NCBI GenBank assembly: GCA_945869955.1
Contig: CAMBQP010000004.1
Coordinates: 1-64,000 of the forward strand
Direction of reading: 5' to 3'
DNA from: Schlesneria paludicola DSM 18645
Lineage (GTDB): Bacteria > Planctomycetota > Planctomycetia > Planctomycetales > Planctomycetaceae
DNA length: 64,000 nucleotides
The position numbers and the translations under genes were made by a program. Positions 1 to 64,000 of this stretch are shown in pieces (position 1 is the stretch's first letter; each line of letters starts with the position of its first letter). The notes beneath the pieces are model-generated. The model was not told where the DNA came from. It made no database searches and worked only from the letters and a program-made list of their open reading frames with translations.

Positions 1-122
1 CGTGTTGGCTACGTCCCCTGTTCATTTCAATCGCGTCAAGCGTGGTTGCAAATTCGTCTCTTCAAAATTAGGCTAAAGCGGCTAAATTTGAAGACGGTCG
101 ATTATCAAAAGCGCTTCGGGGG

Positions 123-2658
123 GTGACGCAGATGGAAAAGCGATTAAAGCTGACCGCCGCAACGGTGCTCGTGATCGGTGTGCTGCTCGGCTACCTGGCC
201 GCGACCGAGAAGGTTTCGACGCTGGTGGGAGCAGAGGTTAAGAAGGCCGCTCCGCTGGTCAAAGGTGAACAGCTCACGGGCGAGCCGGGTTCACCCGCCT
301 CCACCACGACGATTGACGGGAAGTATCTCCCTCCTACTCCGCCGAAGTTCGGTGGCGAGATCAATCTGAATGCTTACCAGTCGACGCCGTACTGGTCGCC
401 GCGGGTGGTCCCCCCCGAGGGGGCGCCGAACGTCCTCTTGATCATGACCGACGATGTCGGCTTCGGGGCCCCCCAGCACCTTCGGCGGCGTGATTCCGAC
501 CCCGGCACTGGACCGCATCGCGAAAGCGGGCTTGCGCTACACGAATTTCCACAGTACCGCCCTCTGCTCACCGACGCGGGCAGCGCTGATCACCGGACGA
601 AACCATCACAACGTTGGCTTCGGGGTGATCTCGGAAGCGGCGACCGGTTTCCCCGGCTACAACAGCGTCATCAGCAAGGATTCGGCAACGATTGGGACGA
701 TCCTGCGCGACAATGGCTACGGCACGTCCTGGTTCGGCAAGAACCACAACACACCTGAATTCGTATCCAGCCAGGCTGGGCCATTCGACCAGTGGCCCGT
801 CGGTATGGGATTCGAGTACTTCTACGGATTCGTTGGCGGCGACGCGAGTCAATGGCAGCCGAACCTGACCCGGAACACGACACCGATTTACCCCTACATC
901 GGCAAGCCGGGCTGGCATCTGACGACGGCGATGGCCGACGAGGCGGTCGGTTGGATGAACCAACTCAACGAACTCGCCCCCGACAAGCCGTTCTTCTGCT
1001 ACTACGTTCCCGGCGGCACCCACGCGCCGCACCACGCCACACCGGAGTGGATCAAGAAAATCAGCGATATGCACCTGTTCGACAAGGGTTGGAACGATCT
1101 CCGCGATCGCATCTTCGCCAACCAGAAGAAGCTCGGAGTGATCCCTCAGGACGCCAAGCTGACCGCGTGGCCGAAAGAGATGCTCAAGGACTGGGACACC
1201 CTGAACGCCGACGAGAAGAAACTGTTCATCAAGCAAGTCGAAGTGTACGCTGCGTACCTGACTTACACGGATCATGAGATTGGTCGGGTCATCGACGCCG
1301 TAGAGAAAATGGGGAAACTCGACAATACGCTCATCATCTACATTAGCGGCGATAATGGCTCGAGCGCGGAAGGGTCGCCGAATGGCACGCCCAATGAAGT
1401 GGCCCAGTTCAATGGCATCGAGTTCTCGGTCGAGCGGCAACTGAAGGAGTTCTACGCCGATTGGGGTTCGGAAAAGACCTACAACCACATGGCCGTGGGC
1501 TGGACCTAGGCGTTCGACACTCCGTTCAAGTGGACCAAGCAGATGGCCTCGCACTTCGGCGGTACCAAGCAGGGGGTATGCATGGCTTGGCCGACCCAAA
1601 TCAAGGATGCGGGGGGTATCCGGCACCAATTCCACCACGTCATCGACATCGTGCCGACGATTCTCGAAGCGACCGGCCTCCCTGCACCGGTCTCGGTCAA
1701 CGGGATTAGTCAGAAGCCCATGGACGGCGTCAGCATGGCTTATACCTGGGACAAGGCCAACGCCGACCTCCCTTCGACGCGGAAGACCCAGTATTTTGAG
1801 ATGATGGGGAACCGGGCACTCTATCACGATGGCTGGGTCGCCTGTACCACCCCCATCTTTGCCCCCTGGAAGCTTGCGGGAACACCCCCTCCAGACGTGG
1901 CAAACGGGTACAAATGGGAGCTCTACAACGTCGCCAAGGATTGGACCCAGGATAACGACCTGGCCAAGGCCAACCCTGAGAAGCTAAGGGAGCTACAAGA
2001 TCTTTTCTTGGTTGAGGCGGCCAAGTTCCAGGTGTTGCCACTGGACAACGCTCTGGCGTCCCGGTTTGCCAGCCCGAAGCCCAGTCTCACCGCAGGTCGA
2101 TCAACCTTCTCGTACACCACGCAGGTCACGGGAATCCCGCGTGGGGATGCGCCGAACCTCCTGAATCGGTCGTTCAGCATCACGTCCGAGGTCGAGGTCA
2201 AGACCGACGACGAAGGGATGTTGAATACGAATGGTGGACGGTTCGCCGGCTACGGCTTGTACGTTGTGAAGGGCAAGCCAGTGTTCACCTATAATATTGC
2301 CGATTTCGCTCGATTCCGCTGGGAAAGCAAGGATCCCCTCACCCCCGGCAAGCATACCATTGAGTTCGAGTTTACCTACGACGGGCCGGGGATCGGCAAG
2401 GGTGGCACCGGTATTCTGAAGGTTGACGGGAAGGCCGTGGATACCAAGCCAGTTCCTGCCACCCTTGCGATTACGACGCAGTGGGACGAAACGTTCGATG
2501 TGGGGAGTGACACCGGCACCCCGGTTGATGACAAGGACTATGCGTGTCCATTCCTCTTCACCGGCAAGCTCGAGAAGCTGACGATCAAGATCGGACCGAG
2601 CCAGATGCTGCCTGCCGAGAAGAAGGCCGCTGCGAAGAAGATCGGCGAGCGGGACTGA
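123..2658 (+). pseudogene. Arylsulfatase-family protein, interrupted by a frameshift and an in-frame TAG
   Basis: ORF 123-758 gives N-terminus ...PEGAPNVLLIMTDDVGFGAP; homology continues in another frame (ORF 454-1509, CSPTRAALITGR sulfatase signature), then after TAG at 1507-1509 in the same frame (ORF 1543-2658). Frame change lies at a C6 run at 469-474. Confidence 0.85.
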
Positions 2659-2707
2659 TTGCTGGGTGGTTCCGTTGAGTCTGGAATCACCGAAATCCAG
2701 GTCTCCT

Positions 2708-3328
2708 TTAGCTCTTCGCCTGGCTTTCCGAGCCCCATAATTGGTCCATACCCGGCTGGACGAAATAAAGAACCGGAATCAGAAGAAAAATCAGGCGTCC
2801 GATGTTGAGATTGACAAAGGACGCCACGATGGCCACCACGCAAATCAACAGGGGCAACAGAATTCGGTGTCGAATTTTACGGATGGAATCGTCGGGGAGG
2901 CGATCATCGACTAATCGACGATGAGAGGTCGCGTAATTCCAAATACACAGCAAGGAGACGGAGCAGGCGAATTGAATTATCGCATAAAACAGAAACGCAT
3001 AATGATCGTCCCGATACGATGCCTGGATACCGGTCGGGAAGGGGATGAAAGAAACCAGTAGCAGGAAGACTCCGTTGAGCCCAATAAAGATACGATCGAC
3101 CGCTTTGATGTGATGGAAGATGACGTAATGCGCCAACCAATAGGTCCCTATTAAGATAAAACTGGTGATAAACCCCATCATGGGATGGATGGCGCTGCGG
3201 AGATACTCACCAAGTTCTTTCTCGGGCACCTTTCCCGCTGAGGGGACTTCCAGTCCGAGCACCAACAAAGTGATCGCGATTGCGATGACACCATCGCAAA
3301 AGGCCGCAAGTCGTTCGGGTTTGTACAT
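2708..3328 (-). CDS. TMEM175-like (DUF1211) potassium channel family membrane protein
   Basis: N-terminal MYKPERLAAFCDGVIAIAITLLVLGLEVP motif typical of the family; multiple hydrophobic segments. Confidence 0.8.
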   Translation of the reverse strand: MYKPERLAAFCDGVIAIAITLLVLGLEVPSAGKVPEKELGEYLRSAIHPMMGFITSFILIGTYWLAHYVIFHHIKAVDRIFIGLNGVFLLLVSFIPFPTGIQASYRDDHYAFLFYAIIQFACSVSLLCIWNYATSHRRLVDDRLPDDSIRKIRHRILLPLLICVVAIVASFVNLNIGRLIFLLIPVLYFVQPGMDQLWGSESQAKS

Positions 3329-4056
3329 GAAGCGTTGATCCTGAGCTACGCGGCTTTAGCCATTTTTCATGTTCTGCAAACATTGCAGATCCATGCTGAT
3401 ACAATCAGGCAACAGTATGTGCCAATCCAATGGTTTGATCCAGCAATCGTCACCTCGATCCAGGCACGTTTTTTGCCATTCGCAGCTGTTGCAGTCGAAT
3501 CGAATCGACTTTGAGCATGTTGTAAAACGAATTTCACGGGGACACTGATCTTTGTAGATCCGACGTTGATCAATGTGATGCCGTGCAGCCTGTCGGCATT
3601 CGTGATGAAGCCATCCTACCAATTGACCCCAGTCTGCGCGATCGCTCTGCCGACGGGGTCCGGTTAACCGTGGCTGCGGCCTGACCGAACGTCTCGGTTT
3701 CAGCCGTTGCCACAAAACTCTTGAGCTGTCACGTCTCGACAAAAAAGGGCGTTTTTCTGCCGATTTGAAAAACTCATTGAAACGATGAGAACTATCAATT
3801 TTACAAATCTCATTGCGGTGGATACGGTTTCAAGAACGATACTCAAGAAACGACACACTTCGTCGGAAAAGAGTCTCAATGCCCTGGTTGAGCATTCCTG
3901 ACTTATTGAGCATTCCTGATTCGGATCTTTTTCGGGCCGACAGCCCATCCTGGGGCATGGCAGGGCGGATCTTGTTCTCTGATCCGCATCTGTTGACGAG
4001 TGACATTGTTGTCGATGGGAGACGAAACGCCAGGAACTTTTTGATTGGACACGATC

Positions 4057-4962
4057 ATGAACCATACAATCACACACCTTCAGTTGCTTGAGGCCGAAAG
4101 CATTCACGTCATCCGCGAGGTCGCAGCAGAGTTTGAGAAACCGGTGCTGCTGTTTTCGGGAGGAAAGGATTCGATGTGTCTGGTTCACTTAGCCCAAAAG
4201 GCGTTCGCACCAGGACGGATTCCGTTCCCGCTGCTGCATATCGCGACCACTTGGGATTTCCGTGAACTATTGGAATTTCGCGATATGTACTGCCAGACTC
4301 GTCGTCTGAATCTCGATGTTCACACCAATCAGGATGCACTTGCAGCGGGGATTAACCCTTTTGATTTTCCGACACCCAAATATAGCGCGGCCATGCAAAC
4401 TCAAGCCTTGGTTCAGGCGCTGGAAAAAGGAGGATACGACGCGGCCTTTGGTGGGGCGCGGCGCGACGAGGAAAAGAGTCGTGCAAAGGAGCGGGTATTC
4501 AGCTTCCGAGACCGGCAAAATCAATGGGATCCGAAGAACCAGCGGCCTGGAATTGGGAAACTTTACAACAGCAAAATGAATAAAGGCGAAAGTATCCGCG
4601 TCTTTCCGCTCTCAAACTGGACCGAACTGGATGTATGGTTGTACATTCATCGCGAGAACATTCCGCTGCCGTTGCTCTACTTTGCTCAGCCTCGGCCGGT
4701 GGTGCAGCGCAGCGGTCAGTGGATCGTCGTGGACGACGACCGATTGCGTCTGAATCCAGGGGAAAAGCCCGAAACACGAATCGCGAGGTTTCGAACGCTC
4801 GGCTGTTACCCTTTGACCGCTTGCCACGAGAGCACGGCTGCAACGATCCCGGACATCATCGAAGAGACTCTTGTTGCCACGCGTTCTGAACGACAAGGTC
4901 GCCTGATCGACTACGATGAAACGGGTTCGATGGAGCAGAAGAAACGCGAGGGATACTTCTAA
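4057..4962 (+). CDS. cysD: Sulfate adenylyltransferase subunit 2-like (CysD / PAPS reductase family)
   Basis: SGGKDS PP-loop motif, [28 protein letters not shown]-terminal [14 protein letters not shown] track starts at 4045; ATG at 4057 preferred. Confidence 0.85.
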
Positions 4963-5102
4963 AATCAAGAGGGACACTGGTTGATGTTTGTCCGGTGGCA
5001 CGGCTTCGGAGTCCTTGGCGAAGTCGTGCTGTTTGTGTTTGTCTTTTGCGGGTTGTCTGGCGATACGACAACGTCAGTCGATACTGTTGAAGGCGGGCGT
5101 TA

Positions 5103-5143
5103 AAGGGGCAGGTCCATATGAATTTGGAACTGTCACCTTATCG
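5103..5143 (+). repeat. REP-like 41-bp direct repeat, copy 1
   Basis: aaggggcaggtccatatgaatttggaactgtcaccttatcg, identical to 6008-6048; ends are imperfectly complementary. Confidence 0.85.
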
Positions 5144-5369
5144 GTGATTCGCACTTCGAGGTGAATCGTCACATTCCGCCGTGCTTGGTTGCGTCCCTCG
5201 CAATCAGAGTCCCTAAACGGTGCGCGTGATTCAAGTCGCACACACTCTGCCGATGCCGCCAAACCTTCTCGTGTATCGATCAACGATTTCGACAAGTGAT
5301 TCCTTCGAGCCTGAAACGACCAAAATGTAAAATCGAAGTCGGCGGAGCAATCGGAGTGGTCAACAGTGT

Positions 5370-5387
5370 TGGACCTGTCTCTTTATT
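5370..5387 (-). repeat. Degenerate inverted copy of the REP-like repeat end
   Basis: tggacctgtctctttatt, reverse complement aataaagagacaggtcca, resembles aaggggcaggtcca of the 41-bp repeat. Confidence 0.5.
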
Positions 5388-5452
5388 CTGTCTTCACTCT
5401 TGAAATCCTCGAATTGACCTGAGATGCTCGCTATCGGCTTCGTTGCCAAGAA

Positions 5453-6026
5453 ATGCCACGGATTTTGACAAACCCTAAGCATCGCGAGGAGGCCGTTTTT
5501 CTGCACGGCCGACTCTACCTAATTTCCCCTCAGTTCATTCAGGAAGTGCGGTCACACTCAAGTGACGGAGCATCTTGGCTTACTCTTGGCCGCCTTTTCG
5601 GCCTCATCGATAATTTGAACAACCCGCATGCGTTGAGAACTGTTTCCGAGGGAGTATGCAACGAACTTTTTTTTGATGGCGAGAGGAGTTGTGCGAGTGA
5701 GCCGAGCAAAAATACCTAATGGCGTTTGGACCAGAAATGTGCCGGTTAATTGGCAGAAGGATGGTGTCGGGCGAACCGCGATATCGAAAAACGTACTCGC
5801 GGATTCGCGGCTACGAGAATGTTGGTTTGTGTTCGAAGGCGATGTCACCGTGGTGATTCTCGCCGAGGAACTTCGTCGCGTAGTCGTCGGTGGCCCAGAA
5901 TACGACGGGTCTAAATGGGGACCTTTCAATATTGATCCAAACCAGAGGACGGTCGACGGTCGACGGTCATATCGTCCGGATGCAAGTTTTGGGCTAGCGC
6001 GAAGTTCAAGGGGCAGGTCCATATGA
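5453..6026 (+). CDS. Hypothetical protein, possibly one gene split by a frameshift at a T8 run
   Basis: ORFs 5453-5719 and 5673-6026 overlap at poly-T 5667-5674; a shift there would join ...VCNELFF to MARGVVRVSRAKIPNG.... Confidence 0.35.
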
Positions 6027-6048
6027 ATTTGGAACTGTCACCTTATCG
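6008..6048 (+). repeat. REP-like 41-bp direct repeat, copy 2
   Basis: Identical 41-bp sequence to 5103-5143. Confidence 0.85.
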
Positions 6049-6394
6049 ATCGGATCGAATTTCCTGTGAATACGACCAGCCGGCACAGTCAGAGACGCGA
6101 GCAGCCATTCGCGATGAGTTCGGAACGGGTGAACAGGTGGTTTGCAGAGGCATGTCGCTTGTTTTCATCGAAAAACCAGTAGTCCGGTATTTTCTGGCGC
6201 CGAGCCAAAATCAGATACTCGTCCAGCCTCATTAAAAGGCTGGGTCGCAAGAATCTATTGGACAAGGACTTACAACAGCGGGCGTCAATCCAGGTCGAAT
6301 TTTTCTGGAATTCAGAAGATTTATGGTGTCAAAACAATCGAATCGACGATATTATTTCTGCCAGATCAAAACCTCGCGGTTAGGGAGCAGAAAC

Positions 6395-7504
6395 GTGGGA
6401 CTTGCTGAGCGACTTAAATTCGCACGCCAGTCATTGAAATTGACTCTGAACGACGTGGAAGTGAAAACCAGTGTTGGAGCATCAACGCTTTCCGAGTTTG
6501 AAAACGAAAAGCGTGAGCCAAGACTTCTTCAATTAAAGGAACTTGCGGAACTTTACCGTCGTTCTACGGCGTTCTTTTTGGAAGATGGTCCGTTGCCGAC
6601 GGAAATTGTTCTATGGCGAAGCCGTCCAAATTCCCCTGTCGTCGAGGAATTGCAGGCGAAACTGCTTCGACTCACTGAACAGTATCACCATCTTGAACAG
6701 TGGTGCGATGATCATGAAGAACTTGACCTGCCGTGTCTGGCGGTCGATGCGTCTCGGTTTGGATACCACGATGCCGAGAAGTTGGCACATGACTTTCGAA
6801 ACAAGTACGGCCTCGGTGAGCGTCCTGGGCAGTCGCTGATTCGTGTCGTCGAAGAAATCTGCAAAGTGAAAGTCTTTCACATTCCCTTTGAACCAAGCGG
6901 TAGTGCCGCTTGTACGCGTCACGATCAATTTGGTGCTGCAATTCTGTTGAATTCGAACAATGTTCGCTGGAGAAGGAATTTTGATCTCGCACAGGAACTT
7001 TTTCATCTGGTGACATGGAACGTATTCAGGCAGGTAGGCGATCCTTCTTTTTCCGAGGCATCCGACAAGGAGGAAAAGCTGGCAACGTGCTTTGCCCGAA
7101 ATTTGCTCATGCCACAGGAGCCACTTCGGATTGCAATTCAGTCACAACAAAATGCTTCAAACAAGTTGTCCTTCGACGATTTGTTTGAAGTCGCTCGCCA
7201 GTTCGACGTTTCCATTGAAGCCCTCTTTTGGCAGATGAAGTTCGTCTTCGGTGGCACAACGGAGTGGGTGCAAGAGAATCTCGCCAAGCTCAAAGGTCAA
7301 ATATCCTTTTGGGATCAACGACAACATGACGATCCCCAGGTTCGACCTTTACGATTTGAAGCGTTAGCATCCGAGGCGTTGAGGAAGGGTTTGATTTCGA
7401 CTGGAAAGTATGCCGAGTATGTCGGCATCACTCGGCGGGAAGCCATGAGACTGGTTGAGCAGGAAGCCTACGACGATGCCGAAATTGAAATTGCTCATTC
7501 TTGA
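6395..7504 (+). CDS. XRE-family HTH plus ImmA/IrrE (COG2856/DUF955-like) domain protein with altered zinc motif
   Basis: N-terminal HTH (LAERLKFARQSLKLTLNDVEVKTSVGASTLSEFENEKREPRLLQLKELAELY), then NFDLAQELFHLVTW aligning with the FxLAHELxHL metallopeptidase motif. ORF track starts at 6323; GTG 6395 preceded by ggag preferred. Confidence 0.8.
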   Translation: MGLAERLKFARQSLKLTLNDVEVKTSVGASTLSEFENEKREPRLLQLKELAELYRRSTAFFLEDGPLPTEIVLWRSRPNSPVVEELQAKLLRLTEQYHHLEQWCDDHEELDLPCLAVDASRFGYHDAEKLAHDFRNKYGLGERPGQSLIRVVEEICKVKVFHIPFEPSGSAACTRHDQFGAAILLNSNNVRWRRNFDLAQELFHLVTWNVFRQVGDPSFSEASDKEEKLATCFARNLLMPQEPLRIAIQSQQNASNKLSFDDLFEVARQFDVSIEALFWQMKFVFGGTTEWVQENLAKLKGQISFWDQRQHDDPQVRPLRFEALASEALRKGLISTGKYAEYVGITRREAMRLVEQEAYDDAEIEIAHS

Positions 7505-8009
7505 TGCCGGAGTCGTGATACATCTCCACGAGCTTCAACTTTGGCAGCCACTTCTTGTCTCTTGCGACGTGCATCTCTCTCGGATCGTGGCAGAAAGGGA
7601 AGTTCTTTTTGAACCGAACGAAGACGGCGGTTACGGTGATGACATCGATCTTCGTCCAGATGTTTCAGCGGGACGAATTAACGTCTTTGAAGTCACTGCC
7701 TCGGACGTAAAAAGGTTCAGAGAGAGTTTTGATTCTCTCTACATCGGTGATTTGGATGATGGAGAATCGGAATCATTGGCATTCCTGGCGGCTCAAACAG
7801 ACGAATATCTCATCTCTTCAGGAGACGCCATCGTGTATCGGGTGCTTGGCAATCTCGGCCGAGGCGACCAAGGAATCTCGCTTGAGGAAGCCCTCAATCA
7901 GATCGGCTTGGGTCGTGAGATCAAATGGCCGTTCAACAAACTGTTTCGAGATAAATTCACTCGGCTCGGCACAGAGGACCTTATTCGTGGGCGAGGAAAA
8001 AAGAGATAA
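7476..8009 (+). CDS. PIN-like domain protein, putative toxin/nuclease partner of the upstream gene
   Basis: MPKLKLLILDAGVVIHLHEL N-terminal acidic motif, conserved acidic GDLDDGESESLAFLAA and SSGDAIVYRVL; start overlaps the upstream CDS by 29 bp. Confidence 0.65.
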   Translation: MPKLKLLILDAGVVIHLHELQLWQPLLVSCDVHLSRIVAEREVLFEPNEDGGYGDDIDLRPDVSAGRINVFEVTASDVKRFRESFDSLYIGDLDDGESESLAFLAAQTDEYLISSGDAIVYRVLGNLGRGDQGISLEEALNQIGLGREIKWPFNKLFRDKFTRLGTEDLIRGRGKKR

Positions 8010-8387
8010 TTCGGAAGTCGTCGAATTTGTGGTTGCGGGAAGCTTAAGAATCTGTCGTGGGGTTGTGGTGGTTAGCTGTCAGTCGTTGCCACCAACCGAC
8101 GCGGGGTCGGTGGAGGGCGAGAAAACCTCGGGGAGATGGCCCCCGGTTGGCGACTGCGTTCGCGGAAAACGGAGGCTGAGCCCAGCCCAAGTTTGAAATG
8201 CCCGCTCGGGGATTCCTCGAAAACTCTCAGGCTGGTGGGTTTATGCTGCCACGATTCACCGGGGGGGTCGTTGGCGCTGACTGGGACTTCTGCCATACTT
8301 GATTTGTTCTCTGCGGGTTGGTTTTTCACAAAATCCTGGCGTTGAGACTCTTAATGCGATTACAGTCCCCTTTTTTAAAGCGGATTC

Positions 8388-9620
8388 ATGACGGGACACG
8401 ACATCCATCACGCTACGCTCAGCAACGGGCTGACCGTCCTTGTTGAAACTATGCCCGCTGTGCAGTCGGCGGCATTTTCTCTTTTGGTCCCGGCCGGTAG
8501 TGCCTACGATCCCGTCGGACAAAACGGGATCTCGAACGCACTCGCCGACTGGATTACTCGCGGTGCCGGCAAGATGTCGAGTCGCGAATTGCTGTCGGCG
8601 TTTGACCGGCTGGGGATTCAGGCACACGAGTCCTCGTCGCTGCACCATCTTGCCATGGGGGGATCGTGTCTGGCAGAGAATCTCCCCGCCGCTTTGCGGT
8701 TGTATGGTGATGTCGTCAAGCATCCTCAATTTCATGAAGAGGATTTCGAGGCGGTGATGGCGGGGGTCGAACAGTCGCTGTTGGGGATCGAGGATGAGCC
8801 TCGGCAGAAGGTGATGTTTGAATTGATCCGGCGCTGCTTTTCTTCCCCCTGGGGACAGCCTGCGGAAGGGACTCTGGCGGATCTGGAAAACATCACACCA
8901 CAAGTGGTGCGTGAGCAATTCCGGCGTTGTGTCCGTCCGCGTGGTGCGATTCTGGGGATCGCGGGAAATGTGACGCTTGAACAACTGCTGCCGGTGCTGG
9001 AAGAGACCTATCAGGATTGGACTGGCGAAAACGAAATCGTGCTGAAGACCGGTGACCGTGGTGTCTATCGTGATCATCTGGATCATGAGTCGACCCAGAC
9101 GCATATTGGGGTTGCCTACCCGGCGGTCCCGTATGGGGCGGATAACTATTATCAAGCCTGGGCGGCAGTGAGTGTCCTCAGTGGGGGGATGAGCAGTCGT
9201 CTGTTCACCGAAGTTCGGGAAAAACGGGGACTGTGCTACTCGGTCTATGCGTCGCTCAGTTCCTCGAAAGACGAAGGTCAGGTGTTGTGTTATGCCGGGA
9301 CGACTGTCGAACGAGCTCAAGAGACGCTGGATGTGATGCTGAAGGAACTGAATCGACTGGAAGAGGGGATCGAAGAGGCGGAACTGGTGCGGTGTAAAGC
9401 CCGGGCCAAAAGTTCGCTGATCATGGCTCAGGAGTCGACGGCGGGGCGGGCCGGGTCGTTGGCTCGCAACTGGTTTCATCTCAACCGCGTCATCACGCTG
9501 GATGAAGTTCGAGCCAAGATCGAGGCGCTGACCACCCAGAGCGTGCTCGATTATGTGAAGTCGCATCCCGCGCGTGATTTTACCCTGCTGACCATCGGTC
9601 CGAATCCGCTGCAGGGATAG
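8388..9620 (+). CDS. M16-family (pitrilysin-like) peptidase homolog lacking HxxEH
   Basis: NGLTVLVETMPAVQSAAFSLLVPAGSAYD...; AVSVLSGGMSSRLFTEVREKRGLCYSVYAS is a classic M16 C-terminal motif. Confidence 0.85.
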   Translation: MTGHDIHHATLSNGLTVLVETMPAVQSAAFSLLVPAGSAYDPVGQNGISNALADWITRGAGKMSSRELLSAFDRLGIQAHESSSLHHLAMGGSCLAENLPAALRLYGDVVKHPQFHEEDFEAVMAGVEQSLLGIEDEPRQKVMFELIRRCFSSPWGQPAEGTLADLENITPQVVREQFRRCVRPRGAILGIAGNVTLEQLLPVLEETYQDWTGENEIVLKTGDRGVYRDHLDHESTQTHIGVAYPAVPYGADNYYQAWAAVSVLSGGMSSRLFTEVREKRGLCYSVYASLSSSKDEGQVLCYAGTTVERAQETLDVMLKELNRLEEGIEEAELVRCKARAKSSLIMAQESTAGRAGSLARNWFHLNRVITLDEVRAKIEALTTQSVLDYVKSHPARDFTLLTIGPNPLQG

Positions 9621-9686
9621 CGACGAGGGTGATGATCCGAGGGTGATGATCAGGGTCGGTTTTCTGTCTGATTTCGAGAACTTTTC

Positions 9687-10397
9687 ATGAGTTGGTCGAC
9701 AATCGAGTTCGCGGGGAAGTCGGCAGACGTTTACGTTCCCGCCTTGGCAGAGAAGCCGACGGGAGTCGTGATGTTTCTGCACGGCTACGATGGGGTGACG
9801 CTCAAAGAGAATCCCCAGTACACGCAGGAACTCGCCCGGCATAATTTGATTGGATTCTGCCCTGTGGGGCCGCATTGCTGGTGGTCGGACGTGATTTATC
9901 CTCCGTTTGATGAGCAGCTCAGTCCGGTGGACTTTCTTGTTCAGCATGTCCCCGCTTACTGTCAGGCGCAGTGGCAAATCGAACCTCCTCACATTGCGGT
10001 CTGTGGGTTCGAGATGGGTGGGCAAGGGGCGTTGCAGTTGACTTATCGCCATGCGCGACAGTTCCCGACGGTGGTGGCAATTTCTCCCAAGATCGATTTT
10101 GAGAGCTGGTGGGGGCGTGGGACCTCGCTGGATACGCTGTTTGCGGATCGGGAAGCGGCTCGTCAGCGCACTGCAATCCTGCATCTCCATCCGTTGAATT
10201 ATCCGAAACATCAATTCCTGTTGTGCGATCCGACGGATCTGTATTGTTTCGACGGGGTGTTGACGCTGGCGAGTAAATTGTCCTCGACGGGGATCCTGTT
10301 CGAACAGGATTTCGTCTCGACCCACGGCGGGTTTGGGTGGGGGTATGTTAATGCGATGGCGCCGGCAGTGATGGACTACATCAAACGGAGTTGCTGA
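9687..10397 (+). CDS. Alpha/beta hydrolase-fold (phospholipase/carboxylesterase-like) protein
   Basis: GVVMFLHGYDG oxyanion-type motif, VCGFEMGGQGAL nucleophile-elbow position, C-terminal THGGFGWGY. Confidence 0.7.
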   Translation: MSWSTIEFAGKSADVYVPALAEKPTGVVMFLHGYDGVTLKENPQYTQELARHNLIGFCPVGPHCWWSDVIYPPFDEQLSPVDFLVQHVPAYCQAQWQIEPPHIAVCGFEMGGQGALQLTYRHARQFPTVVAISPKIDFESWWGRGTSLDTLFADREAARQRTAILHLHPLNYPKHQFLLCDPTDLYCFDGVLTLASKLSSTGILFEQDFVSTHGGFGWGYVNAMAPAVMDYIKRSC

Positions 10398-10573
10398 TCA
10401 GAAAAAATGAACGTTCCTGGTCGGAAATTTGGGATCAAACTCGAAGAAACCGGAATTCGGTCGTATGATGCGGCAGAGACCGGGGGAATGTTTTTTGAGA
10501 CTCTTGGTCGGGGTGCTGGGATTCTGCCGCGTGGGAATCCTGAGTTTTTTTTCTTTTACCCGAGGTTCATCCT

Positions 10574-12298
10574 GTGCTGGCTGGTCCTTTGTTTTCGCGT
10601 GAGGCTCTGACGGTCCCCCGGCAGTTGTCTCATTTTTTGATTCGTTCCGGGTACATTGGTGCGTTCTTCGTTCTGATGTACACCGCTGCGCAGACCACCT
10701 TTGGCTGGCAACAGGTGCGAAATCTGGGTGATATCGCCCGGTTTGGGCAGCTGGTCTTTCAGGTGTTTGCTGTGGTGCAGCTGGCACTGATGATCTTTTT
10801 CTCGGTGCTGTTTGCTGCGGGGAATGTGGCTCAGGAAAAAGACCGGCGAACGATGCTGCTGCTGTTGATGACCGACCTGCGCGATCGCGAACTGGTGCTG
10901 GGAAAGCTTTGCTCCAGTCTGCTACTCCCTTGTGTGCTGCTGACCGCCTCGATTCCAGTGTTTGTGATCATTCAGATGCTGGGAGGGATTTCCCCTCAAC
11001 AAATCACCGCGGCGATTGCCATTTCGGCGGCGGCGGGATTGGTGGCGGGGACCTGGGGTTCGCTGGTTGCCTTCTGGCGAGAAAAGACCTTTCAGACGTT
11101 GGCGATCAGTCTGATTGGGATTGTGCTTTATCTGGGACTGGTGGAAGGTGTGGTCGCCATTCTGGGGGCCGGTTCGAATCTCGGGCTGTTGATCGGAACG
11201 GGAAATCCTTTTCGGGCGATGTTTCGTGTGCTGGATCCGCTGGATCACTCGGGGGGATTGAACTTCATCGAGGTGGCGCTGCGGTCGGTCGGATTGCTGG
11301 CGGCTTTGGCTTTGGTCAATATTGTCGTGACGATTCTGCGTGTGCGTGTTTGGAATCCTTCACGCACCCTCGGCGACATGGCGACGCTGGACGAGAAAGA
11401 TCGGGGCGTTGTCCGACCACCTCGTCCTGTCTGGAATAGTCCAGTCATCTGGCGTGAGATGATGACCAAGGCGTATGGACGCAAGGTGATTGTGATCAAG
11501 CTGGCCTACGTGGCGATCGCGGCAGCGGCCGGTTATTCGGTCTACTCGACCCCCGCCAATTCGGCGCTGGTTCTGGGCATGGTTTCACCGGTTGGAGCGG
11601 CATTTATTGCCTTGAGCCTGTTGTCGATGATGCTGATCAACGCGCAGGGGGTGACGGCACTGACGAGTGAACGAGATACGGGGACGCTGGAACTGCTGCT
11701 GGTGACGGACATCAGTGCCAAAGAGTTTATTTATGGCAAGCTGGGTGGCGTCCTGTACAACAGCAAGGAATTGATTCTGATTCCGTTGATGTTTATGGGC
11801 TGGTATCTGGTGCAGGGGGTGCTGACACTGGAAAACTTTACTTACATTGCGCTGGGATTCCTGGCCCTGATCCTGTTTGCGGGGATGCTGGGGTTGCATT
11901 CGGGTTTAAGCTATTCGATTTCTCGCACGGCGATTGCGAACAGCCTGGGGACGATGTTCTTCCTGTTTGTTGGGATCTTTATTTGCATGATTTTGATTCT
12001 GCAGGCGCGGGCTTCGTTCGGGCTGCAGTTGCCCAGCTTTCTGGTATTCATTCTGGGGGGAAGTCTCGGGCTATGGGCGTCGCTCACGCATCGAAATCCA
12101 TCCCCTGCACTGACGTTGGCTGCGGGAATCTTGCCGTTTTGTACGTTTTATGCGATCACCAGTTTCCTACTGGGGCAGACTTTGGGTGTTTGTCTGTTCG
12201 TGGTCGCGGCTTATGGATTTACCACGGTCGCGATGCTGATTCCGGCCATCAGCGAATATGACTCGGCCTTGGGGCGTTCCGAGATGCCTAAGGGTTAA
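10574..12298 (+). CDS. ABC-2 type transporter permease-like membrane protein
   Basis: Many TM segments; EKDRRTMLLLLMTDLRDRELVLGKL and SERDTGTLELLLVTDISAKEFIYGKL motifs typical of ABC-2 permeases. Confidence 0.75.
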   Translation: MLAGPLFSREALTVPRQLSHFLIRSGYIGAFFVLMYTAAQTTFGWQQVRNLGDIARFGQLVFQVFAVVQLALMIFFSVLFAAGNVAQEKDRRTMLLLLMTDLRDRELVLGKLCSSLLLPCVLLTASIPVFVIIQMLGGISPQQITAAIAISAAAGLVAGTWGSLVAFWREKTFQTLAISLIGIVLYLGLVEGVVAILGAGSNLGLLIGTGNPFRAMFRVLDPLDHSGGLNFIEVALRSVGLLAALALVNIVVTILRVRVWNPSRTLGDMATLDEKDRGVVRPPRPVWNSPVIWREMMTKAYGRKVIVIKLAYVAIAAAAGYSVYSTPANSALVLGMVSPVGAAFIALSLLSMMLINAQGVTALTSERDTGTLELLLVTDISAKEFIYGKLGGVLYNSKELILIPLMFMGWYLVQGVLTLENFTYIALGFLALILFAGMLGLHSGLSYSISRTAIANSLGTMFFLFVGIFICMILILQARASFGLQLPSFLVFILGGSLGLWASLTHRNPSPALTLAAGILPFCTFYAITSFLLGQTLGVCLFVVAAYGFTTVAMLIPAISEYDSALGRSEMPKG

Positions 12299-12443
12299 CA
12301 CGGACCGCAAATCCCGCTAGAGTCTTTGGTGATGATCTGGTGTGGATGATCTTGTCACGCAACGGTGCAGGATGAGATCTTTCGCTTGCCAGTCGTTCGC
12401 AGCACTGAAATTGACCTCAGGACTATTCGTTGGAGCCCGCCAA

Positions 12444-15230
12444 ATGATCGTACGTCTGCGCTGTCTATTCCTTGTGCTGGGGCTGTCCGTTCCGCTTTCG
12501 AGCCTGATGGCTGCCGACGCAACGCAGCCTCACCCCCGGATTCCCGGATTCGAACGGTTTTATGCGGGAACGCGGGACAAGCCGAAGAGCGAAGACGAAG
12601 AACCGGTCAAGCTCGATCCGGTCACCGGCGGACGCATCTTGCTGGGTGAGTTGAACTGCACGTCGTGCCATGCGGTGGCCGAGGGGACCAGGAAGCAACT
12701 CACACCCAAGCAGGCACCCATCCTGGATGGGATCGGCAGTCGGGTCAAAGTGGACTGGCTGCGTGGTTATTTGGCCAACCCGCATGCGTCCAAGCCGGGG
12801 ACCACAATGCCGGATTTGATTTCCGCCTTGCCGGAAGCGGCGCGCGAGTCCACGATCGAGGCACTGACTCATTTTCTGGCATCCACGGGGAGTGTTCCCG
12901 AGGCGCATTCCAATCCGACCGCGGCCAAGAAGGGTGAGGGGCTGTTCCGAACCGTGGGCTGCCTGGCCTGCCACAATTCTCAGGCGGAAAACAGCCCCGA
13001 CCTGGCGACGTCGGTGACGCTCCCCGACTTGTCGAAGAAGTACTCGGCCCCCAGCCTGATGGCCTTTCTGAAAGATCCGCTGAAAGTCCGACCATCAGGT
13101 CGGATGCCGGCACTTGGATTGAGCGACGAGGATTACCAGAGCCTGGCACATTATTTTGTGCGGGGTGGCCAGTTGACAGTGAATGCCAAATTTCAGGTGT
13201 ATCATGGTCAATGGAATAAATTGCCGACGTTTGCCGACTTGAAAGCGGTGAGTGAAGGGGAGTCTGCTGGGTTTGATGTTTCTGTGGCAGGACGAGCGGG
13301 TGATTATGCCATCCGGTTCAGTTCGCACCTGCAGATTGCCAAAGCGGGCGAATACCAGTTTGTGCTCGGCTCGGATGACGGCAGCAAGCTGATCATTGAT
13401 GACGAGTTGGTCGCCGATTGCGATGGGATTCACCCGCACCAAACGGTGGAAGGGCGCAAGAAACTGGATGCCGGTTTTCATCGAGTCGTGGTCGAATACT
13501 TTCAGGGGGGGGGCGAGGCAACATTGGATGTGCTGATTGCCGGACAGGGATTGGCGCAACAACCCTTAGCGGGATTTCTGTTTCTCGAGCCGAAAGTCCC
13601 TGCCGCCTCTCCGGATAAAGCAACGTTTATCCTCGATGCGGGGTTAGTCGACAAAGGTCGGCAGTTGTTTTCCACGATCGGTTGTGCATCATGTCATACG
13701 CTGACGATCGAGGGGAAAGCGATTGCCTCGGAACTGAAGGCCAAGCCATTGGCGGAAGTGGCGGCCAATACCGGTTGCCTGGCGGAAAAGGTGAGTGGCA
13801 AAGCGCCGCGGTATGGGCTGAACCTGGTGCAACGCAGCGCGCTGAACCTGGCGCTGAAACCGGCACCTGCCGAGTTGGCTGCGGAAACCGTTCATCGGAC
13901 GCTGGCGACACTGAACTGTTATGCCTGTCACCAGCGCGACCAGTTGGGTGGTGTCGAGGAAGCACGGGACAGCGTGTTTGAATCGCGGCAGAAAGAGATG
14001 GGAGACGAAGGTCGGCTTCCCCCGATCTTGACCGGCGTGGGCGACAAGCTGCGTCAGGATTGGATGCGGCATGTGCTGCATAACTCGGCCAATGACCGCA
14101 AAGAGTATATGGTCACCCGCATGCCGAAGTTCGGGCCGAACAACGTCGAGCCCCTGGTGACACTGTTCGAGCAGGTGGATCTGAAACCCGATACGATGCC
14201 AAAAGCCAATTTCTCGGAACCCGATTATCGCGTCAAAGCGGCGGGTCGGCATATGGTGGGGGGACAGTCATTGTCCTGTATCAAGTGTCATGACTTTGGT
14301 CCGCACCCTTCGACGGGTATTCGAGCGATCAATTTGACGACGATGAATCAGCGATTACGACCCGATTGGTTTTATCGTTATGTGCTGGATCCTCAGGCCT
14401 ATCGCCGTGGAACACGCATGCCCGCTCCGTGGCCTTTTGGCCAGACGACGGTTCGGGATCTGTTGAATGCCGATGTTAATCAGCAAGTGCAGGCGGTCTG
14501 GTTGTATCTGGCGGATCGTGACAAGGCACCAGTCCCGGTGGGACTGGTCCGTGAACCGATGGAGTTGAAGCCGACGACGGAACCGGTGATTTATCGCAAC
14601 TTTATCGAAGGTGCAGGAAGTCGCGCGATTGGTGTCGGCTACCCTGAAGGGGTGAATATCGCCTTTGATGCGAACGACATGCGAATGGCAATGATCTGGC
14701 ACGGAGCATTTATTGATGCCTCGCGTCACTGGACCGGCCGTGGAGTCGGTTTTGAGGCACCGCTGGGTGACGATATTTTGCCGTTACCAAGCCACGCCCC
14801 GCTGGTGGTTCTCGATCAACCCGATCGAGAATTCGCCTCAGGGCAGGCTCGTGAGGGGGGATATAAGTTTCTGGGCTATCGTCTGGACGAACAGCAGCGT
14901 CCGGTGTTCCGGTATTCTCTTCCTGGCCTGATGGTGACGGACCATCCGATTCCCGTGAAGGGGGCTGGAAAGTATCCGACGTTGAAGAGGGTGTTGAGCT
15001 TTGAAGGGACGGCGGACACGAGTCAGCTGTGGTACCGAGCGGCGGCGACCGGCAAAATTGAATCGCTGGGCCAGCGTCGTTATCGAATTGACGGGGTCTG
15101 GACGATGGAGATTGGTGGTAGCGGGGCTGAAGAACCTCGAATTCGCGAATCGGCCGGGAAGCAGGAACTGTTGATTCCGGTCCGGTTAAAGAATGGGAAG
15201 GCCGAGATCACACAGCATTATGTGTGGTGA
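12444..15230 (+). CDS. Secreted multi-CxxCH c-type cytochrome with PA14-like domain
   Basis: Signal peptide MIVRLRCLFLVLGLSVPLSSLMAAD; CTSCH, CLACH, CASCH, CYACH, CIKCH motifs; PA14-like AGEYQFVLGSDDGSKLIIDDELVADCDG. ORF track starts at 12342. Confidence 0.85.
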   Translation: MIVRLRCLFLVLGLSVPLSSLMAADATQPHPRIPGFERFYAGTRDKPKSEDEEPVKLDPVTGGRILLGELNCTSCHAVAEGTRKQLTPKQAPILDGIGSRVKVDWLRGYLANPHASKPGTTMPDLISALPEAARESTIEALTHFLASTGSVPEAHSNPTAAKKGEGLFRTVGCLACHNSQAENSPDLATSVTLPDLSKKYSAPSLMAFLKDPLKVRPSGRMPALGLSDEDYQSLAHYFVRGGQLTVNAKFQVYHGQWNKLPTFADLKAVSEGESAGFDVSVAGRAGDYAIRFSSHLQIAKAGEYQFVLGSDDGSKLIIDDELVADCDGIHPHQTVEGRKKLDAGFHRVVVEYFQGGGEATLDVLIAGQGLAQQPLAGFLFLEPKVPAASPDKATFILDAGLVDKGRQLFSTIGCASCHTLTIEGKAIASELKAKPLAEVAANTGCLAEKVSGKAPRYGLNLVQRSALNLALKPAPAELAAETVHRTLATLNCYACHQRDQLGGVEEARDSVFESRQKEMGDEGRLPPILTGVGDKLRQDWMRHVLHNSANDRKEYMVTRMPKFGPNNVEPLVTLFEQVDLKPDTMPKANFSEPDYRVKAAGRHMVGGQSLSCIKCHDFGPHPSTGIRAINLTTMNQRLRPDWFYRYVLDPQAYRRGTRMPAPWPFGQTTVRDLLNADVNQQVQAVWLYLADRDKAPVPVGLVREPMELKPTTEPVIYRNFIEGAGSRAIGVGYPEGVNIAFDANDMRMAMIWHGAFIDASRHWTGRGVGFEAPLGDDILPLPSHAPLVVLDQPDREFASGQAREGGYKFLGYRLDEQQRPVFRYSLPGLMVTDHPIPVKGAGKYPTLKRVLSFEGTADTSQLWYRAAATGKIESLGQRRYRIDGVWTMEIGGSGAEEPRIRESAGKQELLIPVRLKNGKAEITQHYVW

Positions 15231-15422
15231 AACGGTGGGATGCCGTTTGGTGAATCAATGCGATCACAATAAGTGAAACTTTGAGGTCTTCAACTGATTA
15301 GGTCGAGGAGCGATAGGTTTTCCAGAGCGGATCGCAATAAATCGCTGGAGCCCTGTGCTGATCGGCCGCACGATCAACGGGGGAGGTCGAGACGACTGAC
15401 CAGTGACAGAGCCCCAACGAAG

Positions 15423-15532
15423 AATCGATTCCAACAAGAGTAGTCGGCTGAAAGCGTAGGCGCTCGCCCGAGGAAAGCCATCAGACCATCCTCAGCTACA
15501 CCTCCAGCCGACTATTCTTGGTGGAATCGATC
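15423..15532. other. Imperfect inverted repeat with nested hairpins; candidate structured RNA or DNA element
   Basis: 15423-15449 (aatcgattccaacaagagtagtcggct) versus reverse complement of 15506-15532: 24/27 match; inside, GTAG/CTAC (15456-15459/15496-15499), GGCGctCGCC and GAGGA/TCCTC (15470-15474/15489-15493) can pair. Confidence 0.6.
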
Positions 15533-15763
15533 GAAAGCAAGTTCGTTGTCAGGCTCATGCCAAAGACAAAGTTCAAATCTTTTCGACACAATCACTTAGA
15601 GCAATGGCTGTGCCGCGATTTCGTGGTCAGGAATGGAATTGTCGAACTCGCTATTTTTCAGGTGAGAAAACCGTTTGTGTCCGTTGTTCCATCACAGAAA
15701 TTGATAGCAGTTATGCACGGAGGTAAGGCAACGTTGCCTGATATCAGCTCACGTGGTCAAAGC

Positions 15764-16858
15764 TTAGTTCGTGGATTTGAATTTAGTGACATCGTAGTAA
15801 CGGTAGGTTCCACCGTTCTGTCGTGAGAGTCGCCTGAGAAAGTTTTTGGGCGAGGCGGTGTCCGAGACTTCCGGTCCGACACCGAATTCGATCGAATGAA
15901 TGCGGGTGGTTTTGTTGTTCAAGTTCTTGAGCGAGACCAGTTCACCTTCGTAGATCGGCGGTTCTTGCGCATCGGTCAGAAAGAAAATCACATCCGGTCG
16001 CAGTCGTAAGGCCATTTCGAGGGCGGGAACGTGCTGGGTTCCAGTGCCAGGTTGAATCCCGGCAATCTTCTGCTTGGCGAGCGTCTTGTGGATTTCGGTT
16101 GCGGCGTAGAGTTGTGGTTTGTGGACATCGCGCAGATGCAGTACGGTGGGCCGATCATCGTAAAAGATAATTAGGAACTGCTGATGAGCGTCGAGGGCTT
16201 GCAGGCTGGAGACGAGTGCATTTTTGGCGACCTGCATCGAATTATTACTCGTCATACTTCCGGACGCATCAATGACAAACACCACCTTTGATCCCTGATC
16301 TTGTGCCCCCATGAAGGCGGCACCCGGAATTCCGCCGACTGTTCCCGTTGCGGCCGGCCGTTGGCCACCCCCCGAGTTGACCGGTTGACGGGGATCCATC
16401 ACCGTCGGGCCGGCAGGAAGATTGACTCCAGGTCCAATCCGTGCGGTGGAGTCGGCTTTTGGCAGCGTGGTCTCGACGGGGGGTTGATCTGGAGTGGCGC
16501 TCACGGGCGTCAGCGCGTCTTTGGAAGAAGTGGACTCGACCAACACGTCGGTGGGAGCTCCCTCTTTGGCTTCCCCTGGAACGACCGCATCGGGATTATC
16601 GCCGACTTCTTTCAGGACGATCCCGACTTCGCGGGATTCTTCTTTACCGAAGCCAACCGGGGCTTTGTCACAGCTTCGCAGCGTGATGGCAAAGATCAGT
16701 AACAAGACCCCATGTGCGGCCAGGGATAAGAGACTCGACAGCAGAATGGCATGGGGAATCCAGTCGGGCAGACTGCGGGTGGCATTTGGGGGAGTCGGGA
16801 GGGAGAGACGGTTTTTGCCCGCGATCCGCTGCTGTCCAGAGGCATTCGCAGGCTCCAC
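15764..16858 (-). CDS. von Willebrand factor type A domain membrane protein
   Basis: VVFVIDASGSMTSNNSM MIDAS motif, N-terminal TM, ...VIFFLTDAQEPP. Confidence 0.85.
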   Translation of the reverse strand: MEPANASGQQRIAGKNRLSLPTPPNATRSLPDWIPHAILLSSLLSLAAHGVLLLIFAITLRSCDKAPVGFGKEESREVGIVLKEVGDNPDAVVPGEAKEGAPTDVLVESTSSKDALTPVSATPDQPPVETTLPKADSTARIGPGVNLPAGPTVMDPRQPVNSGGGQRPAATGTVGGIPGAAFMGAQDQGSKVVFVIDASGSMTSNNSMQVAKNALVSSLQALDAHQQFLIIFYDDRPTVLHLRDVHKPQLYAATEIHKTLAKQKIAGIQPGTGTQHVPALEMALRLRPDVIFFLTDAQEPPIYEGELVSLKNLNNKTTRIHSIEFGVGPEVSDTASPKNFLRRLSRQNGGTYRYYDVTKFKSTN

Positions 16859-17464
16859 GATCCAACTCCTGAAAAAATCTGACGGGCCGAAGAGGCTGGT
16901 GGTGTTATCGACCGGATTGGTTGCGCAGGCTGTAATTGAGGATGTCGGGGTTGAGGATGTTGGGGTTTTCGAAAAAAACGTGCTGGTGTCGCCGCATGGG
17001 GGGACTCTAAAGAGACATCACCAACGCGTCAATTCGAGATCCGGGCAGGGAACAGTTTGAGGTCTTGTTTACGGCGGAAAAAAGGGGAAAACCTTTCAAG
17101 CCCACGGGGTTTTCCGATTTGTGTCTGTTTGGGGACGACTCTTAACGATTCGGGACGAAAAATGGTTCCCGATGATGCGGGTGGGAACGTACGCAAAAAT
17201 TGTTTCGCTCAACGACATTCGCCTGGCAGGATCGGATACACTGGTCATGGAAGTGACGAAACGAAAAAGAATCCAAAACAAAGAAACACAGAAGCCCTGT
17301 CGAATTTCTGCGGAACGTGATGAGGCCGTGTCGGTTACCATGGGTTTGAGTTGCGCGTTGAGGTGCATCTTACCGGCAGAACACGTGGACAGGCTTCTGA
17401 ATCGCACTGATGATCGCTCGCAGGGATTTTCACAGACTTCACACATTTCCATCAAGGTCAACAC

Positions 17465-18409
17465 ATGTCTCCCGTGAATGCCACAGTACCAGCCTGGGTC
17501 CCGTGGGTGCTGCGGATCGCGGCGGTTTATAATCTGGCGTGGGGGGCATTCGTGATCCTTTTTCCGAGAGTCCCTTTCGGTTGGCTGGGGATCGATCAAC
17601 CCAACTATCCGTCGATCGTACAGTGTCTGGGAATGGTGATCGGTGTCTATGGGATTGGCTATTGGATTGCAGCCCGGGATGCCGCGACCCACTGGCCAAT
17701 CGTGCTGGTCGGCTTGTTGGGGAAAATTTTCGGACCGATCGGATTTGTTTATACCGCCTGGCGAGGGGATCTTCCGTGGAGCATGGGGGCGACCATTTTG
17801 ACCAATGATCTGGCCTGGTGGATCCCCTTCACGGCGATCCTGGTCCACGCGGCGCGGATTCATGAAACTCGTCGCACGACAACCGAAGGTTTGACGCTGG
17901 AACAGGGACTCAAGCTGGCTGTTTTGCCAAGCCATCAAAATCTGTTCGATCTGTCGTTTCAGCAGCCATTGCTGCTGGTCTTTGTCCGCCACCTGGGTTG
18001 CACCTATTGCCGCGAGACACTCGCCGACCTGGCGGCACAGGGCGCCGCGATCGAGCATTCAAAACTGCATCCAGTGGTGATTCACATGGGAAGTCCCGAG
18101 CAGGGGGCCGCCATGCTGGCACAGGCGGGTCTCAGCAACACGGATCAAATCAGTGATCCTGACCGTCGACTCTATCGGACCCTGGAGCTCCCCTTTGCGA
18201 CGCTGGGTCAGTTATTCAGCGTGCAAACCTTTTGGCGAGCGGTAGTGGAAGGGGTTGTCTTCCGGTTTGGCTTCGGGTCGTTCGTGGGACACGGGCTGCA
18301 AATGTCAGGGGCTTTTGTGATCAAGAATGGTCGGATCGAACGAGCGGTTCGGCACGACTCCCCTGCCGAGCGTACCGATTTCAAGGGGCTCAGTTGCGAC
18401 ATCGCCTGA
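17465..18409 (+). CDS. Membrane domain fused to a peroxiredoxin-like (AhpC/TSA_2) domain
   Basis: N-terminal hydrophobic segments; LLLVFVRHLGCTYCRETLADL thioredoxin-like CxxC site; GAFVIKNGRI. Confidence 0.75.
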   Translation: MSPVNATVPAWVPWVLRIAAVYNLAWGAFVILFPRVPFGWLGIDQPNYPSIVQCLGMVIGVYGIGYWIAARDAATHWPIVLVGLLGKIFGPIGFVYTAWRGDLPWSMGATILTNDLAWWIPFTAILVHAARIHETRRTTTEGLTLEQGLKLAVLPSHQNLFDLSFQQPLLLVFVRHLGCTYCRETLADLAAQGAAIEHSKLHPVVIHMGSPEQGAAMLAQAGLSNTDQISDPDRRLYRTLELPFATLGQLFSVQTFWRAVVEGVVFRFGFGSFVGHGLQMSGAFVIKNGRIERAVRHDSPAERTDFKGLSCDIA

Positions 18410-18646
18410 CCGAACTTTTCGAGATCGTGGCGAGGGTCGGGTGTGATTCTGGCGACACCGAAGTTCGTTGAATTTCCAAGAATAAAAGCATCGCTGGCTG
18501 TTCGCGTAAAACGCCTTTGGTTCCTCCGTCGTTTGGTTGCAGTAGAACGACACCCGATACCCGCCGATCGCGATTTTTGCTAGAATCTGCGGAAATCAGT
18601 GGCGGGATTAGGGACGACGGCGGCAGAGAACAGGGGTCTTTTTGAC

Positions 18647-20098
18647 ATGCTGACCAAACTCGTGTTGAAGAACTTTAAGCAGTTCACCGAGGTCGAGATT
18701 GAACTGGGGAATCCGGTGGTCTTTGTCGGCCCTAATAATTCCGGCAAGACGACAGCACTCCAGGCATTGGCCCTCTGGGATATCGGACTCAGGCGATGGA
18801 ATGAAAAGCGACACGGGAAAGCGTCTCCTCAAAAGCGACCGGGCGTTACCATCAACCGGAAGGATCTGATTGCGATTCCAGTTCCTGAGGCGAGATTGTT
18901 ATGGCGGGACTTGCACGTTCGCGACGTCCGCCGAGCGAGTGGCAGCAGCCAAGAGACGCGCAACGTTCGGATCGACATCGTGGTCGAAGGGGTCACCGAC
19001 GACAAAGAGTGGAAGTGCGGGCTGGAATTTGACTATGCCAACGAAGAATCCTTTTACTGTCGACCGATGAGGCTCACTGAAAGCAAAGACGCCGAACGCA
19101 TGCCGATCCCCGAAGAGGCATCTCGGATTCGGCTTGCATTCCTACCCCCCATGTCAGGACTGGCCGCAAATGAAACCAAGTTGGATCCGGGTGCCATCAA
19201 TCTGCGGATTGGTGAGGGGCGTACGGCCGAAGTGCTACGAAATCTGTGCTATCAGATCCTGACAGGGCCAGAGGGACAAAATGCCTGGCGCGAGCTGACC
19301 GGACGAATTCAGTCGCTGTTTGGTGTCACAATCAACGAGCCCGTGTACATTCCGGAACGGGGCGAGATCCAGATGGAATATCAGACACGAGGTGGAATTC
19401 AACTCGACCTCTCCTGCTCTGGCCGTGGACTGCAGCAAACGTTGCTGGTGCTGGCGCACTTGCAGGTCAATCCACAGTCGGTCCTCCTGCTGGATGAACC
19501 GGATGCCCATTTAGAAATTCTACGCCAGCGGGAGATCTATCAGGTGCTGTGTTCCTCGGCCGGGAAAAGCGGTTCCCAGGTCATTGCCGCAAGTCATTCG
19601 GAAATCATTCTCGAAGAAGCGGCTGGACGGGATGTTGTTGTGGCGTTTGTCGGTAAGCCGCATCGGATTGACAGTCGCAGTTCGCAACTGCTCAAGTCCC
19701 TTAAAGAAATTGGCTACGAAGACTATTTTCAATCCGAACAGACGGGGTGGGTGCTTTACCTTGAAGGTTCAACAGACCTTGAGATCCTGCGGGGTTTTGC
19801 CGAGCGACTAGGGCATCCCGCCGGGGAGGTGCTGCAGCGTCCCTTTGTGAAATACGTCCAACAGCCACAGAAGGCCAGGGATCATTTTTACGGCCTGCAA
19901 GAAGCCAAACCGGATCTGCGTGGAATGTTGCTGCTTGACCGGCAGGACCGTGAGTTACTAACAGGCGATATTCTCAGGGGATATGCCTGGAAACAGCTTG
20001 CAGTCTATGTACCGAACGAGTTGATTGATCCAGAAGTGAGCCACGTTCTGGATCTGATTCTGGAAACCAGCCGTCAGGCCCGACCCCGACTCGGATAG
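18647..20098 (+). CDS. OLD-like AAA ATPase with TOPRIM-like C-terminal region
   Basis: MLTKLVLKNFKQFTEVEIELGNPVVFVGPNNSGKTT Walker A, LLLDEPDAHLEILRQREIY Walker B, YLEGSTDLEIL and LLLDRQDREL TOPRIM-like motifs. ORF track starts at 18599. Confidence 0.75.
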   Translation: MLTKLVLKNFKQFTEVEIELGNPVVFVGPNNSGKTTALQALALWDIGLRRWNEKRHGKASPQKRPGVTINRKDLIAIPVPEARLLWRDLHVRDVRRASGSSQETRNVRIDIVVEGVTDDKEWKCGLEFDYANEESFYCRPMRLTESKDAERMPIPEEASRIRLAFLPPMSGLAANETKLDPGAINLRIGEGRTAEVLRNLCYQILTGPEGQNAWRELTGRIQSLFGVTINEPVYIPERGEIQMEYQTRGGIQLDLSCSGRGLQQTLLVLAHLQVNPQSVLLLDEPDAHLEILRQREIYQVLCSSAGKSGSQVIAASHSEIILEEAAGRDVVVAFVGKPHRIDSRSSQLLKSLKEIGYEDYFQSEQTGWVLYLEGSTDLEILRGFAERLGHPAGEVLQRPFVKYVQQPQKARDHFYGLQEAKPDLRGMLLLDRQDRELLTGDILRGYAWKQLAVYVPNELIDPEVSHVLDLILETSRQARPRLG

Positions 20099-20189
20099 CG
20101 ACGAGTGAAGCCGGGATCGATTCGGTTGATCAATTCAAGAGTGGCCCTTGACATGGTGGCCCTTGACACCTGGATACGGAACGGAATGC

Positions 20190-20765
20190 TCAGATCATAT
20201 CGAGTTTACGATGAGATCGTTGGGGGGGGCGGGAGCAATTGGCACAAACCCCTTCGACTTCCAGCCGATGCCCTGACATGCGAAATCCATGTTTGGCAGC
20301 GATGGTTTCCAGCGAGCTGGAGATCATTTCGTTGGGAAATTCGGTCATCTCACCACATTTTTTGCAGATCAGATGGTCATGCTGGGGATATCCATAATCA
20401 TGTTCGTAGACTTCACGATCATTGGCGCGGGCCACTTTCCGAATCAGTCCCGCCTCTTGTAATAAATTCAGGGTGCGGTACACGGTGCTGCGGCTGGCCC
20501 GCATTGCCCCTTTTCGTCCGGCGAGGCTATCAATCCATTGGTCCGCATCGAAATGGTCATGCGAGGCATAGATGGCGGTCACCACCGCTTCTCGCTCGGG
20601 GGTGAGCCGCATTTTCTTCGTCAATAAAAATTCACGAAACTTGTCGACCGGGGCAACGGTCACGTTCGTCGTGGCCAGATCCGACACGAAACATTCCTCC
20701 TGCCTGTTGAGGCTTTCGCGAGAATGACGCCGTTCACGTATCGAGCGGCCACGTTGATTGATCAC
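20190..20765 (-). CDS. Fur family transcriptional regulator
   Basis: RLTPEREAVVTAIYASHDHFDADQWIDSL, STVYRTLNLLQEAGLI, HDHLICKKCGEMTEF. Confidence 0.9.
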   Translation of the reverse strand: MINQRGRSIRERRHSRESLNRQEECFVSDLATTNVTVAPVDKFREFLLTKKMRLTPEREAVVTAIYASHDHFDADQWIDSLAGRKGAMRASRSTVYRTLNLLQEAGLIRKVARANDREVYEHDYGYPQHDHLICKKCGEMTEFPNEMISSSLETIAAKHGFRMSGHRLEVEGVCANCSRPPQRSHRKLDMI

Positions 20766-20784
20766 ACACGATCAACCGCAATGA

Positions 20785-21246
20785 TCACTCGTCGCTCAGG
20801 TCGATTCCCAATGAACCGAACATTTTTGATAACGCTGCTTCGAGCTTCTCGTCGGTGTCGTAAGCTCCGTTGTCGATCGCTTCTTTGATTTGTGCCAAAC
20901 GCTCGGCACGAATTTCGGGAGTTTCGCTGAGTCGATCCAGCATTTTGCCTGCCGATGAAATTTCGAGCTCGTCTCGCGGCGCAGCAACAGGGGTCCCTGC
21001 AGCTGTTGGCGACACGGTTGATGTTGGAGACACCGCACGAGCGGGTGTGGCTCCGGAAACTGATCCAATGCCTGAGACGTCCATGTTCGCCAGCACCTCC
21101 TTCATGTGGTGGTCAATGCGATTCCGTAAAACGGAGATCGCGAGCCCCGCTCCGCGAGTATCATAACTCACGCGGGGGAGATGATTCAACCGGGACTGTA
21201 AACGATGACACATGAGATTCCCCTTAATCAACGCGTGCGGATCCAA
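20785..21246 (-). CDS. flgM: FlgM-like anti-sigma-28 factor
   Basis: C-terminal RAERLAQIKEAIDNGAYDTDEKLEAALSKM matches FlgM signature; the actual start is probably internal (around MDVSGIGSV). Confidence 0.7.
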   Translation of the reverse strand: MDPHALIKGNLMCHRLQSRLNHLPRVSYDTRGAGLAISVLRNRIDHHMKEVLANMDVSGIGSVSGATPARAVSPTSTVSPTAAGTPVAAPRDELEISSAGKMLDRLSETPEIRAERLAQIKEAIDNGAYDTDEKLEAALSKMFGSLGIDLSDE

Positions 21247-21633
21247 AAATCCGGACTAACGGACAGGTGTGGGGAACGTCTTCTTTCCCGGTCTTCAAGA
21301 CCATGAGTCGAATGAATTTTCGCGGACAACGAAAGAGAATCTAATCAATGAGATTCTCTTTCGTTGTCAAGAAACCGTCCGACAGTGAAATTATCGGCAA
21401 GGAAACTCGGAAAATTGAATGGAGTTTGGAATTATTGTGTTCGGCACGTTTTTTGTTTGCGTGGATTGTTGGGGCGGATTGCTGGCGAATGGAGCTGTGG
21501 TGGCCGGGAAACTGACCGATTGAATTGAGAAACCGTGATTGGAACGAGATGTTTTTGATCGTTTTTGTTACAATCCATCAAAGATCCTTTGATTGGATTG
21601 AAGAAGAACGACCGAGCAGTCACCGGAAAAATC

Positions 21634-22005
21634 ATGACCGTCATGAGTGGGCCAATTACAGAACTTCGCGATGGTAATGCAACCATCGCGGTTTTTCGAT
21701 CAGAGTTGAAGCACCTGAACGAAACCAATGTGGCGATCATTGAACAGAAACTCATGGAATTAATCGAGACATTACCGTTTCCGATTTTAATTCTGGACAT
21801 GCAGGCGATTGAGTTCTTCGGATCTTCGTTCATTGAAACCTTGTTTCGGGTCTGGAAGAAATTGAATACCCATCCTGCTGCTCAATTTGGAATTTCCGGC
21901 TTACAGCCTTATTGTCGTGAGGTGCTCGAGATTACGCATCTCGACAAGATCTGGCCCCTGTTCAAAACAAATCAGGCCGCAGTCAAGTCCCTGGGTTGTG
22001 GTTGA
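21634..22005 (+). CDS. STAS-domain (anti-anti-sigma factor-like) protein
   Basis: MTVMSGPITELRDGNATIAVF...ILILDMQAIEFFGSSFIETLFRVWKKL. ORF track starts at 21565. Confidence 0.75.
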   Translation: MTVMSGPITELRDGNATIAVFRSELKHLNETNVAIIEQKLMELIETLPFPILILDMQAIEFFGSSFIETLFRVWKKLNTHPAAQFGISGLQPYCREVLEITHLDKIWPLFKTNQAAVKSLGCG

Positions 22006-22226
22006 GGTCGGCGATCGTGTTCGGGCATCAGGATGGTGCCGGACTTTTTTTGCGAGAATGGCCTTGTATTGACCGAGTGATTGGTCTGAGCGGCACCCGA
22101 TTGACGATTTGTTGATGTCAGCGGGTGAGCAGTGAAGTTGGTCTTGCCATACCGCTCGTCAAAGAAAACGACATGGACGTGCTCCACAAACCATCCGGGA
22201 CTCGCTAGGCCGTAAGGAATTTTCAC

Positions 22227-23246
22227 GTGATCGCGAATCAATCGCCGTATACTGATTTTCAGCTCATCCATGATATGCTGACCGCCGCCCAAGTCATTCA
22301 AAACTTTGATCCCGAGATTGTGCAGCGGCCGGCGGCCCAGATTGCGAAGGTCGGAAAGCTGTTGATTTCGGGTGAGGGTTCCAGCCGAATGTTCCCCGCC
22401 AAGAGTGCCATCGCCCATTCGCGACGCCGAGGTTGGGCTTGTAATCTTGCGACCGAAGCAGGTCGTCAGTCGCAAGAATATGACTTAACTGACTGGGCTG
22501 TGCTGGGGATCTCGAATTCCGGTCGGACGGCGGAAGTGATCCGCTTGTTTAACAGCCTCAAGGCCAAGGAAAATCAACATCGGTACAGCCTGACGGCCAT
22601 GCCGGATTCCACACTGCAGGGACTGGCCTCGAGTGGACATGTCTTGAGTTGTGGCAAAGAAGGGGCTGTCGCCGCCACGAAAAGCGTTGTGGAGCAGGCG
22701 TTGTATTGCCGAGCCCTTGTCGAGTCGATTGCGGGGAAGCATGAACTGAAAGAGCGGTTGGAATCGCTCGCCAATCACTTTCTGACGGCATTGGCCCTGC
22801 CGATCGAGTTGGAAATTGCGAAAAAGCTGGCAAGTGCCCATTCGATTTATTTTGCGGGACGCAATGATGGGGTCGCCGAGGAACTGACGCTGAAAACCAA
22901 TGAGATCACGCGTAAACGGGGTGATTTTCTCGAAGGGACCTATGCCGTCCACGGAATTGAAGAGTCGATGCAGGCGGATGATGTCGTGATTTGGATCGAT
23001 CCCTTCGAAGAGTCTGAGCAAAAGTTTCATGATGTGCTCGTGAAGGGAGTTGGACTGACGGTCATCGCGGTGGCGAGTCGTCCGACACTGTTTCCGACGA
23101 TTCAAATCCCGGATGCAGGGGATCTCTCCTGCTTTGTGCAACTGGCAGCAGGCTGGAATCTACTTGTGGAAGCGGGCCTGCAACGGAAAATAAATATCGA
23201 TAAACCCGAACGAGCCAGAAAAGTGGGGAACGAATTTGTCGGCTGA
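22227..23246 (+). CDS. SIS-domain sugar isomerase-like protein
   Basis: LLISGEGSSRMFPAKSAI and VLGISNSGRTAEVIRLF; two SIS-like halves (IYFAGRNDGVAEELTLKTNE). Confidence 0.8.
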   Translation: MIANQSPYTDFQLIHDMLTAAQVIQNFDPEIVQRPAAQIAKVGKLLISGEGSSRMFPAKSAIAHSRRRGWACNLATEAGRQSQEYDLTDWAVLGISNSGRTAEVIRLFNSLKAKENQHRYSLTAMPDSTLQGLASSGHVLSCGKEGAVAATKSVVEQALYCRALVESIAGKHELKERLESLANHFLTALALPIELEIAKKLASAHSIYFAGRNDGVAEELTLKTNEITRKRGDFLEGTYAVHGIEESMQADDVVIWIDPFEESEQKFHDVLVKGVGLTVIAVASRPTLFPTIQIPDAGDLSCFVQLAAGWNLLVEAGLQRKINIDKPERARKVGNEFVG

Positions 23247-23474
23247 GTTGCCAAAGTCGATTGGATTTGTGTGAGCGACCGTTACTTTGTGGAGTCGTTT
23301 GATTGATCCAAGATTCGAGCTTTTGCCCCCTGAAATCAAGGATAGGTTCGCGACTTCCCAGTTCGCGGGATCATCTCGGGTGGGTGTGGGAGGGGCTCAA
23401 CGGACTTTGATTCCAAAGGATAATATCAAAAAACATTGATTTGTTCTGCGGAACTTGTAGACTAGAGTGAGGCA

Positions 23475-24809
23475 GTGCAGATCCGTCGAACCCTGGGAGC
23501 TATCGCGATGTTAACGTTTCACGCTCAGTCTCAGCCTTTTTGTGACCAAGTTTCCCGCCGGGATTTCTTTCGGATCGGTGGCTTGGCGATGGGTGGGTTA
23601 ACGTTGCCGCGTCTGTTGCAGGCCGAGCACGAAGTGGGAGCCCGGGCGACGGGCAAGTCGATCATTAATATCTATCTTTCCGGTGGTCCGACGCACCTCG
23701 ACACATTCGATTTGAAGCCAACCGCACCGCGTGAGTTCCGTGGCGAATTTCTTCCCATTGCGACCAACGTACCCGGTATGGAAATTTGCGAGTTGATGCC
23801 GAGACTTGCGCAAGTCGGCGATCAGTTTTCGGTGATTCGATCCATTTCCGGCTTGCGTGAAGAGCATGCTCCGCATCAGAGTGATTCCGGGTGGAGCGAA
23901 CAATCACTCAAAAGTATCGGTGGACGACCTGGGATCGGTTCGGTGATGTCGAAGCTGTGGGGCCCCTCACAGACGACCAATCAGGGGACCGCTCCGACAT
24001 TTGTGGACCTCACCGGCTGGACAAAAACAGGATTTACCGGGCAGATCAACGCGGGCTTTCGGCCCAGCGGAGAAGGGCGTCAAAATCTGACACTCAACCA
24101 GCAAGTCAGCTTGCGTCGGCTGGGGGATCGCAAGGAATTGCTGAGCGGGCTCGACCGCATGCAGCGCAGTGTCGATCATTCCGGGATGTTAACGGCGATC
24201 GACAGTTATACGGACCGGGCGGTCGGCATTGTGACCTCTGGTGAACTTGCGCGGGCCATGGATTTGCGCCAGGAAGATCCAAGGCAGCTTCAGCGATATG
24301 GTGCTAAAAACGGCACAGAAAACGAACGTTTTATTCTCGCTCGTCGGCTGATTCAGTCGGGAGTCCGCTGCGTCTCGTTCTCATGGGGAGGATGGGACAC
24401 ACACGGCGATAACTTCAACCAGATGCGGCGGCAACTTCCCCCGTTGGACCAGGGTTTGGCGGCCTTGATCGACGATCTGGCGGCTCATGGTTTGCTGGAA
24501 AGCACGATCATCATGATGTCGGGTGAATTTGGCCGCACGCCACGCATCAACAGCGGAGCGGGTCGTGACCACTGGGCTCGGACTTCATTCTTCTTCCTGG
24601 CGGGTGGCGGGCTTCGCCATGGCCAGATGATCGGTACGACCAGTCGTAATGGTGAAGAGCCGATTGAGCGACCGATCCACATTCAGAACGTGTTCCACAC
24701 CGTCTATCATCAACTCGGAATCGACTCGAACACCGTGACGCTGACCGATCCGAATGGCAGACCACAGTACCTGGCGGATGACCGCAAGCTGATCACCGAG
24801 CTGTTGTAA
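23475..24809 (+). CDS. DUF1501 family protein (twin-arginine N-terminus)
   Basis: SRRDFFRIGGLAMGGLTLPRLL, INIYLSGGPTHLDTFDLKP, MMSGEFGRTPRINSGAGRDHW. Confidence 0.9.
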   Translation: MQIRRTLGAIAMLTFHAQSQPFCDQVSRRDFFRIGGLAMGGLTLPRLLQAEHEVGARATGKSIINIYLSGGPTHLDTFDLKPTAPREFRGEFLPIATNVPGMEICELMPRLAQVGDQFSVIRSISGLREEHAPHQSDSGWSEQSLKSIGGRPGIGSVMSKLWGPSQTTNQGTAPTFVDLTGWTKTGFTGQINAGFRPSGEGRQNLTLNQQVSLRRLGDRKELLSGLDRMQRSVDHSGMLTAIDSYTDRAVGIVTSGELARAMDLRQEDPRQLQRYGAKNGTENERFILARRLIQSGVRCVSFSWGGWDTHGDNFNQMRRQLPPLDQGLAALIDDLAAHGLLESTIIMMSGEFGRTPRINSGAGRDHWARTSFFFLAGGGLRHGQMIGTTSRNGEEPIERPIHIQNVFHTVYHQLGIDSNTVTLTDPNGRPQYLADDRKLITELL

Positions 24810-24818
24810 TCCACGGCT

Positions 24819-24860
24819 CTGTGTTCCAGAATCTGTGTTCGAGAATCTGCGTTCGAGAAT
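24819..24860. repeat. 14-bp tandem repeat, 3 copies
   Basis: ctgtgttccagaat / ctgtgttcgagaat / ctgcgttcgagaat, followed by a partial fourth copy. Confidence 0.85.
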
Positions 24861-24897
24861 CTGGGTTGCAGTGAAGGATTCGCGTTGCGCAAGACGC

Positions 24898-25800
24898 TTA
24901 GCCGGCAACACGCATTTCCAGTTCCACGGCACTCACCGCAACAATCGCGATCCCGAGTTTGTCGGCGAGTTCGATCACATCGGGCTCGTCGAGAATGATC
25001 GTCATATCGCTTTCAATCGCGAGGACCCGGCCACCGGATTCGTGCATGGTTTTAATGGTTTGCAGGCCGATCGTGGGGACATCAAAACGCATGTCCTGTT
25101 TCGGCTTGGCAACCTTTACTACCGTAAACCCCCCGCGTCGACAAAGTTCTGCCGAGCGACGAATGGCGCGATCGGTTCCTTCGATTGCTTCGACAGCAAT
25201 CACGGCCATATCGTGAACAATAACCGATTGACCGACATCAAGTCGTCCCATTTCTTTGGCCAGCTCCCAGCCAAATCGAATATCTCGCCACTGGGCATCG
25301 CTAGGTTTGCGTTTCGTCAAAAAACCGTGTTTCACGAGCAGCTCCGGACAGTAATCGAGGGCGGAATCAAAATAGATATTGTCACGTTCAAATTCACGAA
25401 TCACAGCCAATAGTAAAGTGTCATCCTTGCGGTCGCGTTGTGCGTAGCAAAGCCACATGTGGATGGTGCGCCAGTCCGGCATCAGTCGTAAGATGCGAAA
25501 CGGTTGAAACAAGACCGTTTTTTCGATTTTTCCAGCCATTACAACCCGTTCGATCCGCGCCTTTTTGAAGAGGCTGATCGCACGTCCGACACGGGCCAGC
25601 GGGGCTTCGACATAGGAATGGCAGATTTCCCGCAGTTCGGGAGGTGCCATCCCCATGACACCGACGCCATAGACGTGATGCCCCTGGTCTCGCGCGGCCT
25701 CGGCGAACGAAATCGGAAATCGACCAGCTCCGGCCAGCAGGCCAACACGACGCCCACCCGGCTTCAGTATGCTTCCAGTGGCTCCTTCCATGGAGTCCAT
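24898..25800 (-). CDS. lpxI: UDP-2,3-diacylglucosamine pyrophosphatase LpxI-like (DUF1009)
   Basis: VGLLAGAGRFPISFAEAARDQGHHVYGVGV, VVMAGKIEK, DVPTIGLQTIKTMHESGGRVLAIES. Confidence 0.9.
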   Translation of the reverse strand: MDSMEGATGSILKPGGRRVGLLAGAGRFPISFAEAARDQGHHVYGVGVMGMAPPELREICHSYVEAPLARVGRAISLFKKARIERVVMAGKIEKTVLFQPFRILRLMPDWRTIHMWLCYAQRDRKDDTLLLAVIREFERDNIYFDSALDYCPELLVKHGFLTKRKPSDAQWRDIRFGWELAKEMGRLDVGQSVIVHDMAVIAVEAIEGTDRAIRRSAELCRRGGFTVVKVAKPKQDMRFDVPTIGLQTIKTMHESGGRVLAIESDMTIILDEPDVIELADKLGIAIVAVSAVELEMRVAG

Positions 25801-25873
25801 CCCCTTCTTTTAGTGTCCCTGTGGGGAATCCTCGTCCTTGAGTTTTCGTAAATCCCTGTTTCGATGTCGATTT

Positions 25874-27037
25874 CTAACCCGCTGCGCGATGAGCAATCGG
25901 AGCCTCTGTCGCAGAGAGGATTGTCCCCGCGATGGCCTCCTTGAGTTTCTCCATTTCCGCAGCCATGGTCGCAACCTGTTTCTCCAGATCTCGCAGCTGG
26001 TCTTTCATGTCGGGAAGCCGGCGCATCGAGACTAGCAGGCGTTTTTGATCGAGCTCATGAGTTGCGGGAGCCCCGAGCCATGTTTCTCCGGCAGGGACAT
26101 CCTTGAGCACCCCTGATTTGGCTCCGACGGTGCATCCGGTGTGGAGTTGCGCATGGTCACGAATACCGGTCTGGCCCCCCAAGCGAACATAGTCACCGGA
26201 TCGACACGATCCGGCCATGCCGACTTGTGAGGCAAAAACATTATGGCGACCGACTTCACAGTTGTGACCGATCATCACAAGGTTGTCGAGTTTGGTCCCT
26301 TCCCCCACGATGGTTGGTCCGATGGCTCCACGGTCGACGGTGGTACAGGCCCCGATTTCCACGTCATCGTGAATCTGGACGGTCCCGAGTTGTGGGATTT
26401 TTTCGAAGCGACCCGCCGCAAAGCGGTAGCCAAATCCATCGGCACCAATCACCGCTCCGCTATGAATGATGACCCGGCTGCCAATGACCACATCGTGGTA
26501 GAGCACAACATTTGCGTGCAACGTCGTAGAGTCTGCAATTTGACATCCTGCTCCGACCACGACTCCGGGATGGAGATCACAATCTGAGCCAATCACGACG
26601 TCGGCGCCGATGAACACTCCCGGTGCAACATAGCAATTCGGACCGAGTTTCGCGGTGGAATCCACATGGGCCTGTGATGAGATTCCTCGCTCGGGACGGG
26701 GGCGAATCGTGCGGAACAGCGGTAAAACCGTCTGAAAGGCGAGCTGGGCATCTGCGACAATGATCAGCGAAAAGCGGGCAGGATCCGGAATCAACAACGC
26801 GATCTTGGCATCCAGGATCACTGCGCCGGCGCGACATTCGTTTAATCGACTGACCTGTGCGCTGTTCATCACAAACGTGACCGCCGACGGACTCGCGGTT
26901 TCAATCGCTGCCGCATCGTCAATCAGACGCAAGTGATCTCCACGAATGGTTCCGTTGACCCGAGCAGCTAATGTTTCCACCGATTCTGTCACGCAGCATC
27001 CTTTCCACGGAAGTTCTTGTTGGACACAACCCTTCAC
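25874..27037 (-). CDS. lpxD: UDP-3-O-acylglucosamine N-acyltransferase
   Basis: Left-handed beta-helix hexapeptide repeats; VIGADGFGYRFAAGRFEKIPQLGTVQIHDDVEIGACTTVDRGAI. Actual start is likely downstream of the ORF start (TESVETLAARV). Confidence 0.92.
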   Translation of the reverse strand: MKGCVQQELPWKGCCVTESVETLAARVNGTIRGDHLRLIDDAAAIETASPSAVTFVMNSAQVSRLNECRAGAVILDAKIALLIPDPARFSLIIVADAQLAFQTVLPLFRTIRPRPERGISSQAHVDSTAKLGPNCYVAPGVFIGADVVIGSDCDLHPGVVVGAGCQIADSTTLHANVVLYHDVVIGSRVIIHSGAVIGADGFGYRFAAGRFEKIPQLGTVQIHDDVEIGACTTVDRGAIGPTIVGEGTKLDNLVMIGHNCEVGRHNVFASQVGMAGSCRSGDYVRLGGQTGIRDHAQLHTGCTVGAKSGVLKDVPAGETWLGAPATHELDQKRLLVSMRRLPDMKDQLRDLEKQVATMAAEMEKLKEAIAGTILSATEAPIAHRAAG

Positions 27038-27272
27038 GATTGCCTCATTCCGTTTTGTATCTCAAATTCGTCAATTTGGGCAAGAGAGATCCTCGACTGG
27101 CGATTTTCACGGAAATCGGCTACTTCTACGTACTCTAAGAGAGACGGGCTCGTGACAAGCGAGCTGGTCGGCACGTTGTGTGCAAGAGATTGGCAGATTG
27201 GCAGGATGACTTGTCGAGGCAGCCCCCTTTTCAGCAGGTGGCAACGACCTGTTCGAGAAAGGAATAAAAACC

Positions 27273-27644
27273 ATGGCGGTTAGAGGTATTCGCGGTGCCA
27301 CCAGCGTCGAACTGAACGTGGCAGAAGAAGTGCTGGCGGCGACACGTGAATTGCTGATTGAATTACTCAAGGCCAACCAGATCGAGGAATTCGATGAAAT
27401 CGTTTCGGCGATTTTCACCACGTCACCCGACCTGACTTCGACGTTCCCAGCCGAGGCGGCTCGGGCAATCGGAATGAAGCAGGTGCCGCTGCTGTGTGCC
27501 TCAGAGATTGCCGTCCCCAGCAGCCTTCCGCGGTGTATTCGCGTGCTGCTGCATGTGAATACTGAGAAGAAGCAGTCGGAAATTGTCCACGTGTATCTGC
27601 GTGAGGCCAAACGCCTGCGTCCCGACATGGTGAGTGCTCAGTAG
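27273..27644 (+). CDS. aroH: Chorismate mutase, AroH type
   Basis: [35 protein letters not shown]...[18 protein letters not shown]. Confidence 0.92.
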
Positions 27645-27788
27645 GCGCTTCGAGCCGTGGTCGCTGTAACGATCACGAATCACAGGCGGATTCAGGGGTG
27701 ATTTCCCTTTTCCGCACCGACATCACGATTTGCCGGTGCGCCGGTGCGAGTGAGAGATCCTGGTTTTTCCACGACCTTGCTGACCAAC

Positions 27789-28952
27789 TTACTGTCCGAG
27801 CAGCGATTTGGTTGCCAGCAGTTCTTTCGTGAAGCCCTCGACGATATTGGGACTTCCCCCACCGGGCAAAACCTCCCAAGTGTATGTCTCGACCTCCAGA
27901 TGCGGGGCGTAGTCGAGTTCGGGAATGACCGCCAATCCCCGTTTTAATTCTCCGCGTGTGGTACCCAGTGGCCCCAATTGCTCGGCATCAACAGGGACAT
28001 GAAAGTGGACTCGCCACATCGACGCCTCTCGAAAGTCAGCGGCAGGGGACGATGTCAGTGGCTCATTCAGATCGACCTGCTTGATGATGCGGCCATCGGC
28101 AGATCGGGCAAACGTCTGATGCAAATAGCGTGGTTCGACATAACGGGCCAGTGCTGCGAGTCCCTCGGGATGCTGTCCTGGATTGGGCAGTTCGATGGCA
28201 CAGGTGATATGGACCTTGTTAATTCGAATCTCGGCGGCTGCCAGTGACCGTATCGAAGCGGCCACGTCTTCAAATTCGACCGCCTGATGGCAAATGTCGT
28301 AACAGACACCGAGATAAGTCTGCACGAGTTCCAAGGCATTGGCATCGGCCGCGCGTGTTCGCAGCCGTGAGAAAAACTGCACGGTTTCGTCGGTCGTCTC
28401 GAGGACACAAAACGGCTCGGGTTCAATGGCCAGTCGAATCAGCCGCCCTGTTTCATTCCGCAGGCGATCTAATCCCCGAGCCAGTTCGATCAGCTGATTC
28501 GCACACCGGTCGGCAAAGTCGAGAGGTTGTTCAAAGGGCTTGAATCCTAATGGAACCGTAGAAATACTCCCTTCAGTCCCTGCGGGAAGCAGTGTGGCGA
28601 GCAGCCGTGCACACCCCAGCGTGTAGTCGAGTCGATTGGGTTGGGTCCAATCGGGCAGATAGACATTCTCTTTAACGCGTGCCGAATGAAAATCGCCATA
28701 GGGAAACGCGTTCAGGGTATAGCAACTCAGGCCGCGCTGGTGGAAGCGTTCTGCAAATCGAGTGATCCCGTCGGGTGTTTGCATCAGTTCTCGGATGACT
28801 CCTGCCGCCAGCCATAAACCTGCGGACAGCTCGCTGCCGTAGCGACTTTTGATCGGTAATGTATACCGATCAAGACCCTCTTCGACTTCCGCGACCGTTC
28901 GCCCAGGATGAACGTTGGTGCAATAGCTGAGTGGCAAGGAACTGATGGTCAT
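27789..28952 (-). CDS. eboE: EboE-like TIM-barrel protein (metabolite traffic protein family)
   Basis: LSYCTNVHPGRTVAEVEEGLDRYTLPIKSRYG and RFHQRGLSCYTLNAFPYGDFHSARVKENVYLPDW. Confidence 0.75.
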   Translation of the reverse strand: MTISSLPLSYCTNVHPGRTVAEVEEGLDRYTLPIKSRYGSELSAGLWLAAGVIRELMQTPDGITRFAERFHQRGLSCYTLNAFPYGDFHSARVKENVYLPDWTQPNRLDYTLGCARLLATLLPAGTEGSISTVPLGFKPFEQPLDFADRCANQLIELARGLDRLRNETGRLIRLAIEPEPFCVLETTDETVQFFSRLRTRAADANALELVQTYLGVCYDICHQAVEFEDVAASIRSLAAAEIRINKVHITCAIELPNPGQHPEGLAALARYVEPRYLHQTFARSADGRIIKQVDLNEPLTSSPAADFREASMWRVHFHVPVDAEQLGPLGTTRGELKRGLAVIPELDYAPHLEVETYTWEVLPGGGSPNIVEGFTKELLATKSLLGQ

Positions 28953-28964
28953 CGAATAGATCCC

Positions 28965-29002
28965 AGCCCGATCTCATCCCGTGGTCAGATCGGGCTTGTT
29001 TT
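28965..29002 (+). terminator. Terminator-like hairpin with T-rich tail
   Basis: agcccgatct / agatcgggct perfect 10-bp stem followed by tgtttt. Transcript it would act on is unclear. Confidence 0.4.
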
Positions 29003-29037
29003 AATTATGAAGAAACGTTCCCGGCGGGTCACCAGGG

Positions 29038-29071
29038 CCAGTTGGGTCACCTCTTTGGGTGACCCAACTGG
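29038..29071. terminator. Strong perfect hairpin downstream of the Rieske/cytochrome b genes
   Basis: ccagttgggtcacc-tctttg-ggtgacccaactgg, 14-bp perfect stem and 6-nt loop, 42 nt beyond the cytochrome b stop. Confidence 0.55.
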
Positions 29072-29112
29072 GTCACAGTGCCAGTCAGTACGCAGTCGTT
29101 GAGAACAGGGGC

Positions 29113-31008
29113 TTACTCTTTACGCTCACCACCCGCCTCGACGTGATTTGACCGGAAATAATCACCTATCATCCAGTCAATCAGCAAGGTGAGCTCTTTC
29201 TGGCTGAGTTTTGCTTCGAAGGGAGGCATGAGATTACGTTCCACACCATAGAACGATTCATGAGCCGGATTCTTCACAAAGTCTTGCAGCCACTGTTTCC
29301 CCGCATAGCCGGTCAGGGTTGGATACCCGGGGCCGGCGCCATCACCGAGCGATTCTGTACCATCAACCGGTTTCATTGCGTGGCAATCCGAGCAGTTCGA
29401 GGTCAGTGTCCCCTGTGCGAGTTTTCCTCCTTTAAAAATTTCGCGTCCTGCTGCGATCAGAGCTGGGTCAAACGGCTGGAGCTCGCGCCGCCCCCCTTGA
29501 GCCGCCAGGAATTCAACCAGTCCCTTTAACGAGTCTGCATTCTCGGGCTGAAGCAACGTGGGTGAGTTGTCTTTCACCCATTCCGCCATTTCACCCGTGA
29601 GGAATTTTTCGCCGTTTTCACCGGCATTTTTCAGCGGAGCAAATGTTTGTGAATAGTTTGTCAAGAGGCTGGTGATCCATGCGCGTGAACCAAACTCTCC
29701 CAGGTCTGCCGCCGTGGCCGGCTCTTCAACCTGAATCTTCTGCCCGTTTTCCTCGATCTCTTTCATCACGATCTGTTCCAGGCCATTATGGCCATTGTGG
29801 CGATGACAGCTCGAACAGTGCCGGGCAAACAATTTAGGTCCTTGAATTCGGGGATCTTCCTTCAGCAGGCTGAGGGCACCCGTGGGGGGAATCCCGAATT
29901 CTTTTGCCAGTTCCGCCGCACGATGGCCCTCAAATTCCGCCGCCTTGACTGCCGCCTGATAGTTTTTGTCGGCACCGTCTTCCTTCAGTGCGATTGCAGT
30001 CAAAAAGGTGGCTCCTGCCAGCAGGGCAAAGGTGAAGGCCACATTGAATCCGTGTCCCAGCTTCCATTTGCCGATGAAAGGCATCAGTGCAATGACACCC
30101 ATGATCGCACCCGGTACATACAGGGCTCCGAACACGAGGCCCAGCTTGTCAACTTCTTCGAACTTTAAAAACCGAAACAGGAACAGGAAGTACCATTCGG
30201 GCCGGGCTGCCGAGTACGCTTCCGAAGCGTCGGCGGGGCCGGTCAGTTCTGCCCCCTTCCAGACGGTGAAAAAGAGAATTGTGGCCAAGACCCCCAGGCA
30301 GGCGACCGCATCCATCAGTACCTGATCTGGCCAGAATGTCCCCGCTGGCTTAGCCTGGTCTGACTTCGAGACGGTGATCCCATGTCGGCGGAAAACATAG
30401 ATATGCAGCGCCAGAAACCCGACCATCAGTGCCGGCAGAATTCCGGCGTGCAGGGCGAAGAAACGGGTCAGAGTGTGATGCCCGTACGAAGTTCCCCCTT
30501 GTGCCAGTTGCTGCAGCTGGGGTCCAATCATCGGTGTCACCCCCACGATATTGGTGGCAACTTTGGTCGCGTAATACCCCTTTTGATCCCAGGGAAGCAG
30601 ATAGCCCGTCAGTGACAGTCCCAGAACGATTTGCATCAGGACGAGTCCAAGCCAGAAGTTGACTTCACGCGGAGCCTTGTAGGCACCCGCGATGATCACC
30701 TGCATAAAATGCAGTCCGAGCAGAATCATCATCGCCTGGGCGGCAAAGTGATGAATCCCACGGACCAGCCAGCCGTAGCTCATCACATTCTGAATGTAAT
30801 AGACGCTTTCCCATGCGGTCAGAGTACTGGGGCTGTAGGCTCCCCACAGAAAGAATCCGGTAATGACCTGGACCATGAAGACAAACGAGAGGGTACTTCC
30901 CCAAACGTATTTCCATTTGGCCCCACCCGGAATCGGTTCATTTAACGTTTCGTGAACCAGGTTTTTGTAGCCGGTTCGATCGTCCAGCCAATTTAGCATT
31001 CCGTTCAT
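29113..31008 (-). CDS. Cytochrome b (b6f/bc1-type) fused to a C-terminal di-heme c-type cytochrome region
   Basis: RGIHHFAAQAMMILLGLHFMQV and HTLTRFFALHAGILPALMVGFLALH heme ligands, PEWYFLFLFRFLKF, C-terminal CSSCH and CSDCH. ORF track extends to 31224; ATG 31008 overlaps the Rieske stop. Confidence 0.9.
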   Translation of the reverse strand: MNGMLNWLDDRTGYKNLVHETLNEPIPGGAKWKYVWGSTLSFVFMVQVITGFFLWGAYSPSTLTAWESVYYIQNVMSYGWLVRGIHHFAAQAMMILLGLHFMQVIIAGAYKAPREVNFWLGLVLMQIVLGLSLTGYLLPWDQKGYYATKVATNIVGVTPMIGPQLQQLAQGGTSYGHHTLTRFFALHAGILPALMVGFLALHIYVFRRHGITVSKSDQAKPAGTFWPDQVLMDAVACLGVLATILFFTVWKGAELTGPADASEAYSAARPEWYFLFLFRFLKFEEVDKLGLVFGALYVPGAIMGVIALMPFIGKWKLGHGFNVAFTFALLAGATFLTAIALKEDGADKNYQAAVKAAEFEGHRAAELAKEFGIPPTGALSLLKEDPRIQGPKLFARHCSSCHRHNGHNGLEQIVMKEIEENGQKIQVEEPATAADLGEFGSRAWITSLLTNYSQTFAPLKNAGENGEKFLTGEMAEWVKDNSPTLLQPENADSLKGLVEFLAAQGGRRELQPFDPALIAAGREIFKGGKLAQGTLTSNCSDCHAMKPVDGTESLGDGAGPGYPTLTGYAGKQWLQDFVKNPAHESFYGVERNLMPPFEAKLSQKELTLLIDWMIGDYFRSNHVEAGGERKE

Positions 31009-31574
31009 CCGACCGCTCCCTTCTTCTCCACACCGCATTGAAAGTCCTGATATTTCACCCAGACTTTTCCGTCCGGGTCGGTCTTGGATTCCAGCGTGTC
31101 CAGTTTTCGGGGAGGAATCTTGTTCATGGGCTCGCCATCCAGCTGAAAGGCACTGGCATGACAAGGGCACAAGAATGTGCGGCTCGCTTCCTGATAATCG
31201 ACTTTGCAGCCAAGATGCGGGCACGTATCGTTGAAGGCGATGACCTGATTGCCCGGCATTTTTCGCAGATAGACCGTGCCGATTGATTGATCCTTGAATT
31301 CGTTCCAGGCATCGATTTTATTTGCCCGCAGGACAAAGCGCAGCGGGGTTCCATCATCGGGAAGGTCACTCAGCTGGGTCACGGCCAGGAATCCCTCGGC
31401 GTCCCCCCCCTTGAAACCCGCCCGGCGCCGCAACAGTGGGTCGAGAAAGAATGAAAGCCCCGCGAGCAGAGGTGTCAGACTGATGATGGCACCGATTCCA
31501 ACCGCCCCCAAGACCGCAAGGATTTTGCGTCGGGGAGTCGTTTGGTCGGTCGGTAACGACGAAGAAGGTTCCAC
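31005..31574 (-). CDS. Rieske [2Fe-2S] iron-sulfur protein
   Basis: CPHLGCKVDYQEASRTFLCPCHASAF Rieske motifs, N-terminal TM; 4-bp overlap with the downstream cytochrome b gene. Confidence 0.93.
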   Translation of the reverse strand: MEPSSSLPTDQTTPRRKILAVLGAVGIGAIISLTPLLAGLSFFLDPLLRRRAGFKGGDAEGFLAVTQLSDLPDDGTPLRFVLRANKIDAWNEFKDQSIGTVYLRKMPGNQVIAFNDTCPHLGCKVDYQEASRTFLCPCHASAFQLDGEPMNKIPPRKLDTLESKTDPDGKVWVKYQDFQCGVEKKGAVG

Positions 31575-31962
31575 GAGCGGGTTCTCCGAACAGGTTTTTT
31601 TAAGTGTGTTTGACGTTGTTTCAAAATCAGTCTGGAAGGCAATCAGGCAAGTTTCTCAGGCGGGCGAGATCCCAATCACAGCACCGAAACGGATTTCGGT
31701 AGCGGAGATCGTGAGACGTACAAGACCATCGACTGACCATCAGGGTCCCAGGAACCAGTCCCGTTCAAAAAGTCTGATGAATCGAGTATTCACAGTTCAT
31801 GGAACATACGATACTGAACAAGCTTTGGTCAAACCAATTCGTAAGAATCCATCCTGCTGACAGCCGGATCTTTTCATCGGAACGCGGATTTCCGCTTTCC
31901 CCAGAACGCGGATTTTGTCGCGATGGGTGCGTAACAACGAGTTTCGTTCGTCATGAGAGCCT

Positions 31963-33249
31963 TCAAGTTGCTGGCGAGGAGAGGGGAGAGTCCTCGGTCG
32001 TGGGCAGAATTCCGGTCGGTTGATCGATGGTGCGAACAACCTTCCTCAAGCGGAGTTGTTGCAAACCAAATATCAGTGAGGCGACAAGACACAGCACCCC
32101 AGAGATCCGGACTGTGGCCGGTGCCCCGATCTGCGCAGCGAGACTCCCCCCGACCAGGCTTCCCAGCGGAGCGACTCCTAGAAACGCCATGGCATACAGG
32201 CTCATCACGCGTCCCCGTTTGTCATCATCCGAAATCGTTTGAATCAGGGTATTGGTGGCAGCCATGTGCAGCATCATGCAAAAACCGGCGACAATCCAGA
32301 TCGGGACCGAAAATTCCAGTCGCGTTGAATACGAGAACGCAATCTGTGCCAGACCGAAAAAGCCCGCCGCCAGGAAAATGATCCGCCCCAATCCCAAAAC
32401 GGTTTTGCGTGCGGCCAAGTAGAGTGCCGCCATCAACGCCCCCACGCCACTCGCACTCATCAACATCCCCTGCGTATGGGCGTTTCCCTGCAAGACATCC
32501 TTGGCAAAGATCGGGATCAAAACTCCAGTTGACATTCCCAGGAAACTGATCACTGTCAGGAAGATCAATAATGTTCTTAACTTTGCGAATCCGAAGGCGT
32601 AAACGAATCCCTCTTGAATTTTCGCGAAGACCTTTCCGGCGGGTGGTTTTACCGGGATTGGCAGATTGCGCATCCCCAACAAGGCCGCCAGAACCGCGAC
32701 GTAGCTCGTGGCATTCAACAAAAAACAGACCGACTCGCCCCAAGTGGTGATGATCATTCCCGCCAGCGAGGGTCCCACCAGTCGTGCACCGTTCACAATC
32801 GAGGAATTGAGTGCGATGGCGTTTCCCAAATGGGCTCGATCGGGAACCATTTCCATCAAAAAGGATTGCCGGATTGGGATGTCAAACGCATTGATCAATC
32901 CCAGAAAGAACCCGAGTCCCACCAGTTTCCAGACGATGTCACTTTCCGAATGAACCACGATCAGGACCAGAATCGCCTGGATCATCGCGAGAAATTGCGT
33001 GACGAGGAGTGCTCGATGCCGATTCCAGCGATCTGCAGCAACGCCTGCGAGTGGCGAGAGCAACAGCATCGGGATCTGGTTCGAGAAGCCAATCAATCCC
33101 AAGAGAAGCGGCGAGGCGGTCAGTCGATAGAGCAGCCACGACATCGCCACCTGTTGCATCCAGGTCCCGATCAGCGAGATCCCTTGCCCCAGCAGAAACA
33201 ATCGATAATTGCGATGCACCAGTGCGCGACCCAACGATTCCAATGCCAT
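31963..33249 (-). CDS. MFS transporter
   Basis: MALESLGRALVHRNYRLFLLGQGISLIGTWMQQVAMSWLLYRLT, LLSPLAGVAADRWNRHRAL; about 12 TM segments. ORF track extends to 33465. Confidence 0.88.
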   Translation of the reverse strand: MALESLGRALVHRNYRLFLLGQGISLIGTWMQQVAMSWLLYRLTASPLLLGLIGFSNQIPMLLLSPLAGVAADRWNRHRALLVTQFLAMIQAILVLIVVHSESDIVWKLVGLGFFLGLINAFDIPIRQSFLMEMVPDRAHLGNAIALNSSIVNGARLVGPSLAGMIITTWGESVCFLLNATSYVAVLAALLGMRNLPIPVKPPAGKVFAKIQEGFVYAFGFAKLRTLLIFLTVISFLGMSTGVLIPIFAKDVLQGNAHTQGMLMSASGVGALMAALYLAARKTVLGLGRIIFLAAGFFGLAQIAFSYSTRLEFSVPIWIVAGFCMMLHMAATNTLIQTISDDDKRGRVMSLYAMAFLGVAPLGSLVGGSLAAQIGAPATVRISGVLCLVASLIFGLQQLRLRKVVRTIDQPTGILPTTEDSPLSSPAT

Positions 33250-33739
33250 CCACATTTGTCCACGAGCAGGATTGTTACGTTCACCACATCCAGTGAAAGC
33301 CGCGTTTGATTGCCGAAACAAAATGCCATTCCGCCAAGCCGTGCCGATTGAGCAATCTATTAAAGCATGTTCCTCGGTTGATTTCCTTACTGCTTTCCGA
33401 CAATCGTGCGCGACAGTAGCGGTTGTCATGAATCTGGGGTGGAAAACCATAATCCGTATTCGCAACGCGATCAGGGGTGGAAGCCGGCTGCCGGATTTGA
33501 ATCGACTGGACGAAAAAATACCATTCCCATTCCGTCAATCTGACGGAAAACCGCTGATTTCAAGGTATTTACGGAATCCCCCTGCTCATCAAAGAGTTTT
33601 CCTGAACACGGTACGGTTACTGCGTTATTGGTTTGAATGATTCGAATCGACGATCCTCGATCCCACATTGGTTCGCTCAGTGAATTGCTCTTGGTAGAGC
33701 TCAGGGCTAGCGTTCCAGCTTTAGAAGGTTCTGACTGTT

Positions 33740-34168
33740 ATGAAAAATTTGATGTTATTTTCTGTGCTGGCCGTCATGGGTACGATGCTGTTTTCCGAAG
33801 AAGCCGAGGCACATGGCCGCCGCCGCCGCTGTTGTTGTCGACCCGCCCACGACCATTGTCGGCCCGTCTACGACAATTGTCGACCGACCGTGACGTATTA
33901 TTATGATTCCGCACCAGTCAATACTTGCTGTCAAGCGGCTTGGACTGCGCCAACCGCCTGCTGTCAACCAGCCTGGACCACACGAACCGCTTGTTGTGCA
34001 CCGGCTCCTGTTCCTGTCTGCACTGCGGCTTGTACACCGGTTTACATCTCCAGATCGACGCCGACATGCTGTGTCCCATCCTGTGCCATGATTGAGGTTC
34101 AGGCCAACGATGCCTCCACTTCGAATCGCTCTGGTCGGCAAATGATTCAGGCTGTTGCCCTCCGCTAA
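33740..34168 (+). CDS. Small secreted Cys-rich repeat protein
   Basis: Signal peptide MKNLMLFSVLAVMGTMLFSEEAEA then 16 Cys, with CCQAAWTAPTACCQPAWTTRTACCAPA repeats. Confidence 0.65.
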   Translation: MKNLMLFSVLAVMGTMLFSEEAEAHGRRRRCCCRPAHDHCRPVYDNCRPTVTYYYDSAPVNTCCQAAWTAPTACCQPAWTTRTACCAPAPVPVCTAACTPVYISRSTPTCCVPSCAMIEVQANDASTSNRSGRQMIQAVALR

Positions 34169-34392
34169 CCGTATCCTGACGGGATCTGGGGGCTGTTGTT
34201 TACGCCCGGCGTGTCAAGCGACGAAAGTCGACTGTGACGCACCGGGCGTGGTTTGTTTCAGGGTGCGAAGTTTGACCGCTCGGGCCTGTGAACTGTCGTG
34301 GTGTCCATCCGTAGCGCAGCATGACATCGGCACTACCGCTTTCCGGCGGGAATTGTGGTGGTTTCCGCGAGCGTACTATTGATACCGGTTCG

Positions 34393-35751
34393 TTAATTTG
34401 CGAGGGCTTCGGCGAGTTGATCAATGTCCGCTTTGGTACGAGACTCGGTGACAGCAATCAGGAGACATTGGTCTCGATCTGAGCCCGTGATCCAATCCAG
34501 TCCGGGGAGACAATTCAGGGCCGGGCCGATATCGATGTGCGCATTTGCTGCGCGTTGGATCGCGGTTTCGGCACCCTTTCGATACTTCAACACGAATTCC
34601 TTGAAGAACGGTTTTTGATACGCCAGTTCACAGCCGGGAACTTGGCTCAGTCGATCAGCGGCATAATGGGCTTTGCGGCAACTGAGCTCGGCAACCTCTT
34701 TCAGTCCCGTGGGACCGAGGAGCGAAAGGTAGACTGTGGCGCGCAATGCCATCAAGCCTTGATTCGTACAGATATTACTCATGGCCCCCGCGCGGCGGAT
34801 ATGTTGTTCACGGGCTTGGAGATTCAGAAAGAAGCACCGTTTTCCCTCGCGGTCGATCGTTTGGCCGATCAATCGGCCGGGCATTTTTCGCACGAACTGC
34901 TGGCGGCAGGACAGAATCCCCAGAAACGGTCCGCCGAACTGCAGGGGTGTTCCCAGCGATTGCCCTTCGGCGACGGCAATATCGGCTCCCCAATCCCCCG
35001 GTCGTTTGAGGATTCCCATGCTCAGGGGGTCGAACGAGACGACCAAGAGTGCTCCTGCCTCGTGCGTCAGTTTTTCCAGCGCTTCGACATCTTCCAGGCA
35101 GCCGAACACGTTTGGCTGTTGAACGACAACGCACGCCGTTTGCTCGTTGACGAGCAGGGCGAGTTGTTCGGGATCAAGCGTACCGTCAAGGGTTGGTGCG
35201 ACGACGATTTCCGTGGATTTATTGGTCAGATAGGTATTCAACGTTTCGGTATACTGTGGGTTCACGGAACCCAGTACCACGACACGTCCCGATCGGCCAG
35301 TACAACGGATCGCCATCAGCACCGCTTCGGCAACGCCGCTTCCCCCTTCGTATAAGCTGGAGTTGGCCACATCCATTCCGGTCAATTCTGCGATCATCGA
35401 CTGAAATTCGAAAAAGGCCTGCAGGGTCCCCTGACTTGCTTCCGCCTGATAGGGGGTATACGCGGTATAGAATTCTCCTCGCGACGTGATTTCATCCACC
35501 ACACTGGGGATGTAGTGGTCATAGGCTCCACCCCCCATGAAGCAACGCCGATTACCAACGCCAAAGTTTTGCGAGGCCAATCGTCGTAATTGCTGTTCGA
35601 GCTCGATTTCTGTCAACGGTTGGGGGAGCTCAAGCGGTCGCCGCAGCTGCAGTTCCGAGGGAATCTGATCAAGCAAAACATCGAGTGAACTGACCCCGAT
35701 TCGATCGAGCATCAGCTGTTGTTCGTCGGGCGTATTAAAGAGATAGGACAT
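34393..35751 (-). CDS. gcvPA: Glycine dehydrogenase (decarboxylating) subunit 1
   Basis: MSYLFNTPDEQQLMLDRIGVSSLDVLLDQIP, FMGGGAYDHYIPSVVDEITSRGEFYTAYTPYQAEASQGTLQAFFEFQSMIAELTGMDVANSSLYEG. Confidence 0.93.
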   Translation of the reverse strand: MSYLFNTPDEQQLMLDRIGVSSLDVLLDQIPSELQLRRPLELPQPLTEIELEQQLRRLASQNFGVGNRRCFMGGGAYDHYIPSVVDEITSRGEFYTAYTPYQAEASQGTLQAFFEFQSMIAELTGMDVANSSLYEGGSGVAEAVLMAIRCTGRSGRVVVLGSVNPQYTETLNTYLTNKSTEIVVAPTLDGTLDPEQLALLVNEQTACVVVQQPNVFGCLEDVEALEKLTHEAGALLVVSFDPLSMGILKRPGDWGADIAVAEGQSLGTPLQFGGPFLGILSCRQQFVRKMPGRLIGQTIDREGKRCFFLNLQAREQHIRRAGAMSNICTNQGLMALRATVYLSLLGPTGLKEVAELSCRKAHYAADRLSQVPGCELAYQKPFFKEFVLKYRKGAETAIQRAANAHIDIGPALNCLPGLDWITGSDRDQCLLIAVTESRTKADIDQLAEALAN

Positions 35752-35813
35752 GGAAACGACCTTTTTGACTTGGGTGGGGTTCGTTTGATGGTCCCTGATT
35801 CGATGTCACGGCG

Positions 35814-35867
35814 CAGTCATCGGATTGTTCACAGTCATCGGATTGTTCACAGTCATCGGATTATTCA
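35814..35867. repeat. 18-bp tandem repeat, 3 copies
   Basis: cagtcatcggattgttca twice, then cagtcatcggattattca. Confidence 0.95.
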
Positions 35868-36277
35868 GAGGATTGACAATGCGCCAAGTACTGCTGGCGG
35901 TTCATGAGCGTATCCATTTCTGCGAGATTGGCGATTCGCACTTTGACGAGCCAGCCTTCTTCGAATGGACTGGAGGTGAGTAGCTCCAGTTGGGCGGCAA
36001 CGGGTGTACCATCAGCGGCACGATGTTCAGTCAGTCGTTCATTCGACGCAATGATGACACCACTCAGCGGTGCATAAAGGTCGCTCACCGCCTTGACGCT
36101 CTCGACTTCACCAAAAGGCTGGCCTTTGGTGATGATTTTCCCGCTGGGGGGGAGCTCGGCAAATACCAGGTCACTTAACAGATGCACGGCAAAATCGGTA
36201 ATTCCAACGGTCGCGGTATCGCCATCGATCGCAACCCATTCATGTGTGGTGGAATATTTGAGCTGTTCAACAGGCAT
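35861..36277 (-). CDS. gcvH: Glycine cleavage system H protein
   Basis: KYSTTHEWVAIDGDTATVGITDFA, GEVESVKAVSDLYAPLSG lipoyl-lysine motif. Confidence 0.93.
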   Translation of the reverse strand: MPVEQLKYSTTHEWVAIDGDTATVGITDFAVHLLSDLVFAELPPSGKIITKGQPFGEVESVKAVSDLYAPLSGVIIASNERLTEHRAADGTPVAAQLELLTSSPFEEGWLVKVRIANLAEMDTLMNRQQYLAHCQSSE

Positions 36278-36389
36278 GGGGCGGAGACTCCGATTTTCTG
36301 GTTTTGGAGGAAATTCCTTGACGTTCAGTCATTTTCATACGGCGACAAGACCCCAAAACAGAGTGACCGCACAACGACGAAACCGCGAC

Positions 36390-36893
36390 TTACTCACAAG
36401 GAGCGCAGTAGGGTTGGGTTCCAATCAGCTGTTGATCCAAGGCGGCGATTTTGCCAATTCGACGGGCATGCCGGCCCCCCTCAAACTCCGTTCCGAGCCA
36501 AATCTCGATCATTCGCGATGTGAGGCGTTCGCCAAGCAGATCTGCAGAAAGGCAGAGAACGTTGGCATCGTTATGGCGGCGGCTCATCTCGGCAGTCAGT
36601 TCATCATGGCAAAGTGCCGCACGAACGCCGGGGAATTTGTTGGCAACGATGCTCATTCCGATACCACTCCCACAAATGAGAATGGCTCGATCGGCCATAC
36701 CCTCCGAAATCAGTCGCGTCCCCTTAGCACCGTAGTCGGGGTAATCGACGACATCTGCCGAATCAGGGCCCATATCGATCGTCTCGTGCCCAAGTTCGAC
36801 CACTTGCGAAAGAATTCGTTCTTTCACCTGAAAGCCGCGGTGATCACTGGCGACAACAATTTTCATGGGACAAGACTCAGTTTCATGTGACAA
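36390..36893 (-). CDS. rpiB: Ribose-5-phosphate isomerase B (start probably 36866)
   Basis: MKIVVASDHRGFQVKERI, ILICGSGIGMSIVANKFPGVRAALC, HNDANVLCLSADLLG. Confidence 0.92.
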   Translation of the reverse strand: MSHETESCPMKIVVASDHRGFQVKERILSQVVELGHETIDMGPDSADVVDYPDYGAKGTRLISEGMADRAILICGSGIGMSIVANKFPGVRAALCHDELTAEMSRRHNDANVLCLSADLLGERLTSRMIEIWLGTEFEGGRHARRIGKIAALDQQLIGTQPYCAPCE

Positions 36894-37131
36894 GACTCGA
36901 GCGAGAAGACAGAATGGAATCAGAACGCTTCTCGCGAGTTGCGGGATTATAGCATCAAAAGTTTTCGGTGAAGGGTCGTTTTCGTGTTTGGGTGACTTTG
37001 CTATTCGTCGGGTTCATCTCATCAGGGTTCATCTCATTGGGGACTGGAACAGAAACAAATCCAATTTTGAAAAGCCTCGCATTTCACGAATTGAAAATCG
37101 CCACATGGCCGATTTCTGTTCACTCACCCCC

Positions 37132-38271
37132 TCAGAACCTGTCGTCGGTCAATAACAACTGATCGATTAAGGCAAGTAGACTCTGTTCAATACTCAATTT
37201 GCAAGCGGAATACTCATCGAAGCCCCCACCATACGGATCAGAAATGTCCAAGTGATCTGGGGAAAGCAGGCGGACACGACTGATTAAATCCGGATAGGCG
37301 CTCAAAATCGCCTGAAGATGTCCACGTGTCATCGTCAGTACGTGATCGGCATGGAGCAGAAGTCGTTCCGTAACCGCCTGACTTTCGTGGTTTCGCAGAT
37401 CAATACCCGCTTCTGACAAAACATTGACCGCTTCATGCGATGCGGGAGAACCGTTCGCTGCCGCCAATCCGGCAGAAATCACATTGAAACCACGATCCAT
37501 CAACTCTTCATCCTGACATTGCAGGCGTTCGGCCAGTAGTCTGCGAAACAGAGCTTCTGCCATGGGGCTGCGACACGTGTTACCGGTACAGACAAACAGA
37601 AAAACTTCGCTGCAAACCCGCTTCAGGGTACAATCAGAAACCACTCCCGATTCAATCACCTCGTAGCCTCCCTCGCTCACTTTAACAATCGAAGAGGGCT
37701 CGCCGTAACGACACACTCCATCATCAAGCACCAGTGAAACCTGCTTGCCAAAACGCTCAGCAATCCCTGCTGCATTGCGCGGCATTATGATTCCAGACAG
37801 CGTCTCTGAGCAGGCCAGTAATGGATGAGGGCACATTCGCATAATTTCGAGCAGATGGGGTTGTGACGACGATCGAAACGTCACAGTTCCATCCAAGGCA
37901 GTGCATGCTTGCTGAGCATCCTGACCCAAATCACGGAATAAACCCGAGGTCATAGACGAATCCAAGGCAATCGATAATGGCCCAGGCCAACCACGGCGGG
38001 ACAGTTTATCCGCATAAACAGGGAGATTGGGAACATAGTCCCAGAGCTCAAAACAGGATTTCAGCAGCAGCGTTCTTCGGCCTTCCGGTTGCAATGCCCG
38101 AATCTTTGCGACCCCGGTTGCGCTCAGGGGATTCGCCACGATGACGTAAACGGTCTCAGTCGGAATGGCAACAAGTTCGCCTTCTGCCAGTCGCTGGCAG
38201 GCGAGGTGTATCGCGTCACGCGGATCATCGCATTGGCGAATATCCACAATCTGCGTCATGAAGGGGTCCAA
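37132..38271 (-). CDS. Sua5/YrdC/YwlC-like domain fused to low-molecular-weight protein tyrosine phosphatase domain
   Basis: IPTETVYVIVANPLSATGVAKIRAL (Sua5-like) and FVCTGNTCRSPMAEALFRRLL plus ISDPYGGGFDEY (LMWPTP). Confidence 0.88.
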   Translation of the reverse strand: MDPFMTQIVDIRQCDDPRDAIHLACQRLAEGELVAIPTETVYVIVANPLSATGVAKIRALQPEGRRTLLLKSCFELWDYVPNLPVYADKLSRRGWPGPLSIALDSSMTSGLFRDLGQDAQQACTALDGTVTFRSSSQPHLLEIMRMCPHPLLACSETLSGIIMPRNAAGIAERFGKQVSLVLDDGVCRYGEPSSIVKVSEGGYEVIESGVVSDCTLKRVCSEVFLFVCTGNTCRSPMAEALFRRLLAERLQCQDEELMDRGFNVISAGLAAANGSPASHEAVNVLSEAGIDLRNHESQAVTERLLLHADHVLTMTRGHLQAILSAYPDLISRVRLLSPDHLDISDPYGGGFDEYSACKLSIEQSLLALIDQLLLTDDRF

Positions 38272-38604
38272 TCATCACGGTGGTTTTCTTGCTGAACGAT
38301 CTCGTATCATCTCAGGATCGCATCATTTGAGGAACAGACCGATCGATCGGCATATTCCTCTGATAAATGAACAAGCTCAGGCCAGTTCATCTGTTTACGA
38401 TACGTGAGTGTAATCATCCGCGTCACTCTGATCAACCACGGGGGAGTCCATATCATCGTAACAAGTTGTTCCCTAGAATTGGGTTACGAGTGATGCTCTG
38501 GTGTCGAATTCCGAAAAAAAACAGACCGTGAATCCAGATGCTTCACCAGACGGAATTCGCGATCGATTCCTTTCCGCTCAATTTTGTTTTTTATGATTTT
38601 TATG

Positions 38605-39990
38605 GTCCAGACAGCTCATCAATCCGCTCATTTGGTTGGCGTTTGTGGCGCAGGGATGCGTGCACTGGCTGAGTTATTACTGGATGAGGGTTGGAGTCTG
38701 TCGGGTTCAGATCTGGCCATTCCCACTGCGGGAATCTTGAAACTGATCGATCGGGGGCTGGTTTTTCACCAGGGTCATGCTGCCGTACATCTGGCGGATT
38801 CCGCCCAAAACCTGGTCTACAGTCCCGCAATTCCCCTCCAAAACCCGGAACGAATGAGGGCGATCCACCAGGCCATTCCGCAGTTTTCTTACAGTCAGAT
38901 GGTTGCCCAACGCATGCGTCGGGCCACAGGTGTGTGCATTGCCGGAACCCATGGCAAGAGCACAACCACTGCCATGGTCGCCTCGATTCTGTCCGCAGCG
39001 AATCGCCTGTCAGGGGTTGTTTTGGGTGCGGAATTATGTGGGAGTGGTCGGAGTGGGTGGAGCGGATCGGGGGATTTATTTGTGGCGGAAAGCTGTGAGT
39101 TTCAGCAAAGCTTTCTCGATTTTGAGCCTCGCTACACTGCGATTCTGAGTATTGAGCCAGACCATTTTGACTGCTATCCCGATTTGGAATCACTCAAGTC
39201 GGCGTTTACTACGTTTGCCAGCCAGACCGCTGCCGAGGGGTTTTTGCTGATCAACGAGGATTGTCCCGTTTCGCGAGAAGTTTCCACGATGGCCAAAACA
39301 TCCGCCCGGCGCGTTTCCTTCGGCCGTCGTGCGACGGCGGATTGGCAAGTCCGCGAGATCGAACAATCTGCTGGGGGCCTTCGATTTCGCGTCGTGGGCA
39401 ATGGTCGGGATCACGGTTGGTTTTCCTTGGCCTTACACGGCGAACATAATGCATTGAATGGGCTTGCCGCCGCCGCACTGTGCGCCGAGGCGGGGGTCTC
39501 ACTCGACATCCTCCGCAAGACTCTGGCAGAATTTCAAGGAATCCGCCGGCGATTCGAGTTTCTCGGCGAACGAAAGGGATCGCTGTTTTTTGATGACTAT
39601 GCGCACCATCCCACTGCGGTCAAAGCGACCCTCAAAACCCTACGGAATGTGGTTGGTTCGCAGGCCATCCGTTGTATTTTCCAGCCACATCAAATCCTGC
39701 GGACAACGACCTTAATGACGGAGTTCTCACAAAGTTTTTCCGAGGCGAACGAAGTCTGGGTCGCCCCCGTATTTGCCGCACGAGAATCCGTCTCGATCGA
39801 ACCATGGCGGGTCTCGCAAGAATTAACCAGGCAGCTGCAGGCCGAGGGAATTTCGGCTCGTTTTTTTTCATCGCTTGACCAGATCGTAAGCACTTTAGAC
39901 GATGCAATGCGCCCCGGAGACGTCACGGTGACGATGGGGGCTGGCGACATCGACCGGATATATCATGAGCTCACTCAGCGCATTCAATGA
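38605..39990 (+). CDS. murC: UDP-N-acetylmuramate--L-alanine ligase
   Basis: HLVGVCGAGMRALAELLLDEGWSLSGSD, GTHGKSTTTAMVASIL, FDDYAHHPTAVKATL. ORF track starts at 38584. Confidence 0.92.
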   Translation, partial: VQTAHQSAHLVGVCGAGMRALAELLLDEGWSLSGSDLAIPTAGILKLIDRGLVFHQGHAAVHLADSAQNLVYSPAIPLQNPERMRAIHQAIPQFSYSQMVAQRMRRATGVCIAGTHGKSTTTAMVASILSAANRLSGVVLGAELCGSGRSGWSGSGDLFVAESCEFQQSFLDFEPRYTAILSIEPDHFDCYPDLESLKSAFTTFASQTAAEGFLLINEDCPVSREVSTMAKTSARRVSFGRRATADWQVREIEQSAGGLRFRVVGNGRDHGWFSLALHGEHNALNGLAAAALCAEAGVSLDILRKTLAEFQGIRRRFEFLGERKGSLFFDDYAHHPTAVKATLKTLRNVVGSQAIRCIFQPHQILRTTTLMTEFSQSFSEANEVWVAPVFAARESVSIEPWRVSQELTRQLQAEGISARFFSSLDQIVSTLDDAMRPGDVTVTMGAGDIDRIYHELTQRIQ

Positions 39991-40843
39991 CATTCTGCAA
40001 CAGGATGAGCCGTTGGCTCCCTACACCTGGTTACGATTAGGGGGTCCCGCACAGTACCTGGCGACTCCGCGGTCGATCGAGGAATTAACCCGACTCGTGA
40101 CCGCTTGCCACGAACTGCAGCTCCCGATTCACATTCTGGGTGGTGGTTCGAATATCCTCGTGAAAGACGAAGGGGTCAGCGGAGTCGTCATTCGGCTCAA
40201 CTCTTCAGTTTTTGCTCAGGTCGAAATTGAAGGACATCGTGTCCGTGCCGGGGCAGGTGCGTTACTCTCGCACGTCATCTCGGAAACCGTCCGGGTTGGT
40301 CTGGCGGGATTCGAAAATCTCGCAGGAATACCTGGGACCATTGGGGGTGCGGTCTGCGGAAATTCCGGCGGTCGGCTCGGCGAAGCCTCGCAACTGGTCA
40401 CCAGCGTCACAGGGCTTACGAGCTTGGGTGAGCGAGTCGTGCGGGGGAAAGACGAATTGTCTTTTGATTATCGACAAAGTAATTTGAACGACCTGCTGAT
40501 CATCGAGGTCGAGTTCTCGCTGCAACCGGGTAACCCCGAGGCGATTGCTCACATGCTGAAGCAGAACTGGATTGCCAAGAAATCGGTGCAGCCACTCAGC
40601 TCACAATCCGCAGGCTGCGTTTTTAAAAATCCACGCGGGCTGCGCGCGGGACAATTGATTGAACAGGCCGGCTTGAAAGGGACTCGAGTCGGTGGTGCAG
40701 AAATCAGCGAACGACATGCGAACTTTATCGTCACCCATGCGGGCGCCAAATCCAGCGATGTGCTGCGACTCATCGATCTCATCCGCTCAAAAATTGCGGA
40801 ACAGTTCGGAGTTCATCTGGAGTCCGAAATCAAAATCTGGTAG
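39965..40843 (+). CDS. murB: UDP-N-acetylenolpyruvoylglucosamine reductase
   Basis: LGGGSNILVKDEGVSGVVIRL, AGIPGTIGGAVCGNSG, SAGCVFKNP; overlaps murC by 26 bp. Confidence 0.93.
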   Translation: MSSLSAFNDILQQDEPLAPYTWLRLGGPAQYLATPRSIEELTRLVTACHELQLPIHILGGGSNILVKDEGVSGVVIRLNSSVFAQVEIEGHRVRAGAGALLSHVISETVRVGLAGFENLAGIPGTIGGAVCGNSGGRLGEASQLVTSVTGLTSLGERVVRGKDELSFDYRQSNLNDLLIIEVEFSLQPGNPEAIAHMLKQNWIAKKSVQPLSSQSAGCVFKNPRGLRAGQLIEQAGLKGTRVGGAEISERHANFIVTHAGAKSSDVLRLIDLIRSKIAEQFGVHLESEIKIW

Positions 40844-40965
40844 GTTTCTACCCATGGCCTGGAGCAAGAAAAACGCATCGTCGCAGTGTCCAACGCTGCG
40901 GCCAGTCTCTTGCCCGAGCGGCTTTCCGAGTTTCATTCCGTTCGATCGCAAGGAAGCGGTCCCTG

Positions 40966-41997
40966 ATGTTCATTGCACAAAACTTGTCTGCGTTACGTGT
41001 GGCCGTCCTTGCGGGTGGTGATTCCGATGAGCGGGATGTCAGCCTGAAAAGTGGAATGGCTGTTGCGGCCGCGTTGTCGGTGGCGGGGCACGAGGTGCTT
41101 CATCTGGACCCGGCGATTGTCGAACTATCGGGTATCGACTGGAGTCAGTTTGACGTGGCGTTTATCGCCCTGCATGGTCGTTTTGGCGAAGATGGCCAGG
41201 TCCAACAGATTCTGGAACAGGCTCAGGTCGACTACACCGGAAGCGATGCTATCGCCTCGCGCCTTGCCTTCAGCAAGTCGGCTGCCAAAGAGCGGTTTCG
41301 CCTCTTCGGCGTCCCCACACCCCGATATTCACTGATTCACTATAACGATGATCTGGAATGGATCGCACAAAAAGCGGCCGAGATCGGCTATCCATTGGTC
41401 GTCAAACCCGATACGCAGGGTTCGAGTTTGGGAATCACGATTGTTCATACACCCGATCGCTTGGCCGAGGGACTCAAACTCTGCTTCCAATTTGATGTGT
41501 TTGGGGTCCTGGAAACGATGGTGGAAGGGACCGAATGGACCGTCGGGTTGATCGGCCGAGAGACGCTTCCCGCCATCAAAATCGAAACGGATCGTGAATT
41601 TTTTGACTGGCAGGCAAAATACGAAGATGACGCGACGCGTTATCTGTTCGAGACCAATCTGCCCGAAAAGCTGATGCAACAGATTGAACTCGTCGCGAAA
41701 AATGCCTGTTCCGCATTGGGGACCAGCGGCCTGGCACGCGTTGATCTTCGGCTGGACCATTCCAATCAGCCGTGGGTGCTCGAAGTGAATACCATTCCGG
41801 GCTTTACCGACCATAGCCTGTTGCCCAAGGCCGCAGCTCGGCAGGGGATCGATTTCGTCACTTTATGCGACCGAATCGTTCGCAGTTGCCAGCATCGATC
41901 CGTCGCGCATCCCCCCAGCGAAACTCGTTTTGCTCCACACGTATTTCCTCAAACTGCCGATTCCGCCAAATCGAGTCGCAAACGACACCGTGACTGA
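40966..41997 (+). CDS. ddl: D-alanine--D-alanine ligase
   Basis: RVAVLAGGDSDERDVSLKSGMAVAAAL, HGRFGEDGQVQQILE, EVNTIPGFTDHSLLPKAA. Confidence 0.93.
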   Translation: MFIAQNLSALRVAVLAGGDSDERDVSLKSGMAVAAALSVAGHEVLHLDPAIVELSGIDWSQFDVAFIALHGRFGEDGQVQQILEQAQVDYTGSDAIASRLAFSKSAAKERFRLFGVPTPRYSLIHYNDDLEWIAQKAAEIGYPLVVKPDTQGSSLGITIVHTPDRLAEGLKLCFQFDVFGVLETMVEGTEWTVGLIGRETLPAIKIETDREFFDWQAKYEDDATRYLFETNLPEKLMQQIELVAKNACSALGTSGLARVDLRLDHSNQPWVLEVNTIPGFTDHSLLPKAAARQGIDFVTLCDRIVRSCQHRSVAHPPSETRFAPHVFPQTADSAKSSRKRHRD

Positions 41998-42054
41998 ACC
42001 GTGGCTGAACGGAGAGGGATTGGGGAAATCCCGCTGAGGATGCGGCGTTGCGAA

Positions 42055-43281
42055 TCAGGCCGCCTGGGATGGCAGGGACACGGCAACGGTTTCGGCTTCA
42101 CCCGAACTCGGGTGACACGCTGTCATTTGAATCTCTTGAATCAGTCGCAGCACCAGGTAGCCACTCACCCCCACGCAAACCAGCGGTGAAATCCAGATCG
42201 CACTCGGTCGCGGGGTCACGAGGACAGCCAATTCATAATTCGCGACCGTCAGCACCACGGCCGCGATCAACCATCCGGTCGCTCGCCGATTCCGTTGAGG
42301 AAATGCCGCTTCAGCCAGCAGCGCCCCATACACGGGGCCAATCATCGTGTACGTGTTTCCCTCGGTGCGGGAGTTAAACAGCATCAGGTAACAGGAAGCC
42401 AGGGCAAACAGATAAAACGCCGCTCGTGGGGAAGGGAGTTTACGGACCCCTTGCCAGCAGGCCAGCAATGTACCGATGGCGGCCACGAGTCGGGTCGCTG
42501 TCCGAGCCGTCGAGGGAATTTCGATGCCGGCGACTTGTAACATGCCGAACAATTGAGCCCAATGACCGGTCTCGCCGACTTCAAAGGTGATTTTCAGATT
42601 TTCCTGACAAGCCACGTACTGTGACAGTACGTATTCAGGTCGTTGTGTCAGGAACGGCAGAACGGCGACAAAGGCCATGCCAAGCGCCAACCGCCATGAC
42701 ATGTGCGGATAGAGCACCCCCGCCAATAAAATGAGAACGATGACCAGCGGTTTGAAGGCAAAGGCGAGTGTCAGCAGCAGCGTCGCTCGCCACCAGCGTT
42801 GCTCGCTCAAGTCCGCGACTGCAAGGATCATCATCCCCGTAATCAGCAGCGTCGACTGTCCGTTTCTCGCACAGCCCCACGCCAGGACTGTGGTCACGGC
42901 AGAGACGGCAAAAAACCAGCGACCATCCCGATTTAACAGCCGGGTCAGCCTGACAACGCTGGCCGCGAGTACCGCGATCATCGACCATCGCCAGACCAGT
43001 TCGCTCGCGGCATGCGGCAACATCGCCCAGGGGGCAAACACCAGTGCGGCTTGAGGGAGATACAGAAAACCATGCCCCTGCATGTTGTACAGCGGCTCGC
43101 CCGCGAACCAATTCCAGACGGCGGAACGATACGAGGGGGTCACCGATCGTTCATCGCCGATGGCAATCGACCGGGCGACAACCAACGTAACCACCACAGT
43201 CAAAGCGGCCCAAGTCAGCCAGCCAGCCTTCTGGTATCGGAGCGATAACGAAGATTCAACGGACATCCTGTCCTTCCTCAA
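42055..43281 (-). CDS. DUF2029 / GT87-like polytopic membrane glycosyltransferase
   Basis: YRSAVWNWFAGEPLYNMQGHGFLYLPQAALVFAPWAMLP; about 10 TM segments. Confidence 0.75.
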   Translation of the reverse strand: MRKDRMSVESSLSLRYQKAGWLTWAALTVVVTLVVARSIAIGDERSVTPSYRSAVWNWFAGEPLYNMQGHGFLYLPQAALVFAPWAMLPHAASELVWRWSMIAVLAASVVRLTRLLNRDGRWFFAVSAVTTVLAWGCARNGQSTLLITGMMILAVADLSEQRWWRATLLLTLAFAFKPLVIVLILLAGVLYPHMSWRLALGMAFVAVLPFLTQRPEYVLSQYVACQENLKITFEVGETGHWAQLFGMLQVAGIEIPSTARTATRLVAAIGTLLACWQGVRKLPSPRAAFYLFALASCYLMLFNSRTEGNTYTMIGPVYGALLAEAAFPQRNRRATGWLIAAVVLTVANYELAVLVTPRPSAIWISPLVCVGVSGYLVLRLIQEIQMTACHPSSGEAETVAVSLPSQAA

Positions 43282-43431
43282 AATAAAGATTCGCGATCCT
43301 CTGCGATCACAAAACCGTGTGGTTTATCCTCACCACCAGTATCACGACAGAGAATATGTTCACCGTTCATACTCGGTCAATGGCATTCAATTCAGAACCA
43401 TCCGCCACATCCCCGAAGCGTCCGTTCCTTT

Positions 43432-43473
43432 GTTGCGGCAAAACGGTTGCGGCAAAACAGTTGCGGCAAAACC
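43432..43473. repeat. 14-bp tandem repeat, 3 copies
   Basis: gttgcggcaaaacg / gttgcggcaaaaca / gttgcggcaaaacc. Confidence 0.9.
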
Positions 43474-43557
43474 GTTTCCTGCGGTCGGATTCGCAGTTCC
43501 GTTCAAAAGTCTCGGTCTGCGAAAACGGTTCAGTAGGTGGTCGAGGGACGTCTTTGA

Positions 43558-44976
43558 TTACGCCAGGATGGCATTAGTCACCGTACCATGCACATCCGTC
43601 AGGCGGAAATCCCGGCCGCTGTACCGATACGTCAGCTTGGTATGGTCGAGTCCCATGAGATGCAAAATCGTCGCGTGCAGGTCATGCACATCCATCCGAT
43701 TCTCGACGGCATGTACGCCGACATCATCAGTGGCTCCGTAAGTCAGCCCCCCTTTGACCCCACCCCCGGCCATCCAGACCGTAAATCCGGTGTGGTGGTG
43801 ATCGCGCCCTTTGGCCCCCTGAGCCGCCGGGGTCCGACCAAATTCTCCACCCCAGAGAATCAGGGTTTCTTCAAGCATTCCGCGGGACTTCAGGTCCTGT
43901 AGCAAGGCCGCAATCGCCTGATCGCTCTTGAGTGCGTCTCGTTTGTGGTCCATGATGTCACCATGCGCATCCCAGGGCTGGCCCGCACCGTAGTAGAGCT
44001 GCACCATCCGCACGCCGCGTTCCACCAGTCTGCGGGCAATTAAGCAACCATTCGCGAATTCCCCTTCGCCATACAAAGTGCGCGTTGACTCCTCTTCACG
44101 GCTGACATCAAACGCTTCCTGGGCTTCAAACTGCATCCGATACGCCATTTCCAAAGAGGCAATCCGCGCTTCGAGTTCGACATCTTGACCTCGGTCTGCC
44201 AAGTGGCGGTCGTTCATCGCCTGCAGCAGATCCAGCAACTGACGCTGATCTCCGGCATTCAAGTGCTTGTTGTTCAAGTGGCCGATGACTTGCCGGGGAT
44301 CAATCTTCGAATTATTGATGTGGGTTCCCTGGTAGATTCCGGGAAGGAAACTGTTGCCCCACAGAGCAGGGCCCACCACCGGTTTACCGGGGCATAGCAC
44401 CACAAAGCCGGGCAGATTCTGATTTTCGCTCCCCAAGCCATAAGTCAACCAAGAGCCCAGGCTGGGCCGAATCGGTTGCTGCGAACCGCTGTTCATCATG
44501 AATAAGCCGGGTTCATGGTTTGGCGTCGTCGTATGCATCGACCGAATCACACACAAATCATCGGCATGCCGCGATAAATGGGGATACAGTTCGCTGATCT
44601 CCATGCCACTCTGACCGTATTTGGCAAACTGAAACGGTGAGGGCATAAATTTCCCCCCAGGTCCTGATTTTCCTTCTTGCTCTTTCAATGCGGGTTTATA
44701 GTCAAAGGTATCGACGTGAGAGGGGCCGCCATTCATAAACAGAAAAATAACCCGTTTGGCGCGCGGCGGAAAATGAGCTGGCCGCGGTGCCAGTGGATTA
44801 TTGGATGCGGCCGATCTGGGAATTTTGTCGAGCGTGGCGGGTGACTCGGCAGCCAGCAGGCTCCGCAGGCCGAGCATGCCAAAACCGGCACCCGCACGCG
44901 TCAGGACCTGCCGACGCGAGCAAGCCCCAGGAAGGTACGGATCGACGTGAGTTGCGAACAGAGGTTTGAGATTCAT
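43558..44976 (-). CDS. DUF1501 family protein
   Basis: CSRRQVLTRAGAGFGMLGLRSLLAA twin-arginine-like N-terminus, VIFLFMNGGPSHVDTFDYKP, LILWGGEFGRTPAAQGAKGRDHH. Confidence 0.92.
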   Translation of the reverse strand: MNLKPLFATHVDPYLPGACSRRQVLTRAGAGFGMLGLRSLLAAESPATLDKIPRSAASNNPLAPRPAHFPPRAKRVIFLFMNGGPSHVDTFDYKPALKEQEGKSGPGGKFMPSPFQFAKYGQSGMEISELYPHLSRHADDLCVIRSMHTTTPNHEPGLFMMNSGSQQPIRPSLGSWLTYGLGSENQNLPGFVVLCPGKPVVGPALWGNSFLPGIYQGTHINNSKIDPRQVIGHLNNKHLNAGDQRQLLDLLQAMNDRHLADRGQDVELEARIASLEMAYRMQFEAQEAFDVSREEESTRTLYGEGEFANGCLIARRLVERGVRMVQLYYGAGQPWDAHGDIMDHKRDALKSDQAIAALLQDLKSRGMLEETLILWGGEFGRTPAAQGAKGRDHHHTGFTVWMAGGGVKGGLTYGATDDVGVHAVENRMDVHDLHATILHLMGLDHTKLTYRYSGRDFRLTDVHGTVTNAILA

Positions 44977-45013
44977 ATCGGTTCTTTTTACTCGTTGTTG
45001 ATGGAAACCCGAG

Positions 45014-48000
45014 TCAGTCGATAAAGGAAAATTCGTTCGTTCCCAGTAAAGCTAATGCGTAGCGTTCCCAAGGGGAAAGCCCCGCAGCGGGCGATCCGCT
45101 TGCGGTGGCGAGAAATGCCTCGCCTAACCGTAATTCGTTTTCGGTTGGCTGTCGGCCGTAAGTCCAGCCGAACAGCTTTCGGATCTGCTCGGCCACTGCG
45201 GTCGACGGCACTGCGGTCGTCGGCACCGCTGTCGTCGGCACGGTCGACGGCTGCGCAGTCGTCGCATTCAGTCGGGCGATGAGTGCCTTGGCCCGCTGCG
45301 TCATAAAGTCGCTATTCAGCACAAACAGTTGTTGCAGAGGAACCGTCGTCACGCTCCGTTTATCGCTGGTAATATTCGGGTCAGGGAAATCAAACAGCCT
45401 GAGTAAGTCATCCAGTTGATGGCGACTAATAAAGGCATAGAGTGTTCGGCGACGATTGTGATTGGCTGCCAGATCAACCGAGGGGCCACCCATCGTCCGA
45501 TCAAGTTCGCCAGTCACTGCCAGCATCGCATCACGCCAGGGCTCGACTTCCAGTCTGCGCCGATTCATCCGCCACAACAGCAGATTTTCAGGGTCAATCT
45601 CGGCAGCATCCCGGCGAAAATCACTCTGCTGCTGGTAGGTGGCCGACAATAGAATTTCGCGATGTAGCGTTTTGAGCGACCAGCCCGCATCCATAAAACG
45701 GACAGCCAGGTTGTCTAACAACTCTGGATGGGTCGGTCGATCCCCGAGTTGACCGAAGTTACTGGGAGTTCGGACCAAGCCAAATCCAAAATGGCTACGC
45801 CAGACGCGGTTGACGATGACTCGAGCGGTCAGCGGGTTATCGCGTGAGGCGATCGCAGCGGCCAATTCGGCCCGTCCGCTCCCTTTGGTCGCCCACGGCA
45901 GACGCGTCCCCTCGGTAAAGACGATCGGCATGGATCGGGGAGCGACTCCGCCTGGTTTCGTGGGGTTCCCCTGCAGATAAATGGGAAGATTCCGCCCTTG
46001 TCCCTCGGCCAGTGAATGAGCCATCAGCACGTGGATGCCATCGAAGTTTTTCTTGACCCGTTCCAGTTCCCCCCGCATTTCGACCAGTTCTTGTTTCACG
46101 AGTTCAGGGAGTTTTGTTTCCGCTTCTTTGCTCGGTAACGCCAGCAGGCCCTGGTCATAGAATAACTCGGACAACAACTTGGCTTCCAGGCGTTGTTGCT
46201 GTCGATCCACAGCGGGCTCGGCAGTCGCCGTTGCCGCGACAACAGCCTGCGGTTCCGGAAGGGGATCACATTCCAGCCGCGCGCCTGAGAAGACGGTGTG
46301 ATCGCTGCTGATGGTATTTTCACCAGGACCGACACCGGCACCGGTACTGACCAACGTCAGGTAGCGCGCTTCCGCTGGAATCGAAATTTCAAATTTGACA
46401 AATTGGCCGTCTGCTTTCAGGAGTGGTGGTATCTCGCCCGAGAAATAGTAAACTTGGTCGTTCTCGACCGTTTTCACCAGCTGGCCATTCACATAGCCCG
46501 CGATAATGCCGTCAAATACGTCCCCTTTGCGGTGGGGGCGTGAAACAATCACCGCGAGGTGGGCACTGGAATCGCCGTTTCCAAAGGTGTCGTCATTGAG
46601 TCCCGCCCGATCGACTCGAAAAACAAATCGCTGGTCAGCTGGCATCAGGCCGGCCTGACGCAGTTCGCCCAGATCAAACGTGATCAGGGCATTGGCGTGC
46701 ATCCCGATCCCCTGTTCGGTTCGTCCCGAGTTCGCTGCAAAGCGCTGTCCCTGCGTCCGAATGGCACCGGAATTATCCCAGCCATCGTTGATCACGCCGC
46801 CGTGAGCGCGTTGATCGCTTCCCAACTGACTGAAGTCGAAATTGATCCCTTTGGCGATCTGGGTCTGCTTGCCCCAACCCTGCACCACGCGATCAACCCC
46901 CAGGCTGTTTTCGTTGGCGGCGGACAGGAACTTATCCGTAGAAAGGGCTGCCGACAGGGCGATCCCCCCTTGTGGATCATCGAACAGATTTCCCAGTGGG
47001 ATGATCCCAGGATCGACGGTCGCACGATCGGCTTCATTCACAAAAGCAAAGTTCTCGCCATACTCGGCAAACCGTTGTTCCCGTTGCGGTAAGATTGCCA
47101 CGACTTGAGCCTGAAAATCGGTCGCGATCTGTTGGACCGCAGCCAGTGCCGCTGCATCCCCCGAGAGGTCTTGTTTGCTGTCGGATCTGCTGACCCATTC
47201 GTTCCACGCGGAAAGAGAGGGGCGCTGCTGCCGAACGTCGGCAGGGGCATTCAAATAGTCGACCCAGCGTTTCAGTAAAAGTTCGCTGAGTTTTTCCTCT
47301 TTAGCGATTCGCTCGATCAGTTGTTTGTCATCGGGTTTGGTGCGCTGATGATTGATCGCTTTCCAGGCAGCGGTCCAGTACTGAGGGATTTCGGACACCA
47401 GTGCAGGGCGTAATTGCCGTGCCTGTTGATCCAGAAATCGGTCGACCAGAAGTTGCTGTTCTTTCAAGACCGATTCCGCAGCCGCTTTTTGATCGAGGAC
47501 CTCTTTGGCAACAATGGGTCGTTCCTGGTAATCGCTGCTGGCAAAAACCCCCGCCAGAGCGTAGTAATCGGCGGTGGTGATCGGATCAAATTTATGATCA
47601 TGACAGCGGGCGCATGAAATGGTCAGGCCCAAGACCCCGCGGGTCAACGTATCAATTCGATCGTCCCACTCGTCAGCCAAGGCTTTCGCCTGTTCACCAT
47701 TGTCCTGATAGTAGACGGGCCCCAGCGCAAACATCCCCAGCGCCGCCATTCGCTTGGGATCACTCGGGCTTCCCAGCAGGTCACCCGCAATTTGTTCGCT
47801 CAGGAATCGATCGTAGGGCAGGTCTTGATTAAGCGATTCGACCACCCAGTCCCGGTAACGAAATCCCTGCGGATAGTTACGCGCCTTGAAGGTGTGCGCC
47901 TGATCCTCGCCATAGCGGGCAATATCCAGCCAATGTCGCCCCCAGCGTTCTCCGTAATGCGGTGAGTCCAATAAGCGATTCACCACTGTCACGTAGGCCT

Positions 48001-48661
48001 GCGGTGAGGGATCGTTGATGAAGGCCTCGACCTCCTCAGGCGTGGGGGGAAGTCCGATGACATCAAAATAGGCCCGACGAATCAAAACGCGGCGTTCGGC
48101 CTGAGGACTTGGCTTCATCCCCGCTTGTTCGAGCCTCGCCAGAATGAACCGGTCAAGATCCTGTTGTGGCCATTCCGCCTGCTGCACGGCAGGAAGTGGG
48201 GTCCGCTCGGGTCGCTGGAATGACCAAAGTTTGCTGGCTGCGGCAAAATCGACTTTGAGAGGAAGAGAAATCAGGGGACGTTCGCGGGGATCAGGAGCCC
48301 CCATTTTCACCCATTGTTCGAAGTCTGCAACGATCTGCGCGGATAATCGCCCTTTGGGAGGCATTTCGATCCCATCGTACTTCAGGGCTTTGAGTAGTGG
48401 GCTCGTCTCGGGTTTGTCAAGAATAATGGCCGGACCGGAATCACCCCCGCTCAGCAACCCCTCCCGATGATCCAGCCGCAGACCACCCTTCAGCAAGGCG
48501 GCCGACGAACTATGGCATTCCTGGCAATGTTCGACAAAAACAGGTCGAATCCGCGTCTCGAAGAATTCGATCGCAGCGGCATCGGGTTCCGCAGCAAACG
48601 TTGACGACGCCGCGATGAGGCTCATCAGCACGGGAACGGATAACGTGATGAACCGCGACAT
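45014..48661 (-). CDS. PSD1 / DUF1549-DUF1553 and cytochrome-c (PSCyt1) domain protein
   Basis: Signal peptide, FVEHCQECHSSSAALLKGGLRLDHREGLLSGGDSGPAI, PPKGRLSAQIVADFEQWVKMGAPDPR, RRAYFDVIGLPPTPEEVEAF, ITARVIVNRVWRSHFGFGLVRTPSNFG. Confidence 0.95.
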   Translation of the reverse strand: MSRFITLSVPVLMSLIAASSTFAAEPDAAAIEFFETRIRPVFVEHCQECHSSSAALLKGGLRLDHREGLLSGGDSGPAIILDKPETSPLLKALKYDGIEMPPKGRLSAQIVADFEQWVKMGAPDPRERPLISLPLKVDFAAASKLWSFQRPERTPLPAVQQAEWPQQDLDRFILARLEQAGMKPSPQAERRVLIRRAYFDVIGLPPTPEEVEAFINDPSPQAYVTVVNRLLDSPHYGERWGRHWLDIARYGEDQAHTFKARNYPQGFRYRDWVVESLNQDLPYDRFLSEQIAGDLLGSPSDPKRMAALGMFALGPVYYQDNGEQAKALADEWDDRIDTLTRGVLGLTISCARCHDHKFDPITTADYYALAGVFASSDYQERPIVAKEVLDQKAAAESVLKEQQLLVDRFLDQQARQLRPALVSEIPQYWTAAWKAINHQRTKPDDKQLIERIAKEEKLSELLLKRWVDYLNAPADVRQQRPSLSAWNEWVSRSDSKQDLSGDAAALAAVQQIATDFQAQVVAILPQREQRFAEYGENFAFVNEADRATVDPGIIPLGNLFDDPQGGIALSAALSTDKFLSAANENSLGVDRVVQGWGKQTQIAKGINFDFSQLGSDQRAHGGVINDGWDNSGAIRTQGQRFAANSGRTEQGIGMHANALITFDLGELRQAGLMPADQRFVFRVDRAGLNDDTFGNGDSSAHLAVIVSRPHRKGDVFDGIIAGYVNGQLVKTVENDQVYYFSGEIPPLLKADGQFVKFEISIPAEARYLTLVSTGAGVGPGENTISSDHTVFSGARLECDPLPEPQAVVAATATAEPAVDRQQQRLEAKLLSELFYDQGLLALPSKEAETKLPELVKQELVEMRGELERVKKNFDGIHVLMAHSLAEGQGRNLPIYLQGNPTKPGGVAPRSMPIVFTEGTRLPWATKGSGRAELAAAIASRDNPLTARVIVNRVWRSHFGFGLVRTPSNFGQLGDRPTHPELLDNLAVRFMDAGWSLKTLHREILLSATYQQQSDFRRDAAEIDPENLLLWRMNRRRLEVEPWRDAMLAVTGELDRTMGGPSVDLAANHNRRRTLYAFISRHQLDDLLRLFDFPDPNITSDKRSVTTVPLQQLFVLNSDFMTQRAKALIARLNATTAQPSTVPTTAVPTTAVPSTAVAEQIRKLFGWTYGRQPTENELRLGEAFLATASGSPAAGLSPWERYALALLGTNEFSFID

Positions 48662-48843
48662 CGTGAAGATTCTCGTGCAGAAGGAAAAGTTGGATCAGGT
48701 CAATTCTCTGTTGCCAGCCAGATTAAGTGGCTTTTCGGATCATAACTGGTTTTCGAGGGAATCCAATCCGGGATTTGGCGATCGCTGCCCAATTTTCTGT
48801 GAACGGTGCCGGAGGGATTGCATTATCGACATTTCCGTCGACG

Positions 48844-49968
48844 CTACTTCCACATTCCTTCCAGCCACTGATACGCCTCTTCCCGTTGTGCGGGGGGGAA
48901 ATCATGCTGGGCGTCGGGTGTCGCCAGTTTCAAGCGGTTTTTGGCCTGATGTAATGAGTATACGGTGCTCGCTTTTTGGAACGCTTTCCGCACTCCTTCC
49001 ACCTCGAAGTTATTGTCGTGCAGTGGTGAATTGGAATAGCAGCCGCGCGGCGCGAGTCCGGCGAGGATCTCGTAAAAATCAAAGGGGACCTGATTCGGGT
49101 CGTTGTGGTAAATTTCGCGAATCCGTGGCATATACCGGTCGCTGGTCCAGCCCATCAGGTTACCCTGATAGTAATCGTGAAATGGGGTAAACCCACAACT
49201 GGTGATGGTGGCCTGCAGTCGCTCATCAAAGAGGGCGGTGAAGAGGGCGTTGTGTCCACCGAGTGAATGTCCAATCACCCCGATGCGAGCAGGGTCAACC
49301 TGAGGCAGCCCTTCCAGCAGGTCGACCGCTCGCATGTTGTTCCAAATCGCTTTCATCGAGCCACTGGCGTAATGACTTCCGTCGGTTTTGAAGTCATATC
49401 GATATTCCCCAAATGAGGGATAGTCCGGCACAATGCAAACGAATCCCCGTTCGGCCAGTTCGTGGGCATAACGCAAGTTGATCAGACCACCCAAGCCGAC
49501 CGGCTCGTCTTTGCCCACGTTGTTTGTCTGGTGCAGGCAGAGCATGGCGGGGGCTGACCGCTTGTCCGTCAGATTGCGGGGAATGAGCAGCCAGGCGGGG
49601 ACACGATCGTGGGGTTCGGGTGTATACGTCACCTTTCGACGGATGTATTTGTCGAGGATTTCTTCAGAGTGCGTCTTGACTTCCAGCGGTACGCGCTGTG
49701 AATCATCGGGAAGCGGGCCCATCACCACTTGCATATTCGTACGAAGGTGTGCCCGTCGTCGAGCCCAATCGGCGGGGGTTTTGACGGGTCCCAAGGTCCC
49801 CTGGGCGTCGCGAACGACGAGCAGTTCCGAGTGGTCAGGATAGGGGATCGCGATTGATTCCGGGGGGGCCGCCGAGACGGTGTACAAGGGTATCAGCAGC
49901 CAGGGGGTAAGCAGCAAGGGGAATCGCAGTCGCGACAGAAAACTCAGACCTGGAGATCGCCGCATCAT
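48844..49968 (-). CDS. Secreted alpha/beta hydrolase (acetyl xylan esterase / dienelactone hydrolase-like)
   Basis: Signal peptide; GVIGHSLGGHNALF nucleophile elbow; DAQHDFPPAQREEAYQWLE. Confidence 0.8.
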   Translation of the reverse strand: MMRRSPGLSFLSRLRFPLLLTPWLLIPLYTVSAAPPESIAIPYPDHSELLVVRDAQGTLGPVKTPADWARRRAHLRTNMQVVMGPLPDDSQRVPLEVKTHSEEILDKYIRRKVTYTPEPHDRVPAWLLIPRNLTDKRSAPAMLCLHQTNNVGKDEPVGLGGLINLRYAHELAERGFVCIVPDYPSFGEYRYDFKTDGSHYASGSMKAIWNNMRAVDLLEGLPQVDPARIGVIGHSLGGHNALFTALFDERLQATITSCGFTPFHDYYQGNLMGWTSDRYMPRIREIYHNDPNQVPFDFYEILAGLAPRGCYSNSPLHDNNFEVEGVRKAFQKASTVYSLHQAKNRLKLATPDAQHDFPPAQREEAYQWLEGMWK

Positions 49969-50241
49969 GATCGTCTCGCTCTCGTACGCCGGTCAGGGGA
50001 TTCCGGATGACAGGTTTGTCGCCACAAAGGAAGGATTCTTGATTCCTATTCGTATTTCTCCATGAGTGTTCCTCGCGGGCCCAGAAACATCAAGTCTACG
50101 GACGCGGTTCCCCTCGGCAGACCGGGTTCCTGCCGGGAAAGGGGATCGCGGCTGGTCGCTTTCCTTTTTGGCGATGATCCTTCATTCTTCGCCCATCGTG
50201 ATTTCGACCGATTTGGTTGCTGAAAATGGGAAAGTGTTGAG

Positions 50242-50769
50242 ATGACTGAGACTCGCATGCGTGTCGGACTGGGGCATGACCGGCATCGTTTGGTTTCGGG
50301 GCGTCGCCTGATTTTAGGTGGAGTGACGATCGATTATGAAATGGGGCTGGATGGTCATAGCGATGCGGATGTGCTGTTGCATGCGGTGACGGATGCCCTG
50401 TTGGGGGCAGCCGGATTGGGGGATATTGGTGAGTGGTTTCCGAATACCGATCCACGCTGGGCGAATGTGGATTCGGCAATTTTTTTGCAGCAGGCGCTCC
50501 GTGAAGTACAGAACCGAGGTTGGAAGATCGTCAACCTGGATTGCACCATCCATGCGGAACGACCCAAGCTTTCCGCGTATAAGAAACCGATCGCACACCA
50601 GATTGCCTTGCTCTTGAATCTTGATCCCAGTCAGGTGAACGTCAAAGCCAAGACGGGGGAACGGGTCGGACCGGTAGGTCGACAGGAAGCGATTGATGCA
50701 GATGCTATTGTCTTATTGGCGGGAGCGGATGATCCCGCGAGAGACGCGGGATCCGTTCGCACAAGCTGA
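50242..50769 (+). CDS. ispF: 2-C-methyl-D-erythritol 2,4-cyclodiphosphate synthase
   Basis: MRVGLGHDRHRLVSGRRLILGGVTI, GLDGHSDADVLLHAVTDALLGAAGLGDIGEWFPNTD, KAKTGERVGPVGRQEAIDADAI. Confidence 0.93.
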   Translation: MTETRMRVGLGHDRHRLVSGRRLILGGVTIDYEMGLDGHSDADVLLHAVTDALLGAAGLGDIGEWFPNTDPRWANVDSAIFLQQALREVQNRGWKIVNLDCTIHAERPKLSAYKKPIAHQIALLLNLDPSQVNVKAKTGERVGPVGRQEAIDADAIVLLAGADDPARDAGSVRTS

Positions 50770-50782
50770 CGCGGTTTTTGCG

Positions 50783-51559
50783 TCAGGTCGAGATCGTGGT
50801 CGAGATCGTGGCCGGGGATGCGGATTCGGGCTCGGTCGATTCGCTTTCGGGGGTCTCGGCGATCTTCGCCTTCAGTTTCCGGAGTGAATCCGCCAGGGGA
50901 AGAGCATCGAGTCCCCGCAGACCAAACAGTTCCAGGAACTGTCGGGTTGTTTCATACAGGAACGGTCGACCGAGCGTCTCTTCTTCACCTCCAATCCGCA
51001 CTAGACCTCGTTCCATGAGATACTTGAGCATGTCCGTGCATTGGACACGACGAATCGTTTCAATGTCAGCTCGTGTTACCGGTTGCCGGTAGGCGACGAT
51101 GGCGAGCGTCTCGAGTGCCGGTGGAGTCAGTTTCAGCTCTGCCTGTCGCTGATGCAGTTTGCCCAGCCAGAACGAGTAGATCGGTTTGGTCAACAGCCGA
51201 AAGCCACTGGCAATACTCTCGATATGAAATGCCGATTGATCGTGTTCATAAGCGAGATTCAACTGATCGACCACTTGCTTGGCATCGTGGACATCGGCGA
51301 GTGTGGCAAGCTGAGCCAGTCTTTTGGCGGAGAGGGCCGAGTCGGACACCATGAGGACCGCTTCGGTTCGGGCCATTTTTGGTGTACGAACACAGGCGGG
51401 ATGCGTCCCTTCGATCACCAGAATGGTCGAAGCGTCGTGATCAGGCTTGGCGAAAAAGGACCAGCGATGCCCCTGATAGGGAGTGTCACGCCATCCTGTC
51501 GGGTGACGATTTGAGTGGCAACCCCAAAACGAATCGGTCCTCATCGCCGCTGCTGCCAT
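50783..51559 (-). CDS. scpB: Segregation and condensation protein B
   Basis: FRLLTKPIYSFWLGKLHQRQAELKLTPPALETLAIVAYRQPVTRADIETIRRV, GRPFLYETTRQFLELFGL. True start likely internal (MARTEAVLMVSD). Confidence 0.88.
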   Translation of the reverse strand: MAAAAMRTDSFWGCHSNRHPTGWRDTPYQGHRWSFFAKPDHDASTILVIEGTHPACVRTPKMARTEAVLMVSDSALSAKRLAQLATLADVHDAKQVVDQLNLAYEHDQSAFHIESIASGFRLLTKPIYSFWLGKLHQRQAELKLTPPALETLAIVAYRQPVTRADIETIRRVQCTDMLKYLMERGLVRIGGEEETLGRPFLYETTRQFLELFGLRGLDALPLADSLRKLKAKIAETPESESTEPESASPATISTTIST

Positions 51560-52398
51560 TCGATGACTTGATCAAGGACCTTCTGAACCGCTTTCAGTGG
51601 CTGATCCGCCTCGGCTTCAAAACGGTACGAGACACTGGAATTTTCTGCAGGGGTATACGAGCAGATGAAAACGAACAGTCCAGTGCGCGAACCCGGTTCC
51701 AGTCGAAAGCTGCGAATGTCCAATTGATTCAGGCGTTCGACGGCAGCACCCCAGGTGACCTCGTCCTTGTTGAATTCACGGGACTGCGAATCACGAGGAT
51801 CGACGAAATTTCGGGGTGCAGGGTTCCGCTGAGGTTCTGGCTCGGAAACTTCTTCCGAATAACCAATCTGTTGGATGTGATTGTTCGACGGGTCGGTCAG
51901 TGGCCGGGAAGGGGCATCGGCGCTGTTGTTGGAATTTCGCCGCTTTCGTTCGTACTGAATCTCGCGATTCTCGCCGAGTTCTTCCGATGTTGTCGGATTC
52001 GTTTTGCCGTCGTCCGTGGGATCCGTGGGGGCCGAGGATCGGGAACGCCGGGGTTGCTCGGGGACTCGCTGAAGATCGTCACCCCAACCGGCAGTTGATG
52101 CAAGCTGATCGCGTGGTGGTCGACTTTTATTGTTGGTGGAATTGGAAGGAGAGCGCTTGCGCAGGGGACCCTCTCGATCTAACCCTTTATCAGCACCGAA
52201 TCCCTCAACCTCCTCGAAGAGTTCATCATGCGGTGATCGGGCGGAATGTCCAACCCGTCTTTCCCGGTCATTTTGACCCTCTTCTTCGAGCGGAGAGGCG
52301 ACGACCGGCGCAAATTGCGGAATGCCGAAGATTGCGAGCGCCGGAATCGTCAGCACTGGGATCATCAATAAAATCGTTGCAACACCATGAGACCGCAT
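51541..52398 (-). CDS. Hypothetical secreted protein with charged low-complexity linker
   Basis: N-terminal hydrophobic signal MRSHGVATILLMIPVLTIPALAIFG; R/E/S/P-rich central region; compact C-terminal region. Confidence 0.6.
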   Translation of the reverse strand: MRSHGVATILLMIPVLTIPALAIFGIPQFAPVVASPLEEEGQNDRERRVGHSARSPHDELFEEVEGFGADKGLDREGPLRKRSPSNSTNNKSRPPRDQLASTAGWGDDLQRVPEQPRRSRSSAPTDPTDDGKTNPTTSEELGENREIQYERKRRNSNNSADAPSRPLTDPSNNHIQQIGYSEEVSEPEPQRNPAPRNFVDPRDSQSREFNKDEVTWGAAVERLNQLDIRSFRLEPGSRTGLFVFICSYTPAENSSVSYRFEAEADQPLKAVQKVLDQVIEWQQRR

Positions 52399-52560
52399 GA
52401 TCCACCTCCTTGTGGCCTGTTTTCTCGCCCAACAACTTCCAGCAAAGTCTGGCTAATCGAAGAGCATGATGATCCTAGAGAAAATTCTCAGGTGTGGCAA
52501 TCGGAGATTGTCATTCTGCCCATTGACTTGCAATTCGTCCGCGTATGGCATGATTTTCAC

Positions 52561-52572
52561 GGGGGGGGGGGG
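52561..52572. repeat. G12 homopolymer tract
   Basis: Twelve consecutive G in an intergenic region. Confidence 0.9.
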
Positions 52573-53007
52573 CCGGTTGAGGAGATTTCCCCCTGAAACG
52601 ACTTCGTGATCAATAAAAATTCGATATTGACTCGAATTGGTTAAAAAAAAGCGTAATGCGAATCAATGTTGCGATTTTTTAGATCGTTTTTGATCGGTGT
52701 TGGGCTCGATCAATTCGGCGTTTCCTGTGCCGGACAGATGGTGTTTTTCGTTGATTCCCTTTATTTTATTGTGGAATCTCTCTGATTATGAGATTTTTTC
52801 TGGCGGAATGATCGTTGAAGACTTTGGAATTAATGAAACAATTTCAATCGAATACGATCAGAGACTTGCTATTTGGATTTTTATGAGCGTATGATTGTGC
52901 CGACGACGTTTTACCCTGACATGCTGGACAAAAGAAGCTCGTTCTTTTGAAGTACGATTCTCCCCATAAGAAAATTGAACTTTGAGTTGATCTTTGAGTT
53001 GATCTGA

Positions 53008-55134
53008 GTGATGGCAATCCCGTTGCTACCTCAGGAATCACGGAATTTTGGATATGAGCTTGGATACAGGTACTTTCAGTACGAGGAGATGGCGATGAGT
53101 TTAGAAATTCGTGAATCTGACACGGCGATCATTAAAGCGGCACCGCATTTGTTCGTGCGAAGCGGGATTTTAGAAGGGGTTTCAGAAGCCCTGAAGACAG
53201 GGCACGTGACATCGATCGGTCGCGCCCCGACGAATCAATTGATGATCCCCGATGAACTCTGCAGTCGCAATCACTGTGAGGTCTTTTTCGAAGGGGGTGC
53301 TTGGCGAGTACGTGACCTTGGTAGTCGGAATGGGACGCGGGTCAATTCCCAAGAAATCACCGGCGATGTGATCCTCATCGACAACTTCCAGTTTCAGATT
53401 GGCAATACATTCATCGAATTCCTAGCCGATTATAGGAGGGCCACTGAGGCGTCAGGAGTGAATACTGAGATCGGTCAAGAGACATCCCGGCATGTGTCGC
53501 CGCAATTACACCGCCAACGCAATTCGCAATCCGAGCCACGTCCTGAAATTGTGCATGCCACCGACAAGACACGGTATACTTCGGTAGATGTGGACTTGAC
53601 CCCCACAACCAGCGAACCAGCCCAACGGCTGGTTCGACTTGGCTTGAGAATGAGTGGCGAGGTGGATGTTCGTCGATTGTGCGAGACGGTGTTGGACAGT
53701 TTGTTTGACGTCACGCCGTCGGATATCGGTGCCGTCCTGTTGTTCAAGGATCTGGATCATCCCGGCCAGGATCCTCGAAACCTGGAGTTGATTGCCTATA
53801 AGTCCCTCAATTCCCGCCCGTTTGAGCGCATTTCCGACTATGTGACAAACTATGCACTTGAGTCGCGCGCTGCGGTGGTGGCTCATGATGTGAAGTCCGA
53901 CGATAAATTCAGTTCCAGTGACAGTTTGCGAGACATGCGGGCCGAGAGCATCATCTGTGCTCCGATTCGGATTGGCAATCGGATGCTGGGGTTGATTCAG
54001 CTCTATGCAACGAATCCCGATAATCGACTGCAGGCCGACGACGCAGAATTCACTCTGGCCGTTGCGGATCAGTTGGCGGGTGCCTTAGAGAATCTGAAAG
54101 AGCGAAGTCGACTTGCTGCGGGGATCGCCCGGTTTGAGCAAGAGAACAAAACTCTGCGTGAACAGCTCTTGATTGAGACGGAACTGGTCGGAGATAGTGA
54201 TTCGATTCGGCGACTGCGTGAGCGAATTCTGCGAATTGCTCCGACAGGTGCCACGGTCTTGATTCGGGGTGAAAGTGGTGTCGGTAAAGAACTGGTGGCT
54301 CGTGCCATTCATCAACACAGTAACCGTGCCGAAGCGCCATTCGTGACCATGAACTGTGCCGCACTTTCGGAAAGTCTGCTCGAAAGCGAACTCTTCGGTC
54401 ATGAAAAGGGTTCTTTCACCGGAGCGGTCAGCCGCAAGATCGGAAAGTTTGAACAGGCACACGGCGGCACGATTTTCCTGGATGAAGTGGGTGAGATGAG
54501 CCCTGCGATTCAGGCAAAATTCCTTCGTGTTCTGGAAGGGCATCCGTACGAGCGAGTCGGTGGTGGAACGGAAGTTCGGGTTGATGTTCGAGTCGTTGCT
54601 GCAACCAATCGGGATCTGGAGAATTCGGTCGATCAGGGTCGTTTCCGCAAGGATCTTTACTTCCGGTTGCAGGTCATGGAACTGCTGGTGGAACCGCTAC
54701 GGGATCGGCGAACGGACATTGCCATTCTGGCCAAGCATTTCATGCAACGTTTTTCCAAGAAATGTGGTCGTTCGGTCACCTCGATCCTTCCTTCCGCGAT
54801 GGCAACACTGGTGAACTATGGCTGGCCGGGAAACGTTCGTGAATTGCAAAATACCATTGAACGTGCCGTGATCCTTTGTCCTGGGGAAACGCTCGGCCCT
54901 GCAGATATCCAGTTGTCGGCTTTGGGGCGATCCGATTCGGCCTCGACGGTTTCAGTCTCGACCGCCGGTTATCGACCAATCTCGATTGATCTGATTGAAC
55001 AAGAACATATCCTTGCGACCTTGGAATGGACCAAATGGAATAAATCCCAGGCGGCTCATATTCTTAACGTCGAGCGGTCAACCTTGGATCGCAAGTTGAA
55101 GAAATACGAAGTCGAGCGGCCTAACCGCAGGTAG
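53008..55134 (+). CDS. Sigma-54-type AAA+ regulator with FHA and GAF domains and Fis-like HTH
   Basis: [27 protein letters not shown]...[11 protein letters not shown] (FHA), GAF-like middle, [41 protein letters not shown]-terminal [21 protein letters not shown]. Real start may be 53092. Confidence 0.92.
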
Positions 55135-55244
55135 AGTCCGTCAGGTGGGAAGATCCGGCAGCCATTTCTGGTGCCGGAAGTTCTCATCGTCGCCAAACTT
55201 CTGCCACGGATCGCTGACTTTGGCCAATCAATGTGACTTGATCG

Positions 55245-57536
55245 ATGTCTCATTTTCGCAATTCGCTGAAAACGGGGTCCGCTGAGAATTTGTCCCAGCG
55301 GACTTTTCGTCCGTTAGGTTTTCTCGTGGTCAGTCTGGTCTGGCTGATTGGTTTTTGCTACTGGTTCAACGGTTTTGGGATGCCGAATAATCCCGGTGTC
55401 CAGCGATGGATGCTCTGGACGGTGATCCCGTTTGATCTTTGTGACCTCATTGATCCCCCAGTCATTGCTGGTGCCGACCCTTGGAGTTGGTTGGCTCTAC
55501 TCCAGCGAATTCCTTTTCTCGGCGTCGCCGTGATGATCTGGCTCGGTGCCTGGGGTTATGGATCGGTGATTCTTCGCTGGCTCAAAGTGGACTTGGGCTC
55601 TCCCGAACGACTCTTTTTTTCCCTCTGCATTGGGCTGTCGCTCATCTCGCTCGTCACGCTCATGCTGGGTTTGTTTGCAGGGCTTCATCGTGGACTGCTC
55701 GTGGCACTCTTGATTTTCGGGCCGTTCATCGAGTTCTGGCTTCGTGGGAATGGCATTCGGAGGTTGGCATGCTCTTGCCGACCGTCCGCACTGTGGGGGT
55801 GGGTTGCCACACGGCGAAAAGCCATTTTGGCGTTGATGATCGTGACCCCATTTGTGGCGGTGCTGCTGCTGGGGGCGATGTCACCCCAAACCGATTTTGA
55901 TGTTCTGGAGTATCATCTCGGGGGTCCGAAAGAATGGTTTCAGCAGGGTCACATTTCGCGACTGCCGCACAATGTCTATACAAACTTTCCGTTTCTCTCA
56001 GAGATGTTAATTCTTGCGGGGATGGTTGTTTATGGTGATTGGCAATGGGGCGCTTTAGCAGGACAGGCTTCCATTGCGGGATTTGCGCCACTGATAGCAC
56101 TCGGGTTGTATGCGGCAGGACGCCGCTGGTTTTCGGAGCGAGCGGGATGTCTCGCGGCGCTGATTTCCTTGACTTCACCCTGGACTTATCGGATCTCGAT
56201 CATCGCGTACGCCGAAGGGAGCCTGGCTTGTTATTTGTTTGCCTCGCTGTTTGCGGCGATGTTGTATCGAGATCTATCGCGGGGCGAGCCGTCAGGAGCT
56301 GGGTTGCCACAAAAAGCTGTGGCATTTCTGACGGGTCTGATGGCGGGAAGTGCCATGGCCTGTAAGTATACCGGCTTGATTTCGGTCGTCATTCCGATGG
56401 CGTTACTGATGCTCTGGATCACGCTCAGCCTCCCCCAACCCCCTCAAATTCGTCTTGTCATGCTGTTGGCGGGTCTCTTTACAGCGGGGGTCATGACCAG
56501 TGTTGGTCCGTGGTTAGTGAAGAATGTTGCAGCGACGGGAAATCCGGTTTATCCGCTGGCGGTTCGCCTTTTCGGCGGGATCGATCGGGACGAAGAACTG
56601 GATGCCAAATGGCGTAAAGGCCATGCCCCTCCGGTCTATCAAAGCTGGAAAGAGAAGCTGCGCGATTTGCCGGTCAAGCTGGCAGATGTCACGGCAAACA
56701 ACGACTGGCACAGTCCACTGATGTTTGGGTTTGCACCGCTGTCACTTTTTTGGATTTTCCGTCAGCGGAAGCTCACGGGGTCGATTGCGAGTGGGGAAAA
56801 TCAATCCTTGATCCTGGTGGTCACTTGGTTGTACGTGGCCTGGCAATTTTTGACCTGGTGGCAGCTGACCCATCATATCGATCGTTTTTACGTGCCGATG
56901 TTTTCCGCAGTCGCCCTGTTGGCGGGGGTTGGTGCCGACTGGACCTGCACTTTGGCAGCGGGATCGGTTGCTGAGCGTTCGCGAGCAATCTGGCGCGGGT
57001 GTTCTGCGGTGGTTCTCGTACTGGGATTGTGTTGGAATGCCGAGGTCATGTTACGGCTGGGGGGGTTCAATGCCGGTCGTCTGGATCTGATCGCCGCTCG
57101 GAACCTGGCCACCCCCAACCGTATTCGGTGGCTGAACGATGCCGTGGAATCGGGACGATTGCCCCGTGAGACCAAAGTTCTCTGTGTGGGTGAGGCGCAG
57201 ATGTTTCATGCACGGTATCCCTACTTGTACAATACGGTGTTTGATCACTCTCGCTTTGTACAGCTTTGTGCTCAGGGAGAGGCTGGAGATCAGCAACTTC
57301 GCCCGGTGGAAGAAATTCGCGCCGATTTTCGCCGACTTGGCGTCACGCATCTTGATGTGAATTGGGCCGAAATCGGGCGTTATCGAGCACCGGGAAGTTA
57401 CGGCTATACGAATTTCGTTCAACCGGAACGTTTTGATCGTTTGCAGCAGCTCGGTTTGCTCGGTCCCAGCCTATTGACGACAACCGAACCGGGGACGGGC
57501 GTGATCACGGGTCAGATTTTTCCTGTCTTGGACTGA
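55245..57536 (+). CDS. Polytopic membrane protein, GT39/ArnT-like glycosyltransferase
   Basis: Multiple TM segments; TDFDVLEYHLGGPKEWFQQGHISRLPHNVYTNFPFLSEML resembles GT-C lumenal/periplasmic loop motifs. Confidence 0.65.
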   Translation: MSHFRNSLKTGSAENLSQRTFRPLGFLVVSLVWLIGFCYWFNGFGMPNNPGVQRWMLWTVIPFDLCDLIDPPVIAGADPWSWLALLQRIPFLGVAVMIWLGAWGYGSVILRWLKVDLGSPERLFFSLCIGLSLISLVTLMLGLFAGLHRGLLVALLIFGPFIEFWLRGNGIRRLACSCRPSALWGWVATRRKAILALMIVTPFVAVLLLGAMSPQTDFDVLEYHLGGPKEWFQQGHISRLPHNVYTNFPFLSEMLILAGMVVYGDWQWGALAGQASIAGFAPLIALGLYAAGRRWFSERAGCLAALISLTSPWTYRISIIAYAEGSLACYLFASLFAAMLYRDLSRGEPSGAGLPQKAVAFLTGLMAGSAMACKYTGLISVVIPMALLMLWITLSLPQPPQIRLVMLLAGLFTAGVMTSVGPWLVKNVAATGNPVYPLAVRLFGGIDRDEELDAKWRKGHAPPVYQSWKEKLRDLPVKLADVTANNDWHSPLMFGFAPLSLFWIFRQRKLTGSIASGENQSLILVVTWLYVAWQFLTWWQLTHHIDRFYVPMFSAVALLAGVGADWTCTLAAGSVAERSRAIWRGCSAVVLVLGLCWNAEVMLRLGGFNAGRLDLIAARNLATPNRIRWLNDAVESGRLPRETKVLCVGEAQMFHARYPYLYNTVFDHSRFVQLCAQGEAGDQQLRPVEEIRADFRRLGVTHLDVNWAEIGRYRAPGSYGYTNFVQPERFDRLQQLGLLGPSLLTTTEPGTGVITGQIFPVLD

Positions 57537-59631
57537 TCGTGGAATCAGGGGTCCTCGGTCGGGGTGCAGCAGCAGTAAATGCTTTTCGCAAGAGCGGTGC
57601 CAGCTGTGGGTAGAACGAGTGTTTCGCCTTAGCGGTCGAATGCGTGCGGTGTCGATTTTCGGGTGCTGCGAGAACGACCTGATTGGTTGCCCGCCTTGAC
57701 TGGAATTGGTTTGTGGTGTTGGTTCGGTCACGTCGATGGGCAGCAAGCAGCTCCAGATCCAGGGTCTGGCCTTGTCGATAAAACGAGAGGAACGTCAGTG
57801 CCACGATCAAGGGGGGCGCATTGCGGGTCTCGATCAGCAGCCCCTCTTTTTGCCGGCTGATACTGGCAGTGGAATCGCCGAAATAGCTGGAAATTGCGGG
57901 GGTCGAGGGGATGGCAAACAAGTCCAGGAGTTCTGTGTCATCACCAATCCAGTGGAGAAAGTCATGGCCCACGTAGGGGAGCAGCGCTGCGGCAAGACGG
58001 CTGGTACGGGGGCCGTCCAGATACGCATACAACAAACAGTCTCCGTCGGGGACCGCGACTTTGCGGCGGGCGAGTTGATCAAACCCAGGCTGTTTTGACT
58101 GCAAGGATCTCAGTTGTGCTTTCATCGCTTGCGGATGAATGGCAAAGAGCAGGTGTTGATCGGTTAAACAAAACGTCGGCGTGATTGACAGCCCCCAATG
58201 AGCGTCCTCTTCGGTCAATGGGATATAAAAAATCGTGTGACCGAAAAAAGGTTGTTGTTTCAGTGAATGGGGTTGTCCAAAGTCGAGATCGGGCGAGTCT
58301 TCGACCAGTGACTGTTCGGTCAGCTTCATCAATTGCTCGAAGACCCTGGTCGCTTTTTTGGTATCTTGAATTTCCACACTGAGCATCAGGCTGGTGGCAA
58401 CCATCCCACCCAGGCTGGGGGAATCGAATGCCATCACGACATCGCCAAACGCAGGGAGAACATCTTCGAGGATCCGCAGTTCCAGTTCGCTTTGCAGTTC
58501 CCTGACCGTTTCGTCAAAAATGCGAACCGCCTGAGGCTGCGTTTTCGCGATCATCTGTCGGGATTCTTTGAAGAGGCGGGTGAAGCTGATGCTGGTCGCC
58601 AGAACCAGATCGGCATCGGCGGGGATGTGAGCGAATTGTTGGGGTTGGATTGGGGGGCCTGCGGCAAGGACTAGGGCTCCATCCAGTCGGCCTGCGGTGG
58701 CAATGAACGTTCGCTGTGTCAGGACATCTTGTTCCAGGCCACTGGATTGAACCAGATGATCGACCGCATCGACTCCGACCATCGCGGCCATGGGGCGGAT
58801 AAGCAGTCCGAGGGGGCCAAGGGCCTTTGTCAGGTTGGTGAGGATTCCCATGGTGTCGATCCAGCCGACGGAGGAGAATCTCTCGACGGCGATTTGTTTC
58901 ACCGCAGTTTGAAATCGCAGATTGGACTCCATTCCCGGTTTGCGGCCGGATAATCCGTCCGTCATGAGGTCCAGTGTCCCCGCACCGAAGGCCAGCAGAA
59001 TGCGCGAATCATTCCGGTGAGCCACGAGAGTCAGGCCGGGAATGGGGAGAGGAATCGACTGAGTCCGTTCCCCTTCTTCTTCATGGAAATCGGGAATCGC
59101 GACCAGTGTCTGATTCAGCAGTTTCCAGAGTCGATCTGTTTCGGTATCGCTACGGACCATGATTCCGGCACGAATGGTGGCAGCGATTCGTGCCAGACCC
59201 ACAGCAGCAGCCCCATTGTCAGGGTTTGGATGGTCAGGGTTTGGATGAAAACTGACGAATACCGAGCCGGGATGCGACGTGAGGGAGCGGACAAGGGGTG
59301 GAACGACGGACGTCAATTTTTCGAGCAGGACCTCATCAAAGGGATTTTCCTCGTCTTCGTCAAACGGGCTGGGGGGGGCTTGTTTGGCGAGTTGTTGATC
59401 GATCCATTGTGTGAGCTGCAGGATTTCCGGGTCCGCAGCAAATCCCTCGATCCCGGTGGCACCGGGTTGTCCAGGGCCCCGTGCTGCCCACTCAAAGTAC
59501 AGCACCGAATCGGGGGGAGCGGCTTGCATGAGTGCGGGATCCCGCTCGCCGGGAGGAAGCCCCACGAGGCCGCTTCCCGCAAAAATCCAGAACAAAAGTT
59601 CCCATAAACCGGGATGAACTTCAGACGGCAT
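57505..59631 (-). CDS. Hypothetical large protein (possibly DUF3352-like)
   Basis: 708-aa ORF with normal composition; DPALMQAAPPDSVLYFEWAARG near the N-terminus; no catalytic motif recognised. Confidence 0.55.
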   Translation of the reverse strand: MPSEVHPGLWELLFWIFAGSGLVGLPPGERDPALMQAAPPDSVLYFEWAARGPGQPGATGIEGFAADPEILQLTQWIDQQLAKQAPPSPFDEDEENPFDEVLLEKLTSVVPPLVRSLTSHPGSVFVSFHPNPDHPNPDNGAAAVGLARIAATIRAGIMVRSDTETDRLWKLLNQTLVAIPDFHEEEGERTQSIPLPIPGLTLVAHRNDSRILLAFGAGTLDLMTDGLSGRKPGMESNLRFQTAVKQIAVERFSSVGWIDTMGILTNLTKALGPLGLLIRPMAAMVGVDAVDHLVQSSGLEQDVLTQRTFIATAGRLDGALVLAAGPPIQPQQFAHIPADADLVLATSISFTRLFKESRQMIAKTQPQAVRIFDETVRELQSELELRILEDVLPAFGDVVMAFDSPSLGGMVATSLMLSVEIQDTKKATRVFEQLMKLTEQSLVEDSPDLDFGQPHSLKQQPFFGHTIFYIPLTEEDAHWGLSITPTFCLTDQHLLFAIHPQAMKAQLRSLQSKQPGFDQLARRKVAVPDGDCLLYAYLDGPRTSRLAAALLPYVGHDFLHWIGDDTELLDLFAIPSTPAISSYFGDSTASISRQKEGLLIETRNAPPLIVALTFLSFYRQGQTLDLELLAAHRRDRTNTTNQFQSRRATNQVVLAAPENRHRTHSTAKAKHSFYPQLAPLLRKAFTAAAPRPRTPDSTISPRQEKSDP

Positions 59632-59870
59632 GAGAACTTCTCGCTTTATGAATCAAAGTGTGCTGTTGCGATGCCGATTTTAGCGTTTTTGTGCGGGATC
59701 CTTCAACGACTTCGGTTTCCGCAACATCATCCCTTCCAGAGATCCGGTCAAAAACGATATTCTACACCATGAAGCGTCGATCTCGATCGTATCCTAGCGC
59801 CGTTCCACTGGGGGAGGGCCACGCCACGAGACACGATACGGTTTTGGTTGGTTTCAGGAGTTTGACGATA

Positions 59871-60890
59871 ATGCCTTTGGTTCCCCTTCGACTTGTACTC
59901 GATCACGCGGCCGAAAATAATTATGGAGTTGCCGCGTTTAATGTGAATAACATGGAGCAGATTCAGTCGATCATGGAAGCGGCTCGGGAAACCGATTCGC
60001 CCGTGATCGTTCAGGCCTCACGCGGGGCTAGGTCGTATTCGCAGGACAATTATCTGCGGCATCTGATGCTGGCCGCTTCCGAATTGTATCCCGAAATTCC
60101 GATCGTGATGCATCAGGATCACGGAAACAGCCCAGCGACTTGCTGCAGCGCGATCAAGTACGGCTTCACGTCGGTCATGATGGACGGTTCCCTCAAGGAA
60201 GATGGCAAGACTCCGGCAGACTATGACTATAACGTCGCCGTGACCGCAGAAGTGGTCAAAGTGGCTCATATGTTCGGCGTCTCGGTCGAAGGGGAGCTCG
60301 GTTGCCTCGGTCGTCTTGATACGGGCGAAGGGGAAGCGGAAGATGGCCATGGTGCCACGGGTCAGTTGTCGCATGATCAACTGTTGACCGACCCCGATGA
60401 AGCCGAGCGCTTCGTCAAGGCCACGAAGGTGGATGCCTTGGCTGTCGCGATTGGAACCAGTCACGGGGCCTACAAGTTCGATAAGAAGCCCGATGGTGAA
60501 GTTCTGGCGATGAAGCGGATTGAAGAGATTCACAAACGGTTGCCAAACACACACTTGGTGATGCACGGCAGTTCTTCGGTTCCCCAAGAGCTGCAGGATG
60601 TGATCAACAAGTACGGCGGCAAGATGAAGCAGACGTTCGGCGTTCCCGTGGAAGAGATTCAACGGGGGATCAAGAGCGGTGTCCGGAAGATTAACGTTGA
60701 TACCGACTGCCGCATGGCGATTACCGGGGCGATTCGCCAGTTGCTGGCGACCAGTCCGGAAAAATTTGATCCGCGCGATTATTTGAAACCGGCTCGTGAA
60801 GCCATGAAAAAGGTTTGCGTCGCCCGGATGGTCTCATTTGGTCAAGCGGGGAATGCCAGCAAGTTGATCGCCTCGGGCCGAATCAAGTAA
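59871..60890 (+). CDS. fba: Class II fructose-bisphosphate aldolase
   Basis: [82 protein letters not shown] track starts at 59658. Confidence 0.95.
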
Positions 60891-60951
60891 TCAAGTAATC
60901 AAGTGCTCTTGGACGTGAGCAATCGATGGATTGACCCAGGATTGACCCAGG

Positions 60952-60992
60952 AATGACCCGGACCGCAGGATTGCGACCGGGTCATTTTATTG
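60952..60992 (+). terminator. Rho-independent terminator-like hairpin after fba
   Basis: aatgacccgg ... ccgggtcatt followed by ttatt. Confidence 0.7.
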
Positions 60993-61309
60993 GGGGCCGA
61001 CGCGTTGACGGCGAACTCGGCCGAAAAGTCGTGATCCCAGCAGAAAAGTGCGAAAACTCCGATAAATGGGTTCGAAGTTTGCCTCAAACCTGAAAAGGGA
61101 CTGAAACCGGGATTTGGGTTATCGACAGCCACAAAGGATTCGTTGAGAATCAGACGTGACGGTGCGCTCCCCTGATCGGCTGGCTTGAATCAGACTCGTT
61201 TTGACGCGAGTTTGTTGCGGATCCGGTTGTCCGTCGAGCGGTTTAAGTTGTTATTTCCGTATTCCGGTGCATTGCTTGATTCCAACCCAGAAACCTTGAC
61301 TTCCTCATT

Positions 61310-62989
61310 ATGGATATCGCTCAAACTCTCATTCGACATGGTCTCGTTACCAAGCCCCAGGTCGAGGCGGCGTTGCCTCAGGCGGGGGGTAAGCGAGTCG
61401 ACCGGGTGCTGGTCGAAATGGGGATCGTCAAAGAGGACGATGTCTTGCGCGCGTTTGCGGAAGAGTTGGGGATGGATTTTGTCGAAGTCAAGATGGAGAC
61501 CATCGACCACGAATTGCTGATGCAATTCCCGACGACCGCTGTTTTTCGGCACTCGCTACTCCCCCTGTCACGACGGAACGGGAGTGTCGTTGTTGCGACC
61601 AGTGACCCCTTCAATCTGGAGGCGTTGGAAGAGCTTTCTGCCGTCAGTGGGTTTCATCTTGAGCCGGTGCTCGCACGTCGCCTGGATGTGATTGAACTGA
61701 TCAAAGAACATCTCGGCGTGGGTGGGGATACGCTCAACGAACTGGTGGCCCAGCGCTCTGCCGAGGGGATCGAGCTACTGAGCGATCTGTCGTCAGACGA
61801 TTCTGACCTGGCTCAACAGGCAGAAAATGCCTCGGTCATCAAGCTGGTGAACGAACTGCTGGTCGAGGCACTCGAGCAGCAATCGAGTGACGTGCATATT
61901 GAACCTCAAGAGAACGGTTTGACGATTCGCTACCGTGTCGATGGTTTGTTGCGGGTGCAGCCTGTTCCCGAGTCGATTTCTCACTTCTTCGCCGCCATTG
62001 TCACGCGGCTGAAGATCATGTCGAAACTGAATATCGCCGAGAAGCGAATTCCTCAGGATGGTCGCATCAAATTGCGGGTTTCAGGCCGTGAGATCGACGT
62101 GCGTGTGTCGATTATTCCGATGGTGCATGGCGAAGGGGTCGTCATGCGTCTGCTCGACAAAGGCCGCATGGTCTTTAATCTGAAAAATGTCGGTATGCCC
62201 GACCAGCTGGCCAAAACCTTTCACGAATTGATTGCGTTACCGCACGGGATTATTCTAGTGACGGGTCCGACAGGAAGCGGTAAAACCTCGACGTTGTACA
62301 GTGCGTTGAACGAGATCAAAGAGCCGACGATTAAAATCATTACGGTCGAGGACCCCGTGGAATACCAGAACCCGGGAATCAGCCAGATTCAGGTTCATTC
62401 CAAAGTGGGACTGACGTTTGCTGCGGGTTTGCGCAGCATCCTGCGTCATGACCCGGATGTGATTCTGATCGGGGAAATTCGCGATGGGGAAACTGCGGAA
62501 GCGGCGATTCAAGCTTCGCTGACCGGCCACCTGGTCTTCAGTACGCTGCATACAAATGATGCCCCTGGTGCCTTCGCCCGTCTGATCGACATGGGTGTCG
62601 AGCCCTATCTTGTTGCCAGTACCGTGGAAGGTGTGCTGGCCCAGCGGCTCGTTCGCGTCTTGTGCAAACATTGCAAAGAGCAATACCGGCCTGCCGAAGA
62701 CGAACTTCCCGAGGATTTTCCGATACCTGCACCGGACTTTCTCTGGAAGCCCGTTGGCTGCCGTGAATGTAAAGGGGCGGGTTACGCGGGTCGCCGGGCG
62801 ATTTTTGAATTATTGCGGACCGATCCCGAAATTGGACGGCTGTGCATTAATCGGGCGAGTACTGCCGAGATGCGAGACTACGCCTTGAAGAAAGGGATGG
62901 TCTCGTTGCGTCTGTCTGGATTCCAGCGCGTGCTGGATGGAACGACGACACTCGAAGAAGTGCTGCGAATCACCAAGCGGGACCTGTAA
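61310..62989 (+). CDS. GspE/PilB family type II secretion / type IV pilus assembly ATPase
   Basis: [18 protein letters not shown] Walker [56 protein letters not shown]...[12 protein letters not shown] tetracysteine. Confidence 0.95.
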
Positions 62990-63084
62990 GCCGCTCTGGT
63001 GGGAATCGCTTTGGTACTTGAGAAGTCTGGGAAATACCGGTAGCTTCGCCGCCAGAGATTCTTTTTTTCTTCTGTGGCAAAGCC

Positions 63085-64000
63085 ATGCCTGAAACACCAA
63101 AATCGACACCGAAATCCGAATCGCTCAGCCTCGCCGAAATGATGCGCATCATGGATGTCGCGACCGAGATGCGTACGCAGCGTGAAACGGTCGAGAAAGA
63201 GTTTGCGGTCGACGAAACCCGACGGATCCTGCGGGAAAAGCTGCTGCAGACGACCGCCATCACCGGAGAACGGGTTACCGAGGCGGAAGTGGATGCGGCG
63301 ATCGAATCCTATTTCAGCACGCTGTATACCTATCGAGAACCGAAGGGGACTTTGTCCGTCGTGCTGGCGCAGTTTTATGTCAAACGGGGTCACTTGGCGA
63401 TTGTCTCGTTGCTGGCACTGACCCTGCTGGGAACCGGTTGGTGGTCGATGAAGTTCGCGAATTCGCGATTTTCCAGCACGGCGCGCACGAATCGGAAGGT
63501 CGCCCGTCTGGAAACGGCAATCCAGTCGAATCTCGCTCGCGTCCAAGCCGTGGCTCGTGAACCGGCACTCAACGAGGATTTGGCCCGATGGCAAGAAGAA
63601 GCTCAGGTCGCAGGAAAACAGCTCGATTTGCCCGCTCTGGGTTCCATCGAGCAGCGATTGGGAGAACTGGCAACGCAGCTGAACGAGGTCTATCAGGTAC
63701 GAATTCTCGCCGATCCCGATCAGCAAAGTGGTTTTGTCAGGAACTTTGAAGATGCAGCCGGAAAACGCCCGGCCTACTACCTGATTGTTTCGGCGATCAA
63801 TGAACGTGGAGAGGCTGTTCGGCGAACGATTGAAAGTTCGGAAACACGGAAAAAGGTGACCGTGGACCGCTGGGCCGAGCAAGTTCCCAAAGAAGTCTTC
63901 GACCGGATTAAGGAAGACAAAAAAGCGGACGGCATCCTGAACGAAACCTCATTTTCATTAAAACGACGTGGATTTCGTGACGAAGAGATTTTGCTGCAGG
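63085..64000 (+). CDS. Hypothetical single-TM protein, truncated by window end (possibly DUF6384-like)
   Basis: Open reading frame MPETPKSTPKSESLSLAEMMRIMDVATEMRTQRETVEKEF... with TM LAIVSLLALTLLGTGWWSM, still open at 64000. Confidence 0.65.
   Translation, partial: MPETPKSTPKSESLSLAEMMRIMDVATEMRTQRETVEKEFAVDETRRILREKLLQTTAITGERVTEAEVDAAIESYFSTLYTYREPKGTLSVVLAQFYVKRGHLAIVSLLALTLLGTGWWSMKFANSRFSSTARTNRKVARLETAIQSNLARVQAVAREPALNEDLARWQEEAQVAGKQLDLPALGSIEQRLGELATQLNEVYQVRILADPDQQSGFVRNFEDAAGKRPAYYLIVSAINERGEAVRRTIESSETRKKVTVDRWAEQVPKEVFDRIKEDKKADGILNETSFSLKRRGFRDEEILLQ

Follow-up and report, generated by a model that had tools for sequence, protein, structure and literature searches.

A candidate family of sigma-54-dependent, probably nitrogen-responsive small RNAs in the Planctomycetaceae

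An inverted repeat between two convergent genes of Schlesneria paludicola DSM 18645 is, judged by comparison of its homologues, a small RNA gene of the minus strand that had not been catalogued before, with predicted expression. The repeat lies in a stretch of 64,000 nucleotides at the start of contig CAMBQP010000004.1, referred to here as the window, and all coordinates are given on that stretch. The best reading of the data is that the gene would represent a new small RNA family that depends on sigma-54 and probably responds to nitrogen. We regard it as fairly probable that this is a stand-alone minus-strand gene, controlled by an NtrC-like activator together with sigma-54, linked to nitrogen and acting in trans.

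Results

The inverted repeat and its fold

The longest close inverted repeat of the window, as found by a repeat search, has 36-nt arms at 15424-15459 and 15496-15531 that are 86% complementary. The RNA fold of positions 15413-15542 was calculated at -52.8 kcal/mol, whereas shuffles averaged -29.1 (z -6.4; 0 of 200 shuffles equalled it), and the fold of the whole predicted minus-strand transcript gave a z of -7.3. A preliminary description of this DNA had claimed such a repeat within a convergent gap of about 530 bp, and both claims are borne out. The gap runs from a plus-strand gene (12342-15230) that encodes cytochrome c and PA14 domains to a VWA-domain gene on the minus strand (15764-16858). 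The inner pairings that had been proposed, GTAG/CTAC, GGCG-ct-CGCC and GAGGA/TCCTC, correspond respectively to the inner part of helix P1, to P3 and to P2 of the conserved structure described below. The description assumed the plus strand, however, which was the wrong one, and thereby missed a terminator-like end and a sigma-54 promoter. Its statement that no T-tract follows the stem is true of the plus strand but not of the minus strand, where CTACTCTTGTT follows the stem in the window and real T-tracts are found in relatives.

Homologues define the strand and structure of the RNA

A blastn search of 99 relatives detected the element in 13 of 14 genomes of the same genus; outside the genus, about 14 more family genomes gave matches at E values under approximately 0.001. 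Self-complementarity of the element scattered the matches over both strands, and all copies were then set in register on the GGCGAGCGCC segment. This yielded one consistent RNA, with the core of the window copy on the minus strand at 15431-15522 (covariance model match, 79.9 bits). Among the non-Watson-Crick cells of 72 distinct sequences, G-U outnumbered A-C by 300 to 37 on the minus-strand reading, and this excess fixes the strand of the RNA. A run of at least four Ts at the 3' end was present at 43 of 63 loci on the RNA strand, compared with 4 of 63 on the opposite strand.

The RNA consists of a long stem, P1, leading to a three-way junction with a hairpin, P2, and a near-invariant mini-hairpin or lateral bulge, P3. 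The 5' strand of P1 (GTCGGCTGGAGGTGTAG) lies at 15496-15512 and its 3' strand (CTACGCTTTCAGCCGAC) at 15443-15459, while P2 occupies 15468-15495 (helices 2-4 of alignment A4) and P3, with the sequence GCGAGCGC, occupies 15460-15467, all on the minus strand. Covariation, which had been named in the preliminary description as a check, was extensive. Two-sided changes were seen in 21 of 36 pairs with 28 sequences, and in 31 of 36 pairs with the 74 sequences of A4 (455 such cells). In A4, 91.8% of cells were paired, compared with 33-50% for slid partners; this alignment was fitted to the covariance model and is thus biased towards the structure, and the unfitted MAFFT alignment A2 agrees with it. 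P1 with its outer extension, frequently carrying a one-base bulge, comprises 24 pairs, of which 23 have two-sided changes (92% of cells paired; 72 distinct sequences). P2 is variable in sequence yet paired, with two-sided changes in 8 of 10 pairs and 100% of cells paired in the basal four. Compensatory changes therefore support P1 and P2, whereas P3, of the form GC[GAGC]GC, is the most conserved segment and so nearly invariant across the 72 distinct sequences that its two pairs are hardly tested by covariation. Its outer pair is broken in seven sequences (the GGACGAGCGCC type), and P3 may act as a lateral bulge rather than as a hairpin.

Both ends of the predicted transcript vary. The 3' tail (TACTCTTGTTGGA, 15430-15442, minus strand) is a terminator-like, T-rich end that is weak in the S. 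paludicola genome and strong in relatives; in the window, the T-tract is interrupted and the outer stem contains mismatches, and this copy may terminate poorly. At the other end, the promoter position predicts a 5' extension at 15523-15589 (minus strand). In Schlesneria this extension is about 60-75 nt long and has a conserved GTCGAAAWGACTTCGAC hairpin, which is degenerate in the window. In several other genera the promoter adjoins the core, with the -12 element only 3-30 nt away, so that the extension is short or absent. A conserved small ORF was looked for in the predicted transcript and none was found. Taken together, the homologues, the covariation, the strand-specific G-U signal and the conserved promoter strongly support a noncoding RNA, one of three candidates put forward in the preliminary description. 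The other two, a recombination site and a small mobile element, fared poorly: the G-U asymmetry and the T-tract indicate an RNA, and the element occurs once in the 6.25-Mb genome and mostly once per genome in the family.

Distribution and genomic context

With a covariance model, the RNA was detected in 120 of 170 genomes and 46 of 58 genera of the Planctomycetaceae, the family of Schlesneria; among the good-quality family genomes, 97 of 130 carried it. In a draw across the whole phylum, none was found in the approximately 360 genomes that belong to other families. A second, broader model identified the RNA in 94 family genomes, together with one match outside the family among 398 genomes of the class (G581; 29.7 bits, E 2.6e-4), which is near noise and was not counted. 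Pattern matches in Rheinheimera, Pectobacterium, Testudinibacter and other non-planctomycetes either fail the covariance model or score far below the real ones, and were taken as chance. Phage records gave no match. In G003 the RNA occupies 2599615-2599707. Copy number is usually one per genome; tandem pairs are present in G030 and G203 and extra copies in G008, G037, G142 and G192. The tandem copies lie 24 nt and about 190 nt apart (loci L166 and L167, respectively), apparently behind one promoter region. The RNA was not found in one genome of the same genus (G010; 4.7 Mb, 96% complete), in genera g42, g47 and g82, or in some others, despite the presence of RpoN, and is there either lost or too diverged. 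Some g82 and g47 genomes in which no RNA was detected have the upstream activator site (UAS) and sigma-54 pattern in front of other genes.

In many genera the RNA is located between a divergent MBL-fold hydrolase gene and hemD-hemE-hemG (names assigned by eye from the sequences), which is probably its ancestral location. Schlesneria and other genera have a different gene on one or both sides, with a cytochrome c gene beside the RNA in Schlesneria, and keep the RNA, promoter and UAS. This variation in neighbours argues for a stand-alone RNA gene that probably acts in trans. Neither flanking gene of the window was retained as a functional partner: the cytochrome gene adjoins the RNA only in part of the genus, and the orthologues of the VWA gene sit elsewhere.

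A putative sigma-54 promoter and upstream activator site

A putative sigma-54 promoter, CGGCACAGCCATTGCT, is located upstream of the RNA at 15600-15615 on the minus strand, with a predicted +1 near 15589, 12 nt past the -12 element. It has 10 of 11 consensus positions and is the only exact YGGCAC-N5-TTGCW in the 64 kb. Elements with at least 9 of 11 positions were found upstream of 48 of 63 loci, compared with 2.4% of mononucleotide shuffles and 4 of 63 downstream controls; the 15 loci with no such site belong to genera g24 and g8, some paralogs and G015. Further upstream is a 17-bp inverted repeat, TGCC-N9-GGCA, most often 112-117 bp from the -24 element. In the window this putative enhancer-binding-protein site, TGCCTTACCTCCGTGCA, is at 15714-15730 (minus strand) and starts 115 bp ahead of the -24 element. 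When gaps of 7 to 11 were tested, only a gap of 9 was strongly enriched, with 8 of 8 positions matched in 29% of loci and in approximately 0% of shuffles. The NtrC site, TGC-N11-GCA, is also 17 bp long.

A joint score of UAS and promoter of at least 16 of 19 was reached by 31 of 62 loci (17 of 19 in the window) and by 0 of 2,480 dinucleotide shuffles, a result that gauges the strength of the motifs and is no independent discovery, since they were first spotted by eye in the same sequences, and in which the loci share descent and so are not independent trials. Each of two paralogs in G142 has a UAS and a promoter to itself. The S. paludicola genome encodes RpoN (G000:C33), as do 156 of 170 family genomes, some genomes that lack the RNA among them. 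A conserved -24/-12 promoter, a UAS motif at a typical distance and rpoN in the genome are what would be expected of a sigma-54-dependent small RNA. A perfect palindrome, AGGCAACGTTGCCT, at 15727-15740 overlaps the upstream end of the UAS and may be a further regulator site that is peculiar to this genome. Across the whole window there are 15 sites within one mismatch of YGGCAC-N5-TTGCW, compared with 4.9 expected, and sigma-54 promoters may be abundant in the genome.

The promoter architecture is shared with nitrogen genes

In a search separate from the joint score test, the strict pattern TGCC-N9-KGCA...GGCAY-N5-TTGC was sought in the 170 family genomes, giving about 105 matches compared with about 24 for a reversed control pattern (hand count). 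The only match in the S. paludicola genome is the promoter of the RNA. Ammonium transporter (amt) genes lie downstream of 9 of approximately 44 distinct non-RNA loci examined, a subset of the matches with several annotated by eye; the enrichment has a P value of about 7e-21, assuming that amt accounts for 3 of 5,000 genes and ignoring relatedness. Glutamine synthetase III, a Peripla_BP_5 solute-binding protein and a NarK-like MFS transporter are also encoded downstream of strict matches (some assigned by eye), as are proteins with no obvious link to nitrogen, a HAD-IIA phosphatase and an alpha-glucan phosphorylase. Recurrent, unexplained members of this candidate regulon, with examples among loci L272-L321, are the HAD-IIA phosphatase (six genomes), CP-ATPgrasp (three) and a GAF-alpha-glucan phosphorylase, whose site is common to four g81 genomes. 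One co-regulated gene was initially read as ptsP; its full sequence, inspected by eye, is the GAF-alpha-glucan phosphorylase. Several amt genes of Schlesneria have a sigma-54 site and a UAS-like repeat, the UAS match being weaker at the amt gene of S. paludicola itself.

An NtrC-like nitrogen circuit is proposed on the basis of this UAS and promoter shared with amt and other nitrogen genes; the occurrence of the same architecture at known nitrogen genes would be expected of an NtrC regulon. No protein in the genus scored above the ntrC equivalog cut-off, and the 19 NtrC-family matches in the S. paludicola genome are all below it. A recent survey found limited conservation of NtrB/NtrC in Planctomycetota (PMC12316311). 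The specific TGCC-N9-GGCA and -24/-12 signature seems to label a nitrogen regulon, in a phylum for which poor conservation of these regulators had been assumed (PMC12316311).

Comparison with known RNAs

No family of Rfam 15 matched above its gathering cut-off in the window or at 19 homologue-bearing loci, and by E-value the window gave only weak miRNA-type and other chance matches (E 3-9). 6S RNA (RF00013) resembles the planctomycete RNA in being structured, single-copy and closed by a long stem; it has no match at the locus, the 6S gene of the same genome is at G000:C111:2062-2258, and 6S RNA was found in 47 of 59 relatives. The promoter and UAS motifs suggest the control logic of NrsZ. The NrsZ gene is located downstream of ntrBC; no ntrBC was seen adjoining the planctomycete RNA, which belongs to another phylum and is expected to fold differently. 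A passage in PMC9731577, citing Wenner et al. 2014, describes NrsZ of Pseudomonas aeruginosa as an RpoN-dependent, nitrogen-linked small RNA. NsiR4 of cyanobacteria is likewise nitrogen controlled (PMC9731577); it is, however, activated by NtcA and not by sigma-54, in another phylum, and no Rfam family matched the planctomycete RNA. In Enterobacteriaceae, QseF activates the sigma-54 promoter of glmY from upstream sites (PMC6075780), and a lateral bulge of GlmZ is contacted by RapZ (PMC9841335). Both traits have likenesses here, and GlmY acts as a decoy. The present RNA nevertheless differs in structure, has no Rfam match above the gathering score, and shares its promoter with nitrogen genes rather than lying in an amino-sugar context. 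The Rhodopirellula-1 motif is a candidate structured RNA from Proteobacteria and Planctomycetes (PMC2864571), unlike the present RNA, which was found in one planctomycete family only; the two are set apart by description only, as the motif has no listed Rfam accession.

Discussion

The comparisons support the RNA structure, its strand, the promoter and UAS motifs, and an architecture shared with nitrogen genes; from these we infer transcription, a nitrogen response, the identity of the activator, targets, protein binding and U-tract termination. In the proposed model, an NtrC-like enhancer-binding protein would bind the TGCC-N9-GGCA site, and sigma-54 RNA polymerase at the CGGCACAGCCATTGCT promoter would produce a transcript of about 160 nt, or about 100 nt in genera whose promoter adjoins the stem. 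This RNA would fold into the long stem with its three-way junction and end at the stem and U-tract. It would probably accumulate under nitrogen shortage alongside ammonium transporters and act in trans, and the lateral GCGAGCGC junction element may be presented to a protein, with the RNA as a decoy or adaptor.

How the RNA would act is the least certain part of the model. Base pairing is the usual mode of sigma-54 small RNAs, and pairing of the P2 loop, the 5' extension or GCGAGCGC with target mRNAs, as for NrsZ, Qrr and NsiR4, is a possibility to which we give minor weight; it differs from the proposed model in mode of action only. The 5' extension is conserved across the genus Schlesneria, as this mode would suggest. 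On the other hand, the core is almost fully paired, the P2 loop is variable, the 5' extension is short or absent in several genera, and the conserved segment, which is rich in GC, measures only about 8 nt. A nearly all-paired core in which GCGAGCGC is the most conserved element makes presentation to a protein likelier than long antisense action, and at modest odds protein binding may be favoured over antisense pairing. The signal is a separate matter. A sigma-54-dependent small RNA could answer to another enhancer-binding protein and another signal (stress, envelope or motility), with the nitrogen link incidental through a generic UAS. The 19 NtrC-family proteins below the ntrC cut-off leave room for this, as does the same pattern before the HAD-IIA phosphatase and alpha-glucan phosphorylase genes. 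We nonetheless consider it unlikely, as the repeated amt matches, together with glutamine synthetase III, the solute-binding protein and the NarK-like transporter, go far beyond chance for an activator unrelated to nitrogen.

Readings that dispense with a stand-alone regulatory RNA are much harder to reconcile with the data. A cis-regulatory leader or attenuator of the heme operon hemD-hemE-hemG, displaced in some lineages, would be in keeping with the 17 genomes in which hemD follows the RNA in the same orientation, generally 35-190 nt away. At most other loci, however, and in the window, the downstream gene is unrelated or convergent, with RNA, promoter and UAS still conserved; this reading is refuted for the window, where no codirectional gene is within reach, and is very improbable overall. 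More improbable again is a merely complex or bidirectional terminator for the convergent genes: although a stem followed by a T-tract is present between them, a terminator would not be expected to contain a three-way junction and an almost unchanging internal segment, to be conserved beside differing neighbours or to have a conserved sigma-54 promoter upstream. We give almost no credence to a small non-autonomous mobile element or REP-type repeat. The position of the RNA does vary among genera and tandem copies exist in two genomes, but the numerous copies with target-site duplications by which the preliminary description proposed to recognize a MITE were not found, and the G-U bias of the RNA strand would be unexpected of a DNA element.

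Returning to the stand-alone small RNA, a more specific version of the model, to be taken as tentative and rather doubtful, is that of a family-wide nitrogen-stress RNA that uses the near-invariant GCGAGCGC element at the junction to sequester or deliver a protein. If true, it would correspond in planctomycetes to GlmY or CrcZ by its logic, though not by descent, and would be an early output mapped for an NtrC-type sigma-54 circuit in the Planctomycetota. Planctomycetes are known for their unusual cell biology. No published report of this RNA, or of any planctomycete regulatory small RNA of such kind, was found in the open-access literature, and subscription journals may differ. The new RNA family combines strong covariation with a defined promoter and a candidate signal, and its presence in cultured species opens its function to testing.

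Other features of the window

Two further features were recorded downstream of the locus. An AAA ATPase of the OLD/AbiEii type is encoded at 18599-20098 on the plus strand, with weak PADLOC matches to AriA, GajA and NsnB. At 21325-21368 there is a 21-bp inverted repeat, 95% complementary with a 2-nt loop, that is possibly a terminator.
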